Of a DNA stretch of 64,000 nucleotides, positions 1 through 64,000 are shown one piece after another. Numbering within the stretch: the first letter of the stretch is position 1; the number at the start of each line of letters is the position of its first letter. The translations under genes and the position numbers were made by a program. The notes under the pieces were generated by a model. It was given only the letters and a program-made list of their open reading frames with translations, did not search any database and was not told the origin of the DNA. The DNA comes from Terricaulis sp. (GTDB lineage: Bacteria; Pseudomonadota; Alphaproteobacteria; Caulobacterales; Aquidulcibacteraceae). The stretch spans positions 620,001 through 684,000 of the forward strand of contig JANPZV010000005.1 of the NCBI GenBank assembly GCA_024707365.1. Direction: 5' to 3'.

Positions 1-300
1 GAGGCCCCAGCCCACCTCATCGCCCGGCCAGCCGCCCTCCTTGCCGCCCGGCCGCCAGGGGCCAAGCCGGCCGATCCATTCGCCGGTGTCGCGGCGCAGC
101 ACGGAAAACATGCCGTAACCCAGCAGCGCCCATGAGCCCGCGAGCGACGCCATGGCGCGCCAGGACGCATCGCGCGGCGCGAGACCGCCGATGAAGCGCA
201 TGGTTTCTTCTTCGGCGCCCATTTGCGCGTAATCGTCAAAATCCGCGTGCGTGGGCGGGCGGAGGATGAGGCGCGCTGTGGTGAGGGTTGGACCGTTCAT
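1..300 (-). CDS. GNAT family N-acetyltransferase, C-terminus beyond window
   Basis: The N-terminal 100 residues of a RimJ/RimL-type acetyltransferase are visible; the frame runs off the left edge with no stop. It opens with MNGPTLTTARLILRPP, the usual first strand of this subfamily, followed by a helix with EEETMRFIGG and then GEWIGRLGPW and GWPGDEVGWGL, which match the strands leading to the acetyl-CoA site. Such enzymes move an acetyl group from acetyl-CoA to an amine; the substrate cannot be read from the sequence. It lies downstream of mdh, separated from it by a terminator-like hairpin, so it is probably transcribed separately. Confidence 0.75.
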   Translation of the reverse strand, partial: MNGPTLTTARLILRPPTHADFDDYAQMGAEEETMRFIGGLAPRDASWRAMASLAGSWALLGYGMFSVLRRDTGEWIGRLGPWRPGGKEGGWPGDEVGWGL

Positions 301-325
301 GAGCGTTTCCTGTTTGCCTCAGCCT

Positions 326-366
326 AAAGAAAACGCCGCCGCGCGCCAGGGGCGTGCGACGGCGTT
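326..366 (-). terminator. Rho-independent terminator downstream of mdh
   Basis: On the minus strand an ACGCCGTCGC arm pairs with GCGGCGGCGT across a short loop (one G-U pair) and is followed by TTTTCTTT. It starts about 27 bases after the mdh stop and ends before the next minus-strand start at 300, as expected for an intrinsic terminator of mdh. Confidence 0.7.
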
Positions 367-392
367 GAACTTTGGCGCGATGCGCGGCGGGC

Positions 393-1910
<1,518 letters not shown>

Positions 1911-1967
1911 GGATTGCTCCCCTGCCCTGCGGGCAAAGGGTACGCACCGCCCGACGGCAAGGCAATG

Positions 1968-2639
1968 CTAGCGCTTGACCACCATGAGCACGCCATCGCC
2001 GATCGCTGTCACAGCGGCGTGGACGCGATCATCCGCCTTGGCTTTGGCGGCCAGCGCGCGGAGCGCGACTGTATCGGCGCTTTTATCGCCAGGATCGGCC
2101 ACGCGGCCGGACCAGAGCATGTTGTCGAACAGCATGACGCCGCCTTTGCGCAACAGCTTGAGCCCGCGCTCGTAATACGCGTCATAGCCGGTCTTATCGG
2201 CATCGATGAAGCCGAAATCATAGGCGCCGGCCTCGCGCGCGGCGAGGCGCTGATCGAGCGTTTCGATCGCCGGCTGGATGGTCAGATCAATCATCCCGTC
2301 CACGCCCGCTTCACGCCAATAGATTTGGGCTTTGGCCGTCCATTCCTCGCTGACATCGCAGGCCAGCAGGCGCGCGCCGGGGCCTTGGGTTTCCTTCATC
2401 GCCAGCGCCACCGCGAGCGCCGAATAGCCGGTGAACACGCCCACCTCGAACGCGCGGCGCGCGCCGATCATGCGCGCGATCGATTGCATGAACGCCCCCT
2501 GCTCGGGGCTGATCTGCATCTGCGCTTGCGGCAGGCTTTGCGTTTCGGCGCGGCAGCGCGCGAGCACCGGATGCTCCGGCGGATTTACATCCGCCAGATA
2601 ACGAACGAGTTCGGGCGAGAGGCCGATGGAGCTGGACAT
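1968..2639 (-). CDS. Class I SAM-dependent O-methyltransferase (Methyltransf_3 family)
   Basis: A 223-aa methyltransferase of the catechol/caffeoyl-CoA O-methyltransferase-like family. Motif I is FEVGVFTGYSALAVALA (about residues 64-80), followed by ACDVSEEW and the metal-binding stretch FGFIDADKTGYDAYYE, with MLFDNMLWSGRV near the active site. Members transfer a methyl group from SAM to a hydroxyl group, usually with a divalent metal. Bacterial substrates are mostly unknown. The gene stands alone on the minus strand, downstream of metK (which makes SAM) and separated from it by a structured repeat. Confidence 0.88.
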   Translation of the reverse strand: MSSSIGLSPELVRYLADVNPPEHPVLARCRAETQSLPQAQMQISPEQGAFMQSIARMIGARRAFEVGVFTGYSALAVALAMKETQGPGARLLACDVSEEWTAKAQIYWREAGVDGMIDLTIQPAIETLDQRLAAREAGAYDFGFIDADKTGYDAYYERGLKLLRKGGVMLFDNMLWSGRVADPGDKSADTVALRALAAKAKADDRVHAAVTAIGDGVLMVVKR

Positions 2640-2715
2640 GGAGTGAATTTAGGCGCGCGCGGGGGCGAAGCAATCCTGCTCGCCCTTGATGGGCGAGCTG
2701 TCAGCGCGCAAAGCG

Positions 2716-2864
2716 CGGAGTGGGTGAACGCGCGATGTTTGAAGGCTGGCGCAGCCACCCACTCCGTTTCGCGGCTTCGCCGCGAGCCACCTCGCCCCCA
2801 CCGAAATCGCAAGGCGATTTCGGCAGATTCAAGTACCGGCCGCGCAGCGGCCGGTGGGGCGAGG
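2716..2864. repeat. Structured intergenic inverted-repeat element
   Basis: Two stacked inverted repeats fill the gap below metK. The first pairs CGGAGTGGGT (2716-2725) with ACCCACTCCG (2757-2766). The second pairs CCTCGCCCCCACCG (from 2790) with CGGTGGGGCGAGG (to 2864). Inside are perfect hairpins: CGCGGC-TTC-GCCGCG (2770-2784), CCGAAATCGC-AAG-GCGATTTCGG (2801-2823) and CCGGCCGC-GCA-GCGGCCGG (2836-2854). The nested layout matches another element at 48547-48654, suggesting a dispersed repeat family. There is no T-run, so it is not a standard terminator. Confidence 0.7.
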
Positions 2865-2869
2865 AAGGA

Positions 2870-4090
2870 TTAGCCGAGCCGCTTCAGCTCAGCGACGAGA
2901 TCGTCGCGCTCCCAGGAGAAGCCGCCCTCATTATCGGGCGTGCGGCCGAAATGGCCGTAAGCGGCGGTGCGGGCGTAGATCGGCTTGTTGAGGCCAAGAT
3001 GCTCGCGGATGGCGCGCGGGGTGCAGCCATCGACCATCTCCGGCAGCGCCTTTTCCAGCTTGGCCGGATCGATCGTGTCCGCGCCATGGAGATCGACGTA
3101 AAAGCTCGTCGGGCGCGCCACGCCGATGGCGTAGCTGATCTGGATGGTGCAGCGATCGGCAAGGCCGGCGGCGACCACGTTTTTCGCGAGATAGCGGCAC
3201 ATATAAGCGGCCGAGCGATCCACCTTGGTCGGATCCTTGCCCGAGAAGGCGCCGCCGCCGTGGGGGCTCGCGCCGCCATAGGTATCGACGATGATCTTGC
3301 GCCCGGTGAGGCCGGCGTCGCCATCGGGGCCGCCGATTTCAAACTTGCCGGTGGGATTGATGTGCCACTCGGTTTTCTTGGTGATGAGCCCTTCGGGGAA
3401 AACGCCCTTCACATACGGCTCAAGCAGCGCGCGGATGCGCTTGGTGGAATAGGTTTCGGCGCCAAGCTTCTTGGTGTGCTGGTGGGAAACGACGATCTGC
3501 TCCACATGCACGGGCTTGCCGTTTTCATAGCGCAGCGTGACCTGGCTTTTCGCATCCGGCTCAAGCTCGGGGCGTTCGCCGCTGTGGCGCGCTTTGGCGA
3601 GCACTTTGAGGATGTTGTGGCTGTATTGCAGCGTGGCCGGCATCAGTTCGGGCGTTTCGTTGCAGGCATAGCCGAACATGATGCCCTGATCGCCCGCGCC
3701 TTCATCCTTTTTGGCGCCGGCGTCCACGCCTTGGGCGATGTGGGCCGATTGGCCGTGCAGGAAGCAGGAATAGCGCGCCTTCTCCCAATGGAAGCCCTTT
3801 TGCGCGTAGCCGATATCCTTGATGGCGGCGCGCACTTTGGGTTCAAGGCTTCCGATAATCTCTTTCGTGAGCGCCTTGTTTTCGGCCTTGGAGCCGCCGG
3901 GCTTGCCGGCGCGGACTTCGCCGGCGAGCACGATGCGGTTGGTGGTGACCAGGGTTTCGCACGCCACACGCGCTTCGGGCTCGGCGCTCAGGAAGGCGTC
4001 CACCACCGTATCGGATATGCGGTCCGCGACCTTATCGGGGTGGCCTTCAGAGACACTTTCGCTGGTGAAGACGTAGGAATTTCTGGTCAC
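2870..4090 (-). CDS. metK: S-adenosylmethionine synthetase
   Basis: Makes S-adenosylmethionine from methionine and ATP. The 406-aa product has all the signatures: [14 protein letters not shown] at the N-terminus, [12 protein letters not shown] in the middle and the glycine-rich [19 protein letters not shown] loop. I chose the GTG at 4090: it gives the usual (M)[15 protein letters not shown] start and has GGAG seven bases upstream. An in-frame ATG about 13 codons earlier is possible but adds residues not seen in the family. It follows lnt and the XRE regulator on the same strand, a conserved alphaproteobacterial order. I looked for a SAM-sensing riboswitch in the 76-base gap and did not recognise one. 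Confidence 0.96.
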
Positions 4091-4166
4091 TCGGATTCTC
4101 CGCCCCTGAAAAATAAAGCGGTCCGTCATAAGAAGATGCGGCGCTTGAAGCAACAATAGCGGGCGT

Positions 4167-4577
4167 TTAGCCGCGCTTACCTTGCTCTTCCTCAGCCAGC
4201 GCGCGCACCAGCTCGACGACGCGGCGGCGCACCTTGACGTTCTTAATACCCGCAAACAGCGCCATCATCTGCGCGCCCTCGGGCGTCGCGAGCACGTCAT
4301 CCACAAAATCGCGCTGGGTTTCAGCGACGCCGGCGGCGGCGCGGGCGCTCAAGTTTTCAAAAAACCGCGAAACCGGCATGTCGAGAGCCGAGGCAATATC
4401 GAACAAGCGGCTTGCAGCTATTCGATTGACGCCCTTCTCGTATTTCTGAACTTGCTGGAAGGTTACACCGAGTAATTCCGCGAGCTTTTCTTGGCTCATG
4501 CCAATCTCGAGCCGGCGAGTACGCACCCTTTGGCCCAGTTTCTTATCGACTGCGTTGGCGGCCCGTTCGTCCGACAT
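4167..4577 (-). CDS. XRE-family transcriptional regulator, PraR-like
   Basis: A 136-aa regulator with a Cro/C1 helix-turn-helix at about residues 13-70: [20 protein letters not shown], then [23 protein letters not shown] as the recognition region. A helical C-terminal tail ends in [17 protein letters not shown]. Sequence and position between lnt and metK match the conserved alphaproteobacterial regulator called PraR in rhizobia, where it affects biofilm and quorum-sensing genes. That role here is inference. It starts 10 bases after lnt and is probably co-transcribed with lnt and metK. Confidence 0.88.
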
Positions 4578-4587
4578 GGATTTCTTT

Positions 4588-6177
4588 CTAGAAGCTTCGC
4601 GAGGGCAGCACCAACCGCAATGAAGCGATGATTACAAGTAGGAATGCGATCAATGACAGACCCCAGCGTGCATAAACCGTCTCCGCCAAAGCATTCGGCA
4701 ATTGCGCCTCGGCATACAGCACTCCGGCACGTGTTTCGCGGACAACGCGACCAAATGGATCAATTATTGCCGAAATTCCGCCCGAAGCCGCACGCGCCAT
4801 CGGCAGCCCCTCCTCGATCGCGCGATAACGCGCCATCGCGTAATGCTGCCAGGGGCCGGTTCCGTTGCCGAACCAGGCGTCATTGGTGACTGAGACGATC
4901 CAGCCGGGGCGATCGGCCCCGCGCGGGGTCAGGCCCGGAAAGATCGCTTCGTAGCAGATGAGCACGGCGGCGGGGGGCGCATCGGGGATCACCAGTCGCA
5001 TGGGCGGCGCCCCCGCCTCAAACCCCGCGCCGATGCGTTGCAACGGCGCGATGTTGAGCGTGCTGACGAGTGACCAGAGCGGGATGAATTCGCCGAACGG
5101 AACAAGGCGGTGCTTGTCGTAAATCTGGCTGAGGCGCGGAACGCCGCTCACGCCATCGATCACGGCCGCGGAATTGAAATGCGCCACCTCATCGCCGCGC
5201 GGCTCGCGGCGCGTGAGCCCCGCGATCAGCACGCGATCGCCCATGCCCTGCCCCACGGCGTCGAGGAATTCCGGGTTCTCCAGCATGTAGAAATTGACCA
5301 CAGGGATCGCGCCCTCGGGCCAGATCACAACCGCGGCGCGGCTATCGCGCGGCGGGCCGGAGGCGTCGAGATAGCGCTGCAGCACGCGCCATTCCTGATC
5401 GGTGCGGCTTTGCCATTTCTCCGCTTGGCCGAGCCCGGAATCGGCCACGCGCACGATCGGTTGCGCGCCGGGCAGATCGATCGGCGCGCTGGCGATGCGC
5501 TGCGCGCCCCAGCCCCACATGAGGCCGATGCACAAACCGGCGACGATCAGCGGCGCAAACCGCCGGCCCGCGCCGGCGCCCGCGTCCGCCAGCGCCGCCG
5601 GCGCGGCGAACAAAAACAGCGTGATGAGCGAAAGCCCGTAGGCGCCGATCAGCGCCGCCATTTGCGAAACAGGCTCGCCCGGCGTCCACACATAAGCGGG
5701 CAAAAGCCAGGGCAAACCGCCGAACAGATGCCCGCGAAGCCACTCAGTGATGAAGATGATCGCCGCGAAGCTGGCGATGCGGCGCAGATCGCGCGTCCAC
5801 ACCGCCATGGCGAGCGCGCAACCGAAGGCCCAGAACAGCGCGAGCACAAGCGCCAAGCCCAGCACAGCCGGCGCGCCCCAGAGCGGCCCCCATGCATCGG
5901 AATCAACCAGGAACGCCGAGGAAATCCAATAGACGCCAGTGCTGAAATGGCCGAGGCCAAACCAGAGCCCGGCGCCGAACGCCGCGCGGATCGGCTTTGG
6001 CTTGGCATGGGCGCTATCGAGCAGCCAAACCAGCACAACGAGCGCGAGCGCGTAGAGCGGGGTCCATTGAAACGGCGCGTGGCCGAGCGTGGCGAGCGCG
6101 CCCGCGCCAATTGCGAGAAAGCGCCGCTGCCAGGGCGTGCGCGCGTCAAACCATTGGTGGATGCGCGAGGCGGTCAT
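4588..6177 (-). CDS. lnt: Apolipoprotein N-acyltransferase
   Basis: Inner-membrane enzyme that adds the third acyl chain to the N-terminal cysteine of lipoproteins. The N-terminal part (about residues 20-220) is a multi-span membrane domain, followed by a periplasmic nitrilase fold and a last membrane span. The catalytic triad is visible: Glu in VIWPEGAIP, Lys in YDKHRLVPFGE and Cys in LICYEAIF, with SVTNDAWFGNGTGPWQH behind it. Length is 529 aa. The ATG at 6177 is preferred over a GTG two codons upstream because GGAG lies five bases before it. Several lipoproteins in this window are possible substrates. Confidence 0.95.
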   Translation of the reverse strand: MTASRIHQWFDARTPWQRRFLAIGAGALATLGHAPFQWTPLYALALVVLVWLLDSAHAKPKPIRAAFGAGLWFGLGHFSTGVYWISSAFLVDSDAWGPLWGAPAVLGLALVLALFWAFGCALAMAVWTRDLRRIASFAAIIFITEWLRGHLFGGLPWLLPAYVWTPGEPVSQMAALIGAYGLSLITLFLFAAPAALADAGAGAGRRFAPLIVAGLCIGLMWGWGAQRIASAPIDLPGAQPIVRVADSGLGQAEKWQSRTDQEWRVLQRYLDASGPPRDSRAAVVIWPEGAIPVVNFYMLENPEFLDAVGQGMGDRVLIAGLTRREPRGDEVAHFNSAAVIDGVSGVPRLSQIYDKHRLVPFGEFIPLWSLVSTLNIAPLQRIGAGFEAGAPPMRLVIPDAPPAAVLICYEAIFPGLTPRGADRPGWIVSVTNDAWFGNGTGPWQHYAMARYRAIEEGLPMARAASGGISAIIDPFGRVVRETRAGVLYAEAQLPNALAETVYARWGLSLIAFLLVIIASLRLVLPSRSF

Positions 6178-6292
6178 CGACACTCCGTGCGGCGCGGTGT
6201 TGGACCCTGAGTTGCGCGCGCCGTCAATTGCTCCTCATCGCAGGCATGGCCCTTTGCGGCGCCCGCATGGCGTGTGGAGGCAGGGCTGGCGC

Positions 6293-7195
6293 TCAAACGG
6301 CTGAATTTGCGCGCTTTATGCGGATGCGTTTCACGCGGCGCGGATCGGCGTCGATGATTTCCACGTCAAACCCCGCAGGGTGATGAAGGATTTCGCCACG
6401 TTGCGGCAAGCGCCCGGCGAGCGCAACGGCAAGGCCGGCCGCGGTGTCGAACTCATCTTCGTGCTCCGGCAGATCGAGGCCCGCGCCGAGCTTTTGTTCC
6501 AATTCTTCGATCGAGGCGCGGCCATCGGCTTCAAACGCGCCGAAGGGGCGCTCTTGCACCAGGCCATCATCCTCATCGTGCTCATCTTCGATGGCGCCGA
6601 CGATCTGCTCAACCAGATCCTCCATCGAGACCAGCCCATCGGTGCCGCCATATTCATCGACGACAAGCGCGAGATGGATGCGGCTCGATTGCATTTTGAG
6701 GAAGAGAGTCGCCAGCGTCATCGATTGCGGCACAAACAGAATATCGCGCTTGATGCGGGCCAAAGCGCGATCGGAAAATTTCGAGCGCGGCTCGCCGTTT
6801 TCATCGGGCGCGAGCAAGGACATCACATCGCGCACATGCACAAAGCCCTGCGGATCGTCGAGCGTTTCGCCATAGACGGGCAAGCGCGAGTGCTGGCTCT
6901 CGGAAAATTCGCGCGCGGCCTCCCCTAGCGTGGAGGAGATTTCAATGGCGACGATGCCTGCGCGCGGGCGCATCACGTCAGCCACGCGAAGGCGGTCAAA
7001 ACTGGCGGCGCGCAGGATCAGATCCTTGTGCGCGCCCTCGATGGCTTCGCCGCGATCTTCGCGCTCACGCAGCGCCTCTTCCACGGCGGCGGCGGGCCCC
7101 GCGCTTTCCTTCGCAAAATAGCGGGTGAAACGCTGAATAAGGCCCGCGCGTCTTCGCGAGGGTTGTTCTGGGCTGTCGTCGCCTATGTCGGCCAT
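6293..7195 (-). CDS. corC: CBS-domain hemolysin-like protein (CorC/TlyC family)
   Basis: A soluble 300-aa protein with two CBS domains (about residues 65-195, including VMRPRAGIVAIE and SRLPVYGETLDDPQGFVHVRD) and a C-terminal CorC_HlyC domain. DEYGGTDGLVSMEDLVEQIVG is the typical junction. CorC proteins are linked to magnesium/cobalt efflux and nucleotide sensing. The gene sits between ybeY and lnt, as it does in many proteobacteria. Annotation as a true hemolysin is not supported. Confidence 0.92.
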   Translation of the reverse strand: MADIGDDSPEQPSRRRAGLIQRFTRYFAKESAGPAAAVEEALREREDRGEAIEGAHKDLILRAASFDRLRVADVMRPRAGIVAIEISSTLGEAAREFSESQHSRLPVYGETLDDPQGFVHVRDVMSLLAPDENGEPRSKFSDRALARIKRDILFVPQSMTLATLFLKMQSSRIHLALVVDEYGGTDGLVSMEDLVEQIVGAIEDEHDEDDGLVQERPFGAFEADGRASIEELEQKLGAGLDLPEHEDEFDTAAGLAVALAGRLPQRGEILHHPAGFDVEIIDADPRRVKRIRIKRANSAV

Positions 7196-7225
7196 GCTTG
7201 GTCTGTCGCACTCCTTTTTGCGCCG

Positions 7226-7674
7226 CTAAGCGTAGGGATCTTCTATCCCAAGCTCAGCGAGAATGGCGCGCTCACGCGCTTCCATCCGCTCGGCGTCTTC
7301 CGGCTCCAAATGATCATAACCCAAAAGATGCAGAAAGCCGTGCACCACAAGATGAGACGCATGGTGAACGAAGCTTTTGCCTTGAATTTCCGCTTCCCGC
7401 GCAATGGTTTCGGCCGCGAGGGCGATATCGCCCAAGAACCCCGCCTCCCCGCCGCTGGCGGAAAGGAGAGCACATTGGTGGGGCCGGGCTTGTTGCGGAA
7501 TTGCTGATTGAGCCCAGCGATGGCCGCGTCATCGGCCAGCAACACAGCGATTGAGCCGCCCTCGTCCTCACTCAACGCGGCGCGATTGAGCGCGCGCGAG
7601 AGCGCATCCTCAAGCCCTGCCCACGCATCAGCCTCGACGATAAAATCGATCGATAATGGAGGCTCGTCAGCCAT
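7226..7674 (-). CDS. ybeY: Endoribonuclease YbeY, frameshifted near 7440
   Basis: Zinc-dependent RNase that matures 16S rRNA and monitors ribosome quality. The N-terminal frame ([11 protein letters not shown] to [11 protein letters not shown]) is followed, in the next frame, by [12 protein letters not shown] and the metal-binding motif [15 protein letters not shown]. The break falls in a GGGG run; five Gs would restore a 149-aa protein of normal size. The ATG at 7674 overlaps the end of phoH by 8 bases, so translation is probably coupled. With every catalytic histidine intact after the break, a sequencing error is likelier than a dead gene. Confidence 0.9.
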
Positions 7675-8662
7675 GGCCGGTTTCGTCGCGCTGATAGGCT
7701 TCGACGATCTTGGCGACGAGCCGGTGGCGCACGACATCCTGCGCGGCGAAGCGGATCACCTCAACACCCTCAATGCCTTCAAGGATCGAGATGGCGTGCG
7801 CAAGGCCCGATTGATCGGGGCGCACCAGGTCGATCTGCGAGGGATCGCCGGTGACCACCATGCGCGAGCCTTCGCCCAGGCGCGTGAGCACCATCTTCAT
7901 TTGCAGCACGGTGGCGTTCTGCGCTTCATCGGCGATGACGAACGCGTTCGAGAGCGTGCGCCCGCGCATGAAGGCGACAGGCGCGACCTCGATCTGGCGC
8001 CGCTCACGCCGGATCTTGAGATCGTTTTCACTCATCTGGCTGCGGAACGCATCCCAGATGGGTTGCAGATACGGATCGACCTTTTCCGAAAGATCGCCGG
8101 GCAGATAACCAAGCTTTTCGCCCGCCTCCACAGCAGGGCGCGTGACGATGATCTTATCCACGCGCTCTTGCTTGAGCGCTTCAACCGCGGCGGCGACGGC
8201 AAGGAAGGTTTTGCCGGTGCCAGCGGGGCCGACGCCGAAGATGAGATCGATCCGCTCATCCCGCAGCGCATCGACATAATGCACTTGGCGCGGCGTGCGC
8301 AGCGTCAGCCCGCCAAGCTGCGGCAGCGTCAGCGGCGCGGCGCTATCGGGATCGCCATCTGAAAACGAGATCGCGGCTTGCACATCGCCTTCGCGCACGC
8401 GGCCCTTGCGGCGCGCGAGATCGGCCAGCGCATCGATGATACGCTGCGCGCGATCGAGATCGGCTTCGGATTTGGCGCGGATCAGCACGCGATCGCCTTG
8501 GGCGTCGAGCGTGAGATTGTAGGCAGGCTGCCCGCGCGGGGCGGAAGGATCGCGGAACGATTCCTGGATATTGGCCAAATGCCGGTGCAGCGGGCCGAAC
8601 ACGGCCTGCGCCACGCCCGCTTCTGAAAGCGCTATGGTGCGGGAAAATTCGCCCTCGTTCAC
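7667..8662 (-). CDS. phoH: PhoH family ATPase
   Basis: A 331-aa PhoH-like protein (YbeZ type). An N-terminal KH-like region is followed by the ATPase core with Walker A GPAGTGKT at residues 145-152 and Walker [11 protein letters not shown]. The motif GDPSQIDL is typical of the family. YbeZ works with YbeY in rRNA processing, and the two genes overlap here. The start is GTG at 8662, sharing GTGA with the miaB stop, which indicates a tightly coupled miaB-phoH-ybeY operon. Confidence 0.95.
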
Positions 8663-10017
8663 GCAGCCTCCGTTTCGGCGACAACGCGCTCACCCGTCAG
8701 TGAGTTCTGTGTCGCGCCGATGATTTTCACACGCACGATCTCCCCATCGCGCGCCCGCTCATCCATGAAATGCACCGCTTGCAGATAGGGCGAGCGGCCA
8801 TGCGCTTGGCCCGGCCTACGGCCCCTGCCCGCGACGAGAATATCGAGCGTGCGCCCGATCTGGCTTTCATTGAAGGCGCGCTGCTGCTCAGAAAGCAGCG
8901 CTTGCAATGCGGCGAGGCGCTCGGCTTTCGCTTCTTCCTTCACTTGGCCCATCATCGCCGCCGCCGGCGTGCCGGGGCGCGGGGAATATTTGAACGAATA
9001 GGCCGAGGCAAAGCGCACATCGCGCACCAGCGCCATCGTCTCCTCGAAATCCTGATCCCGCTCACCGGGGAAGCCGACGATGAAATCGGTGGAGAGCGCG
9101 ATGTCGGGCCGCGCGGCGCGCAGGCGGGCGATGATGCCGCGATAAAACGCGCCGTCATGCTTGCGGTTCATCGCCTTGAGCACGCGATCGGAGCCCGATT
9201 GCACCGGAAGGTGCAGATACGGCATGAGCTTAGGCTCGGCGCCATGCAGCGCGATCAGCTCTTCCGTCATCTCGACAGGATGAGACGTGGTATAGCGGAT
9301 GCGGGCGATGCCATTGATCTCAGCGATGGCGGAAAGCAGATCGGCAAAGCCGCTTGAGCCCTCGCCATGATAGGCGTTGACGTTCTGCCCAAGCAGCGTG
9401 ATTTCGCGCACGCCGGCATCCGCCAGCGCGCGGGCTTCAGCCAGAATATCCGCCACCGGGCGCGAATATTCGGCCCCGCGCGTATAGGGCACGACGCAGA
9501 AGGTGCAGAATTTATCGCAGCCTTCCTGGATCGATAAAAACGCCGACACGCCATCGGGGGCGCGCGCGGGCAGCGCGTCGAATTTTTCCTGCGCGGTGAA
9601 ATCTGCGGCCAGGCGCTCTCCGGTTTTGCGCGCGGCGCGGGCGATCAGCTCGGGCAGTTTGTGATAAGCTTGGGGGCCGACGACGAGATCAACCTCCGGC
9701 GCGCGGGCGATGATCTCCTCGCCCTCGGCCTGGGCGACGCACCCGGCTATGGCGATGGTGGTGGTTTTGCCCTCCCCCGCGCGGCGCTCCTTGTGCGCGC
9801 GCAAGCGGCCGATTTCGGAATAGACTTTTTCAGTCGCCTTCTCGCGGATGTGGCAGGTGTTGAGCACGACAAGATCGGCGTCATCGGGCTTATCGACCGG
9901 CGCATAGCCCAGGGGGCTGAGCACATCGCGCATGCGCTCGCTATCATAGACGTTCATCTGGCAGCCATAGGTCTCGATAAAGAGACGCTTCGGTTCAGGC
10001 CGCTTTTTCTCTGACAT
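8659..10017 (-). CDS. miaB: tRNA-2-methylthio-N6-dimethylallyladenosine synthase
   Basis: Radical-SAM methylthiotransferase acting on adenosine 37 of tRNAs. Domain order: UPF0004 domain ([26 protein letters not shown] and IAGCVAQ carrying the auxiliary-cluster cysteines), radical SAM core with [17 protein letters not shown] (CxxxCxxC), then a C-terminal TRAM domain. At 452 aa it is full length. It lies 11 bases after fur and overlaps phoH by four bases. Confidence 0.96.
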
Positions 10018-10028
10018 TCGGGTTCTTC

Positions 10029-10468
10029 TTAGCCGGCCTTCTTGGCGGCGGCGGCCTTGGCTTTTTCATCCATCGGCACGCCGTAGAGCTCAAGGCGGTG
10101 ATCGACCAGCTTGTAGCCGAGCCGCTTGGCGATCTCATGTTGCAGCCGCTCGATCTCGGGATCGACAAACTCGATCACATCGCCGGTTTTCATGTCGATG
10201 AGGTGATCGTGGTGATGCTGGGGCACCTCTTCATAGCGCGAGCGCCCGTCGCGGAAATCGTGCCGCTCAAGATGCCGGCTTCCTCGAACAGACGCACGGT
10301 GCGGTACACCGTGGCGATGGAAATGCCGGAATCGACCGCCGCAGCGCGGCGGTGCAATTCTTCCACATCGGGGTGGTCATGGCTGTTGGAGACGACGCGC
10401 GCGATCACGCGGCGCTGCTCGGTCATGCGCATGCCTTTTTCGACGCAGAGTTTTTCTACACGGTCCAT
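10029..10468 (-). CDS. fur: Ferric uptake regulator family protein, frameshifted near 10273
   Basis: Metal-dependent repressor. The N-terminal frame gives a winged helix ([14 protein letters not shown], then [19 protein letters not shown]). The next frame continues with [13 protein letters not shown] and the metal-site motif [19 protein letters not shown]. One missing base in the ATCTTGAG stretch explains the break; restored length is 146 aa. In alphaproteobacteria this Fur type may respond to iron or manganese (Mur), which sequence alone does not settle. It sits upstream of miaB and downstream of rimI. Confidence 0.92.
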
Positions 10469-10526
10469 AGCTTCCTCTGCGCGCAGAGATAGCGCCTCAG
10501 AGGCGCGCGGTCCACCTCGGGGGCGG

Positions 10527-10976
10527 TTAATCGGGGGCGTTTAGCGCCAAGCGCATGACGATGGCGTCCACTTGGCCAGCCTCTGTCTTGTAATAGCCAG
10601 GGCGCCGGCCGGCCGCTTCAAAGCCCAGCTTGGCGTAAAGCGCGCGGGCGGGCGCGTTATCTTCGGCCACTTCAAGGTGCATCTGCGCGGCCCCGCGCGC
10701 GGCGGCGGCGGCGAGCGCGGCGCTGACAAGCGCGGCCCCAAGGCCGGCCGCGCGCGCCTCGGGCGCAACCGCGACTGTCAGCAGCTCAGAATCGGCGCCA
10801 ATCGCCCAGGCCATGACAAACCCCTGCGCGGCCTCCGCCTCCTGCGCCAAAAGCGCAAAGGTCGTAGGGTTTTGCAAAAGCGTCGCGATCTCGGTTGCGC
10901 TCCAAGGGCGCGGAAAAGCGCGCGCGTGCAGATCGGCCAATAAGGGCGCAGCGGTGAGATCGGCGGACGCGATCAT
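10527..10976 (-). CDS. rimI: Ribosomal-protein-alanine N-acetyltransferase-like GNAT protein
   Basis: A 149-aa GNAT enzyme. The acetyl-CoA motif is in LTVAVAPEARAAGLGAALV, followed by the RimI-typical HLEVAEDNAPARALYAKLGFEAAGRRPGYY region. RimI acetylates the N-terminal alanine of ribosomal protein S18. Its ATG shares ATGA with the stop of tsaB, and the tsaB-rimI pairing is widely conserved, which supports the assignment over a generic acetyltransferase. Confidence 0.9.
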   Translation of the reverse strand: MIASADLTAAPLLADLHARAFPRPWSATEIATLLQNPTTFALLAQEAEAAQGFVMAWAIGADSELLTVAVAPEARAAGLGAALVSAALAAAAARGAAQMHLEVAEDNAPARALYAKLGFEAAGRRPGYYKTEAGQVDAIVMRLALNAPD

Positions 10977-11590
10977 GCCGGCAAGGTGACATGCGGCGCG
11001 CGCAGATAGGTGGGGTTCGGCCGATAGGCGGCCGGATCGAGCGCCGCCGCGTAGCGGGCGAGCGCGGCCGCATCCACGCGCGCGCCGGGGCCGATAAGCT
11101 GCGCGCCCGCAGGCGCGAGATTTTCGTAAGCGCCATGATCAACGCCCTGCGGCGGCATCAGCGGCGCGCCATCCTGGTAGGATGCGAAATACGCCGCGCC
11201 CGGGGTTTCGATCACCGCCGCGCGCAAGCCGGCCCGCCCTTCGGCCAGCGCCAAAGCTTCCAGCGTGGACACGCCGATACACGGCTTGCCCAACGAAAGC
11301 GCCAGCGCGCGCGCGAACGAAAGCCCCACGCGCACGCCGGTGAATGAGCCCGGCCCCGTGGTGACGGCGATGCGGTCAAGCGCTTCAAAGCCAATGCCGG
11401 CTTCGGCGATGGCTTGCTTCACCATCGGGGCCAAGCGCTCGGCCTGGCCGCGCTGCATTTCTTCACTGAGATGCGCCAGCAGCGCGCCCTCGCGCACGAT
11501 GGCGACGGCGCAAGCATCGAGGCTGGTATCGATGCAAAGAACGATCAGGGCGCTAAACCACCTGCTCCACCGCCTGCACCTCGGGCACAT
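10973..11590 (-). CDS. tsaB: tRNA threonylcarbamoyladenosine biosynthesis protein TsaB
   Basis: Partner of TsaD in making t6A37 in tRNA; an ASKHA-fold pseudo-enzyme. Key motifs are IVLCIDTSLDACAVA at the real N-terminus and TTGPGSFTGVRVGLSFARALAL. Family proteins begin just before the IDTS motif. The first ATG of the frame (11590) would overlap the NifU-like gene by 38 bases and add about 14 unusual residues. A CTG at 11548, five bases after the NifU stop, fits better but is a rare start codon. The true start is therefore uncertain. Confidence 0.88.
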   Translation of the reverse strand: MCPRCRRWSRWFSALIVLCIDTSLDACAVAIVREGALLAHLSEEMQRGQAERLAPMVKQAIAEAGIGFEALDRIAVTTGPGSFTGVRVGLSFARALALSLGKPCIGVSTLEALALAEGRAGLRAAVIETPGAAYFASYQDGAPLMPPQGVDHGAYENLAPAGAQLIGPGARVDAAALARYAAALDPAAYRPNPTYLRAPHVTLPA

Positions 11591-12134
11591 AATGGCGGAG
11601 CATATTTTCGATGCCTTGCTTGAGCGTCAGCGTGGAGGACGGGCAGCCGGCGCAGGAGCCGCGCATATTGAGGCGCACCACGCCGTTATCGTGATCCCAA
11701 GAGTGGAAGGTGATGTCCCCGCCATCGCGGGCGACGGCCGGGCGCACGCGGGCTTCGATCAGCTCTTTCAGCTCTTTCACAATATCGGCGGCCTCGCCCT
11801 CATAGGCGATGTCGGCTTCATCGGTGACATCCTCGGCATCGGCGCCCGCCTCGCCCACGGCCGGCAGGCCGGTGGTGAAATGGTCCATGATGGCGGCCAG
11901 CACGTGCGGCTTCAGGTGCGGCCATTCCACGCCCTCATGCCGGGTGATGGTGATGAAATCGCCGCCAAGATAGACGCGCTCCACCCCATCCACGCCAAAC
12001 AGCGCCGCCGCCAGCGGCGAGCCGTCGGCGGCTTGCGCATCCGCATATTCACGGCTGCCTTTGCCCAGCACGTCCCGGCCGGGGAGGAATTTCAGCGTGC
12101 GCGGGTTGGGCGTGGCTTCGGTTTGGATAAACAT
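11553..12134 (-). CDS. NifU-like Fe-S scaffold/carrier protein (Nfu type)
   Basis: A 193-aa Nfu1-like protein. The N-terminal Nfu_N domain begins MFIQTEATPNPRTLKFLPG. The C-terminal NifU domain has the cluster-binding CxxC in GSCAGCPSSTLTLKQGIE. These proteins pass [4Fe-4S] clusters to target enzymes; MiaB and HemW encoded in this window are radical SAM proteins that need such clusters. Placement between the universal stress gene and tsaB is typical of alphaproteobacteria. Confidence 0.94.
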   Translation of the reverse strand: MFIQTEATPNPRTLKFLPGRDVLGKGSREYADAQAADGSPLAAALFGVDGVERVYLGGDFITITRHEGVEWPHLKPHVLAAIMDHFTTGLPAVGEAGADAEDVTDEADIAYEGEAADIVKELKELIEARVRPAVARDGGDITFHSWDHDNGVVRLNMRGSCAGCPSSTLTLKQGIENMLRHYVPEVQAVEQVV

Positions 12135-12139
12135 GGGGT

Positions 12140-12667
12140 TCAGGTGGGCTCCCCGCCCGCTTCGGTCAATGGCTGCGGCGGCGCAGCGACCGGCAGCGCC
12201 AGCTTGCGGATCTCCGCGCGGGAGAGCGCGCCCGGCACCACCAGCACCGGCACAGCGCGGGCGCCGAGGCCCGCGGCCTTGCCCAGCTGCGCCACCAGCG
12301 GGCCCGGCCCGCCCGGCCCCGCGGCGGCGGCGAGCACCACAAGCTTGATCGAAGTTTCTTCGTCCAAAAGCTTGCGCAGAACGGGCTTGACCTCCCCTTC
12401 GCGCAGGATCGGCTCGGCGGTGACGCCGCTTTCGGCCCAGACCTCGGCGGCGAAGCGCTGGGTGAGCGATTCAGCGGCCACATGCGCTTGGCGGCGGATT
12501 TCATCGGTGATCGAGGCCCAGGGCGCGGGCGCTTCAGGCTCGATCACGCGCAGCATGACAAGCCGCCAGCCCGTGCTTTTGCAGAGCTGGCCCGCGTACA
12601 AAAGCGCGTCGGGAAATTCCTCGCTCTCATCGGCGATCACGAGGACGGCGAAGCGATCATCGCTCAT
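12140..12667 (-). CDS. Universal stress protein (UspA family)
   Basis: A 175-aa single-domain USP. The first strand is RFAVLVIADESEEFPDALLYA, and the nucleotide-binding region is degenerate: VVLAAAAGPGGPGPLVAQLGKAAGLGA stands where GxxGxGxxxGS(V/T) is expected. ATP binding is thus uncertain. It lies five bases upstream of the NifU-like gene and 33 bases downstream of trpS, and is probably co-transcribed with both. Confidence 0.85.
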   Translation of the reverse strand: MSDDRFAVLVIADESEEFPDALLYAGQLCKSTGWRLVMLRVIEPEAPAPWASITDEIRRQAHVAAESLTQRFAAEVWAESGVTAEPILREGEVKPVLRKLLDEETSIKLVVLAAAAGPGGPGPLVAQLGKAAGLGARAVPVLVVPGALSRAEIRKLALPVAAPPQPLTEAGGEPT

Positions 12668-12700
12668 GGGCGCGGAGCCTCGCTCATTTGCGCACCGCCA

Positions 12701-13735
12701 TCAAGCGCGCCAGAGGCCCACGACGTCGCGGACCTCGGCCATGATCGGGGCGGCCACGGCGCGGGCTTTTTCGGCGCCGTCTTTGAGGATGGCGTCGAGG
12801 GCTGCGGTGTCGGCGGTGAGGCGGCGCATTTCGGCGGCGATCGGGGAAAGCTTGGCCGAGAGCGCCTCGGCCAGCGCCGGCTTGAACACGCCAAAGCCTT
12901 GGCCGCCATATTGGCTAAGCACATCCTCGACGCGGCGTTCCGTCACCGCGGCGAAGATGCCGACGAGGTTTTCGACCTCGGCGCGGCCCGCGAGCCCTTC
13001 CTTGCTTTCCGGCACAGGCAGCGGGTCAGTCGTCGCCTTCTTGATCTTGGAGAGGATGGCGTCCGCATCGTCGGTGAGATTGATGCGCGTCATATCCGAG
13101 GGATCGGATTTGGACATTTTCTTCGCGCCATCGCGCAGGCTCATGATGCGCGCGCCGGGGCCTTGGATCAAAGGCTCGGGCAGCGGGAAAAAGCCCGGCG
13201 CTTCGAAATCATTGTTAAATTTCTGGGCGATGTCGCGCGAGAGCTCGAGGTGCTGCTTCTGATCTTCGCCCACGGGCACGTGGGTGGCTTTGTAGAGCAG
13301 GATGTCCGCCGCCTGCAGCACCGGATAATCGAACAGGCCCACCGAGCTACGCTCGGCGTGCTTGCCGGCTTTGTCCTTGAATTGCGTCATCCGCTGCAGC
13401 CAGCCCATGCGGGCCACACAATTGAAGATCCAGGCAAGCTCGGTGTGCTCACGCACGGCTGATTGGATGAAGATGGTGGAGCGTTTGGGATCAACGCCGG
13501 CGGCGAGGTAAGCTGCGGCCACCTCGCGGCAGCGATTGATCAGATCTTTCGGATCAGGCCCGGTGGTGATCGCGTGCAGATCGACGATGCAATAGATGCT
13601 CTCGTACTGATCCTGTAGCCGGACAAATTTTTGCAGCGCGCCAAGATAATTGCCGAGATGCAGGCCATTGGTGGGCTGCATGCCGGAGAATACGCGTTGC
13701 GGGCCCTGGTATGCGGGGGCGGCGGCGTCAGTCAT
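12701..13735 (-). CDS. trpS: Tryptophanyl-tRNA synthetase
   Basis: Class I aminoacyl-tRNA synthetase that charges tRNA-Trp. The HIGH-like motif is in [15 protein letters not shown] and the KMSKS loop in [20 protein letters not shown]-like positions are filled by [11 protein letters not shown]. Length is 344 aa. The ATG at 13735 has GGAG six bases upstream and is preferred to a TTG four codons earlier. Confidence 0.96.
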
Positions 13736-13795
13736 CGGAAACTCCAAAACACGAGGGGCGCGCGAGCCAGGAGGCGCGCGGAAGCGGGCGTCAGA

Positions 13796-15450
13796 TCAGG
13801 GCCGCCATCGCCAAAGCTGTGTGCTCGTGTTCATGGGGCGCTTCCTATCAGCCATCGAGGCTGGGGGCAAGCCGCCTCCCCCGGCGGGCGCGCCCTTCTC
13901 ACGCCGCATCGCCGCGCGCACCTCCCCAAGCGTGACCGCGCGGGTGAGGAACAAGAACACGAAATAGCCAATCCCGCCGCCAAGGATGAGCACGGCGACC
14001 GCGACCTCTTTCGCGCCCAACACGGCCTCAAGCGCGGCGCGGTTGGCCTGGGCGATGTAGAGCACGAGCCCGAGGCCCGCGGAGACAAGCACGATGCGCA
14101 CAAAGCGCGAGAGCGCCTGCGCGCTGGGCGCATAGGCGCCGCGCGCGCCCAAGGCGGCGATCATCATCAGCACATTGCCCCAGGCGGCGACGCTGGTGGC
14201 GATGGCAAGGCCCGGAAAGCCCGGATACCCCGCCGCGCGCAGCCCAAAAAACAGCGCCGCGCCCAAAGCGGTGTTCACCAGCATGGAGATCAGCGCAAAG
14301 CGCATTGGCGCTTTTGTATCTTCGCGCGCGAAGAAGCCGGGCGCGTAAATCTTCGCCAGCACGAAAGCGGGCACGCCCCAGCCATAGTGAAACAGCGCCA
14401 TCGCGCCCATGGCGGCGTCCTCGGCCGTGAACGCGGCGCGCGCGAACAGACCTTCAAGCAGATAGGCCGGCATCGCCAGCATCGCCGCCGCCGCCGGTAG
14501 CGTGAACGCCATGGAGAGATTGACCGCTTCATCCAGCGCCCCGCGCGCGCCGGCATGATCCTCAGCAGCGACCAGGCGCGACAAGCGCGGCAGCATGGCC
14601 ACGCCAACGGCGACGCCGATCAGCCCCAGCGGCATTTGATAAAGCCGATCCGCATAATTCAGCAGCGCGATGGCGCCCTCCTCGAACGAGGCGAGGATTT
14701 GCGAGATCATCACATTGATCTGCAGCGCCCCGCCCGCGATCGCGGCGGGCGCGGCAAGCGCGAGCAGGCGCTTCACGTTCGGCGTCAGCGCCAAACCTGC
14801 CGGCCGCGTGCGCGCGCCGAGCGCCGCGCGCCCCACGCCACCCAAACTGCCTGCAAGACGCCCGAGATCGACACCGCAACAGCGGCGGCGATCGCGGCCT
14901 CCACCGGATCGTCATGGAAAAACGCCGCCGAGATCAGCAGCGCGATGTTGAACAAGGTGGGCGCGGCGGCGGCGGCGAAGAAGCGCCCGCGCGCGTTGAG
15001 CGCACCGGAAAACAGCGTCGCCACGCTGATGCCGATCAGATACGGCATGGTGAGCTGCGTCAGCAGCGTGGCGAGATTGAAGATTTCAGGGTTATCCGCG
15101 TAGCCCGCGAACATGACGCGGTTGATCCACGGCATGAACAGGATGGCGAGGCCCGTAAGCACGCTGGTGGCGAACACCAGCACCGAAAGCGCCTCGCTGG
15201 CCAGCCGATCGGCCGCTTCTTCGCCCTGCTCGGCCAAGGTTTTGGCGTACACCGGAATGAAGGCCTGGCTGAACGCGCCTTCCGCGAAAAGCCGGCGAAA
15301 CAGATTGGGGAAGCGCAACGCAGCGTAAAACGCATCCGCCACTGGCCCCGCGCCAATCACCGCCGCCAAAATGAGATCGCGCGCGAAGCCGAACACGCGC
15401 GAAACCAGAGTAAGGCCGCCGATGACGGCGGTGTTGCGGGCAAGGCTCAT
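13796..15450 (-). CDS. murJ: Lipid II flippase MurJ, frameshifted near 14800
   Basis: Essential multi-span membrane protein that flips lipid II for peptidoglycan synthesis. The first frame encodes MSLARNTAVIGGLTLVSRVFGFARD and several membrane helices; the second continues with RLLALAAPAAIAGGALQINVMISQ and the rest of the MOP-fold. The switch lies in a CG-rich stretch where one base appears missing. Each half is well conserved, so sequence error is likely. Restored length is about 551 aa. It is downstream of glnD on the same strand, as in many relatives. Confidence 0.92.
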
Positions 15451-15483
15451 CGGCGGGCGCGACTCAAAAGCGGGAGCATCTGC

Positions 15484-18297
15484 CTAGCGCGCCGTGGAGG
15501 CGCGCGCCACCGCCAGAGGCTTCTTGGCCGGATCGGCGGGCGCCGCGGGCTCGGCCGCGCGCAGCACCGCCTCAAGCTTGGCGCGAAGCGCGCTGATACG
15601 GCGGCCATTGGTGATTTTTCCGCCCCCCTCCTCCTGCACGTAGAACACGTCCGACGCGCGCTCGCCCAGGGTTTCGATGTGGGCGCTGGCGATGGTGATG
15701 CGGCTTTCAGCGAAGGCGTGCGCCAGGCCCGCAAGCAAGCCGGGGCGATCGCGGCCCGAGGCTTCAACCACTGTAGCGTGCGGGGTCAGATCATTATCGA
15801 CGCGCACCCAGGGTTCGATGGCGAAGGCGGCGGCGCGGCGTGAGCGGCTTGGCCGGCGGCGGGGTGAAATCCTCGATCGCGGCGCGGTGCAAGCGCGTGA
15901 TCAGCGCCTCGAGCGCCTCTGGATCCTCCTCACCGAACGGCTTGCGATCGGTGGTCTGCACCGAGAACACGTCAAAGGCCGCGCCATCCTTGGTGGTATG
16001 GACGCGCGCGTTGAGAATATCGGCGCCGCAGGAGGAAATCGCCGCCGCGAAGCTGGCGAAGAGGCCCAGGCGATCGCCCGCATAAACCAAGATTTCCGTG
16101 ACCGCCTGCACCGGGCGGATGCGCGCGGCGACATGCGGGATGGCGCGGCTATCGCGCGCGGCCATCACCTCGCCCGCGTGCCATTCAAGCGCTTCTTCAT
16201 CGTGATTGAGCCAATAGCCATCCTCCAGCGCATCGAGCCAGAGCGCGAGATTGTCATCCACCTTCACGCGCTTGAGCAGATCGCCTTTCGCGGCGGCGGC
16301 GAGATCGGAAAGATGCTCGCGCACGCTTTGCTCATCCGAGCGCCCGCCATGGAGCGCAGCTTCGGTGAGGCGATAAAGATCGCGCAGCAGCTGGCCCTTC
16401 CAATCGTTCCACACGCTGGGGCCGACGGCGCGGATGTCCGCAACCGTAAGCACAAGCAGAAGCCGCAAACGCTCCACATTGCCGACCAGTTCGGCAAATT
16501 GCGCCACGGTGCGCGGATCGCCGATGTCGCGCTTTTGCGCGGTGTCGCTCATCTCCAAATGATGGCGCACCAGCCAGCCTACGAGATCCACCTCCTCCGC
16601 CGGTAGGCCCAGGCGTTCGCACGCGGCGCGGGCGGATTTTTCCCCCCTCGATCTGCTGATCGCCGACGCCCTTGCCGGTGTCATGCAGCAGCATGGCGAG
16701 ATAGAGCGCGCGGCGATTGATGATCTTGCCGAAAATCTCGCTGGAGAGCGGGTGATGCTTGTGATGGCGGCCATGCTCGATCTCCGAGATCGCATCGACG
16801 GCTTGCAGCGTGTGCTCATCCACCGTGAAATGGTGGTACATATTGAACTGCATCTGCGCGACGATGCGGCCAAATTCCGGCAGAAATTTTCCCAGCACGC
16901 CCGCTTCGTTCATCAGCCGCAGCGCCGCGCCTGGGCGGCGGGGCGAAGCGGCCACCTCCAAAAAAGAGGCGCGCGCGGCCGGATCCTTGCGCCAGGCTGG
17001 CGCCACCGCACGCACGCGCGTGGCGGCCAAACCCAGCGCTTCGGGATGCACATCCAGATTGCGCCCGATCGGCGATCTCAAACAGACGCAAGAGATTGAC
17101 CGGCTTGTTGAACACCTTCGCGGACTCGACATTGAGCCGCCCGCCCTCGACCAGAAAGCCGGGCTCGATCTCGGCGACCTTCTTGCGCCCGCCGGGGATA
17201 AGCCGCTGCAGCCCTTGCGGCGCGCGCTTGGCCTGATCGGCCTCAAGCTTGGCGCACAACACGCGCGTGAGCGCGCCGACTTGGCGCGCCACCAGGAAAT
17301 AGCGCTTCATGAAGCGCTCAACCTCGGAATTGTTGGCGCGCGTGCCGTAGCCCAGCCGCTTGGCGAGCTCTGGCTGAAGATCGAACGTGATCCGCTCCTC
17401 CCCGCGCCCGGTGATGAAGTGCAGATGGCAGCGCACGGTCCAGAGAAATTCGAGCGCGCGGCGGAAGGCGTTGCGCTCTTCCTGGGTGAACACGCCCGCC
17501 TCCACATAGGCGCGCATGGTCTCAAAGCCGTAGCAATGCTTGAGCAGCCAGAACAGCGTGTGCAGATCGCGCAGGCCGCCTTTGCCTTCTTTGATGTTCG
17601 GCTCAACCATGTAACGCGAGGCGCCGACGCGGCTGTGGCGCTCATCCCGCTCCTTCAGCTTAGCGGCGATGAAGCCGGCGTGATCTTTCTCGACCACTTC
17701 CTTGCGGAAGCGGCTTTGCAGCTCTGTGGCGAGCGAGTCATCGCCGGCGATGCGGCGCGATTCCAGCAACGCTGTTTGGATCGTGTGATCCTCGCGCGCG
17801 AGCTTGATGCATTCATCGATGTTGCGGGAGGAATGGCCGACTTTGAGGCCCATGTCCCACAACATGTAGAGCATGTATTCGGTGACGCTCTCGGCGAAGG
17901 GCGTGGGCTTGTAGGCGCGCAAGAATAAGAGATCGAGATCGGAGGACGGCGCAAGCTCGCCCCTGCCATAGCCGCCCACGGCGATGATGGCGAAGCGCTC
18001 CCCTTCGGTGGGATTGCGGGCGCGGAAAACGTGGGTGGTGGTGTAATCATAGAGCGCGGACACCACCTCATCGGCCACGGCGGCCAAGAGGCGCGCCACG
18101 GCGAGGCCGTTTTCCCCAGCCTCCAGCCGCTCCTTGGCGATCATCCGCCCCCGAAACAAAGCGCCGTGCAGCAGATGTTTTACAGTGGCCCGCGCGGCCT
18201 CACCCTCGGCCAGATAGGCCGCGCTCAATTGCGTGCGCAGCCGCACGCCATCGACAACGTGTTCAATCTTGGCGGGTTTTAGGCGGGCGGAGACCAT
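15484..18297 (-). CDS. glnD: Bifunctional uridylyltransferase/uridylyl-removing enzyme, three frameshifts
   Basis: Nitrogen sensor that modifies PII according to glutamine level. Domains in order across the frames: nucleotidyltransferase with VGGYGRGELAPSSDLDLLFL; helical PII-UTase linker; HD domain with HHFTVDEHTLQAVD and LLHDTGKG; then two ACT domains (TEILVYAGDRLGLFASFAAA and EASGRDRPGLLAGLAHAF). Frame changes occur near 17065 (G run), 16640 (a G6/A5 stretch) and 15830. Removing one base at each gives 936 aa, normal for GlnD. Three independent breaks with all domains intact point to sequencing error. Confidence 0.93.
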
Positions 18298-18448
18298 GTG
18301 CTCTTCATTTGATCATAAGCCCACGCTTGCGCCAGAGCCGCGACGCACTGCATATGAAGTGTTGGTTAAATGGTGAACGCAACCTTGCCTCATTTCGCGG
18401 GCAAAGCCAAAGTCCACACTTAAACTCCTCTCCCCGGAGACGCACCGC

Positions 18449-18799
18449 ATGGCAAAGGGCCGCACCGTCAAGCTGAACCCGGTCGATGATGAGCCGCTCA
18501 TCACCGATCACCCGGCGCGCGCCGGCCTTGAAGCCATCATGGACCAAAAACTGTTCCATCAGCGCATCAAGAGTGAGCGTTCGGCCTCTTATTGGTTCGC
18601 CGCCTCGCTTTGGGGCGTTTCGGGCCTGGTGCTGGGGGCGATCCTGGGCGTGTTCCTGACCATTACCGTGCAGACCGGCTCTTTCCCGCTGATCCGCGAC
18701 AATATCCTGGCCGGCGCCGCGCTGGACCGGGCGACTGAGTCCGCAGATCGCCGCCCCTCGCTGCTGCGCGATCCCGCGGAAGAACAGCAAGCGCCTTAA
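18449..18799 (+). CDS. Small single-span membrane protein of unknown function
   Basis: A 116-aa protein I do not recognise. It has a charged cytoplasmic N-terminus (residues 1-48) with EPLITDHPARAGLEAIMDQKLF, one membrane segment at about 49-74 and a short polar tail. There is no signal peptide. It is transcribed divergently from glnD across a 150-base gap and convergently to mutS, ending 13 bases from the mutS stop. A gene rather than noise is suggested by the clear hydrophobic segment and by isolation between two well-defined neighbours. Confidence 0.6.
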   Translation: MAKGRTVKLNPVDDEPLITDHPARAGLEAIMDQKLFHQRIKSERSASYWFAASLWGVSGLVLGAILGVFLTITVQTGSFPLIRDNILAGAALDRATESADRRPSLLRDPAEEQQAP

Positions 18800-18812
18800 G
18801 CAACGCAGCCGG

Positions 18813-21482
18813 CTATTCCTGCTCCGCCAGCAACGCCTTGAGCTTGTAGAGCGCTTCGAGTGCCGCCTTTGGGCTGAGCGCATCGGGATCGAGCGCCGTG
18901 AGCGCTGCTTCCAGCGGCGATGGCGCGTTTTCTTCCATCACTTGCGCGAACAGCGGCAAATCTTCAACGATTTCAACGCGTGTTGCGCCGCCATTGGCCT
19001 CAAGCCGGGTGAGCACGGCGCGCGCGCGCTCCACCGCGCTTTTGGGCAGGCCCGCGAGCTTGGCCACCTGGATGCCGTAGGAGCGATCGGCCGGGCCGGG
19101 CGCGACCTCGTGCAGAAACACCAGATCGCCCTTCCATTCCTTGGCGCGGAGATGGGCGTTGGCGCCGGCGTCGAGCTTATCGGCCAAGCGCGTCAGCTCA
19201 TGATAGTGGGTGGCGAACACCGCGCGGCAGAGATTGGCCTCGTGCAGATGCTCGGCCACCGCCCAGGCGATGGCGAGGCCATCGAACGTCGCGGTGCCGC
19301 GGCCGATCTCATCGAGCACCACCAGCGCGCGCGGGCCGGCTTGATTGAGGATCGCCGCGGTTTCGACCATCTCGGTCATGAAGGTGGAGCGGCCGCGGGC
19401 GAGATCGTCTGAGGCGCCCACGCGCGCGAACACGCGATCGACAATGCCGAGCCTGAGCTTGCGCGCCGGCGCGTAGAGGCCCGCTTGCGCGAGCACCGCG
19501 AGCAGCGCGATCTGGCGCAGATAGGTGCTTTTGCCGGCCATGTTCGGCCCGGTGACGATCATCAGGCGCGGGCCGCTTTTGCCTTCGGCATCAAGGCGCG
19601 CATCGTTGGGCGTGAAGCCCTGGCCCTCGCGCCGCACCCCCTCCTCCACCACCGGGTGGCGCGCGCCATCGGCGAGCAGGGCCGTGGTTTCGTCAATCTC
19701 GGGCCGCACCGCTTGCGCTTCCTCAGCCCATTCGGCGGCGCCGGCGGCGACATCGAGCGCGGCCAGCGCCTCGGCGGCGGCGCGGATTTGCGCTTCGGCC
19801 TCGGCCGCGCGCGCGGCGAACTCCTTGAACAGCGAAAGCTCGCGCGCGAGCGATGCATCCCCGGCGCGGGCGATGCGGGCGTCGAGCTCCGCGAGCTCTG
19901 TGGTGGTGAAACGGATGGAGCCGGCATTGGTTTGCCGATGGATGAAGCGCGCATTATGCGGCGGCGCCATCAGCGCCTCGGCCTGTTTGGTGGTGGCGTC
20001 GAGATGATAGCCGAGCACGTTGTTGTGCTTGAGCTTGAGCCCGGCGATGCCGGTTTCTTCCGCGTATTTCGCTTGCAGCGCGGCGATCACCTTGCGGCTG
20101 TCGTCCCGCAGGGCGCGGTGTTCATCGAGAACAGCGTCATAGCCGGGCGCGATGAAGCCGCCATCACGCGCCAGCAGCGGCAGATCCGGCGCGAGCGCGC
20201 GTTCCAGCGTTTGCGCGAGGCCCGCGCTTGCCGGATGCGCTGCGAGCGAAAGCGCATCGCAAGCGCGGGTGATTTCAGCCGGCGCGGCGCGATCAAGCCC
20301 CAAGCAGCGCGCGGCGGCGCGATCGCCGGCGCTGAGCCCATCGCGCAGCGCCGCCAGATCGCGCGGCCCGCCACGCCCCAGCGCGAGCCGCGTCAAAGCA
20401 CGCGCCAGATCGCCGGCGGCGCGCAATTCCTGGCGCACCGCGCTGCGGCGATCGGGGTGGCTCAGGAAAAACTGCACAGCATCAAGCCGCGCCTCGATGG
20501 CCCGCACATCTGTAAGCGGGCGCGATAAGCGCTCCGCCAGCAAGCGCCCGCCGGGCGCGGTAATGGTGCGATCAACACAAGCCAGCAAGGAGCCGTCGCG
20601 CGCGCCGCGCACGGAGCGTTCGATCTCAAGCGCGGCGCGGGTGGCTGCATCAATCGCCATATAGGCGCGGGCGCCGCTGCGTTTGGGCGGCGCCAGGCGC
20701 GGCGCAGCGCCGGCCTGGGTGAGCTCGATATAATCGAGCAGCAGGCCCATGGCCGAAAGCTCGGGGCGCGGTGAAATCGCCGAAGGCGTCGAGCGCCGCG
20801 ACCTCAAACGCGGTTTTGAGCCGGCGCTCGGCGGCCTTGGCGTCAGCCTTCACCACGGGGCGCGGGGTGAGCGCCGCGCCGGAGAGCCGAGCCGCTTCGC
20901 TGAGCTTGGCGCAATCGGCGTCCGTCGCCAGCAATTCGGCGGGCGCGAGCGCTGCGAGTTCTTCTTCCACCTCGGCGGCCGCGAGCGGGCGCGCTTCAAA
21001 CGCGCCGGTGGAAATATCAGCCCAGGCGATGGCCGCGCCCTCGGCGCCATAACAGATCGCCGCGAGCCGATTGGCGGCGCGTGCATCAAGCAACCCCTCT
21101 TCGGTCAAGGTGCCGGGCGTTACGACCCTCACAACGCCGCGCGCAACGATGGATTTTCCGCCGCGCTTCTTGGCTTCGGCAGGATCTTCCAATTGCTCGC
21201 ACACCGCGACCTTAAAGCCGGCGCGGATCAGCTTGGCGAGATAGCCTTCGGCCTGATGCCAGGGCACGCCGGCCATCGGGATCGGCTCGCCGCCATGGCT
21301 GCCGCGCTTGGTGAGGGTGATGCCGAGGGCGGCGGCGGCTTTTTCCGCATCCGCGAAAAAGAGCTCGTAGAAATCACCCATGCGGAAGAACAAAAGCGCG
21401 TCTGGATGATCGGCCTTGGCTGCAAGGTATTGCGCCATGAAGGGCGTGAGCTTCGCGGGCGGGGGGTGGATGAATCGGCCAC
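18813..21482 (-). CDS. mutS: DNA mismatch repair protein MutS, frameshifted
   Basis: Recognises mismatches and starts repair. Visible: the mismatch-binding motif [12 protein letters not shown] near the N-terminus, connector and lever regions, then the ATPase with Walker [27 protein letters not shown] and FATHYHEL. The frame changes near 20770, where GCGCCCCGAG would need one C fewer. A second break near 21465 is likely: with one more C in a C6 run, the GTG at 21482 gives [20 protein letters not shown]. The two shifts offset each other, and the span equals 889 aa, a usual length. Otherwise translation starts further upstream, at 21525. Confidence 0.93.
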
Positions 21483-21591
21483 ACCCCCGTTTAATCACTT
21501 GTCCGCCGGACTTCCATTGACGCAAGCGGGCCGAAGCTTAGGGTGCGCGCCTCTCAACATTAAAGCCGAGCCGGAAGCCCTCCCCGCAGCC

Positions 21592-23883
21592 ATGCCTGAT
21601 TCGACCAAAAAGAGTTTCACCGACGCCGAAGCGCTGGATTTCCACCGCCACCCCACCCCCGGCAAAATCTCCATCACCCCGACAAAGCCGATGGCGACCC
21701 AGCGCGATCTTTCGCTGGCCTATTCGCCGGGCGTGGCCGTGCCGGTGAAGGCGATCGCGGAGGATGTCGATAAGGCTTACGATTATACCTCCAAGGGCAA
21801 TCTGGTGGCCGTGATCTCCAACGGCACCGCGATCCTCGGGCTCGGCAATCTGGGGGCGATGGCCTCCAAGCCGGTGATGGAAGGCAAGAGCGTTCTGTTC
21901 AAACGCTTCGCCGACGTGGATTCGATCGATATCGAGGTGACGACCCAGGAGGTCGAAGAATTCATCACCACCGTCCGCAATATCGGGCCGACCTTTGGCG
22001 GCATCAATCTTGAGGACATCAAGAGCCCTGAATGCTTCGTGATCGAAAGCCGGCTGCGCGATGAACTCGACATCCCGGTTTTCCATGACGATCAGCACGG
22101 CACCGCGATCATCGCCGCCGCCGGCCTCATCAATGCGTGCGAGCTGACGGGGCGCAAGCTTTCGGAGATCAGAGTCGTCGTCAACGGCGCGGGGGCGGCT
22201 GGGCTTTCCTGCATCGGCCTGATCAAGCTGCTGGGCGTGCCGCATGAGAATGTGATCGTCTGCGACCGCGAGGGCGTGGTGTATCGCGGGCGCGAAAAAG
22301 GCATGGACCAATTCAAATCCGTGCACGCGGTGGACACCAAATTGCGCACGCTCGACGAAGCGATCAAGGGCGCGGACGTGTTCATGGGGCTTTCCGCCGC
22401 CGGCGCCATGACGCAGGCCATGGTGAAATCCATGGCCAAGCAGCCGATCATTTTCGCCATGGCCAATCCTGATCCTGAGATCACGCCAGAAGACGTGCAC
22501 GCCGTGCGCAAGGACGCGATCGTGGCGACGGGCCGTTCGGATTATCCGAACCAGGTCAACAACGTGCTGTGCTTTCCTTACATTTTCCGCGGCGCGCTGG
22601 ACGTGCGCGCGCGCACCATCAATGAGGAAATGAAAGTGGCCGCCGCGCGCGCGATCGCGCAATTGGCCAAGCAGGACGTGCCCGATGAGGTGGCCGCCGC
22701 CTATCGCGGCCGTCGACTCAAGTTCGGCCCTGAATACATCATCCCCTCCACCTTCGATCCCCGTCTGATCTCGGAGATCCCGCCTTTTGTCGCGCAGGCG
22801 GCGATGGATAGCGGCGTGGCGCGCAAGCCGATCGAAGATATGCAAGCGTACAAGCACAGCCTCGCACAGCGGCTCGACCCGACCGCGGCGATGATGCAGC
22901 GTGTGCAGACCGTGGTGCGGCGCAGCCCGCCCTGCATCGTGTTTGCCGAAGGGGAAGAGCCCTCGGTGATCCGCGCCGCTTACGCCTTCCAGGAACTCGG
23001 CCTTGGCCGCGCCGTGCTGGTGGGCCGCGAAGAAACCGTGCGCGAAAATATGAGCACGGTCGGCGTGCCGGAAAGCGCCGAGATCAAAGTGATCAATGCG
23101 CGCCTTTCCGAGAACAAGGAGATTTACGCCGATTTCCTTTATCGCCGGCAACAGCGCTTCGGCTTCCTGCTGCGCGACGTGCAGCGCCTCGTCAATCAGG
23201 ATCGCAACGTGTTCGCCGCCTGCATGGTGGCGCACGGCCACGCCGACGGCATGGTCACGGGCGTGACCCGCAATTACGCCACAGCGCTTGATGACGTGCT
23301 CAAAGTGATCGACCCCGCGCGCGGTGAGCGCGCGATGGGCATGTCGATCGTGCTCAACAAGGGGCGCACGCTGTTCATCAGCGATACGGCCGTGGCTGAA
23401 TTCCCCGACGCGCCTGAGCTGGCGCAGATCGTGCTGCAATCGGCGGGTTTCGCCCGCCAGTTTGGCGCGACCCCGCGCGTCGCGCTGGTTTCGCACTCCA
23501 CGTTCGGCAATCCGAAAATGGAGCGCTCGGAAAAAATCCGCGCCGCGATCTCCATTCTCGATCGGCGCGAGGACGCCGAGTTCGAGTATGAGGGCGAGAT
23601 GAACGTGGACGTGGCGCTCAATCCTGATATGCGCGAGCTTTATCCGTTCTCGCGGCTTTCGGAGCCGGCGAACGTGCTGGTGATGCCGGCGCTGCATTCG
23701 GCCTCGATCTGCACCAGCCTGCTCGCCACCGCAGGCGACGCCACGGTGATCGGCCCTGCCCTCACCGGGCTCTCGCGCCCGATCCAGATCGCGCCGCTCG
23801 GCGGCACGGTGTCAGACATCGTGACGTTCGCCACGATCGCCGCGTTCCAGGCGGTGGGCTTGAAGGAAAAGGCGCGGGGCTAA
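21592..23883 (+). CDS. maeB: NADP-dependent malic enzyme with C-terminal phosphotransacetylase domain
   Basis: Decarboxylates malate to pyruvate with NADP reduction. The 763-aa product has the MaeB layout: malic enzyme domain (residues ~1-420) with SLAYSPGVAVPVKAI, FHDDQHGTAII and VVNGAGAAGLSCIGL, then a phosphate acetyl/butyryltransferase-like domain (~430-760) that is usually regulatory, sensing acetyl-CoA. The ATG at 21592 gives the conserved start; the open frame extends much further upstream but only antisense to mutS. It faces the AmpG-like gene tail to tail with four bases between stops once that gene is repaired. Confidence 0.96.
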   Translation: MPDSTKKSFTDAEALDFHRHPTPGKISITPTKPMATQRDLSLAYSPGVAVPVKAIAEDVDKAYDYTSKGNLVAVISNGTAILGLGNLGAMASKPVMEGKSVLFKRFADVDSIDIEVTTQEVEEFITTVRNIGPTFGGINLEDIKSPECFVIESRLRDELDIPVFHDDQHGTAIIAAAGLINACELTGRKLSEIRVVVNGAGAAGLSCIGLIKLLGVPHENVIVCDREGVVYRGREKGMDQFKSVHAVDTKLRTLDEAIKGADVFMGLSAAGAMTQAMVKSMAKQPIIFAMANPDPEITPEDVHAVRKDAIVATGRSDYPNQVNNVLCFPYIFRGALDVRARTINEEMKVAAARAIAQLAKQDVPDEVAAAYRGRRLKFGPEYIIPSTFDPRLISEIPPFVAQAAMDSGVARKPIEDMQAYKHSLAQRLDPTAAMMQRVQTVVRRSPPCIVFAEGEEPSVIRAAYAFQELGLGRAVLVGREETVRENMSTVGVPESAEIKVINARLSENKEIYADFLYRRQQRFGFLLRDVQRLVNQDRNVFAACMVAHGHADGMVTGVTRNYATALDDVLKVIDPARGERAMGMSIVLNKGRTLFISDTAVAEFPDAPELAQIVLQSAGFARQFGATPRVALVSHSTFGNPKMERSEKIRAAISILDRREDAEFEYEGEMNVDVALNPDMRELYPFSRLSEPANVLVMPALHSASICTSLLATAGDATVIGPALTGLSRPIQIAPLGGTVSDIVTFATIAAFQAVGLKEKARG

Positions 23884-23887
23884 AGCG

Positions 23888-25613
23888 TCAGGCGGATGCT
23901 GCGATCTTGGCGGCATGGCTGGCCTTGCTTTGCCGCCACCATTCCAGCGCGGCCAGAGCGATCGCGAAGCAAGCCAATCCAGGCTGCGAAAATAAACACG
24001 TCCGCAAAGCGCGCGGCCTGCGCCGCTAAGCCCTGATCGCTCACCGCATCGACATAAGCGCCGATGCGCGGGCGGAAGATCACGCCCACCAGCAGCGCCA
24101 GCGAGGACAGCAGCGCGTATTGCACAGCTGCGTAATTCTTGTTCACGATGGATGAAAGCCACGCGACATGCACCGCGCTGGCAAGGCCCCCTGCGAGGTT
24201 TTCAACCGCGATCACGGCGGTGAGACGCGTCAGCGCCGGGCCAAGCTCCACGCCTTCAAAGATCGTGGCGCCTAAGCCCTCGACACCGCCAACGAAGGCG
24301 CGCAACGCCCAATCGAACACTGCGCCAAGGCCCGTCGCCTGCAAAAACAGATCTGTCCAGGCGCCGCCATGGGCGAGATCGGCGTAGAGCAAATTGGTCG
24401 CCGCCGCGACGACGCCGCCGAGCACGAGCGAGGCCATGCGCCCGATCCAGAGCAGCGCAAGCCCGCCAAGCGCAATGCCGGCCAGCGTCATCAGCACGCC
24501 GATCATCTTGGAGGCGACAGCCACGTCCGAGTTCGAGTGCTGCAGAATGCCGACATAGAACGGGTTGGCGAACGAGCCCCAGATCGAATCCGAAATCCGA
24601 TACGTCATCGCCAGCGCCAGAATCGGCAGCGCCCAAAGCCAGTAGCGCCGCACAATGTCAGCCAGCGGCGCGAGCACGCGCTCGAACAAGACATCCGCGA
24701 ACGCGACGCCCCCCGCCCCTTCCAGCGCGCCCGGCCTGCGCGCCAGCCAGAATGAAACGCCAATCGGGGCGCCGATCGTCAGCAGCAAAATCCAAGGCGT
24801 GGCGGCGTCACGAAACGCGGCCGCGCTCGCGCCCGGATTGCCGAGCGTGTAAAACATGAAGCCGATCAAGGCCGCGCCGGACACCGCCCAGCCAACCGCG
24901 ACCGGCAACGCCGCGCGCCGCCGCAAGGCTTGAACAGCGGGGTCGGCCGCCACGCGCGACACCTCGCGCGGGGCCACCACAGGCTCTGGCGCGGCGAGCG
25001 TGGCGCCCACGGCCGTCGCCATAAGCACGGCCATGATCGTCCAGATCAGCGGCCAGCCGGCGGCGGCGTCGCCCACGACGGCCCAAAGATCCGCCAAAAG
25101 CAGCGCCACCGCACCGCCAACAATCGCCGCCAGCCGATAGCCGAGCTGATAACGCACGGTGATGCGGTCAAGCTGCTTGCCATCTTGCGCGGTTTCAATG
25201 CGCCAGGCGTCGATGACGATGTCCTGGCTGGCTGAGGCCAGCGCGGCCAGCACCGCGAACACGGCGAACAAGGTGAGGCTGCTGCGCGGATCGAACAGCG
25301 ACATGCCAAACAGGCAAAGCGCAATCACCACCTGGCACAGCGCGATCCACGCACGGCGGCGCCCGATCGTGTTGGCGAAAGGCGGCGTCAGCCAATCGAA
25401 CGCGGGCGACCAGATAAATTTGAATGCGTAGAAAAGCCCGATCCAGGAGAGAGCGCCGATCGCGCCAAAGCCAATGCCGGCATTGGTCAGCCATACCGCC
25501 ACCGAGCCGACCAGCAGCGAGTACGGCAGGCCCGCCGCAAACCCGAGCGCGGTGGAGATCCAGATCACCCGTTTGGACACAGGCGCGGCGACAGGTTCGA
25601 CGCTTTCAGACAT
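23888..25613 (-). CDS. MFS transporter, AmpG-like muropeptide permease, frameshifted near 23970
   Basis: A membrane transporter with about 14 predicted spans, similar to AmpG, which imports anhydromuropeptides for cell-wall recycling. Typical segments are TALGFAAGLPYSLLVGSVAVWL, FKFIWSPAFDWL and SASQDIVIDAWRIE. The frame as given ends in a hydrophilic tail at 23880. The neighbouring frame instead gives ALAALEWWRQSKASHAAKIA and a stop at 23888, a more natural C-terminus. One extra base near 23970 accounts for it. Restored length is 574 aa. Substrate is inferred from family only. Confidence 0.85.
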
Positions 25614-25634
25614 GAAAATAGCCCTTCGGCCGCT

Positions 25635-27431
25635 TTATTCGCCGCCAAACGTGGCGGGGTTCGGGCGGCGGGACAAGCGTTCGGCGACGGCGATGAGGCG
25701 ATCTGCGTCCACCGGCTTGGTGAGGAAATCGTCCATGCCGGCTTTGAGCGCCTGGGCGCGCTCCTCCCCGCCGGCGTCGGCGGTAAGCGCCACGATCGGC
25801 GCTTCGGCGTTGGGGCCTGCGCCGGTGCGGATGCGCTGGGCGGCTTCGAGGCCATCCAGGCGCGGCATGCGGATATCCATGAGGATGAGATCGAAGGCGC
25901 CTGCGGCGGCGGCGGCCACCGCCTCCTCCCCATCCTGCACGGCGGCGACAACGCAGCCCGCGCGCGTGAGCAGCGTGCGCGCGAGGATCGCGTTCACTGG
26001 GTTATCCTCGGCCAGCAGCACGCGCAGCCCAGCAAGCGCAGCGGGCGGATCGGCGGCGCGCGCTGACGAAGGGGTTGCGCTTTCGCCCAAGGCGAGGCGC
26101 ACCCGTTCCACCAACGAGCGCCGGCGCACCGGCTTGAGCGTATAATGCTCAAAGCCGGCGGCGCGGGCGGCGTCGATCGTTTCGCGCCGCTCCTGCGGCA
26201 GCAGCGCGATCAGCGCGCGCGCACGGCTTTTGAGCGCGGCGATCTCTTCGCCATCGCCGCCGCCTTGGCTTTCGCGCCAATCATACAGCACCACGTCCGG
26301 CGTTTCATCGGGCGTCACCGCGAGCGCGCCGAGGGAGGCCGCCATGGCGCGCAAGGATTGCGTCAGCACCGGCGAGGCGCTGACGACGGCGATACGCACG
26401 CCCGGCAAGGGCGGCGGCGGCGCTTCGCCCTCCACCACCTCGAACGGCAGCTCAACCCAGAACGCCGCGCCAAAACCAGGCCGGCTGACAAGCCCCACCT
26501 CCCCGCCCATGGCGCGCGCCAGCTTGCGCACGATGGCGAGGCCAAGGCCCGCGCCGCCATGGCGGCGCGCCACGCCCGCATCGGCCTGGGCGAATTCTTC
26601 AAAGATCAGCGCTTGTTTTTCAGGCGGCACGCCGGGGCCGGTGTCGCGCACGGAAAAGCGCAAGCGCCCGCCGGCGCGCGGCGCCATGTCGATGGTGACG
26701 CCGCCGGTTTCGGTGAATTTCACCGCATTGCCGGCGAGGTTGAAGAGGATTTGCCGCAAGCGCCCGTCATCGCCAATCACTGTGCGCGGGGAATCGGCGC
26801 GCACGGCGGTGGTGACCTCAAGCCCTTTGCTTTGCGCCTTGGGCGAAAGCAGCTCGGCCACATCCTGCATCACCGCTTCAGGATCAAACGCCGCGTTTTC
26901 GAGCGCGACATGGCCGGCTTCGATGCGCGAATAATCCAGGATCTCGGTGATCAGCTCGAGCAGATGCTCCCCGCTCTGCTTGATGAAGCCGACATATTCG
27001 CGCGCGTTCGGCTCAAGCTTGGCAAGCTCAAGCAAGCCGGCCATGCCGAGAATGCCATTGAGCGGGGTGCGCAATTCGTGCGTCAGCGTGGCGAACAGCG
27101 TGGTCTTGCCGCGCATGGCTTCTTCGGCGGCGCGGGCGTGATCTGTGACATCGTGCGCGACGGCGATGCGCGCGCCATCTGGCAGCAAGCGTTCCACCCA
27201 GGAGAAATGCCGCCCATCGGGAGACGGCGCATCAAAGCGGCGCTCGCCGTTTGTGTAGTCGGGCGGCGCAAAGCGGCCCCAGGGCGGGCGCTGCGGGCTG
27301 ATGGCGTGCTTGAAGGCGGCGTGAAACGCAGGGTTCGCGCGGATCAGCGCGCCGTTTGCGGCGAGCACGCAGGCGGGATCGGGCAGCGCGTCAAAGGCGT
27401 CAAAAGTCGTCGCGAGGGCGGGGGTAGCCAT
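25635..27431 (-). CDS. Hybrid sensor histidine kinase (PAS, HisKA, HATPase, pseudo-receiver, receiver)
   Basis: A soluble 598-aa kinase. A PAS-like N-terminus (residues ~8-98) is followed by HisKA with phospho-acceptor His118 in THELRTPLNG, then a catalytic domain with NLAGNAVKFT, DTGPGVP and GGAGLGLAI. A degenerate receiver (~350-455) keeps VVLYDW and LKPV but lacks the N-terminal acidic pair. A full receiver at the C-terminus has LLAEDNPVN, LILMDIRMPRLDG and LTKPVD. There are no membrane segments, so it is cytoplasmic. The ATG at 27431 is chosen over a TTG four codons upstream. No cognate regulator is adjacent. Confidence 0.9.
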   Translation of the reverse strand: MATPALATTFDAFDALPDPACVLAANGALIRANPAFHAAFKHAISPQRPPWGRFAPPDYTNGERRFDAPSPDGRHFSWVERLLPDGARIAVAHDVTDHARAAEEAMRGKTTLFATLTHELRTPLNGILGMAGLLELAKLEPNAREYVGFIKQSGEHLLELITEILDYSRIEAGHVALENAAFDPEAVMQDVAELLSPKAQSKGLEVTTAVRADSPRTVIGDDGRLRQILFNLAGNAVKFTETGGVTIDMAPRAGGRLRFSVRDTGPGVPPEKQALIFEEFAQADAGVARRHGGAGLGLAIVRKLARAMGGEVGLVSRPGFGAAFWVELPFEVVEGEAPPPPLPGVRIAVVSASPVLTQSLRAMAASLGALAVTPDETPDVVLYDWRESQGGGDGEEIAALKSRARALIALLPQERRETIDAARAAGFEHYTLKPVRRRSLVERVRLALGESATPSSARAADPPAALAGLRVLLAEDNPVNAILARTLLTRAGCVVAAVQDGEEAVAAAAAGAFDLILMDIRMPRLDGLEAAQRIRTGAGPNAEAPIVALTADAGGEERAQALKAGMDDFLTKPVDADRLIAVAERLSRRPNPATFGGE

Positions 27432-27480
27432 GGGGGCGATCAAGCGCCAAGGGCGTTAAGAAAGCTTAGCGATTGGGCGA

Positions 27481-29001
27481 TTAGGCCCCCGCCATCGCCC
27501 CCTCCTCCGCGCCCGCCCATTGGCGTTTGAGGCTGAGCGCTTCGGCGATGTGGATGCGCCTGACGCCGCCCGCGCCGTCGAGATCGGCGATGGTGCGGGC
27601 CACTTTCAGCGTGCGGTGATAGGCGCGGGCGGAAAGCGCGAGTTGCGTGGCGGCTTTTTGCAGCAAAGCCGCGCCCGGCGCGTCGGGCGCGGCGAGCGCT
27701 TCCAGCGCATCCAGATCAAGCGCGCTGTTGAGGCCCTTGCCGCGCTCGGCCTGCGCGCCGCGCGCGCGGCCAACGCGGGCGGCGGCTTCGGCTGTGCCTT
27801 CGGGCGGCGGCGGCAAGGCAAGATCGGCCGCGGTGACGGGCGGGACGTCGAGCTGAATATCGATGCGATCCAGCAGCGGGCCAGAGAGGCGCGCCTGATA
27901 ATCAGCCGCACAGCGCGGCCCGCGCCGGCAACGGCCCGCGCCGGGCCCGCCGCCGCAGCGGCATGGATTCATCGCAGCGGCCAACAGGATTCGCGCCGGA
28001 TACGTGACGTGATGGTTCGCGCGGGCGATCATCACGCTGGCGTTTTCAAGCGGCTGGCGCAGCGCGTCGAGCGCTTGCTGCGAAAACTCCGGCAGCTCAT
28101 CGAGAAACAAAACGCCTTGATGCGCGAGGCTGATTTCGCCCGGCTTGGCGCGCAGGCCGCCGCCAACAAGCGCGGCCATCGAGGCCGAATGATGCGGCGC
28201 GCGGAACGGGCGCGTGCGCTTAAGCCGCCCGCGTTCCAGCAATCCCGCCACCGAATGCAGCATCGAGACTTCGAGCAATTCTTCGGAGGAAAGCGGCGGC
28301 AACAGGCCCGGCAAACGCTGCGCCAGCATGGATTTACCTGCGCCGGGCGGGCCGACAAAAAGAATATTGTGCGATCCGGCGGCGGCGATTTCGAGCGCGC
28401 GCTTGGCTTGCTCCTGCCCGCGCACGTCGCGCAGATCGGGCACGGCGCCGTCGCTGATGAGATCGCCGCGTTCGGGCGGCTTGAGCGCGGCGCCGCCGCG
28501 AAAATGATTGATCAGCGAAAGCAGCGTTGGCGCGGCGATCACCTCCCCGCCCGCCCAGGCGGCCTCTTGCCCGCAGGCTTCGGGGCAGATGAACGCCGCC
28601 CCGCGCCCATGCGCCGCCATCGCCGCAGGCAAAGCGCCGGGCGCTGGCGCAAGCGCGCCATCGAGCCCGAGCTCACCAAAGCACACCACATTATCCAGCG
28701 CATCACGCGGCAAAGCCCCGATCGCCGCCATGATGGCGAGCGCGATCGGCGCGTCATAATGTGATCCCTCTTTCGGCAGATCGGCGGGCGCGAGATTGAC
28801 GATCAGCCGGCCCGCCGGAATGGCAAGGCCAATGGCGGCGAAGGCGGCGCGCACCCGCTCCCGCGCTTCGGACACCGCCTTATCGCCTAGGCCGACAATG
28901 ACGATGCCGGGCTGGCCGCCGGCGATCTGGACTTGAACCTCGACCGGGCGCGCTTCGAGCCCCGAAAACGCCACCGTGGCCGCACTGGCGCACATCTGCA
29001 T
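27481..29001 (-). CDS. comM: YifB/ComM family Mg-chelatase-like AAA+ ATPase
   Basis: A 506-aa protein with an N-terminal Lon-protease-like fold (GIVIVGLGDKAVSEARERVRAA), a central AAA+ domain with Walker A FVGPPGAGKSMLAQRLPGLL and Walker B GVLFLDELPEF, and a C-terminal Mg_chelatase_C domain. The cysteine motif MNPCRCGGGPGAGRCRRGPRC is typical. ComM is a hexameric branch-migration helicase used in natural transformation in other bacteria; that role here is inference. Its start lies just downstream of a perfect DnaA box. Confidence 0.94.
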   Translation of the reverse strand: MQMCASAATVAFSGLEARPVEVQVQIAGGQPGIVIVGLGDKAVSEARERVRAAFAAIGLAIPAGRLIVNLAPADLPKEGSHYDAPIALAIMAAIGALPRDALDNVVCFGELGLDGALAPAPGALPAAMAAHGRGAAFICPEACGQEAAWAGGEVIAAPTLLSLINHFRGGAALKPPERGDLISDGAVPDLRDVRGQEQAKRALEIAAAGSHNILFVGPPGAGKSMLAQRLPGLLPPLSSEELLEVSMLHSVAGLLERGRLKRTRPFRAPHHSASMAALVGGGLRAKPGEISLAHQGVLFLDELPEFSQQALDALRQPLENASVMIARANHHVTYPARILLAAAMNPCRCGGGPGAGRCRRGPRCAADYQARLSGPLLDRIDIQLDVPPVTAADLALPPPPEGTAEAAARVGRARGAQAERGKGLNSALDLDALEALAAPDAPGAALLQKAATQLALSARAYHRTLKVARTIADLDGAGGVRRIHIAEALSLKRQWAGAEEGAMAGA

Positions 29002-29013
29002 GGCCGCCCCCGC

Positions 29014-29163
29014 TTATCCACAAGCCTGAGGTACGATCGTACAAGATTAGAACAAATCAGCAACAAAAATCGAACGCATTCCCTCGAAATGCGATCGACA
29101 CAGCAGCTTACTCCCAGCCCGCGCGAAACGGCCAGGGCGCCTGTGGATTATTTCTGTGGATTA
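29014..29163. promoter_or_regulatory. Cluster of three DnaA-box-like 9-mers upstream of comM
   Basis: The 159-base gap between comM and the BON gene holds TTATCCACA at 29014-29022, identical to the E. coli R1 DnaA box, and two copies of TGTGGATTA at 29142-29150 and 29155-29163, one mismatch from the reverse complement. The gap is also AT-richer than its surroundings. This could be a DnaA-regulated promoter or a DnaA-titrating site; a full origin is unlikely given the small size. Confidence 0.45.
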
Positions 29164-29787
29164 ATAGGGCGCGGCGGAGAGCGGCGCGGGCTCGCCTTCG
29201 CCGCGATATTCGGGCGATGGCGCGGCCTGCGCATAGGATGGGCCTGGATTTGTAAGCCGCATGAACGAGACGACGCGCGCCACGCCCGGCACGATCGAGG
29301 CGATCTCGGCGGCGCGGCGCAGCTCCTGATCGCTATGCGCGGTGCCGAGCAGATACACATTGCCCTGAAACACCTCGATGCTGACATTGATCGAGGTGAC
29401 ATCGCCGCTGGCGGCGAGCCGCGCGCGAATGCGCGAAGCGATCAGAGAATCTGAAGCGTTCTGCGAAAAGCCGTTGCGCGGGCCGACCTGCAGCTCGTTG
29501 TAGATGGTGTGCACATTGCCGGCGGTGCGGGCGATGAGTTCGGCGGCGCTGCGATGCTCCTGGCTCGGCACCGCGCCGGAAAGCAGCATGGCGCCATTGG
29601 CGACAGCCACATCAACGCCGCCAAAACCGGCATTATCGGCGGCCATCAGGCGCATTTTCACTTGCGAACCGGCGGTGGCGTCATCAAGGCCGCGGCCAAG
29701 CGAACGATCGCCCACGCCGGCTGTCATGCATCCGCTGAGCAGCGCGCAAGCGGCAATGGCCGCGAGGAGGAAATTCGGCGTGCGCAT
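29161..29787 (-). CDS. BON-domain outer-membrane lipoprotein, DolP-like
   Basis: A 208-aa lipoprotein: signal peptide MRTPNFLLAAIAACALLSGC with lipobox LSGC, then two BON domains (about residues 36-100 and 108-178), each with a conserved glycine (AMLLSGAVPS and VYLLGTAHS). E. coli DolP, in the yraL-lpoA-yraN-diaA-dolP cluster, binds anionic lipids and supports envelope integrity. Here the neighbours yraN, rsmI and an LpoA-like gene give the same grouping, which supports the assignment. Confidence 0.88.
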   Translation of the reverse strand: MRTPNFLLAAIAACALLSGCMTAGVGDRSLGRGLDDATAGSQVKMRLMAADNAGFGGVDVAVANGAMLLSGAVPSQEHRSAAELIARTAGNVHTIYNELQVGPRNGFSQNASDSLIASRIRARLAASGDVTSINVSIEVFQGNVYLLGTAHSDQELRRAAEIASIVPGVARVVSFMRLTNPGPSYAQAAPSPEYRGEGEPAPLSAAPY

Positions 29788-29839
29788 CGAAGCCCGATCA
29801 TGCCCGCGCGATCGCTTTCGGGGCGCTTAACGCTGCGGG

Positions 29840-30205
29840 TTACGCGCCCAGTGTTTCGCAGAACCAAGCGCCGCGTTCATGTTTCGGCAAGAAACCGGCG
29901 CCGACGACGATGAGATCGTAACGGATCGGCGCGGCGTGAAGCCGCCAGCGGCCAGCCAAGGTTTGCGCGGCGCGGGCGATGCGCTGCTGGCTTGCCGGCG
30001 TTAATGCGTAAGCGCCCGCCTCGTAAGTGCGGCGCGCTTTCACCTCGACGATCACCAGCACGCCTTTTTTCCAGGCCGCGACATCCACCTCGCCGAACGG
30101 CGTGCGCAGGCGATGGCCGAGCACGCGATAGCCTTTGGCGATCAGATAAAACATGGCGAGCCATTCGCCGAAGCGCCCGCGGGCTTCGGCGCGGCGGCGG
30201 TTCAT
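29840..30205 (-). CDS. yraN: YraN family endonuclease-fold protein (UPF0102)
   Basis: A 121-aa member of the UPF0102 family with a restriction-endonuclease-like core: GEWLAMFYLIAKGYRVLGHRLRTPFGEVDVAAW then VLVIVEVKARR, giving the D-x(n)-ExK pattern. Its exact role is unknown; Holliday-junction or repair activity has been suggested from the fold. The ATG shares ATGA with the rsmI stop, so the two are translationally coupled. Confidence 0.93.
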   Translation of the reverse strand: MNRRRAEARGRFGEWLAMFYLIAKGYRVLGHRLRTPFGEVDVAAWKKGVLVIVEVKARRTYEAGAYALTPASQQRIARAAQTLAGRWRLHAAPIRYDLIVVGAGFLPKHERGAWFCETLGA

Positions 30206-31119
30206 GCCTTCAGCTCAAGCGCGCGCGCATAAGCGCGTTTGCGCGGTACGCCAAGCTGCTCGGCCGCTTCAGACGCCGCATCCTTCACACCGCCGCGCGT
30301 GAGCGCTTCGCGCAGGAACGCATCGAGCGCCGCATCACTCACCTCGGTTTGCAGCGGCGGGCCGATGATCACCACGATCTCCCCTTTCGGCGGGCCGGCT
30401 TGCGCATAATGCGCGGCAAGCTGCGAAAGCGTGGCGCGGCGGGTTTCTTCAAACAGCTTGGTGAGTTCGCGCGCGATGGCGGCGGGGCGATCACCAAGCA
30501 CCGAAGCCATATCGGCTAGGCTTTCAGCGAGGCGCGGGCCGGTTTCGTAAAACACCAGGCTCGCCTCAACCGAAGCAAGCGGGGTAAGCGCGGTGCGGCG
30601 CGCGGATTCCTTTGGCGGCAGAAAGCCGGCGAACAAAAACCGATCCGTGGGCAACCCGGCGGTGACAAGCCCAGCCAGCAAAGCTGAGGCGCCAGGAATT
30701 GGAAAGATGCGATGGCCCGCTGCAATCACGGCGCGCGCCAGCTTGAAACCAGGATCGGAGATCAGCGGCGTGCCGGCGTCCGAGATCAGCGCCACGCTTT
30801 GCCCGGCGGCGAGCGTCTTGAGGATGTCATCGCGCGCGGCCTCGGCATTGTGCTCATGGTAAGCGTAAAGGCGCGGGCGCAGGCTGTAGGCTTCCATCAG
30901 CTTGCGGGCGACGCGCGTATCCTCGGCATAGACCCGATCCACAGCCGCCAAAATATCCAGCGCCCGCAAGGTGATGTCACGCAGGTTCCCTATGGGTGTG
31001 GCCACCACATAAAGGCCCGCTTCCGGAGGTGGACTGGATCTGCGCACGCCGATACGGTCGGCCTCGATTTGCTCGGGGGCGGCCGCTTCCGGGGCAGGGT
31101 CAGACGAAGGATTGCTCAT
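30202..31119 (-). CDS. rsmI: 16S rRNA (cytidine(1402)-2'-O)-methyltransferase
   Basis: Methylates the ribose of C1402 in 16S rRNA. The tetrapyrrole-methylase fold begins with GLYVVATPIGNLRDITLRAL, and VALISDAGTPLISDPG and FPIPGASALLAGL follow. The protein is 305 aa from the ATG at 31119, with a 35-residue proline-rich lead before the domain, so a later GTG start is possible. The ATG overlaps the start codon of the divergent LpoA-like gene by two bases (CATG). The frame also continues upstream to 31338 without family similarity. Confidence 0.94.
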   Translation of the reverse strand: MSNPSSDPAPEAAAPEQIEADRIGVRRSSPPPEAGLYVVATPIGNLRDITLRALDILAAVDRVYAEDTRVARKLMEAYSLRPRLYAYHEHNAEAARDDILKTLAAGQSVALISDAGTPLISDPGFKLARAVIAAGHRIFPIPGASALLAGLVTAGLPTDRFLFAGFLPPKESARRTALTPLASVEASLVFYETGPRLAESLADMASVLGDRPAAIARELTKLFEETRRATLSQLAAHYAQAGPPKGEIVVIIGPPLQTEVSDAALDAFLREALTRGGVKDAASEAAEQLGVPRKRAYARALELKA

Positions 31120-32362
31120 GGCTTGGCGCCAATCATCGACGCGCACGCTTGCTATTCCAAGCGCGAAGACGCTGGCGGGCGCATTGCTTGCCGCATCCTT
31201 GGCCGCCTGCGCCACCCAGCCCCCGGCGCCGACCACAACCGGGCCGCAAACCGGCCCGATCGCCCCCCTGCCCCCGCCCGAAGCGCAGGTGCAGAGCCGC
31301 GAGGGCGTGACCCCGCCCTTCATGCGCGACCGTTCCATCGTGCGCGTGGGGCTTTTGCTGCCGTTTTCGATGCGCCCCCAGGATGCGAGCGCGCTTTATA
31401 GCGCCGCTGAGCTTGCGCTGTTCGATCATGGCGGGCCCAACACGCTGCTGATCCCGCGCGATGCGGGCTCGACCGAGGCTTCGGCCAACGCGGCGGCGCG
31501 GGCGCTGGTGAACGATGGCGCGGACATCATTATCGGCCCGGTGCTGCGCGAAGGCGTGGCCGGCGCGGGCGCGGCGGTGCGCAGCGACAATATCCCGGTG
31601 ATCGGCTTTTCCTCGGATCGGACGGTGGCCGGCAATGGCATCTATCTGCTGAGCTTCCAGTTCGAGGATGAGATCGCGCGCATCGTTTCTTACGCCGCGA
31701 GCCAGAACATCCGCTCCATCGCGCTGCTGGCGCCGTCGAACGAGTATGGCCGCCGCGTCGAGGAGGCGTTGCGCGCCGAAGCCGCCCAGCGCGGGGTGAC
31801 CATTACCGATACGCGGCTCTACACGCGCACCGATGCCGAAGCGGGCGCGGCCGCAACCGCGCTGGCGCAGACGCTGCGCACGCGCCCGGCGCAAGGCATT
31901 CTGATCGCCGACAATGGCGGGCCGCTGCGTTCGATCGGGGTTGCGCTGGTGCAGGCGGGCGTGAACCCGCAGCAAACGCGCCTGATCGGCACCAGCGCCT
32001 GGCTGGGCGATGCGCAGCGCGAGCCTTCGCTGGCGGGCGGCTGGTTCGTCTCGCCCGAGCCCTCGGCGCGCACCGATTTTGAGCGGCGCTACAACCAAGC
32101 CTTCTCGCGCGAGCCGACGCGGCTTGCCAGCCTTGCCTATGACGCGGTGGCGATCGCGGCGCTGCTTTCGCGCGATGCGGGGCCTTCGGGCTTTTCGCGC
32201 GGGCGGATCGAAAGCCGCGATGGCTTTGCCGGCGCGGATGGGCTTTTCCGCTTCCGCGCCGATGGCGCGATCGAACGCGGGCTGGCGATTATCCAGGTGG
32301 GGCAGAACACGACGACGGTGCTCGACCCTGCGCCGCGCGCGTTTCCGCGCTCGGGCAGCTAA
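31118..32362 (+). CDS. LpoA-like penicillin-binding protein activator lipoprotein
   Basis: A 414-aa lipoprotein with signal sequence ending LLAASLAAC (lipobox LAAC) and a proline-rich linker, followed by a type I periplasmic-binding-protein fold: RVGLLLPFSMRPQDASALYSAAELA, DIIIGPVLREG, IPVIGFSSDRTVAGNGIYLL and SIALLAPSNEYGRRVEEAL. This matches the C-terminal half of LpoA, which activates PBP1A in gamma-proteobacteria, and its place beside rsmI and yraN is the same. The N-terminal TPR half of LpoA is absent. Convergent overlap with hemW is four bases (CTAA). Confidence 0.85.
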   Translation: MAWRQSSTRTLAIPSAKTLAGALLAASLAACATQPPAPTTTGPQTGPIAPLPPPEAQVQSREGVTPPFMRDRSIVRVGLLLPFSMRPQDASALYSAAELALFDHGGPNTLLIPRDAGSTEASANAAARALVNDGADIIIGPVLREGVAGAGAAVRSDNIPVIGFSSDRTVAGNGIYLLSFQFEDEIARIVSYAASQNIRSIALLAPSNEYGRRVEEALRAEAAQRGVTITDTRLYTRTDAEAGAAATALAQTLRTRPAQGILIADNGGPLRSIGVALVQAGVNPQQTRLIGTSAWLGDAQREPSLAGGWFVSPEPSARTDFERRYNQAFSREPTRLASLAYDAVAIAALLSRDAGPSGFSRGRIESRDGFAGADGLFRFRADGAIERGLAIIQVGQNTTTVLDPAPRAFPRSGS

Positions 32363-33492
32363 GCGGCCAAAACCTCCGCGACGCGATTGGCGAGCAAACG
32401 GCCCGCAGACGTGAGACTGATGGTTTTGCCGTCGGAATCGATCAGGCCAAATTCGCACAGCTGCGCGATGGCTTGGCGCTTGATCGGGCGGCCGCGCAGC
32501 GCGTCGAGCTGCGCGATCTCCACGCCGTCAGCCACGCGCAGGCCCATGATCAGCATCTCATCGGCTTGTTCTTCGCCGGTGAGCGCAGTTTCTTCGATGA
32601 GGCCGAGCCCGTTTTCGCGCACGGCGTCGATATAGTCGGCCGGGCGGCGCTGGGCTTCGAGCGCAAAGCGCGCGCCATCGCGGCGCATGCGCCCATGCGC
32701 GCCGGGGCCGACGCCGATCCATTCGCCGCTTCGCCAATAGACGAGATTATGCGCCGAGCGCGCGGCGGGCCCGCGCGCGTGATTGGAAATCTCATAGGCG
32801 GGAAAGCCGGCGGCGGCGCAGATCTCCTGCGTGGCTTCATAGAGATCGGCGGCGGCTTCATCGCCGGGCGGGCTGAGCTGGCCGCGCGCGACGCGGCGGG
32901 CGAAGGCAGTGCGCGGCTCGATGGTGAGCTGGTAAAGCGAGAGGTGCTCGATCGGCAGCGCCAGCGCGCGTTCGAGCTCAGTGCGCCAATCTTCCAGCCC
33001 CTGCCCTTCGCGCGCGTAGATCAGATCAAGCGAAACGCGCTGGCCTGTCTTGGCCGCCGCTTCGATCGCGGCGAGAGACGCGGATGCGTCATGCCAGCGG
33101 CCAAGCACTTTCAGCGGCGCATCGTCCAAAGCTTGCGCGCCGATGGAGAAGCGATTGATTCCGGCCGCCGCATGCTCGGCAAAGCGGGCGCGATCTTCGG
33201 GATTGGCTTCCAGCGTGATTTCGCAATCGGGTGCAAGATCATACGCGCGCGCGGCGGCTTCGAGCAGAAAGGCAATCTCCGCTCCGCTCAGCAGAGAGGG
33301 CGTGCCGCCGCCGAGGAAAATGCTTTGCGCGGCGCGGCGGCCAAAGCGCTGCGCGTGCGCGGCTAGATCGGCGGCGATGGCTTCGAGCAGCGGACGGTGA
33401 TCGGCGCCGCGCACGCGGTAGACGTTGAAATCGCAATAAGGGCAGATCGCCGCGCAATAGGGCCAGTGGATGTAAATCCCAAAGCCGCTCAT
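32359..33492 (-). CDS. hemW: Heme chaperone HemW (radical SAM, coproporphyrinogen III oxidase-like)
   Basis: A 377-aa radical SAM protein beginning [21 protein letters not shown], with the CxxxCxxC cluster ligands. It continues with [21 protein letters not shown] and [12 protein letters not shown]. The residue pattern is that of HemW, which transfers heme, rather than HemN. A C-terminal winged-helix-like part ends the protein. Its start shares ATGA with the rdgB stop, a common pairing. Confidence 0.93.
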
Positions 33493-34082
33493 TTGAGCGC
33501 CGCGAGCAATTTCTCAAACGCGCGGGCGCGGTGCGTCAGCGGCAGTTTTTCTTCATGGCTCATTTCAGCGAACGTGGTGGTAAGCCCGGCGGGCTGAAAC
33601 ATGGGATCATAGCCAAAGCCCTTCTCCCCGCGCGGCGGCCAAACAATCTCGCCACGCGCCTCGCCCTCGAACACCTCCACCGCCCCGTCCGGCTGCGCCA
33701 GCGCCAGCGCGCACACAAAGCGCGCGCCGCGATCTGCGGCGTTGTTTGCCTGCATGGCCTCGCGCACGCGGGCCATCGCCAAGGCGAAATCCTTGTCCGG
33801 CCCCGCCCAGCGCGCGGAATAGACACCCGGATCGCCGCCAAGAGCGAACACCTCAAGCCCGCTATCGTCGGCCAGCGCCGGCAGGCCCGAAGCTTCGGCG
33901 GCGGCGCGAGCTTTGAGCGCGGCGTTGCCGGCGAAGGTGGTTTCCGTCTCCTCCGGCTCGGGCAGGCTAAGCGACGCGGCCGAGACCGCCTCAACCCCGA
34001 GCGGGGCCAGCAAAGCGGCGATTTCCCGGACTTTCCCGGCATTGTGGCTGGCGACGACGAGGCGTCCGGCAAGGGCTGGCAT
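33489..34082 (-). CDS. rdgB: XTP/dITP diphosphatase (non-canonical purine NTP pyrophosphatase)
   Basis: House-cleaning enzyme that hydrolyses dITP/XTP. Conserved motifs: [13 protein letters not shown] at the N-terminus, [46 protein letters not shown] and [18 protein letters not shown]. Length is 197 aa from the ATG at 34082; a GTG four codons upstream is also open. It is co-transcribed with hemW by a four-base overlap. Confidence 0.95.
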
Positions 34083-34098
34083 GGCGGATGACACTTGT

Positions 34099-34140
34099 TT
34101 GACTTGGGCTGGGGTGGTCTATATCGTTTATCAATAAACG
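34099..34140 (+). promoter_or_regulatory. Promoter with palindromic operator upstream of the DUF2975/XRE pair
   Basis: A perfect 16-base inverted repeat, CGTTTAT-CA-ATAAACG, lies at 34125-34140 in an AT-rich patch that stands out from the GC-rich surroundings. TTGACT (34099-34104) and TATCGT (34122-34127), 17 bases apart, resemble -35 and -10 elements, so the palindrome overlaps the -10. The XRE protein encoded 630 bases downstream is the obvious candidate to bind it (inference). Confidence 0.55.
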
Positions 34141-34180
34141 GCTGTTAGCGTGCCGCCGATTGCATAGGTTTTGGGTGACG

Positions 34181-34771
34181 ATGAAGGCGCTGGGCAAAGG
34201 TTCGATCGCTTCTTTTGTGAAGGGCGCGCTGACCGTGGCTTGGTGGCTGCTTTGGGTCTGCGCCGGCCTGCTGGCGCTTGGGGCCGTCGCCTACGCCGTA
34301 CTGCTGGTGCTGATCGCCAATGGGCTGGTGGACCCAAGCGTGCTCGCGGGCGGGAACAATATCTACGTGCGCAGCGGCGACGGGCTCCGCGTCAGCGGCG
34401 AGGGCGCCGCCACTTGGCCCGTGGTTGCGCCCGCCATGCTGATCGGCGCGGTGGTGATCGGGGGGTATCTCGTCATCGTTGGGCGCCTGCGCCGGCTGTT
34501 TGACGGCTTCTCCTCCGGCGAGCCGTTCCGGCGTGAAAATGCGCTGCATCTGCGCGTGATCTGGATCGCCATGCTGGTGATGGAAATCGCGCGCTATGCG
34601 CTGATGGCGCTGGCCGGGGTGCTGATCACGGTGTTTGAGCCCAACGTGCAGGCCAATTTTGAACTCAACATCGATCTCACCGCTTGGGCGTCGATCCTGA
34701 TCCTGATCGTTTTGGCCGAAGTCTTCCGCGAGGGCGCGCGCCTCAAGGAAGCCGAGGAGCTGACGATCTGA
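34181..34771 (+). CDS. DUF2975 membrane protein
   Basis: A 196-aa integral membrane protein with four likely spans: VAWWLLWVCAGLLALGAVAYAVLLVLI, VVAPAMLIGAVVIGGYLVIVG, IWIAMLVMEIARYALMALAGVLI and ASILILIVLAEVF. The loop after span 2 carries LRRLFDGFSSGEPFRRENALHLR, a hallmark of DUF2975. Function is unknown. Such genes are regularly followed by a small XRE regulator, and here the stop and the next start share a base (TGATG). The ATG at 34181 is chosen over an upstream TTG. Confidence 0.85.
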   Translation: MKALGKGSIASFVKGALTVAWWLLWVCAGLLALGAVAYAVLLVLIANGLVDPSVLAGGNNIYVRSGDGLRVSGEGAATWPVVAPAMLIGAVVIGGYLVIVGRLRRLFDGFSSGEPFRRENALHLRVIWIAMLVMEIARYALMALAGVLITVFEPNVQANFELNIDLTAWASILILIVLAEVFREGARLKEAEELTI

Positions 34772-35019
34772 TGGCGATCCGCGTCACTCTCGACCGCATC
34801 CTGCTGGATCGCCGCATGTCGCTGACTGACCTCAGCGAAAAGGTGGGCGTCACGCTCGCCAATCTTTCGATCCTGAAAACCGGCAAGGCCAAGGCGATCC
34901 GCTTTTCCACGCTGACCGCGCTTTGCCGCGTGCTGGAATGCCAGCCGGGCGAAATTTTGAGCTATGAACCGAGCGAGGATGATGCGCTCGATGACGTGGG
35001 CGATCAGGCGGCCAAATAA
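34771..35019 (+). CDS. Small XRE-family regulator, YozG-like
   Basis: An 82-aa helix-turn-helix protein: SLTDLSEKVGVTLANLSILKTGKAKAIRFSTLTALCRVLECQPGEILSY spans the DNA-binding domain, and NLSILKxGKAKAIRF is the YozG signature. It has no other domain beyond a short acidic tail (SEDDALDD). Translation is coupled to the DUF2975 gene, suggesting the membrane protein and the repressor act together, perhaps one sensing and one controlling the shared operator. Confidence 0.9.
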   Translation: MAIRVTLDRILLDRRMSLTDLSEKVGVTLANLSILKTGKAKAIRFSTLTALCRVLECQPGEILSYEPSEDDALDDVGDQAAK

Positions 35020-35471
35020 GCCGCCCCGATTTCGAGCGCGAAGCTTTCAATGTGCGGATCATCGAGCGCGGCGGCGAAGATGAGATCGCTTTCGCCGAAC
35101 AATGCAAGCTGACGGTCGCCGGCCTCGAACACATAGCCGACATCCACGCGATAAGGCTGCGTCATTGTCAGCCGGCGCGGATTTGCAAGCGCTTTGCCTT
35201 TAATCCAAGGCAAATCTAGCGGCTCGGACGTCCAATCGCGGGCGATGGCTTTGAAAGAATCCGGCTCCTCGCTGCGCAGATGCCCGTAAGCGGCGTCAAG
35301 CAAAGGCCCCTCGCCCACCACGAGATCGGTGGCCGCCTCAAACCCGACCTCAAGGTGAAACACCGCCCCGCTCTCAAAATGAATCTCGAGCGGATCGTCC
35401 TCCTCGAACGGGGCGTGACCGACGCGCGCGATATGCGCGATCGGGCCGGCGGCGAGCAATTTCTCGATCAA
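35004..35471 (-). CDS. Conserved-looking soluble protein of unknown function
   Basis: A 155-aa protein with no signal peptide, membrane segment or motif I can name. Composition is alternating hydrophobic and acidic, with FESGAVFHLEVGFEAATDLVVGEGPLLDAAYGHL and VDVGYVFEAGDRQLALFGESDLIFAAAL suggesting a beta-rich fold. It overlaps the XRE gene tail to tail by 16 bases, and its start shares ATGA with the stop of the upstream lipoprotein gene, so these two minus-strand genes are probably one operon. Confidence 0.6.
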   Translation of the reverse strand: MIEKLLAAGPIAHIARVGHAPFEEDDPLEIHFESGAVFHLEVGFEAATDLVVGEGPLLDAAYGHLRSEEPDSFKAIARDWTSEPLDLPWIKGKALANPRRLTMTQPYRVDVGYVFEAGDRQLALFGESDLIFAAALDDPHIESFALEIGAAYLAA

Positions 35472-35983
35472 TGCGGGTTCGCCTCTGTGAGCACGGCGAC
35501 TTGGCCGTCGGCGGCGCGCACCTCCATCGAGGGCGCTTCGGGGCGGCCCTCGGCGAAAAGCTCATAGATCACCGCGCCATCCTCCACCTGCGTGCTTTCA
35601 ATGACGCGCACCGGCGCAAACGCGCCCGGTGCGGCCGCAGCGGCGGCGCGCACCGCTTCGGGCGCATCGGCCCAGGCGATGTCGCGCTGAATTTCCACCG
35701 CGACCCAGCCTTGCGGCGCAAAGAGCAAATCGATCTCAGCTTCCGAGCCGTCAGGCCGCGCGCCTTCGAGATCGAAATAGATGCGGCCCTCGCGCTCTTT
35801 GCGTTCAGCTTCAGCGACGATGAAATCGGGGACCGCCGCGCGCGCGGCGGCGAGCACTTCTGGCGGAATGTCCGAAATCGCGATCGTCTCGGTGACGTCA
35901 GGAGCCTCGACCCTGGCGGGCGCGGGCTCTTGCGCGCAGGCGGTGAGGGCAAGAGCGCAGAGGGCGAGAACAGGAAGGCGCAT
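35468..35983 (-). CDS. PepSY-like lipoprotein of unknown function
   Basis: A 171-aa lipoprotein: signal MRLPVLALCALALTAC (lipobox LTAC) then an alanine/proline-rich linker. The body has two repeats of a PepSY-like pattern: ISDIPPEVLAAARAAVPDFIVAEAERKEREGRIYFDLEG, and later AWADAPEAVRAAAAAAPGAFAPVRV with VIYELFAEG. Bacterial proteins of this kind sit in the periplasm or outer membrane. The assignment rests on pattern, not a firm family match. It ends overlapping the next gene by four bases. Confidence 0.6.
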   Translation of the reverse strand: MRLPVLALCALALTACAQEPAPARVEAPDVTETIAISDIPPEVLAAARAAVPDFIVAEAERKEREGRIYFDLEGARPDGSEAEIDLLFAPQGWVAVEIQRDIAWADAPEAVRAAAAAAPGAFAPVRVIESTQVEDGAVIYELFAEGRPEAPSMEVRAADGQVAVLTEANPH

Positions 35984-35992
35984 GTCGGCTCC

Positions 35993-36706
35993 TTAAGCGA
36001 TGGCGGCGCGTTGCAGATCAAACAAGCGCCCGCAGCCGAGCTTCGCAAGCCGCATCAGCTCGGCGAACTCTTCGTCCGAGAACGGGCGCTGCTCGCCGGT
36101 GGCTTGCAGTTCGATGATGCGGTTATCGCCCGAGAGCACGAAGTTTGCGTCCGCCTCGGCGTTGGAATCTTCGGCGTAGTCGAGATCGAGCACAGGCGCG
36201 CCGCTATAGACGCCGCAAGAAATGGCCGCCACTTGGCCGGTGATCGGGTCGGTTTTGATGACCTGTTCTTCGACCAGATACGCACAGGCTTTGGCGAGCG
36301 CCACCCAGGCGCCGGTGATCGCCGCCGTGCGCGTGCCGCCATCGGCCTGGATCACGTCGCAATCGAGCGTGATGGTGCGATCGCCCAGGGCTTTCAGATC
36401 AATCACCGAGCGCAAGGAGCGGCCGATCAGACGCTGGATTTCCTGCGTGCGCCCGCTCTGTTTGCCCGAAGCGGCTTCGCGGCGGCCGCGCGTGTGGGTG
36501 GCGCGGGGCAACATGCCGTACTCGCCCGTCACCCAGCCCTTGCCTTGGCCCTTGAGCCAGCCGGGCACGCCCTGCTCGACGCTGGCGGTGCAGAGCACAT
36601 GCGTCTGCCCGAATTTGGCCAGGCAAGAGCCCTCGGCGTAGCGGGAGACAGCGGTTTCGAGCGTGACATCGCGCAATTGATCTGCGGCGCGGCCGGAGGG
36701 GCGCAT
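35993..36706 (-). CDS. rph: Ribonuclease PH
   Basis: Phosphorolytic 3'-exonuclease that trims tRNA precursors. The 237-aa sequence has [20 protein letters not shown], the phosphate-binding [16 protein letters not shown]-like stretch ([17 protein letters not shown]), [29 protein letters not shown] and the C-terminal [12 protein letters not shown]. Start ATG at 36706 has GAGG upstream. In alphaproteobacteria rph usually faces hrcA directly; here a repeat-rich region and an ATPase gene lie between. Confidence 0.96.
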
Positions 36707-37033
36707 CGGGGCCTCTATTGGTTTGTTTGGTAAAGTTAGGCCCCTGCGGCCTAACTTTCCTATAGACCCCTATGGACGGGGCCGCGCCCGCTTGGCGGAA
36801 AGCCGCGCCAAAGTCGAGCCCTGCGCATGCGCCGGAGCATTGTATAGAGGTTTATAGCTTTGTTAGGACTAGTTAGCCGCCCTTAACCAAACTGGGCTAT
36901 AAAGCCCTAGAGAGCGTTTCACTGGGTTCCCATAGGAATGTTTGGACAAGTTTGGCCGAGTCGCCCTAACAGGCCGGTATAGATTTCTATAAGAAAGTTA
37001 GGTCGCCACCGCCTAACAAGGCCAAACAAACGT
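36707..37033. promoter_or_regulatory. 327-base repeat-rich divergent control region between rph and the ATPase gene
   Basis: No gene. The two ends are inverted, related arms: the left (from 36721, GTTTGTTTGG...GTTAGGC...CCTAACTTTC.TATAGA) and the reverse complement of the right (to 37031) agree at about 40 of 53 positions. Each arm contains a hairpin (GTTAGGC/GCCTAAC) and a TATAG-rich element; TATAGATTTCTATA at 36978-36991 is an inverted repeat. GTTAGG or CCTAAC occurs six times (36735, 36750, 36862, 36965, 36997, 37012) and GTTTGG or CCAAAC five times (36725, 36887, 36940, 36950, 37022). The arms run toward the rph and ATPase start codons, so both genes have homologous leaders. Confidence 0.7.
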
Positions 37034-38207
37034 ATGAAAGCCACCCACAATCCCTACAATCCCGGCGCGGGCGTGCCTCCCCCGGAGCTGACCGGGCGCG
37101 ATGCGCTGATCGAGCAGGCGCGCGTGGCGATTGTGCGGGTGAAGGCCGGGCGCTCCCGCCAAAAGCGCGATCCTGCTGGGCCTGCGCGGGGTGGGCAAAA
37201 CCGTTTTGCTCAATAGCTTCGAGGCGATCGCCGATGAGGAAGGCTGCCAAACGGCGCTGATCGAGATCGAGCCGAGCCTGCCGCTGGCGCAGCAGCTCGC
37301 CCCTCCCCTGCAGCAGATTCTGCATCGGCTCGACCGCATGAAGAAAGCGGGCGCCGAATTGCAGAAGGCGTTCGGCGCGCTGCGCTCTTTCGCGTCGATG
37401 TTCAAGGCCACGGTGGCGGACGTGGATTTCAGCCTCGCCACCACGCCGGCGACGGGCGATCTCACCATTGATCTCACCGAGCTGTTCATCGCCATCGCCG
37501 AAGCGGCCAAGAAGCGCGACACCGCCGTGGTGCTGCTGATCGATGAGATCCAATATTTGCAGAAAAACGATCTCTCCGCGCTGATCATGGCCATGCACAA
37601 GATGGCGCAGCGGCAATTGCCGCTGCTGCTGTTTGGCGGGGGCCTGCCGCAGCTGGCGAAGCTGGCCGGCGATGCGAAATCCTATGCCGAGCGCTTGTTT
37701 GATTATCCGCCGATCGGCGCGCTGGACGAAGCCGGCGCGCGCCTGGCGCTGACGGCCCCGGCCGAACGCGAAGGCGTGAAATACAATAAGGACGCGCTCG
37801 ATTTCATCATTGAGCAAACCGGGCGCTATCCGTTCTTTCTGCAAGTATGGGGCGCCCATTGCTGGGAGGCGGCGGCGAAATCGCCGATCACCCTGGCCGA
37901 CGCCAAGCGCGCCAGCGACACCGCGGTGGCTGCATTGGACGAAGGCATTTTCAAAGTGCGGCTGGCGCGGCTGACGGATCGGCAGAAAGTTTACGCCCGC
38001 GCCATGGCCGCGTTTGGACCTGAGCCGGTCAATTCCTCGGATGTTGCGCGCGCGCTTAAGCTTTCGCTCAGCCAAGCGGCGCCGATCCGCGATGAGCTGA
38101 TCAAGAAAGGCATGACCTACTCGCCCGAGCGCGGGCTGATCGGCTTTACCGTGCCGAAATTTGACGAATTCATGCGCCGGGCCATGCCGGACAAGCCCCA
38201 GCGCTAG
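37034..38207 (+). CDS. Orc1/Cdc6-like AAA ATPase with C-terminal winged helix, frameshifted near 37160
   Basis: An orphan AAA protein, 390 aa after removing one C from CTCCCGCC. It begins NPYNPGAGVPPPELTGRD, typical of a widespread bacterial Orc1-like ATPase family. Walker A is GLRGVGKT (residues 49-56) and Walker B VVLLIDE (165-171), followed by LPLLLFGGGLPQL as a sensor-like strand. The C-terminal ~80 residues (MAAFGPEPVNSSDVARALKLSLSQAAPIRDELIKKGMTY) form a winged helix that should bind DNA. No function is established. It lies 35 bases upstream of hrcA, probably sharing its transcript, and splits the usual rph-hrcA neighbourhood. No ribosome site precedes its ATG. Confidence 0.82.
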
Positions 38208-38242
38208 CTTGCGCGGCCGCTGGGCGTTGCTAGGTAGAGCGC

Positions 38243-39330
38243 ATGGGCCTGCCCCCTCCCCCGAACCTCTCCCCGCTCGATGAGCGCGCGCGCGCGATTT
38301 TCCGTGAGATCGTGGAAACTTACCTCGCCACCGGCGAGCCGGTGGGCTCGCGCACGCTCTCGCGCATTGGCGGGGTGGCGCTTTCGCCGGCTTCGATCCG
38401 CAACACCATGGCCGATCTGGCCGCGCTTGGGCTGCTTGAGGCGCCGCACGCCATGGCCGGGCGCCGCCCCACGCAGCAGGGCCTGCGCTTCTTCGTCGAT
38501 AGCCTGCTGCAATTGGGGGACGTGAACGAGGATGAAAAGCGCGAGATCGATGCGCGCATCGCCAGCGCCGGCTCAAACCCGCAAGACGTGATCGGCGCCG
38601 CCTCGGAATTGCTTTCGGGCCTCGCCGGCGGCGCGGGGCTGGTGACGACGCCCGAGCGCGAGGCGCCGGTGCGGCATGCGGAGATCGTTTCGATCGGGCT
38701 AGGCCAGGCGCTGCTGGTTCTGGTGTTCGAGGACAATCAGATCGAAAACCGCGTGCTTTCGATCCCGCCCGACATCTCCCCCAGCGCGCTGACCGAGGCC
38801 GCGAACTATCTCAACGCCCGCTTCAAGGGCAAAACCCTGGCCGAAGCGCGCGCCGCCGCGAGCGATGCGCTGACGCAGGATCGCGCCGCGCTGGATCAAG
38901 CGGCGGCCAAGCTTGTGCAAGGGGGCTCGCCGAATGGTCGGGCGAGGATCCCACCATGGGACGCTCGCTGATCGTGCGCGGGCGCGCCAATCTGCTGCAG
39001 GATCACGAGGCGGCGGCGGATTTGGAACTTGCGCGGCGGCTGTTCGACGACCTCGAAAAAACCCGCGAACTCATCCAAGTGCTTGATATGGCGCGCGCCG
39101 GCGAGGCGGTGCGGGTGTTCATCGGCTCTGAGAACCCGCTTTTTTCGCTCTCGGGGTCGAGTCTGATCGTGGCTCCCTATATGAACGCGGAGCGAAGGGT
39201 GGTCGGCGCGCTGGGCGTGATCGGGCCAACCCGTGTGAATTACGCCAGGGTGATCCCGGTGGTGGACTATACCGCCCGCGTTGTCGGCCGGGTGCTGGAC
39301 GGGCGCGGCGATGAGGCCAAGAGGAAGTGA
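38243..39330 (+). CDS. hrcA: Heat-inducible transcription repressor HrcA, frameshifted near 38925
   Basis: Repressor of class I heat-shock genes. The winged helix is in [31 protein letters not shown] and [19 protein letters not shown]. The C-terminal half includes [23 protein letters not shown] and [22 protein letters not shown]. The frame changes where CAAGGGGGCTC has five Gs; six give [21 protein letters not shown] and a 362-aa protein. No CIRCE element (TTAGCACTC-type) is present upstream in this window, so its targets lie elsewhere. The stop abuts the grpE ATG. Confidence 0.93.
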
Positions 39331-39911
39331 ATGAGTAACGAGAACGAACACGCGCCGGAAACACCGACGCAAGCTGAAGCCGAAGCCGATCCGGGCGAAG
39401 TGATCAACGCCGCCTATTTTGAAGCCGAACTCGCCAAGGCGCGCGACGAGACGCTGCGGGCGTTGGCGGATGCGGAAAACACCCGCCGCCGCTCTGAGCG
39501 CCAAGCGCAGGAGGCCCGCGCTTATGCGGATCGAAGCGCTTCGCCGCCGATCTTTTGCCAGTCGCCGATACGCTTGGCCGCGCGCTCGCGGCCGCGCCCG
39601 CCGATTGGCGCGACAGCGCCGATGATGGGCTGCGCAACCTGCTGACCGGGCTTGAACTGACTGAGCGCTCCTTGCTCGACGCGTTCGCGCGCCACGGGCT
39701 CAAGCGCGTCGGTGAAAAAGGCGACGCATTCGATCCAAAGCTGCACCAAGCAGTGGCGCACATCCCCTCCCCGCACCCGTCGGGGCAAATCGCCGAGGTG
39801 ATGCAGCCCGGTTATGTGCTTGCGGATCGCACCATAAGAGCGGCAATGGTGGCGGTGTCCGCCGGGCCGGGAGAAAGCGCGGCGGCGCAATCGGTCGATA
39901 TTCAAGTCTGA
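39331..39911 (+). CDS. grpE: Nucleotide exchange factor GrpE, frameshifted near 39535
   Basis: Co-chaperone that releases ADP from DnaK. The first frame has the coiled-coil start (AYFEAELAKARDETLRALADAENTRRRSERQA). The second frame has the four-helix and beta parts: FAADLLPVADTLGRAL, LTGLELTERSLLDAFARHGL and the C-terminal HQAVAHIP with GQIAEVMQPGYVLADRTIRAAMV. One missing A in GATCGAAGCG explains the break. Length is 193 aa. Directly downstream of hrcA with no gap. Confidence 0.93.
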
Positions 39912-40029
39912 CGCCGCAGCGGCGTTGATCGATAAAAATGACAGCTGCCGGAATTCGCCTGATTTCGGCTTTACCTCCGCCATGACAAATCGGTAATGGT
40001 GGGGCGTTCGTGCGGTTGAGGAGACGAGC

Positions 40030-42207
40030 ATGCGGGGAAAATTGATGTTGGGCGCTGCAAGCGCCGCGGTGTTGGCGATGATGATGGCCGGCGCCGCCGC
40101 CGCCCAAACATCTGATCCTGCGGGCGATGCTTCCACCCAGGCGCAGATCAGCGCGGGCCAAAGCGTCGAAAGCGCGCTTGAGGCCGATGGCGATGTGGAT
40201 TGGTATCGGCTGAGCGTCGAGCAAGGCCAGCGCTACACGGTCACGCTCAACGCGACGCCAGCCGATAACGGGCTTGATCCGCTGCTCGTCATTTATGACG
40301 CGCAGAACGAAATGATCGCCTACAATGACGATGCGGACGAGACTCTCAATTCACGGCTCACCTTCGTGCCGGGAACAAGCGGGGTTGTGTTCGTGGAAGC
40401 GCGCGCGTTCTCCGACGCCAGCTCCGGCGGCTACACGCTCAGCGTTTCGGCAAGCCCGATCCCGCCCGACGACGCCGGCAATGACGCCACCACCCGCGCG
40501 CGCATCGCGCCTGGCCGCGCGCTCACCGGCGTGCTTGAATATGAAGGCGATGTGGATTGGTATCGCCTCGATGCACGCACAGGCCAGCGCTACCGCATCA
40601 TCCTGGCCTCGGCCGAAGAGCGCGAGGACGCGCTGGATGATCCGCTGCTGCAAGTGATGGACGCCGATGGCAATGTGCTTGCCTACAATGACGACTATAA
40701 CGGCCTAAACTCGCAGATCGATTTCGTGCCGACGCGCTCGGGCCCGGTTTATGTGGTCGCTGGCGCTTTCGCGGATGCGTCCGCTGGCGCCTACACGCTG
40801 AGCGCGGAGCGCGAGCGGCTGCCGCGCGATCCGGCCGCAGCCGACACCTCCACACGCGCACGCATCACGCTGGGCCAATCTATCAACGCACTGCTGGATT
40901 ACCCAGGCGACCGCGATTGGTATCGCATCCGCCTCAATGCCGGCGAAACCTATCGCTTCGCGCTGAGCCGCAACGATGAAGCGGGCGAGCCGCTCGGCGA
41001 TCCCCTGCTGCGGCTTTACAATGCGCGCGGCGAAGAAGTGGCGGCGGACGATGACAGCGGCGGCAATCTAAACGCGCTGCTGGAATACACCGCCGCTGCC
41101 ACCGGCAATTATTTCGTCGAAGCGCGCGGCTATCTCGACGATGCGTCTGGCGCCTATGCACTGAGCGCGCACGCCGGCGATATCCCCGCGGATGCGAGCA
41201 CGGACATGAGCCTTGCCGCCGAGGGTGATTATCGCGAAGGCGTGCTCTCCCCCGCCGGGGATCGTGACTGGTATCGGCTCACGCTGAGCGAAGGCCAAAC
41301 CGTGCGCATCTCGCTGCTCAGCCCTGACATGATGCTCGACCCGCTGCTGGTGGTGTACGGCCCCGATGGCGCTGCGGCGGCCACCGATGATGACGGCGGC
41401 GAAAACCTCAATTCCTGGCTGGAATTCACCGCAACCGCGAGCGGCGATCATTTCGTTGAAGCGCGCGGCTTTTCAGATGACGCCACAGGTGCGTACGCGA
41501 TCGCTATTTCACCAGGCGACATCCCCGATAGCAGCGAAACCGATGAGATTCTCAGCTTTGACGGCCAAGGCCGAGTGAGCACAATCGGCACGCCCCGCGA
41601 TGTGGATTGGTTCGCCGTCGATCTTGTGGAGGCGCGCACCTATCGCTTCAGCGTTGAGAGCACTGGCGAGACGCCATTGGCCGATCCGATGCTGACGATC
41701 TACGATATCAACGGCGAAGCGGTTGCTTCCGATGATGACGGCGGCGCAGGCCTCAACGCCTATCTCACCTTCTCACCGGTGACAGGCGGGCCGCATTTTG
41801 TGGCGGTGTCCGGCTACAGCGATTCCACAGGCCAATATTATGTGCGCGCCAGCGACACCGATGTCCCAGGCCTGATCTATACAGACGAAGCGCTTGACGC
41901 CGCCAATGGCGATGAGCGCGTCAGCCGTATCGACATTCCGGGCGATCTCGATGTGTTCCGCGTCGATCTCGAAGCGGGCGTGCGCTACGTGATGGAGGTG
42001 GTTGGCTACGGTGATCATCCGCTCAATGACCCAATGCTGACGCTCCTCAACGACAATGACGAAGCGATCGCCAGCGACGACAATAGCGGCCCAGGCCGCA
42101 ACGCGCGGCTGCGCTTCACCGCGCGCGAGAGCGGCGCATTCTTCATCCGGGCGAGCGGCGTTGGCGGCGCGACCGGGACGTATCAAGTTAAGATCGTGCG
42201 CCAGTAG
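40030..42207 (+). CDS. Secreted protein of six tandem PPC-like repeats
   Basis: A 725-aa exported protein: signal peptide ending AGAAAAQ (about residues 1-26) then six repeats of roughly 115 aa filling the rest. Each has G-D-x-DW(Y/F)-R/A near its start, D(P/L)xLxxxD/Y-x-x-G/N-x-x-x-A-x-DD-D in the middle (an Asp-rich, probably calcium-binding loop) and FV/FIxARGxxD/GxxxGxYxLS at the end, the pattern of PF04151 pre-peptidase C-terminal domains. Repeats 5 and 6 are most diverged. No protease or other catalytic domain is attached. A strong terminator follows, so it is a single-gene unit. An adhesion or matrix role is possible but unproven. Confidence 0.82.
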   Translation: MRGKLMLGAASAAVLAMMMAGAAAAQTSDPAGDASTQAQISAGQSVESALEADGDVDWYRLSVEQGQRYTVTLNATPADNGLDPLLVIYDAQNEMIAYNDDADETLNSRLTFVPGTSGVVFVEARAFSDASSGGYTLSVSASPIPPDDAGNDATTRARIAPGRALTGVLEYEGDVDWYRLDARTGQRYRIILASAEEREDALDDPLLQVMDADGNVLAYNDDYNGLNSQIDFVPTRSGPVYVVAGAFADASAGAYTLSAERERLPRDPAAADTSTRARITLGQSINALLDYPGDRDWYRIRLNAGETYRFALSRNDEAGEPLGDPLLRLYNARGEEVAADDDSGGNLNALLEYTAAATGNYFVEARGYLDDASGAYALSAHAGDIPADASTDMSLAAEGDYREGVLSPAGDRDWYRLTLSEGQTVRISLLSPDMMLDPLLVVYGPDGAAAATDDDGGENLNSWLEFTATASGDHFVEARGFSDDATGAYAIAISPGDIPDSSETDEILSFDGQGRVSTIGTPRDVDWFAVDLVEARTYRFSVESTGETPLADPMLTIYDINGEAVASDDDGGAGLNAYLTFSPVTGGPHFVAVSGYSDSTGQYYVRASDTDVPGLIYTDEALDAANGDERVSRIDIPGDLDVFRVDLEAGVRYVMEVVGYGDHPLNDPMLTLLNDNDEAIASDDNSGPGRNARLRFTARESGAFFIRASGVGGATGTYQVKIVRQ

Positions 42208-42234
42208 GCAGAACGCCGGGGGACGCACGCATGC

Positions 42235-42266
42235 GGCGGCGCCGGACAAGGGCGCCGCCTTTTTTT
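42235..42266 (+). terminator. Rho-independent terminator
   Basis: GGCGGCGCC (42235-42243), loop GGACAAG, GGCGCCGCC (42251-42259) and seven Ts (42260-42266): a perfect nine-pair stem with a T-run, 27 bases after the stop of the PPC-repeat gene. Confidence 0.92.
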
Positions 42267-42270
42267 GCGC

Positions 42271-43344
42271 TTATGACAGCGCTTTGAGCCGATCCACGCC
42301 CTGCCGCTCCAGCATCCAGCCGGGATATTCCGGTTTGAGCGCAGAAACCGCATCGAGCTTGGCCATTTCCTCGGCCGAGAGTTCAACCTTCGCCGCCGCG
42401 AGATTATCCGTCAGCTGCGCTTCGGTTTTGGCGCCGATGATCACGCTGGTGACGTGCTTCTTGGCAAGCAGCCAAGCCAGCGCGATTTGCGCCACCGAAA
42501 CGCCGCGCGGCGCGGCGATGGCGGCCATCGCATCGATAATGTCGAAGGCTTTGTCTTTATCGACGGGCGGGAAATCGAACTTGAAGCGGCGCGCATCGTT
42601 GGGCCCGCCGTCGCGCGTGAACTTGCCGGAGAGGAAGCCGCCCGCGAGCGGGCTCCACGGCAGGATGGCGAGGTTTTCGTACTCCGCCAACGGCGCGACC
42701 TCGCGCTCGAGATCGCGGCCAGCGATGGAATAATACATTTGCAGCGATTCAAACCGCGCCAGCCCCTCGCGCGCGGAAACCCCGAGCGCGGTGGCGATTT
42801 GCCAAGCGGCGTAATTGCAGAGCCCGATATAACGCACCCGGCCGGAAGCGACGACCTCATCCAGCGCGCGCAGCGTTTCTTCCAGCGGCGTGGCCGCATC
42901 GAAGGCGTGCACCTGATAGAGATCGATATAATCGAGATCCAGCCGCTCAAGGCTCGCATCAACGGAAGCGAAGATGTTCTTGCGCGAAAGGCCCCAGAGA
43001 TTGTTATCCCAATAGCGGCGCTTTTCTTCCGGCGCGGCGTCGTTTTCCTTGCCGGGGATGATGGAGGTCATGCGGCCATAAACCTTGGTGGCGATCACCA
43101 ACTCGTCGCGCGGCAAGCCCTTGATGGCTTGGCCCAGCAATTGTTCGGATTGGCCATTGGAATAGACATTGGCCGTATCAATAAAATTCACGCCCGCGTC
43201 AAAAGCCTGGGTGACAAGCTTCGTCGCTGCATCCTGCCCCAATTCGCCGACGACGCGGAACATCCCCTCCCCGCCGAATGTCATCGTGCCGAGGCAGATT
43301 TCGGACACGGCAAGGCCCGTGCGGCCAAGTTTGCGATAGCGCAT
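42271..43344 (-). CDS. Aldo/keto reductase
   Basis: A 357-aa NADPH-dependent oxidoreductase with the TIM-barrel motifs MRYRKLGRTGLAVSEICLGTMTFG, AFDAGVNFIDTANVYSNGQSE (catalytic Asp and Tyr), catalytic-site VIATKVYG and DLYQVHAFD (His). The C-terminal SVIIGAKTEAQLTDNLAAAKVELSAEE binds cofactor. It resembles the bacterial Tas/YghZ-type group; substrate unknown. The ATG at 43344 has GAGG upstream; a TTG two codons earlier is less likely. Confidence 0.92.
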   Translation of the reverse strand: MRYRKLGRTGLAVSEICLGTMTFGGEGMFRVVGELGQDAATKLVTQAFDAGVNFIDTANVYSNGQSEQLLGQAIKGLPRDELVIATKVYGRMTSIIPGKENDAAPEEKRRYWDNNLWGLSRKNIFASVDASLERLDLDYIDLYQVHAFDAATPLEETLRALDEVVASGRVRYIGLCNYAAWQIATALGVSAREGLARFESLQMYYSIAGRDLEREVAPLAEYENLAILPWSPLAGGFLSGKFTRDGGPNDARRFKFDFPPVDKDKAFDIIDAMAAIAAPRGVSVAQIALAWLLAKKHVTSVIIGAKTEAQLTDNLAAAKVELSAEEMAKLDAVSALKPEYPGWMLERQGVDRLKALS

Positions 43345-43476
43345 GTGCAATCCTCACGATCGAAGAGACGCGCGCGAAGGCGCGCTCAGGCTTGAACACA
43401 AGTCCGGCCCGGATGCAGTCGCGCGCGGGCGCGCAGCAGGGCGCGGCGGCGGCGAGAGATGGAAAAGGCGGAACGG

Positions 43477-43500
43477 AAAAGCCGCGCGAGATGCGCGGCT
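43477..43500 (-). terminator. Rho-independent terminator of the dienelactone hydrolase gene
   Basis: On the minus strand AGCCGCGC-ATCTC-GCGCGGCT is followed by TTTT. It lies 44 bases below the stop at 43544. A second, perfect palindrome AAAAACGCGTTTTT (43518-43531) sits between the stop and this hairpin. Confidence 0.65.
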
Positions 43501-43543
43501 CCGAATTGTATAGCGCAAAAAACGCGTTTTTGGCAAGGAAAGC

Positions 43544-44422
43544 TTAGCCGACGCCGTTCGCGCGGAACCAAGCAAGGCAGCGCGCCCAGCCATCCGCAGC
43601 AGCGGCAGCGTCATAACTCGCGCGATAATCTGCGTGAAAGCCATGCTGCGCGCCGGGATAGACGACGATCTCCGAGCCTTTCGGGTTGCCGGCGGCGGCG
43701 AGCGCTGCGCGCATCTCCTCCACCGTGCTGAGCGGGATGCCGCTATCGTTCTCCGCGTAAAGCCCAAGCACCGGCGCTTTCAAATCCGCAGCGACGTTCA
43801 CCGGCCAAGGCCGGCCTGCTTCGGCGCCGAAGCCGCCAGCGGCGGGCGGCGTGAGCCGGCCATACCAGGCCACGCCCGCTTTGATCTGCGCGAAACGCGC
43901 CGCCGCCATCCATGTCACCGCGCCGCCCCAGCAGAAACCGGTGATGGCGAATTGGGTGGAATTGACGAAGCGCTGCCGCGCGAGCCAATCGAGCGCGCCG
44001 GCCGTATCGCCCATCACCTGCTCGTGCGTTGCAGTGGCGACGATGGCGCGAATCTCGGCGAAATCGGTGAGCGGCGCGGGATCGCCGGCGCGATCGAAAT
44101 AATCGGGCGCAAGCGCGACGTAACCCGCGCGCGCAAAGCGGCGGCAAACATCCTTGATGTAATCGTGGATGCCGAAAATCTCGTTCACCACGATCACCGC
44201 CCCGCGCGCGCCCTGCCCGCTTGGCCGCGCCAGATAAGCCGGCAGGCTGTAGCCGCCGGCGCCAGGCACATGCACATCTTCGACGATCAGCTCATCCGCC
44301 GGCGTTTGCACCGGGCTGGCGCAGGCGGAAAGCGAGGCCGCAGCGTAGCCGCTGAAGAACAGCGCGCCGGCGATGCTGCGGCGGCTGGGCGGCAGATTTC
44401 CTTCAGGCGTATCGAGGCGCAT
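43544..44422 (-). CDS. Dienelactone hydrolase family protein, exported
   Basis: A 292-aa alpha/beta hydrolase. The N-terminus has a twin-arginine-like SRRSIAGALFF then a hydrophobic stretch ending LSAC, suggesting a Tat-exported lipoprotein. The catalytic set fits DLH enzymes: Cys in ITGFCWGGAVTW, Asp in LYAENDSGIP and His in PGAQHGFH. DLHs open lactone rings in chlorocatechol pathways, but most members have unknown substrates. No pathway genes are nearby. Confidence 0.88.
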   Translation of the reverse strand: MRLDTPEGNLPPSRRSIAGALFFSGYAAASLSACASPVQTPADELIVEDVHVPGAGGYSLPAYLARPSGQGARGAVIVVNEIFGIHDYIKDVCRRFARAGYVALAPDYFDRAGDPAPLTDFAEIRAIVATATHEQVMGDTAGALDWLARQRFVNSTQFAITGFCWGGAVTWMAAARFAQIKAGVAWYGRLTPPAAGGFGAEAGRPWPVNVAADLKAPVLGLYAENDSGIPLSTVEEMRAALAAAGNPKGSEIVVYPGAQHGFHADYRASYDAAAAADGWARCLAWFRANGVG

Positions 44423-44455
44423 GCGATCGGCTCCTTGGTTCGCAAGTAAACACGC

Positions 44456-45131
44456 TCAGCCTGGAATCGTCACCCGCCGCAGCGTCAGATTGATCCGGCC
44501 GCCCTTGGGCAAAAGCCGCGAGGTGCCGGGCATGATGCGATCCACGCCGTGAAACGCGCGGCGGCTTGGGCCCCCGAGCATGCACACATCGCCGGAGGCG
44601 AGCCGCACGCTGCGCGTGGGATCGGTGCGCAGGATGCCGCCGATGCGGAAGAGCGCGGTGTCCCCCAGCGAGATCGAAAGCACCGGCGCGTCCCAGGCCT
44701 CCTCATCGCTATCCACATGCAGACCCATGCGCGCCTCGCCCTCATAATAATTGATGAGGCACGCTTCGGGCGGAGCCGAATAGCCCGTCAGCCGATCCCA
44801 AAGCGCGAGCGCTGCTTCGGGGATATCCGGCCAGGGGCGGCCGGTTTCAGGATGGGTTTCCTGATAGCGATAGCCGCGCTCCTTATCCGTCACCCAGCCG
44901 AGGGGGGCCGAAATTGGTCATCCGCACGCGCATGGGCAGCCCGCTTTTGGGCATGCGCGGGATGAAAAACGGCCCGGCCCGCAGGCGCGCGAACACCGCA
45001 TCGCGCAGGGCTTCCTGGGCCGCCCGATCCAGCAGGCCGGGCCAGAGCCGGAAGCCGTCAAGATCGGAGGCCGGGCGGGTCATTTTGCCGGTTTTCCCTG
45101 CTTCGGTTTCTTTTTTGTTCCCACCGGACAT
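44456..45131 (-). CDS. alkB: AlkB-like 2-oxoglutarate/Fe(II) dioxygenase, frameshifted near 44905
   Basis: Removes alkyl groups from damaged nucleic-acid bases by oxidation. The N-terminal frame has GFRLWPGLLDRAAQEALRDAV and RMPKSGLPMRVRMTNFGPP; the next frame has GYRYQETHPETGRPWPDIPE, CLINYYEGEARMGLHVDSDEE (iron ligands H and D), VLSISLGDTALFRIGG and the third-ligand region RAFHGVDRIMPGTSRLL with the 2-oxoglutarate arginine (GRINLTLRR). A C6 run should have five Cs. Length is 224 aa from 45131; an ATG about 16 codons later is an alternative start. Confidence 0.92.
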
Positions 45132-45184
45132 GATGGCTGTTTGCGAGGAGCACTATTTCCACGTTCCGAATGCGGTTAGCGGGT

Positions 45185-45220
45185 TTGAAAGCCTTGCACG
45201 ATGTGGGCGATACACCACAT
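45185..45220 (+). promoter_or_regulatory. Candidate promoter of dnaK
   Basis: Upstream of dnaK, CTTGCA (45193-45198) and CCACAT (45215-45220) resemble the -35 and -10 of heat-shock sigma-32 promoters. TTGAAA (45185-45190) with GATACA 17 bases later could serve the housekeeping sigma factor. No CIRCE repeat is present. The assignment is by eye and tentative. Confidence 0.35.
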
Positions 45221-45348
45221 GAACCGTGAAACGAACGGCCCAAACACTGGGCCGGGCCAAGAGAAACCACTAGGAACAGGACGCGCTTCTGGGACGCCTT
45301 TGGGTCCGCTAAGTGAGGCCGCGCCGCTGAGGAACGAGGATTGATATA

Positions 45349-47253
<1,905 letters not shown>

Positions 47254-47297
47254 GCGCGATTAAGCCCGATGCGCCGCATCCTTCTCTCTGAAACGCA

Positions 47298-47321
47298 GCG
47301 GCCCTCCCCTCGGGGGGCCGC
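47298..47321 (+). promoter_or_regulatory. Hairpin in the dnaK-dnaJ gap
   Basis: GCGGCC pairs with GGCCGC around CTCCCCTCGGGG, which can extend the stem with CCCC/GGGG. It lies 44 bases after the dnaK stop and 20 before the dnaJ start, with no T-run. It may stabilise the dnaK 3' end or lower dnaJ expression. Confidence 0.5.
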
Positions 47322-47341
47322 ATGCCCATTGCTGTGCAGCC

Positions 47342-48502
47342 ATGAACGCCACGCGCGATTATTACGAAACGCTCGGCGTGCCGCGTGATGCGGATGCAGC
47401 GGCGATCAAATCGGCTTTTCGCAAGCTGGCGATGAAGCTGCACCCGGATCAAAATCCGGGCTGCAAGGTTTCCGAAGAGAAGTTCAAGGAAATCGGCGAA
47501 GCCTATTCGGTGCTCTCCGATCCCGAAAAGCGCGCGCGCTATGATCGCTTCGGCCATGCCGGCGTGGGCGGCGGCCCAGGCGGCGGCGGGCCCGGCGCGG
47601 GCGGCTTCAACGATTTTTCCGATCTCTTCAACGACATCTTCGGCGGCGGCTTTGACGACATGTTCGCCCGCGGCCAACGCGGGCCCCGCAACGGGCCAGA
47701 GCGCGGCGCCGATCTGCGCTACGATGTTGAGATCACGCTTGAGCAAGCCTTTCGCGGCATGGAGCGGGAAATCACCGCCCCGCGCGCGCAGGCGTGCGAG
47801 CCGTGCGCAGGCTCCGGCTCAGAGGGCGGCGCGCCGCTGGAAACCTGCCGCACCTGCGGCGGCGCCGGCCAAGTGCGCGCCAGTCAAGGCATGTTCCGCA
47901 TCGTGCGCACCTGCCCTTCCTGCCACGGGCGCGGGCAAGCGATCAAAAATCCCTGCAAATCCTGCGGCGGGCGCGGCCTGACGCAGAAGGAGCGCAAGCT
48001 GGCGGTGAAAATCCCCGCTGGCGTTGAGGATGGCACGCGCATCCGGCTTTCCGGCGAAGGCGATAGCGGCCTGCGCGGCGGCCCGCCGGGCGATCTCTAT
48101 CTCTTCCTCTCCGTGAAGCCGCACCCGCTGTTTGAACGCGATGGGCCTGATCTTTATTGCCGCGCGCCGGCCGAGATGTGCAAAGCAGCCCTTGGCGGGG
48201 AAATGGAAATCCCCACCATCGATGGCGAGCGCGCCAAGATCAGCATCCCCGCCGGCGCGCAAACCGGGCGCCGCTTCCGCATCAAGGGCAAGGGCATGAC
48301 AAACCTGCGCTCAAAAGATCGCGGCGATCTGCATGTTGAGCTACTGGTGGAAACGCCGGTGAACCTCACCGCCAAACAGCGCAAGCTGCTGGAAGAATTC
48401 TCCAAGGATTGCTGCGAAGAAAGCCACCCGCAGACGCAAGGCTTCTTCGCGCAGGTGAAAAGCTTCTTTGAAGGCATCGGCGGCGAAGGGCCGGCGCGGT
48501 AG
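47342..48502 (+). CDS. dnaJ: Chaperone protein DnaJ (Hsp40)
   Basis: Co-chaperone that stimulates DnaK ATPase. Class A layout in 386 aa: J domain with the HPD tripeptide (KLHPDQNPG), Gly/Phe-rich linker (GGGPGGGGPGAGGFNDFSDLF), four zinc-finger repeats (CEPCAGSG, CRTCGGAG, CPSCHGRG, CKSCGGRG) and the C-terminal substrate-binding domains. It is intact and lies downstream of dnaK in the standard order. Confidence 0.97.
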   Translation: MNATRDYYETLGVPRDADAAAIKSAFRKLAMKLHPDQNPGCKVSEEKFKEIGEAYSVLSDPEKRARYDRFGHAGVGGGPGGGGPGAGGFNDFSDLFNDIFGGGFDDMFARGQRGPRNGPERGADLRYDVEITLEQAFRGMEREITAPRAQACEPCAGSGSEGGAPLETCRTCGGAGQVRASQGMFRIVRTCPSCHGRGQAIKNPCKSCGGRGLTQKERKLAVKIPAGVEDGTRIRLSGEGDSGLRGGPPGDLYLFLSVKPHPLFERDGPDLYCRAPAEMCKAALGGEMEIPTIDGERAKISIPAGAQTGRRFRIKGKGMTNLRSKDRGDLHVELLVETPVNLTAKQRKLLEEFSKDCCEESHPQTQGFFAQVKSFFEGIGGEGPAR

Positions 48503-48546
48503 GTTTCCGTAATTGGCCCGATGCGGACGCTCGCGATTTTGTTTCC

Positions 48547-48654
48547 CCACCCATTCCCGGATTGCGCGAAGCGCAAGTCCGGGGCCTATCACCTCAAACG
48601 TTTGCGTTCATAGGCTCCGGGCTCGCAGCTTCGCTGCGCCCCGGAGATGGGTGG
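48547..48654. repeat. Intergenic structured repeat, three-hairpin cruciform
   Basis: CCACCCAT (48547-48554) pairs with ATGGGTGG (48647-48654). Inside are a hairpin CCCGGA.TTGCGC-GAA-GCGCAA.TCCGGG (48556-48583), CCTAT/ATAGG (48585-48614) and CTCCGGG.CGCAGC-TTC-GCTGCG.CCCGGAG (48615-48646). The three inner stems and one outer stem form a four-way junction, as in the 2716-2864 element. It lies in the 381-base gap between dnaJ and dapB. Confidence 0.75.
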
Positions 48655-48694
48655 AGGTCGTTTCTCTTCCCGGCGAAAAGCAGACCCTTCGCGT

Positions 48695-48820
48695 CCTCCC
48701 CCGCCAGGGGGAGGTGGCGCGCGCGAAGCGCGTGACGGAGGGGTGGGCGCTAAGGTCTGCAAGCACTGGCGCCGCCCCCTCAGTCATGCTGCGCATGACA
48801 GCTCCCCCTAACGGGAGAGC
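48695..48820. repeat. Second intergenic palindromic repeat, CCTCCCCC type
   Basis: Successive hairpins: CCTCCCCC-GCCA-GGGGGAGG (48695-48714), CGCGC-GAA-GCGCG (48720-48732), GTCATGC-TGC-GCATGAC (48783-48799) and CTCCC/GGGAG near 48802-48817; GAGGGGTGGGCGC and GGCGCCGCCCCCTC may pair across the middle. This resembles the dispersed GC-rich palindromes common in intergenic regions of Caulobacterales and sphingomonads. No coding signal is present between 48503 and 48883. Confidence 0.7.
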
Positions 48821-48883
48821 ACGAACGTCGGGCCCGCCGCAATTCCCATTGAGCTTGCCCCTTCCCCGCGCCACAACAGCGCC

Positions 48884-49691
48884 ATGACACTTTCCATCGC
48901 CATCGCCGGCGCGGGCGGCCGGATGGGGCGGGCGCTGATCGCCGCCGCCGCTGCAGATCCGCGCTTTAGCATCGCCGGCGGCTCCGAGCGGCGCGAGAGC
49001 GCGGCGCTGGGGGCTGACCTTGGCACGCTGGTCGGGGTTGCGGCGCTGGGCGTTGTATCCACCGAGTCCGCCAGCGCGGCGGCGAGCAAAGCCGACGCCT
49101 GGATCGATTTCACCACGCCCGCCGCCACGCTCGCGGCGCTGGAAGCGCTCACCGCCACGCAAACCCGCGCGGCCATTATCGGCACCACCGGCTTCACGCC
49201 GGAGCAGGAAAAAAGCGGTCGATGCGCATGGGCAGCGCCTCGCCATCGTGCGCGCCGGCAATTTCAGCTTGGGCGTCACGCTGCTGGCGGCGCTGGTGGA
49301 GCAAGCGGCCAGCAAGCTTGGCCCCGAATGGGATATCGAGATCACCGAGGCGCATCACCGCCGCAAAGTGGACGCCCCCTCCGGCACCGCGCTCCTCCTG
49401 GGAGACGCCGCCGCCAAAGGCCGCGGCAAGCCGCTGAGCGATCTGCGCATCGCGCCCTATGATGGCGTCACGGGCCCGCGCCGCGAAGGCGGCATCGGCT
49501 TTTCCGTGACCCGCGCCGGCGGCATCGTGGGCGAGCATGACGTGCGCTTCGGCGCCGAGCGCGAGGTGCTGACGCTATCGCATCAGGCGCTGGATCGCGC
49601 CGTGTTCGCCGACGGCGCGCTGGCGGCGGCGCTTTGGGCGGCCAATAAGCCGCCAGGGCTTTATTCGGTGCGCGACGTGCTGGGGCTGTAG
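48884..49691 (+). CDS. dapB: 4-hydroxy-tetrahydrodipicolinate reductase, frameshifted near 49210
   Basis: Lysine/diaminopimelate pathway enzyme, essential for the cell wall. First frame: [18 protein letters not shown] (NAD(P)H site), [11 protein letters not shown] and [13 protein letters not shown]. Second frame: [18 protein letters not shown], the signature [21 protein letters not shown] (catalytic His and Lys) and [37 protein letters not shown] has six As where five restore [16 protein letters not shown], giving 268 aa. An essential gene broken in a homopolymer strongly suggests a sequence error. Confidence 0.94.
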
Positions 49692-50179
49692 CCGCTTTTG
49701 GCGCGCCAGAGCGCGGCGTCGATCGCGGCGGCGAGGCTATCCCATTCCTTCGGCGGCAAGAACGCGCCCACGCGCATCTGATCGCCCCGCGCGCGCAGCA
49801 CAACGCCCGGCCCATCGCGCACCACGCGCGCCCAAAGCGGATTGATCACCCAATGGCTGGCGCGGCCCTTTGCGTCCACGCTGGCGATATGCACCTGCTC
49901 GGCGCCGATGCGCACATACTCCGCGCGCCGCCCCTCCCGATAATTCCAGCGAAAGGCAAGCCACACGGCCAGCACATCGAGCCCCAGAAACGGCAACACA
50001 AGATGCGCGCCTTGCGCAATCATGTAGGCGGCGACGCCCAAATTCATCAGCACCAGCAGGCCAAACAGCACAGAAAAGCCCGGCCCGCTCAAGCTGCGGT
50101 GCGGGCGCAGCTCGGCATCCATAAAAAGAGCGCCGGCCATCTCTGGCGCGGCCGGGGCGCGTTCCCATCGGGCGTGCAT
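49661..50179 (-). CDS. DUF2244 membrane protein
   Basis: A 172-aa protein from the ATG at 50179. Two closely spaced membrane segments ([21 protein letters not shown] and [17 protein letters not shown]) are followed by [25 protein letters not shown] and [31 protein letters not shown], the conserved DUF2244 core. Function is unknown. It overlaps dapB by 31 bases tail to tail and is divergent from nth. Confidence 0.82.
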
Positions 50180-50226
50180 GGCGATAAAACTAACGCGCGG
50201 CGCATCGGCCAAAGGGGAATCAGCAC

Positions 50227-50923
50227 GTGGGCAAACGATTGACCAAGGCGCAGGCGGAAACGCTCTATGCGCGCCTGGCTGAGATCCGCCCCGATCCGAA
50301 AACCGAGCTGGAATACTCAAATCCCTACACGCTCCTCGTCGCCGTGGTGCTTTCCGCGCAGGCGACGGATAAGGGCGTGAACCGCGCCACCGGCCCCCTC
50401 TTCCAAATCGCGGACACGCCGCAAAAAATGCTAAACCTGGGCGAAGCGGGCGTGGCCGAGCATATCAAAACCATCGGCCTCTGGCGCAACAAGGCCAAGA
50501 ACGTGATCGCGCTTTCAGAAGCATTGCTCGCAGATCATCGCGGCGAGGTGCCGCATGATCGCGCCGCTTTGGAGGCCCTGCCCGGCGTAGGCCGCAAGAC
50601 GGCGAACGTGGTGCTGATGGAGATTTTCGGCGAAGGCGATCGCGGTGGATACGCACGTGTTTCGCGTTTCAAACCGCACCGGGCTGGCGCATGGCAAAAC
50701 CCCCGATGAGGTGGAAGCGCAATTGATGCGCATCACCCCGCTGAAATATCTGCATGGCGCGCACCATTGGCTGATCTTGCACGGGCGCTATACCTGCCTC
50801 GCGCGCAAGCCCGAGTGCCCGCGCTGCGGAATCGCCGATCTTTGCACCTATAGCCCAAAAACCCGCGCGATCGCGCCGGCGAAAACATCCGCCGCTTCGG
50901 GCGCGAAATCGAAGAAAAGATAA
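50227..50923 (+). CDS. nth: Endonuclease III, frameshifted near 50638
   Basis: Base-excision repair glycosylase/AP lyase for oxidised pyrimidines. First frame: NPYTLLVAVVLSAQATDKGVN and the helix-hairpin-helix LPGVGRKTANVVL with the catalytic lysine. Second frame: AVDTHVFRVSNRTGL (catalytic Asp) and the [4Fe-4S] loop CLARKPECPRCGIADLC (C-x6-C-x2-C-x5-C). One extra base near GAAGGCGATC explains the break; 231 aa. It starts with GTG behind GGGGA. The C-terminal tail overlaps the ATP-grasp gene by 76 bases. Confidence 0.93.
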
Positions 50924-51732
50924 GGCTCGATCGCCTCAATCTCGATCACGCGCCAGCGGCCGTCATCGCCCAGCACCAGATCAATGCGCACATAGAGCAG
51001 ATCTTGCGGCGCGCGCGCGCGCGCGGCTTCGGCGGCGGCCAGCGCTTCTGGCGGCGCGGGATCGGCCATGAACGTGGTTTTGCCAGGGATATTGGCCAGC
51101 CAATCGCCCGGCGCCGGCGCCTTGCGGATGGCGTGCGAGAATTGCCCGCCAAACCAGAAGAGAGAGCGCTCCCCTTCTGTTTGGATCGCGTTGAGAAACG
51201 GCTGGATCATCGCCGCCCCGCCCGGCGCGCCGATCAGGTCAGCCTCGCTCCAGCCATTGCGCTTGAGCCGCACCGTTTCGCGCGAGCCGGCGCCCACTTG
51301 CGGCTTGATCACGATCTCGGCCGCATCCAGCGCTTCAAACGCCTGCGCCACGGCGCGCGCATCGGCATGATCGGCCCAGATGGTTTCGATCGCCGCGTCT
51401 CCAAGCTCTTTCAGATACGTCTTGCGCATATTCCAGCGCACCACGTCCGGCGCGTTGAGCACGCGCAGGCCAGCGCGTTCATGCGCTTGCAATGCTTCGA
51501 CGAATTGCGCGGGCCGTTCGTGATAATCCCAGCAGGAGCGGATGATGGCGCCCGCCGCGCCGCGGGCGGGCAAATCCGCATCATCCCAATAGGCGATCTC
51601 GAATTCAAAACCCAAGCGCTTGGCCGCTTGCGCCAAAAGCGCGTGCCCCGCCTGCTCTTGCGGCGGCAATTCATTGGCCGCCATCGGCGCCCCGCGATAG
51701 GAGCGGCCTGTCAGATAAAGAACGCTAGCCAT
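50848..51732 (-). CDS. ATP-grasp domain protein (RimK/glutathione synthetase-like)
   Basis: A 294-aa ATP-grasp enzyme. Features: pre-ATP-grasp part with GAIIRSCWDYHERPAQFVEAL, the central AAEIVIKPQVGAGSRETVRLK (ATP-binding lysine and glycine loop), AMIQPFLNAIQTEGERSLFWFGGQFSHAIRK, and the metal-binding end LLYVRIDLVLGDDGRWRVIEIEAIEPYLFF. These resemble the group containing DcsG and RimK-like ligases, which join a carboxylate to an amine. Substrate is unknown. It begins immediately after the stop of the lipoprotein gene (TAAATG) and overlaps nth tail to tail. Confidence 0.85.
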   Translation of the reverse strand: MASVLYLTGRSYRGAPMAANELPPQEQAGHALLAQAAKRLGFEFEIAYWDDADLPARGAAGAIIRSCWDYHERPAQFVEALQAHERAGLRVLNAPDVVRWNMRKTYLKELGDAAIETIWADHADARAVAQAFEALDAAEIVIKPQVGAGSRETVRLKRNGWSEADLIGAPGGAAMIQPFLNAIQTEGERSLFWFGGQFSHAIRKAPAPGDWLANIPGKTTFMADPAPPEALAAAEAARARAPQDLLYVRIDLVLGDDGRWRVIEIEAIEPYLFFDFAPEAADVFAGAIARVFGL

Positions 51733-52122
51733 TTAGCTGCGCGCACTGGCTTCGGCCGCGCATTGCTCAAGGCTTGGCGCGGCCGCGCCGGTGACGCGCG
51801 GGCCGGGATGGGCTTCGGCGAGGCGCATGGCGTTGCGGCCATCAGCGGCGAACAACAAAAGCAGCGCGCATTGCTCATAGCGATAGGTGAGCGCCGCGCC
51901 CGCGCCATCCTGCCGGGTGATGTCAGGCTGGCCCAATATGCGCTCTACCTCATTTTGAGTCGGCGCAGATTGCGCGCCCGCTTGGCGCAGCAGCAGCAGC
52001 GCGCGCGAAGGCGCAGCCTGGCCTGGGACGACGTCAGCCGCTGGTGACGGCGCGGTCGCGACAGGCGTTGTTGCGCAGGCGGTAAGCGCGGCCAGGGCCG
52101 CAAACGGGATAAGACGCTTCAT
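51733..52122 (-). CDS. Small lipoprotein, SmpA/BamE-like fold possible
   Basis: 129 aa from the ATG at 52122: signal MKRLIPFAALAALTAC (lipobox LTAC), a Pro/Ala linker, then a compact domain: TQNEVERILGQPDITRQDGAGAALTYRYEQCALLLLFAADG. The VxxxLGxPxxxRxDG...LTYR pattern resembles SmpA/BamE-type domains, but that is only a pattern. The two cysteines of the mature domain could pair. It abuts the ATP-grasp gene and is divergent from the adenosine kinase gene. Confidence 0.7.
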   Translation of the reverse strand: MKRLIPFAALAALTACATTPVATAPSPAADVVPGQAAPSRALLLLRQAGAQSAPTQNEVERILGQPDITRQDGAGAALTYRYEQCALLLLFAADGRNAMRLAEAHPGPRVTGAAAPSLEQCAAEASARS

Positions 52123-52215
52123 GGCGCAGGAAGATGCCCGGCAAAAGCCGAGCCCGCAACTTGCCAGCACCGCTCCGAGAGGCTTTAACCCCCCTCTTTC
52201 CGCAAGGGCTCGTGC

Positions 52216-53220
52216 ATGACCAATCCGCGCTATGACGTCGTCGCTGTCGGCAACGCCATTATCGACATCCTGAAATCTGTTCCCGATGCGTTTTTGAGCG
52301 AGGAATCCATCGCCAAAGGTGGGATGACGCTAATTGACGACGCCCGCGCCGATCACCTCACGGGCGCGTTCGGGGCTGATGTTGTTGTCGCCGCTGGCGG
52401 CTCGGCCGCGAACACGATGACGGGCGTGGCGAGCCTTGGCGGCAAGGCCGGTTATATCGGCAAGGTGGCCGAGGATGAATTGGGCGGCCGCTTCACCCGC
52501 GAGTTTCGCGCCGCGGGCGTGGCGTTCGACACCCCTGCCCGGCCCGGTCAGCTTCCCGGCACCGCGCGCTGCCTCATCGCCGTAACGCCCGATGGGCAGC
52601 GCTCGATGAACACGTATCTTGGCGCTTCGACGCTTTTGGAGCCGAGCGACATCGATGCGGATTTGATCAAAGCGGGCGCAGTAACTTTCCTCGAAGGGTA
52701 TTTGTTTGACCGCGACGAAGCCAAGGCCGCGTTCGTCCGCGCGGCGGAGATCGCCCGCGCAGCTGAGCGCAAAGTGGCGCTGACGCTTTCGGACACATTC
52801 TGCGTGGATCGTCACCGCGAGAGCTTCCGGCACCTGGTTTCCGGGCACGTGGATATTCTCTTCGCCAACGAAGCTGAGATCCTTTCGCTTTATGAAGGCG
52901 CAGATCTCGACACGGCGCTGAGCGCCGCGCGCAAGGCGTGCCCGATCGTGGCGGTGACCCGCTCGGATAAGGGCTCGTTGATTGCGGCTGGCGAAGAAAC
53001 CGTGAGCGTGCCGGCGATGCCGATTGAGCGCGTGGTGGATTCCACCGGCGCGGGCGATCAATACGCAGCGGGCTTTTTGTTTGCGCACGCGCGCGGGCGC
53101 AGCTTGGCCGAATGCGGCGCGATTGCTTCGTTGGCCGCCGCCGAAGTGATTAGCCATATGGGCCCGCGCCCCGAAGAAAACTTGCGGGCGCTGGCGCTCA
53201 AGCGCGGCTTCCGCGTCTGA
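52216..53220 (+). CDS. Adenosine kinase-like PfkB family sugar kinase
   Basis: A 334-aa ribokinase-family enzyme. VVAVGNAIIDILKSVPD starts the fold, AAGGSAANTMTGVASLGGKAGYIGKVAEDELG is the sugar-binding part and VVDSTGAGDQYAAGFLFA holds the catalytic Asp and anion hole. Alphaproteobacterial proteins of this type are adenosine kinases, producing AMP from adenosine; this would help clear the adenosine released after SAM use. AAGGG sits eight bases before the ATG. Confidence 0.9.
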   Translation: MTNPRYDVVAVGNAIIDILKSVPDAFLSEESIAKGGMTLIDDARADHLTGAFGADVVVAAGGSAANTMTGVASLGGKAGYIGKVAEDELGGRFTREFRAAGVAFDTPARPGQLPGTARCLIAVTPDGQRSMNTYLGASTLLEPSDIDADLIKAGAVTFLEGYLFDRDEAKAAFVRAAEIARAAERKVALTLSDTFCVDRHRESFRHLVSGHVDILFANEAEILSLYEGADLDTALSAARKACPIVAVTRSDKGSLIAAGEETVSVPAMPIERVVDSTGAGDQYAAGFLFAHARGRSLAECGAIASLAAAEVISHMGPRPEENLRALALKRGFRV

Positions 53221-53227
53221 ATCAACT

Positions 53228-54750
53228 TTAGCCCTCTCGCGCCGCGCCCGCTTCGGGAATGATATGAGGCGCCTGGCCATTGCCGAGCGGCGCCTCGGTG
53301 ACATCAAGGCCAGCCTCACGCAGCAGCGCAGCCACAGCCGGCGCGCCGACAACGCGCGCGCGCACGACGCCCCATCGCTGCATCGCCCAAAGCGCGGTTT
53401 GCGCCGTGGCGGCCCCCTCCTCATTCAACACCTCGCCTGCGGGCGCGGGCAGCCTCGCCACGAACGGCGGCACCAATGCAACGCGCCATGCGCGCTGCTC
53501 TTGTGCGAGCCGCGCCTCCTCCGCGCGGATTGATTCGAGGCCGCCCCCCTTCGACTGGCGCAACCGTGAAATAGAGCGTGCGCGATGCCGGATCTGTCCA
53601 CGCCGCGAGCGTCGGCGCCCGCACCGCACGGCGCAATGATTCAACTGGCGCGGCGGTGTTGGTTTGCGGCGCGAGCGCAGATTCCACCAACGAGCGCACC
53701 TCAGCCCGCGTATCCGCCGAAACAAGCTGCTGCAGGCGCACTTCGGGCGCAGAATGCAGGCGCCGCTGCAAACGATCCGCCAATTGGGCCTCGGCGCCCT
53801 CAACATAACGCTCGGAAACAACGATCGCCTCGACGCGCGGCCGCTGCAGATTGCGCCAGAACACATTGAGCTGCGCGATCGGAGCCGCCAGAGTCGGCGA
53901 ACATCTCGGTGATCTCACGCCGCGCCGCGTTGATCGCCTGAGCCTCAAGCGAGAGGCGGCGCAGCGTAAGCGCAAGCGGCGTGACCAGCAAAAGCAAGGC
54001 TGCGGCAGCCGCAAAGATGAGTCTGCGTGTGATGCGCACCTGCCTGAACGGCCGCGCCACCCCGCGCAAACGGGTGACGAGCGCAAACGAAATGGAAATG
54101 GCCGCAAGGTTGGTGAGAAACAGCAGCAGCGCGCCGAAGGCATAATCGAACCGCGCCACGGCGATGCCATAGCCCACGGTGTTTAGCGGCGGCATCAGCG
54201 CCGTGGCGATGGCGACGCCGATCGCCGTTTCGCCGCGGCGATGGACTGTCGCGTACGCGCCGGCAATGCCGGATAAAATCGCAACGCCGAGATCGATCAG
54301 CGTGGGCGATGTGCGCACAAGGATTTCGGGCGTCGCGTTGCGGATCGGGCTGAGCAAGGTGATGGCGACGCCAAGCAGGATGCCCACCAGCGCGCCCGCG
54401 CCAACAGCGCGCGCAGCCCTTAAAGTGCGCTCCCCGTCAAGCGAGCCGATGCCGTAGCCAAGCGCCGCAAGCGGCCCCAGCAGCGGCGAAACCAGCATCG
54501 CGCCGATCACAACCGCGACAGATGATTGCAAAAGCCCCAACGTGGCGATGCCAGCCGAAAGCGCGCACATGAGGATGTAGCGCTCGGTGACGCCGCCCTC
54601 CTCCTCGATATGGGCGCGCACGGATTCGGTTTCTTCCGGCGGCAATTGCTGGAACACCATCCGCCGCACGCGGCGCACATTGAGCCGCACGAGCGCCCGG
54701 ATGCGCGCAAACACCCCTTTGGGCTGGGCCGGTTCCGACTGGCTTGTCAT
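53228..54750 (-). CDS. DUF389 membrane protein, two frameshifts
   Basis: 506 aa after removing one base near 53893 (GGCGGCTCC) and one near 53546 (a G6 run). N-terminal half: TERYILMCALSAGIATLGLLQSSVAVVIGAMLVSPLLGPLAALGYGI and further spans ATALMPPLNTVGYGIA, the DUF389 (TIGR00341) signature. The C-terminal half is a periplasmic or cytoplasmic tail with a helical region and WTDPASRTLYFTVAPVEGG, then LPAPAGEVLNEEGAA. Function is unknown. The stop lies eight bases from the adenosine kinase stop, tail to tail. Confidence 0.82.
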
Positions 54751-54806
54751 CGCGCGGATATTAAGCCGGCGCCGCCGCTTGCAAAGCGCCGAAACAACAC
54801 AGAAGC

Positions 54807-56114
54807 CTAAAGAATAAAGCGCGAGAGATCGGCGTTCTTGGCGAGCTCGCCGACATGAGTTTTCACATAGGCGGCATCGATGCGGATGGCCTCGCCCTTG
54901 CGGTCGGGCGCGGTGAAGCTGATCTCATCGAGCAGGCGCTCCATCACGGTTTGCAGCCGCCGCGCGCCGATATTCTCGACATTGGCGTTCACCTCGGCGG
55001 CGATCTGGGCGATGGCCTCAACCGCCTCATCCGCGAAATCCAGCGCCACGCCCTCGGTTTGCAGCAGCGCCTTATATTGCGTGACGAGGCTTGCCTCCGG
55101 CTCGATCAGGATGCGGCGGAAGTCTTCGCGCGTGAGCGCTTGGAGCTCCACCCGGATCGGCAGCCGCCCTTGCAGCTCCGGCAGCAGATCCGAAGGCTTG
55201 GCGACGTGGAAAGCGCCAGAGGCGATAAAGAGGATATGATCGGTTTTCACCGGGCCGTGCTTGGTGTTGACGATCGTGCCTTCGATCAGCGGCAACAGAT
55301 CGCGCTGCACGCCCTCGCGGCTCACATCGCCGCCGCCCACACGCTCCGAGCGCGACGCGATTTTATCGATTTCGTCCAGGAAAACGATGCCGTCCTCGGC
55401 CACGAGCGAAAGCGCCTCTTTCACCAGCGCATCCTGATCGATCAGCTTATCGGCTTCCTCCTTCAGCAGCGGCTCATAGGCTTCCTCAACCGTCATGCGC
55501 ACGCGCTTGGTGCGCCCGCCGAAGGCTTTGCCGAAAAGATCGTTGAGGTTCATCACTCCCATGCCGGGCTGGCCGGGAAGCTCAAAGCCGCCGAGCGGAT
55601 TGGCGTTATCGGCCAGATCAATCTCAACCGCGCTTTTGGCGAGTTCGCCATTGCGCAGCTTTTTGCGGAAGCTCTCGCGCGTCGCCGATGAGCTGCCCTG
55701 CCCTACAAGCGCGTCGAGCACGCGCTCCTCGGCCGCCGCCTCGGCGCGGGCGCGCACCTCGCGATGGCGCTTTTCGCGCGCCATGCTGAGCGCCACCTCC
55801 ACGAGATCGCGCACGATCTGCTCCACATCGCGGCCGACATAGCCAACCTCGGTGAACTTGGTGGCCTCCACTTTGAGGAACGGGGCGCCCGCGAGTTTCG
55901 CCAGCCGCCGGGCGATCTCGGTTTTGCCGACGCCGGTGGGGCCGATCATCAGGATGTTCTTGGGCGTCACCTCATCGCGCAGCGCTTCGGGCTCAACCTG
56001 CTTGCGCCGCCAGCGATTGCGCAAGGCGATGGCCACGGCGCGCTTGGCGTCCTGCTGGCCGACGATATAGCGATCAAGTTCCGAGACGATTTCGCGGGGC
56101 GAGAAATGGGTCAT
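54807..56114 (-). CDS. hslU: ATP-dependent protease ATPase subunit HslU
   Basis: AAA+ unfoldase that feeds HslV. The 435-aa protein has [32 protein letters not shown], Walker [17 protein letters not shown], the pore loop [14 protein letters not shown], the intermediate domain, Walker [13 protein letters not shown] and sensor 2 [19 protein letters not shown]. The C-terminus LSRFIL is the HslV-docking tail. The gene is intact. hslV lies upstream on the same strand but a DUF2157 gene separates the two. Confidence 0.97.
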
Positions 56115-56156
56115 TGCGCCCCATGACTTAAGCGCGCGGCCGCCCAGCGCAAGGCG

Positions 56157-57345
56157 TCATTCGCGCGCGGTTTCAGGCGGAAAGATGCGCGCCCAGGCGC
56201 CGCCCGGCTTGACCCATCCCAAAAGCCCGCGGCGCACGCCATGCCAGCCCGCGCCCAGGATCAGCACAAACCCGCCAAGCACAATCAACACCGCCGCCGC
56301 CAGCGCGCCGGCGCCAAGGCCGAACTCGTTGAGGATAACGGCAATCGCCACGCCCGTGGTGAGCAAGGCCGAGACGATCAGCACGCGGCGATTGATGAGC
56401 AAGGATATAAAGCCAAGCACGAACACAACCAGCAGCGTGACAACCGATTGGGCCACGGCGTTGCCGCCCTCGGTCGAGGCGGCGACCACCAGATGCCCCG
56501 CCCCGCCCAATGCGCTCGCGCCCTGGGCGCCGAAAGCCTGGTTGATCAAGCCAAATGCGCCGCCAAGGATTAAGGGCGCAGCGGCAAAGTGCAGCCAAAA
56601 GCCATTGTCGGAATAACGTGATACGCGCGCCGGATCGCGCGCATCAAACGCAACACCCGCGCCGAACAGAGAAAGCCCAAGCACGAGAAACAAAGCAGGC
56701 AGGAAATTTTGCGCCGTATCCCATGCAAACACGAGCGTCAGAACAATCAGGAAAAACGCCACACCGCCGCCGGCCATGCCGATGGAAAACGGCAATCTGA
56801 AGCGGGCGTAAAACGCCGCCGGCGCAATCACTGCAAACGCCGCCGCAAGCAGCGCCCAGCCACGCATGAGCGGCGGGATGCCAGCCTCGGTGACCCCGCC
56901 GACCTCCGCATCGCCGAACACGAGCCCCGCATAAATCATGGCCACCCCCGCGACCACGAACGCCGTGAGCGCGCAAACGATGGCGATGGCGGGAAGAAAA
57001 AAGCCGGCGCCGCCGCGCGAACAGCTCACCCAGGCCCCACATCACAGCGCCGGCGGCAAGGCAAAGCCCGCCGCACCAAAGTGCTGTTGTTTGCGGCTCC
57101 TGGGTTGGGCCACTCGTCGCCGCATACGCGCCAATGCCCACCGCCATGCCGACAGCGAACAATACGATGCCGATGGCCAGGAACACGTCGTGAAAGTTGC
57201 GGATGAAGCGGAGATCTTCTTCGCCCGGCGGCGCAGACGCCGGGCTCACCGCGCCGGTGGCGAGAAAATCATAAAGCGGGGCAACCTGATCTGGCCGCAA
57301 CAGGCCAGCAGCTGCGGCTGATTCAAGCGCGCTACGATCCGCCAT
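56157..57345 (-). CDS. DUF2157 multi-span membrane protein, frameshifted near 57005
   Basis: 395 aa after removing one T from CTTTTTTC. An N-terminal cytoplasmic domain of the DUF2157 type ([24 protein letters not shown]) is followed by ten or so membrane segments, e.g. [73 protein letters not shown] and [24 protein letters not shown]. Function is unknown. It overlaps the end of hslV by 14 bases and lies 42 bases before hslU, so it is inside the hslVU operon. Confidence 0.78.
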
Positions 57346-57883
57346 CCAGCGTCTCCACCGTCAAACTCCGGTTGGTATAGACGCAGATATCGGCGGCAAT
57401 TGCCATGGCCTTGCGGGCGATCGCCTCAGGATCGGCCTCATAATCATAAAGCGCGCGCGCTGCTGCGAGCGCGAAATTGCCGCCCGAGCCCACCGCGATC
57501 ACCGCATGCTCAGGCTCCAGCACATCGCCCGAGCCGGTGAGCAGCAGAGTCTCATCCCTATCGGCCACAATCAGCATCGCCTCGAGCCGGCGCAAGGCGC
57601 GGTCGGTGCGCCAATCCTTGGCAAGCTCCACACAGGCGCGCGCCAGCTGGGCCGGAAACCGCTCGAGCTTTTGCTCCAATCGCTCAAACAGCGAAAACGC
57701 ATCTGCCGTGGCCCCGGCAAAGCCGACAATCACCGCCCCGCCCGCCAGGCGGCGCACCTTCCTGGCGTTGCCTTTCAGGATAGTGGGGCCGGCTGAAACC
57801 TGGCCGTCGCCGGCGATCACCACGCGCCCGCCCTTGCGCACGCAGACAATCGTGGTGCCGTGCCAATCGTGTTTTTCACTCAT
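57332..57883 (-). CDS. hslV: ATP-dependent protease subunit HslV
   Basis: Proteasome-like threonine peptidase that forms the chamber of HslUV. After removal of the leader the catalytic Thr is the first of [54 protein letters not shown] and [16 protein letters not shown] are the standard family positions. Length is 183 aa, as in other alphaproteobacteria. It precedes the DUF2157 and hslU genes. Confidence 0.97.
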
Positions 57884-57914
57884 GCGCCAGATGTGGCCGA
57901 GGCCGGGCGCCGTT

Positions 57915-60027
57915 TCAAGCGGCGTCGATCGCCGTCACCTCTTCGCCGGCCTGGCGGCGCAGCATTTCAGCGAATTCCGGCGCGGAAACCGCCGCGCCAT
58001 AGAGGAAGCCCTGCACCCAATGGCAGCCGCGCTCGGCCATGAAGGCCGCCTCTTCCCGGCGCTCCACGCCTTCGGCGACGATCTCAAGATCGAGCGTCTT
58101 GCCCAGGGCGAGGATCATCTCGATGATCGCCGCCGCCTGCGGATCGCCCCGTTCGAGCGCGCGTACAAATTGCTGATCGATCTTGATCACGTCGAACGGC
58201 AGCCGCGAAAGCGCCGAGAGGCTCGAATGGCCGCAGCCAAAATCATCGATCGCCAAGCGCACCCCCGCTTCGCGCAGCGGCTTGATCAGCGCCAGCGCGC
58301 GCTCAGGATCTTCCATCACCACAGATTCGGTAATCTCAAGTTCGAGCTGGCGCGGATTGAGCCCGGCATGCTGAACGATGCGCAGCACATTGTCGGCGAA
58401 GGCGATCGCTGCGGAATTGCAGCACCGAGACGTTCACCGAAACATTGGTGTGATGGCCTGCGCGCGCCCAGGACGCGGCCTTCCAGCACGCCTCACGCAT
58501 AATCGCATCGGATAACGCGCCGATCAGGCCGCTTTCCTCAGCCACCGGAATAAAGCGTCCGGGGCTGATGATGGTGCGATCGGGCCGCACCCAGCGGGCG
58601 AGCGCTTCGCATGCGCCGATCCGGCCATTGGCGAGGTTGATCTTGGGCTGGAAGTAGGCGCGGAACTCGTTGTTCTCCAGGGCGCCGCGCATCTCGCGCT
58701 CCAGCGTGAGGCGCGCCATGGCTTCGCGATCCAGCGATTGCGTGAAAATTTTCAGGCGGCCCGGCGCTTTCTGGGCCGCGCCAAGCGCCATGCGCGCGTG
58801 GCGGATAACCGAATCCGCGTCATCCCGATCGCGCTGCGCCATGGCCACGCCGCAAGTGGCGCTCAAGGTAAATTTATGGCCGCGCCATTCAAACGGCTGA
58901 CTAAGGGCCGCATTGCTATGTTGCGCAAACCGCGCCGCATCGGCGGGCGAAGAGATCATGGGCGCAAACGCCGCGAACTCTATTTCGCCTATTCGCGCGG
59001 GGATCGCGGGGGCCTTTTCGCGGCCATTCAGGCGCACCAAGGCGTCCACTGTGCGCGTCGCGCTTGAGAAGCGCTCGGCGATGGCGCGCAAAAAGTCCCG
59101 CGCCGCGCTTGGCTCCATCGTCTGCATCAGCTTCGGCAAGCGGACGAGTTCAAACACAACCAGCGCGCCAGCATTGGCCGCCTCCTCGCCCTTGGCCTGG
59201 AGAATGTGATAGTCCACCTCACGCACGAAGCGATCACGATTGGGCAATTGGGTGGCCGGATCGACGAAGGCGATCTCTTGAATGCGGCGCATCGATTCAT
59301 CGAGTCGCGCGATCATGCGGTTAAACGCCTTGGCCAGCGTTTCAAACTCATCGCCGGTTTTGATCTCGATCGGCTCGGCGCGCCCGTCTTTGGCCACACG
59401 CTCGGCGAAGCGGGCGAGATTGTCGAGCGGCGCGATCGCGCGCCGTACCAGCACAGCCGTAAGCGGCAGCGCGATAAGCCCCAGCAAGCCGAGCAAAGTT
59501 AGAAACGGCGCAAGCGATGAAAATGGATCAAACCTATACGCATCCGCCGCCCACATACGAACGACGACGCCAAGATTGCGCCCATCGCGCTGGATCGGCG
59601 CGGCCACGGTGAGCGCTTCGCCCTCGCGCGTGTAGATCACCTCCCCTTCCGCCAGCGCGCGCGCAACCGCGCGCTCGATGATCTGCGTCTCGGCGTGCGC
59701 GCCGCCAGCGCGGGCGATTGAGCGGCCTTCTCCGTCATGGATCGAAATGGCGCGCACATCCTCGCGCTGCACCGCGCCGCCAATCATGTATGGCAGAATT
59801 TCGAGTTCATCAGCCACGACAAAACCGGCAACGCGCGCGGCGAGATGGGTGGTGAGATCTTGCGCCACTTCGAGCTGCTGGCGCGCGCCCTCGCGGTGGG
59901 CGCCCATAAGCACAATGCTGATGCACAGCGCGGCCGTCACCGCCATGAGGCCTATGGTCAGCACCATCGCGCGCGCAGCCAGCCCGCGAGGGCGGCTGAG
60001 CAGGGCAAAGCGAAACGGCGGCAACAT
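57915..60027 (-). CDS. Membrane EAL phosphodiesterase with degenerate GGDEF, frameshifted near 58405
   Basis: 703 aa after dropping one base. Order: transmembrane helix (~21-42), periplasmic sensor (~43-172), second helix (~173-193), HAMP (~195-250), GGDEF-like domain (~252-430), EAL domain (~437-700). The diguanylate signature is replaced by GEIEF (347-351), so cyclase activity is doubtful. The EAL domain looks active: EAL at 474-476, the Asn of VNVSVLQF, Glu of LELEITES, the DD of AIDDFGCG, the Lys of VIKID, Glu of AEGVE and Gln of VQGF. It should lower cyclic di-GMP. The ATG at 60027 has GGAAG upstream. Confidence 0.88.
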
Positions 60028-60141
60028 CAGGCTTCCAAAAAACAGGCGCGGGCGCGCGCACATTGCCTGTTGTTTGGTTAGGATGCGCTGAAGGCGGCGG
60101 TGACGCAAAATTTGCAAAGCTTGCCGGCGCGGCGACGAAGT

Positions 60142-60663
60142 TTAATCGCTGCTTTCGGCGCGCTTAAGGAACACATAATAGGCGCCCGCGCCGCCATGGC
60201 TGCGGTGCGCCTGCGCGTATCCGGCAATCTGTGCGCGTATCTCTGGCGCGGCGAGCCATTCCGGCAACGCGCGGCGCAGCACCCCTTCCCCGCTACGGCC
60301 CACCCCGGTGATAACGATCAGCGTGCGATCGCCGCGGGCAAAGGCGGCTTCGATAAAATTCAAGAGCGCGGCGCGCCCGCTCGCCAAGGTGTGGCCATGC
60401 AGATCGAAAGAGGCGTCAACGGCCAGCCGGCCGCGCCGCACGCGCTTCTCGCCGCCGCGATCGGCGGGCGCGCGCGCCGGGCGCTTGGCGGCAGGCGCAG
60501 GTTTAAGCAGCGCCGCTGCAACCACGGCGCTCACGCGCGTGGGCGCAGGTGCGGCGTCATCGGCTGGCGCCTCGGGAAGCGGCTTTTGCGTTTTGAGGGT
60601 TTCAGCAACGCGCCGCCAGAGCCGCTTTTCTTCGCCGCTGAGCTCACGCCGGCGCTTGCTCAC
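60142..60663 (-). CDS. Smr-domain protein
   Basis: A 173-aa protein starting at GTG 60663, which overlaps the stop of the Tim44-like gene (GTGA). A basic N-terminal region (SKRRRELSGEEKRLWRRVAETL) and an Ala/Pro linker precede a C-terminal Smr domain: SFDLHGHTLASGRAALLNFI (D-L-H-G), LIVITGVGRSGEGVLRRALPEWL (TGxGxxxxxG) and AHRSHGGAGAYYVFLKR. Smr domains have nuclease activity in some proteins. The order Tim44-like then Smr is conserved in alphaproteobacteria, usually with mltA between them. Confidence 0.92.
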   Translation of the reverse strand: MSKRRRELSGEEKRLWRRVAETLKTQKPLPEAPADDAAPAPTRVSAVVAAALLKPAPAAKRPARAPADRGGEKRVRRGRLAVDASFDLHGHTLASGRAALLNFIEAAFARGDRTLIVITGVGRSGEGVLRRALPEWLAAPEIRAQIAGYAQAHRSHGGAGAYYVFLKRAESSD

Positions 60664-61259
60664 GCCGCGCTGACGCGCGCCAACCGCCAGTTCGGATCGC
60701 CGGTGCGCACATCGCGCTCGAACGTCCATTTCTCGCGCGCATCGCGCACCCCATGGGCGCCTTCAGCCAGCTCGGCTTCAAAGCGCACGGTGATGCGGGC
60801 GATATCGCCAGCCAGATCGGCATCGACAATCTCGCCAGTCTTCAGGCGAACCAGCTCGGGCCCAGGCTCATTCTTTTCTTCGCGCGCGGCGATGGAGGCG
60901 CTGTAGGACTCAAACACGCGTGGGGTGAGCAACGGGGCGAGGCTATCCCGATCGCCCTTGGCGTAGGCGCCGACGATCATTTCATAGGCCGCGCGCGCGC
61001 CGACGATGAAATGCTCGACGTCAAAATGCGGATCGGCGCGGAAGATCGCCATGAGGCCCTCCCCGGCGGGCCCGGACGCCATGGGCGCCGAGACCGGCGC
61101 GGGGCCATCCTGATCGCGCGGCATCTCGCCTTGGGCGGGCGCTGGGCGCGGATCTGGCCGCTCCGAATCCACACGACGGCCGAGCGTTGTGTAGAGCCGA
61201 AACAGCACAAAGCCGGCGACAAACGCCAGCACGGCATATTCGATCAGGGCCTGATCCAC
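60660..61259 (-). CDS. Tim44-like domain protein
   Basis: 199 aa: an N-terminal membrane anchor (ALIEYAVLAFVAGFVLFRLYTTLG), a disordered proline-rich linker and a C-terminal Tim44 domain (GEGLMAIFRADPHFDVEHFIVGARAAYEMIVGAYAKGDRDSLAPLLTPRVFESYSASI). Bacterial relatives of mitochondrial Tim44 (TimA) are inner-membrane proteins of uncertain role. It is divergent from secB across 155 bases and co-transcribed with the Smr gene. Confidence 0.92.
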   Translation of the reverse strand: MDQALIEYAVLAFVAGFVLFRLYTTLGRRVDSERPDPRPAPAQGEMPRDQDGPAPVSAPMASGPAGEGLMAIFRADPHFDVEHFIVGARAAYEMIVGAYAKGDRDSLAPLLTPRVFESYSASIAAREEKNEPGPELVRLKTGEIVDADLAGDIARITVRFEAELAEGAHGVRDAREKWTFERDVRTGDPNWRLARVSAA

Positions 61260-61414
61260 GAATCTTGCTCCATCGCGGGTACAATCCGCGCTTGCGCGTC
61301 ATTTCTCTGTTAAGATAGTGCCAATATCGCGCCAATGCCAGCGGGCCTTTGGTTGCCGCGCACACGCTTTGATGTTAGCCCGCCTCCTCCCAGCCCCAAG
61401 CACGCGAGTGGCGC

Positions 61415-61906
61415 ATGAGCGTTGCCTCCGACCCTGGCCAGAATCCGCCAGAATCTCCGCAACTTCGGGTACTCTCCCAGTACGTGAAGGAACTGTCATT
61501 CCGTAACGCCCTGGCCTCGGCCACGGCACAGGGCTACGCCGACCAGCCACTGATCGATATGGGCGTTGAGGTTAAATCACGCCCCATCGGCGAACGCGCG
61601 GAGGCGACGGAGGTCGATCTTTGCCTTTCGGTTCAGGCGCGGCGCGGCGAAGAGCCGATGTTCTCGGTTGAGCTCATCTATTCAGGGCTCTTCCAGTTCG
61701 TGAACACCCATCCCGACGATGTCGAGCCCATGGTGTGGATCGAGTGCCCGCGCCTGCTCTTCCCGTTCGCCCGCGCCGTCCTGGCTGAGATCACGCGCGA
61801 GGGCGGCTACCCGCCGCTGATGATCAACCCGATTGATTTCGCGCCGCTCTATTTCAACGAGCTGAAAGAGCGCGAGGCGCGTGGCGTCGTGCCGCTCGGC
61901 GGCTAG
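61415..61906 (+). CDS. secB: Protein-export chaperone SecB
   Basis: Keeps preproteins unfolded for SecA. The 163-aa protein has the conserved KELSFRNA, GVEVKSRPIG, FSVELIYSGLFQF and ECPRLLFPFARAVLAEITREGGYPPLMINPIDFAPLY. The C-terminus ends just over the stop of the convergent dnaQ gene (four-base overlap). Confidence 0.96.
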   Translation: MSVASDPGQNPPESPQLRVLSQYVKELSFRNALASATAQGYADQPLIDMGVEVKSRPIGERAEATEVDLCLSVQARRGEEPMFSVELIYSGLFQFVNTHPDDVEPMVWIECPRLLFPFARAVLAEITREGGYPPLMINPIDFAPLYFNELKEREARGVVPLGG

Positions 61907-62637
61907 CTGCCGGTTTTCTTCCAGAGCGCGCCATCGCCAAGCTTGGCGATAAACGCCTCATGCGCCGCCGCCTCTTCTGGGGTGAGCCGCGCTGGAAGCG
62001 CAACGGGACGCGGCGGGCGCGGCGTGAATTGCACCGGCGCTTCGGTTGCTGTGGAAACCGTTTCCACCACCGCCTCGAACGAGAGCCGCTGCTCACGCCC
62101 GCCGCGCAATTGCAGATACACCTCGGCCAGAATGCGCGAGTCCACCAGCGCGCCGTGCCCGCCGGGGCCTTTGCGCGAGGCGAGATCGAAGCCGTAGCGA
62201 TCAAGCTGGAAGCGCTTGGCCAGCGCATCGAGCGAGCATGAGGCGCCCGGAAAGCGCTTGCGCGCGATCGGCAACGTATCGACGAAACGCGCGCCGGCCA
62301 GCGCCGGCCGCCCGGCGCGCGCAAGCTCGGCGTTCACAAAGCCCTGGTCGAACGCGGCATTGTGCGCCACCAGCGGCGCATCGCCGATAAAATCCAGGAT
62401 CTGCTCCACCTGTTCGGCAAAACGCGGGTGTTTCTCCAGAAACTCGCGCCGCAGGCCGTGCACGCGGACGACCTCCTCAGGCACATCACGCTCGGGATTG
62501 AAATAAAGGTGCAGTTCGCGCCCGGTGCGCTCAAGCCCCATCAGCTCGACAAAGCCCGCCTCAACCAGCCGATCTGGCCGCTCCGGGTGCAGCGGATCAA
62601 GGCCCGTGGTTTCCGTGTCGAAAATAATCTCGCGCAT
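61903..62637 (-). CDS. dnaQ: DNA polymerase III epsilon subunit
   Basis: Proofreading 3'-5' exonuclease of the replicative polymerase. The DnaQ motifs are IFDTETTGLDP (Exo I), VAHNAAFDQGFVNAEL (Exo II) and GPGGHGALVDSRILAEVY (Exo III with catalytic His and Asp). The C-terminal ~60 residues with RLTPEEAAAHEAFIAKLGDGALWKK probably bind the polymerase subunit. Length 244 aa. It lies 9 bases downstream of coaE. Confidence 0.96.
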   Translation of the reverse strand: MREIIFDTETTGLDPLHPERPDRLVEAGFVELMGLERTGRELHLYFNPERDVPEEVVRVHGLRREFLEKHPRFAEQVEQILDFIGDAPLVAHNAAFDQGFVNAELARAGRPALAGARFVDTLPIARKRFPGASCSLDALAKRFQLDRYGFDLASRKGPGGHGALVDSRILAEVYLQLRGGREQRLSFEAVVETVSTATEAPVQFTPRPPRPVALPARLTPEEAAAHEAFIAKLGDGALWKKTGS

Positions 62638-62646
62638 GCTTTTGCG

Positions 62647-63240
62647 CTAAGCTGCTTCGTTCAAAGCGTCCAGCACGGCGCGGACTTGGGCGCGGGTTTC
62701 ATCGAGCGTAACACCTGTATCGATCACGAAATCGGCGCGCGCGCGTTTTTCCGCATCGGGCATTTGGCGCGCAAGAATTTGCGCGAATTTCTCTTCCGTC
62801 ATGCCCGGCCGCGCCAGCACGCGCGCGCGCTGCACCTCGGCCGGCGCGGAAACAACCACGATTGTATCAAAGAGGTCGGCGCCCTTGCCTTCCAGCAAGA
62901 GCGGGATATCGAACAGCACGAACGCCGCGCCGGCGGCGCGCGCCGACTCCGCGAACGCAACCTGCGCCTGGCGCACGAACGGATGCACGATCTGCTCTAG
63001 CCGTTTCAGCGCCATTGGATTGTTGAGCACGAGCGGGGAAAGCAGCGCCCGGTCCACCGCGCCATCGCGGATGGCGCCCGGAAACTCAGCGCCCACCGCC
63101 GCAACCGCCGCGCCGCCTCGCGCGTAGAGCTGATGCACGGCGGCGTCTGAATCAAACACCGCCGCCCCCTCCTCCGCGAACATTTTCGCCACGGTGGATT
63201 TGCCCATGCCGATCGAACCGGTGAGGCCGATGACGATCAT
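62647..63240 (-). CDS. coaE: Dephospho-CoA kinase
   Basis: Last step of coenzyme A synthesis. The P-loop is [16 protein letters not shown] at the N-terminus; [12 protein letters not shown] is the acceptor-site region, IVHPFVRQ and [25 protein letters not shown] follow, and the lid carries [28 protein letters not shown]. 197 aa, intact. Its ATG shares ATGA with the aroE stop. Confidence 0.96.
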
Positions 63241-64000
63241 GGCAGCGCAGCGATCAGGCGCGCCCGCGCCTTTTGCACGTCCGGTTTCACGCCGAACCAG
63301 AGCTCAAACGCCCGCGCCCCCTGATGGATCAGCATGCCGAGCCCATCCATCGAGACAAGATTGCGCGCCCGCGCGGCGGCAAGGAACGGCGTTTCCAGCG
63401 GTTTATAAACAATATCGGCGCAGATCGCCGATGGCTTGGCGGCGTGCATCGGCCAGTTTGGCGATGGGCTTCCGCTCATGCCCAGCGTGGTGGCTTGCAC
63501 GATGAGATCGGCCGCGCCGAAGCCGCGCTCCAGATCATCCCAACGCAAAACGCGGCCCGCGCGCAGCGCATCGGCGGCCGCATCAGCGCGCGATTGGGTG
63601 CGGTTGGCGAAATGAATCGTATCAACATGCGGGCCGAGCGCCTCAGCGATGGCGGAGGCCGCACCACCCGCACCCAGCATCAGCACGCGGCGCACGCGGG
63701 TTTTCCAATCCGGCGCGGTTTCACTCAGCGCATCGAGAAAGCCAAGACCATCAGTATTGAAGCCGGAGACGCTGCCATCCTTTTCCCAGCGCAGCACGTT
63801 CGCCACCACGCCCTCGCTCCGATCGGCGGCGCTGGCCGCCTCACGCTTGTGCGGCACCGTGACGTTCGCGCCGGCGAGGCCAAAACGGCAGAAAGCGCGG
63901 ATCTCGCTTTCGGCGGAATCGCTTTGCAGCGGCAGCGCCACATACACCGCATCGAGCCCGTAATCGGCGATCCAGCCATTGTGCATGATCGGCGAGAGCG
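63237..64000 (-). CDS. aroE: Shikimate dehydrogenase, N-terminus beyond window
   Basis: NADP-dependent shikimate pathway enzyme. The visible part starts at [25 protein letters not shown], inside the substrate-binding SxSPxxHN motif, and includes NVTVPHK (catalytic Lys), [14 protein letters not shown], the nucleotide motif [16 protein letters not shown] with [12 protein letters not shown], and the C-terminal [19 protein letters not shown]. Only about the first 15-20 residues are missing. It heads a group with coaE and dnaQ, an order common in alphaproteobacteria. Confidence 0.95.

Follow-up and report, generated by a model that had tools for sequence, protein, structure and literature searches.

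A helically phased hexamer array at the start of a solitary AAA+ ATPase gene and its candidate role as that gene's own operator

What is the dense set of short repeats between rph and an AAA+ ATPase gene there to do, and which protein reads it? The window analysed here (the whole stretch of DNA, 64 kb in length) holds these repeats in a 327-bp gap at 36707-37033. The original prediction for this gap described inverted arms of about 53 bases, identical at about 40 of 53 positions, together with hexamers repeated five and six times, and proposed a repeated binding site for one protein, perhaps the ATPase. The arms hold up well: 36710-36773 agrees with the reverse complement of 36979-37042 at 46 of 64 positions, and the best 53-nt stretch gives 40 identities, where 300 dinucleotide shuffles reach 30 at most. 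A recount of the gap likewise agrees on six copies of GTTAGG/CCTAAC and five of GTTTGG/CCAAAC, which is far beyond shuffled sequence: the 11 GTTWGG/CCWAAC hexamers compare with an expectation of 0.58 (the mean of 5000 dinucleotide shuffles, where the largest count was 5 and none reached 11).

The hexamers occupy a fixed lattice, GTTWGG-N4-GTTWGG-N9-CCWAAC-N4-CCWAAC, found in four modules. Its steps run from GTTWGG to a second GTTWGG after 10 bp, to CCWAAC after a further 15 bp and to another CCWAAC after 10 bp more. Ten hexamer pairs are spaced 10, 15 or 25 bp apart, against a shuffle mean of 0.0012 and a shuffle maximum of 1. Across the genus loci, the TATA-like element TATAR and GTTWGG form 43 pairs within 30 bp, and in 27 of these TATAR begins 9 bp ahead of the hexamer, which places it a single lattice step away. 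Rather than plain hairpins, the hexamers form half-sites separated by one helical turn. A third module had been placed at 36842, and it is indeed present in a degenerate form, but the total of three was too low, as a fourth and better module lies at 36932-36970. The features of the locus are as follows.

35993..36706, minus strand: rph (RNase PH), the divergent neighbour, whose adjacency with the array is not conserved.
36717..36773, minus strand: module A, facing rph, with GTTTGG at 36725, GTTAGG at 36735 and CCTAAC at 36750.
36760-36765: TATA-like CTATAG of module A, a 10 bp step on the minus strand.
36842..36910, no strand assigned: module B, degenerate, with GTTAGG at 36862, GTTAGC at 36872 and CCAAAC at 36887; TATA-like elements flank both sides.
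36932..36970, plus strand: module C, with GTTTGG at 36940, GTTTGG at 36950 and CCTAAC at 36965.
36978..37033, plus strand: module D, adjoining the ATPase start, with GTTAGG at 36997, CCTAAC at 37012 and CCAAAC at 37022.
36987-36993: TATA-like CTATAAG of module D.
37034..38207, plus strand: AAA+ ATPase with a C-terminal winged helix, the likely reader of the array (ATG at 37034).

When module D is aligned with its counterparts in relatives, 19 columns are invariant in 12 sequences. A scan with the sigma-70 consensus found no promoter at module D, and it is for this reason that we infer the placement of the promoter. A module like C is visible at many genus loci. We also observed that the spacer of module C (36940-36970), approximately CGACTCG, is kept at most of the genus loci examined, unlike those of the other modules.

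The frame of the ATPase gene is broken between about 37150 and 37190, between the ATG and the P-loop, and the downstream ORF at 37191-38207 is intact. The adjacent hrcA (38243-39330) also looks frameshifted, being split over two overlapping frames. Two neighbouring shifted genes in one assembly hint at assembly indels rather than decay; given the intact ATPase orthologs in relatives, the cause could be an assembly error or recent decay. The only Pfam matches of the ATPase are AAA_16 and AAA_22. The predicted model combines an AAA+ fold with a C-terminal winged helix, and structure comparison places PABY2304 and SSO1545 nearest, followed by Orc1/Cdc6, with chains of RuvB, TnsC, NLR and CED-4 also in the lists. 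Pfam found no Rep-family initiator next to the repeats, the mark of a plasmid iteron; of the earlier description as 'iteron-like', the repeated sites are real and the term is an analogy only.

The ATPase family is patchy, occurs in many bacterial phyla as a solitary gene, and includes plasmid-borne members (119 records). Among 246 neighbour ORFs at 74 loci, drawn from the best 80 of at least 580 matches, the largest shared family spans 4 loci. A homologous neighbour ORF, presumably part of a type I restriction system, is common to L073, L078, L082 and L112 (4 of the 74 loci). Further paralogs of the ATPase are found in G007 and G028 (L028, L029 and L031, 46 to 49% identical), two of them with clear dyads built on other half-sites. 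PADLOC matches for the ATPase are weak and mixed, too little to establish a role in defence, and a match to phrog_6841 counts among the weak or empty leads. A phage collection yielded one 5.9-kb record with a putative relative and no evident array upstream, and a scan of viral contigs with one protein as query gave no relative.

Does the array belong to the ATPase, to rph or to neither? A search of the genome with this region matched one place only, which favours the operator reading and speaks against the MITE-like insertion once offered as an alternative, with its many dispersed copies. We scanned the genomes of 61 relatives, 30 of them from the same genus, with a 31-bp pattern of these hexamers, allowing at most one mismatch. 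It matched 42 times in 20 of the 61 genomes, all 20 within the genus; the backward pattern, used as a control, matched once across the 61. The ATPase is present in 22 of the 30 genus genomes (a further one, G012, has only a 42-residue match), and the pattern is found in 19 of these 22 vs 1 of the 8 others (Fisher p 0.0004). All but one of the 42 matches lie within approximately 310 bp upstream of an ATPase start. The remaining match is a solo module beside rph in G022 (C24:250908-250938, L036), a genome without the ATPase, and probably remains from an ATPase locus that has been lost. The ATPase-bearing genomes without a match are G015, where the contig ends inside the ATPase gene, and G021 and G025, where the arrays are degenerate. 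The exact dyad GTTWGG-N9-CCWAAC is confined to this locus, with 17 dyads in seven ATPase-bearing genus genomes and none in two genus genomes without the ATPase, and the backward dyad gives 0 to 3 matches per strand per genome in the same nine genomes.

In line with these scans, the motifs are conserved in relatives that have the ATPase and absent from those that do not, with the exception of the one relic. A repeated candidate protein-binding site tied to the ATPase is borne out: as the array is confined to its locus in every genome examined and conserved with the ATPase, the two observations on which the original prediction was to turn, copies elsewhere and conservation in relatives carrying the gene, both fall in the operator's favour.

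Co-control of rph, which had been suggested alongside, does not stand as a general feature. At five genus loci (L004, L005, L009, L010 and L012) a distance of 0.97 to 1.16 kb separates the starts of rph and the ATPase gene. The nearest ATPase homolog in G036 and G028 is away from rph, with neither rph nor hrcA in L023 and L022; the array is upstream of the relocated ATPase, and rph has no module there. Six of the seven ATPase-free genomes with a readable rph start have no module within 430 bp of it. Control of rph was rejected as the purpose of the array, because the array travels with the ATPase and rph is then left without a module; any influence on rph stems from adjacency, and its control looks incidental. 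The array follows the gene rather than the host, and the two move together between hosts.

Do the half-sites themselves change with the protein? All eight ATPases that are at least 54% identical to L006 have a GTTWGG dyad with at most two mismatches, as do 2 of the 71 others among the best 80 of at least 580 matches. These eight come from the genus of the window, from another genus of the same family and from bins labelled Deltaproteobacteria, Hyphomicrobiaceae and Bacteroidetes, labels to be read with the caution that bins can be mixed. The same-genus paralogs L028 and L029, by comparison, have half-sites that differ from GTTWGG. As judged from sequence, the half-site tracks the clade of the ATPase and not the host.

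The predicted recognition helix contains R-[DE]-E in 8 of 8 members of the GTTWGG clade and in 0 of the 71 others (again from the best 80 of at least 580), which is suggestive of a helix-to-half-site link in this one clade. According to a prediction written beforehand, new homologs were examined for both features: the GTTWGG dyad occurred in 0 of 23, and R-[DE]-E in 0 of the 22 with a readable helix. Since the 23 included no new R-[DE]-E homolog, only the negative half of the helix prediction was tested. The homolog L199, at 65% identity, has R-D-D in its helix and a dyad with one mismatch. A Mantel test of co-evolution over 79 proteins gave a weak signal (partial r 0.05 to 0.06, p 0.087 and 0.041).

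To describe the wider family, we used 74 distant loci from the best 80 of at least 580 matches, which represent its nearer part; the loci dropped were four of the window genus, one with 39 bp upstream and one near-duplicate. The half-site sequences of these 74 homologs differ from those in the window. In the 110 bp before their start codons, exact 5-mer repeats at a lag of 10 bp number 194, compared with 11.3 in dinucleotide shuffles, and those at a lag of 20 bp number 79, compared with 10.3; lags 9 and 19 are also raised, and inverted repeats show enrichment chiefly at a single parity. The controls at lag 10 gave 15 repeats downstream (11.7 expected), 10 at the coding start (8.5) and 15 in mid coding sequence (6.2). 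The stretch from -220 to -111 is mildly raised, at 28 vs 9.3 expected. Upstream regions of 179 other genes at the same loci gave 26 repeats, and the 42 AT-rich ones gave 8.

Taken locus by locus, 50 of the 74 have a significant 10-bp period or dyad before the start, and the other 24 distant homologs fail this test; among control stretches it is passed by 5 of 73 taken downstream, 7 of 74 taken further upstream and 8 of 73 taken from coding sequence. Fitting of 8-mer motifs to single loci was unstable at many of them and was left out of the counts. Where the dyad is significant, at 39 loci, its axis has a median position 39.5 bp before the start codon and falls between bases in 28 and on a base in 11, so the spacing of the dyad differs among lineages. 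The 23 new homologs mentioned above, a held-out set (27 loci minus 4 near-identical to the first set), gave 64 repeats at lag 10, spread over 11 loci, vs 9 further upstream; 12 of the 23 have no exact lag-10 5-mer. An array of TATNCG type, sought in eight distant genomes, was found in seven, with 17 of its 18 matches at the ATPase.

With the array, its geometry, its confinement to the ATPase gene and its recurrence across the family in hand, we consider it probable that the winged helix of the ATPase itself reads this array as a helically phased operator, giving autoregulation. The modules would present their half-sites on one face of the DNA, as direct repeats with a 10-bp period that converge on a dyad, whose spacer is 9 bp in the GTTWGG clade. 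The ATPase would most likely bind each half-site via its C-terminal winged helix, side by side and at about one subunit per turn, and once bound it would control, and most likely repress, its own transcription. We infer the ATPase as binder, the repressive sign of its binding and its oligomerisation on the array; the case for repression comes from the position of the array, which covers the 5' end of the ATPase gene as well as the TATA-like element. For one subunit per DNA turn, RdfS and BldC provide a precedent (PMC11963761). A bolder proposal, which we regard as somewhat unlikely, is that an Orc1/Cdc6-like ATPase encoded by a widespread, horizontally moving single-gene element of bacteria builds a filament or ring on its own phased array, which would be both switch and platform, with a readable code between winged helix and half-site.

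The main rival to the operator holds that the array is chiefly an assembly platform, akin to an origin box or centromere, where an Orc1/Cdc6-like ATPase nucleates to act on DNA in replication, partition or defence, and that the promoter overlap is secondary. The fold adjoins that of Orc1/Cdc6, each genome has a single array, next to the gene that it accompanies, and the family has members on plasmids. We nevertheless judge it unlikely. The ATPase scores 26.6 bits against TIGR02928 (orc1/cdc6, NCBIfam), far under the curated cut-off of 181.3; GC skew has no clear switch at the array, in a 64-kb window that is too short to settle the point; and the arrays sit at the start codon, with the median axis given above, as an operator would. 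The indirectly deduced identity of the binder also leaves room for a different regulator, encoded by the host, that would occupy the array and govern expression of the ATPase. This is quite improbable, as the half-sites keep to the ATPase clade even when the host labels belong to different phyla, the paralogs L028 and L029 have other half-sites within the same genus, and nine genomes contain the exact dyad nowhere else.

The original prediction had also allowed for homologous RNA hairpins in the 5'-UTRs; these would have a common regulatory role. GTTAGG-N9-CCTAAC could pair, and a dyad lies just before the start codon. However, of 33 perfect dyads from 22 loci, 20 have a complementary central W pair, vs 18.7 expected if the halves were independent; pairing leaves the direct repeats at 10 and 20 bp unexplained; and there is no Rfam match up to E 1. 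This explanation is very improbable. That the arms represent an inserted MITE-like element, or else an operator of CIRCE type for the adjoining HrcA, is barely conceivable, even though they are inverted, hrcA is adjacent and the 9-bp spacer is that of CIRCE (TTAGCACTC-N9-GAGTGCTAA). Apart from the single genomic place of the region, CIRCE has no match in the window with up to 3 mismatches, near-CIRCE sites are located elsewhere in the genome, and, with the exception of G022, genomes that have rph and hrcA and lack the ATPase contain no module.

These results give a concrete and testable property to a large family whose members are annotated simply as 'ATP-binding protein' or 'AAA family ATPase': a DNA array linked to the gene itself, constant in geometry and variable in sequence from clade to clade. 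The array is a ready ligand and reporter for bench work, and the many natural protein-operator pairs are a source from which a code for winged-helix recognition might be drawn. The family also bears on the origin of DNA reading in ORC-like and STAND-like ATPases. A search of the open-licence literature found no description of the ATPase family or of the array.

Among known systems, the ATPase shares its overall fold with the archaeal AAA+ ATPases PABY2304 (2qen) and SSO1545 (2fna), to which it is 17 to 18% identical; a phmmer search of PDB sequences gave no chain below E 0.5 and only 2p67 at E 0.54. We know of no array reported for PABY2304 or SSO1545. Orc1/Cdc6 proteins (1w5t, 2qby and 2v1u, the last two DNA-bound) combine AAA+ and winged helix as the ATPase does, and have initiator boxes near the initiator gene, whereas the array of the ATPase lies at the start codon and differs between clades. 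The STAND regulators MalT and IniR have a sensor domain, carry a LuxR-like domain elsewhere in the protein and act on a neighbouring operon; the ATPase differs in that its only array is at its own gene. RdfS and BldC are small winged-helix proteins without an ATPase, and we claim no kinship between them and the protein described here. They are reported to occupy DNA with a spacing of 9 to 10 bp, one subunit per turn, and RdfS to exert negative autoregulation (PMC11963761).
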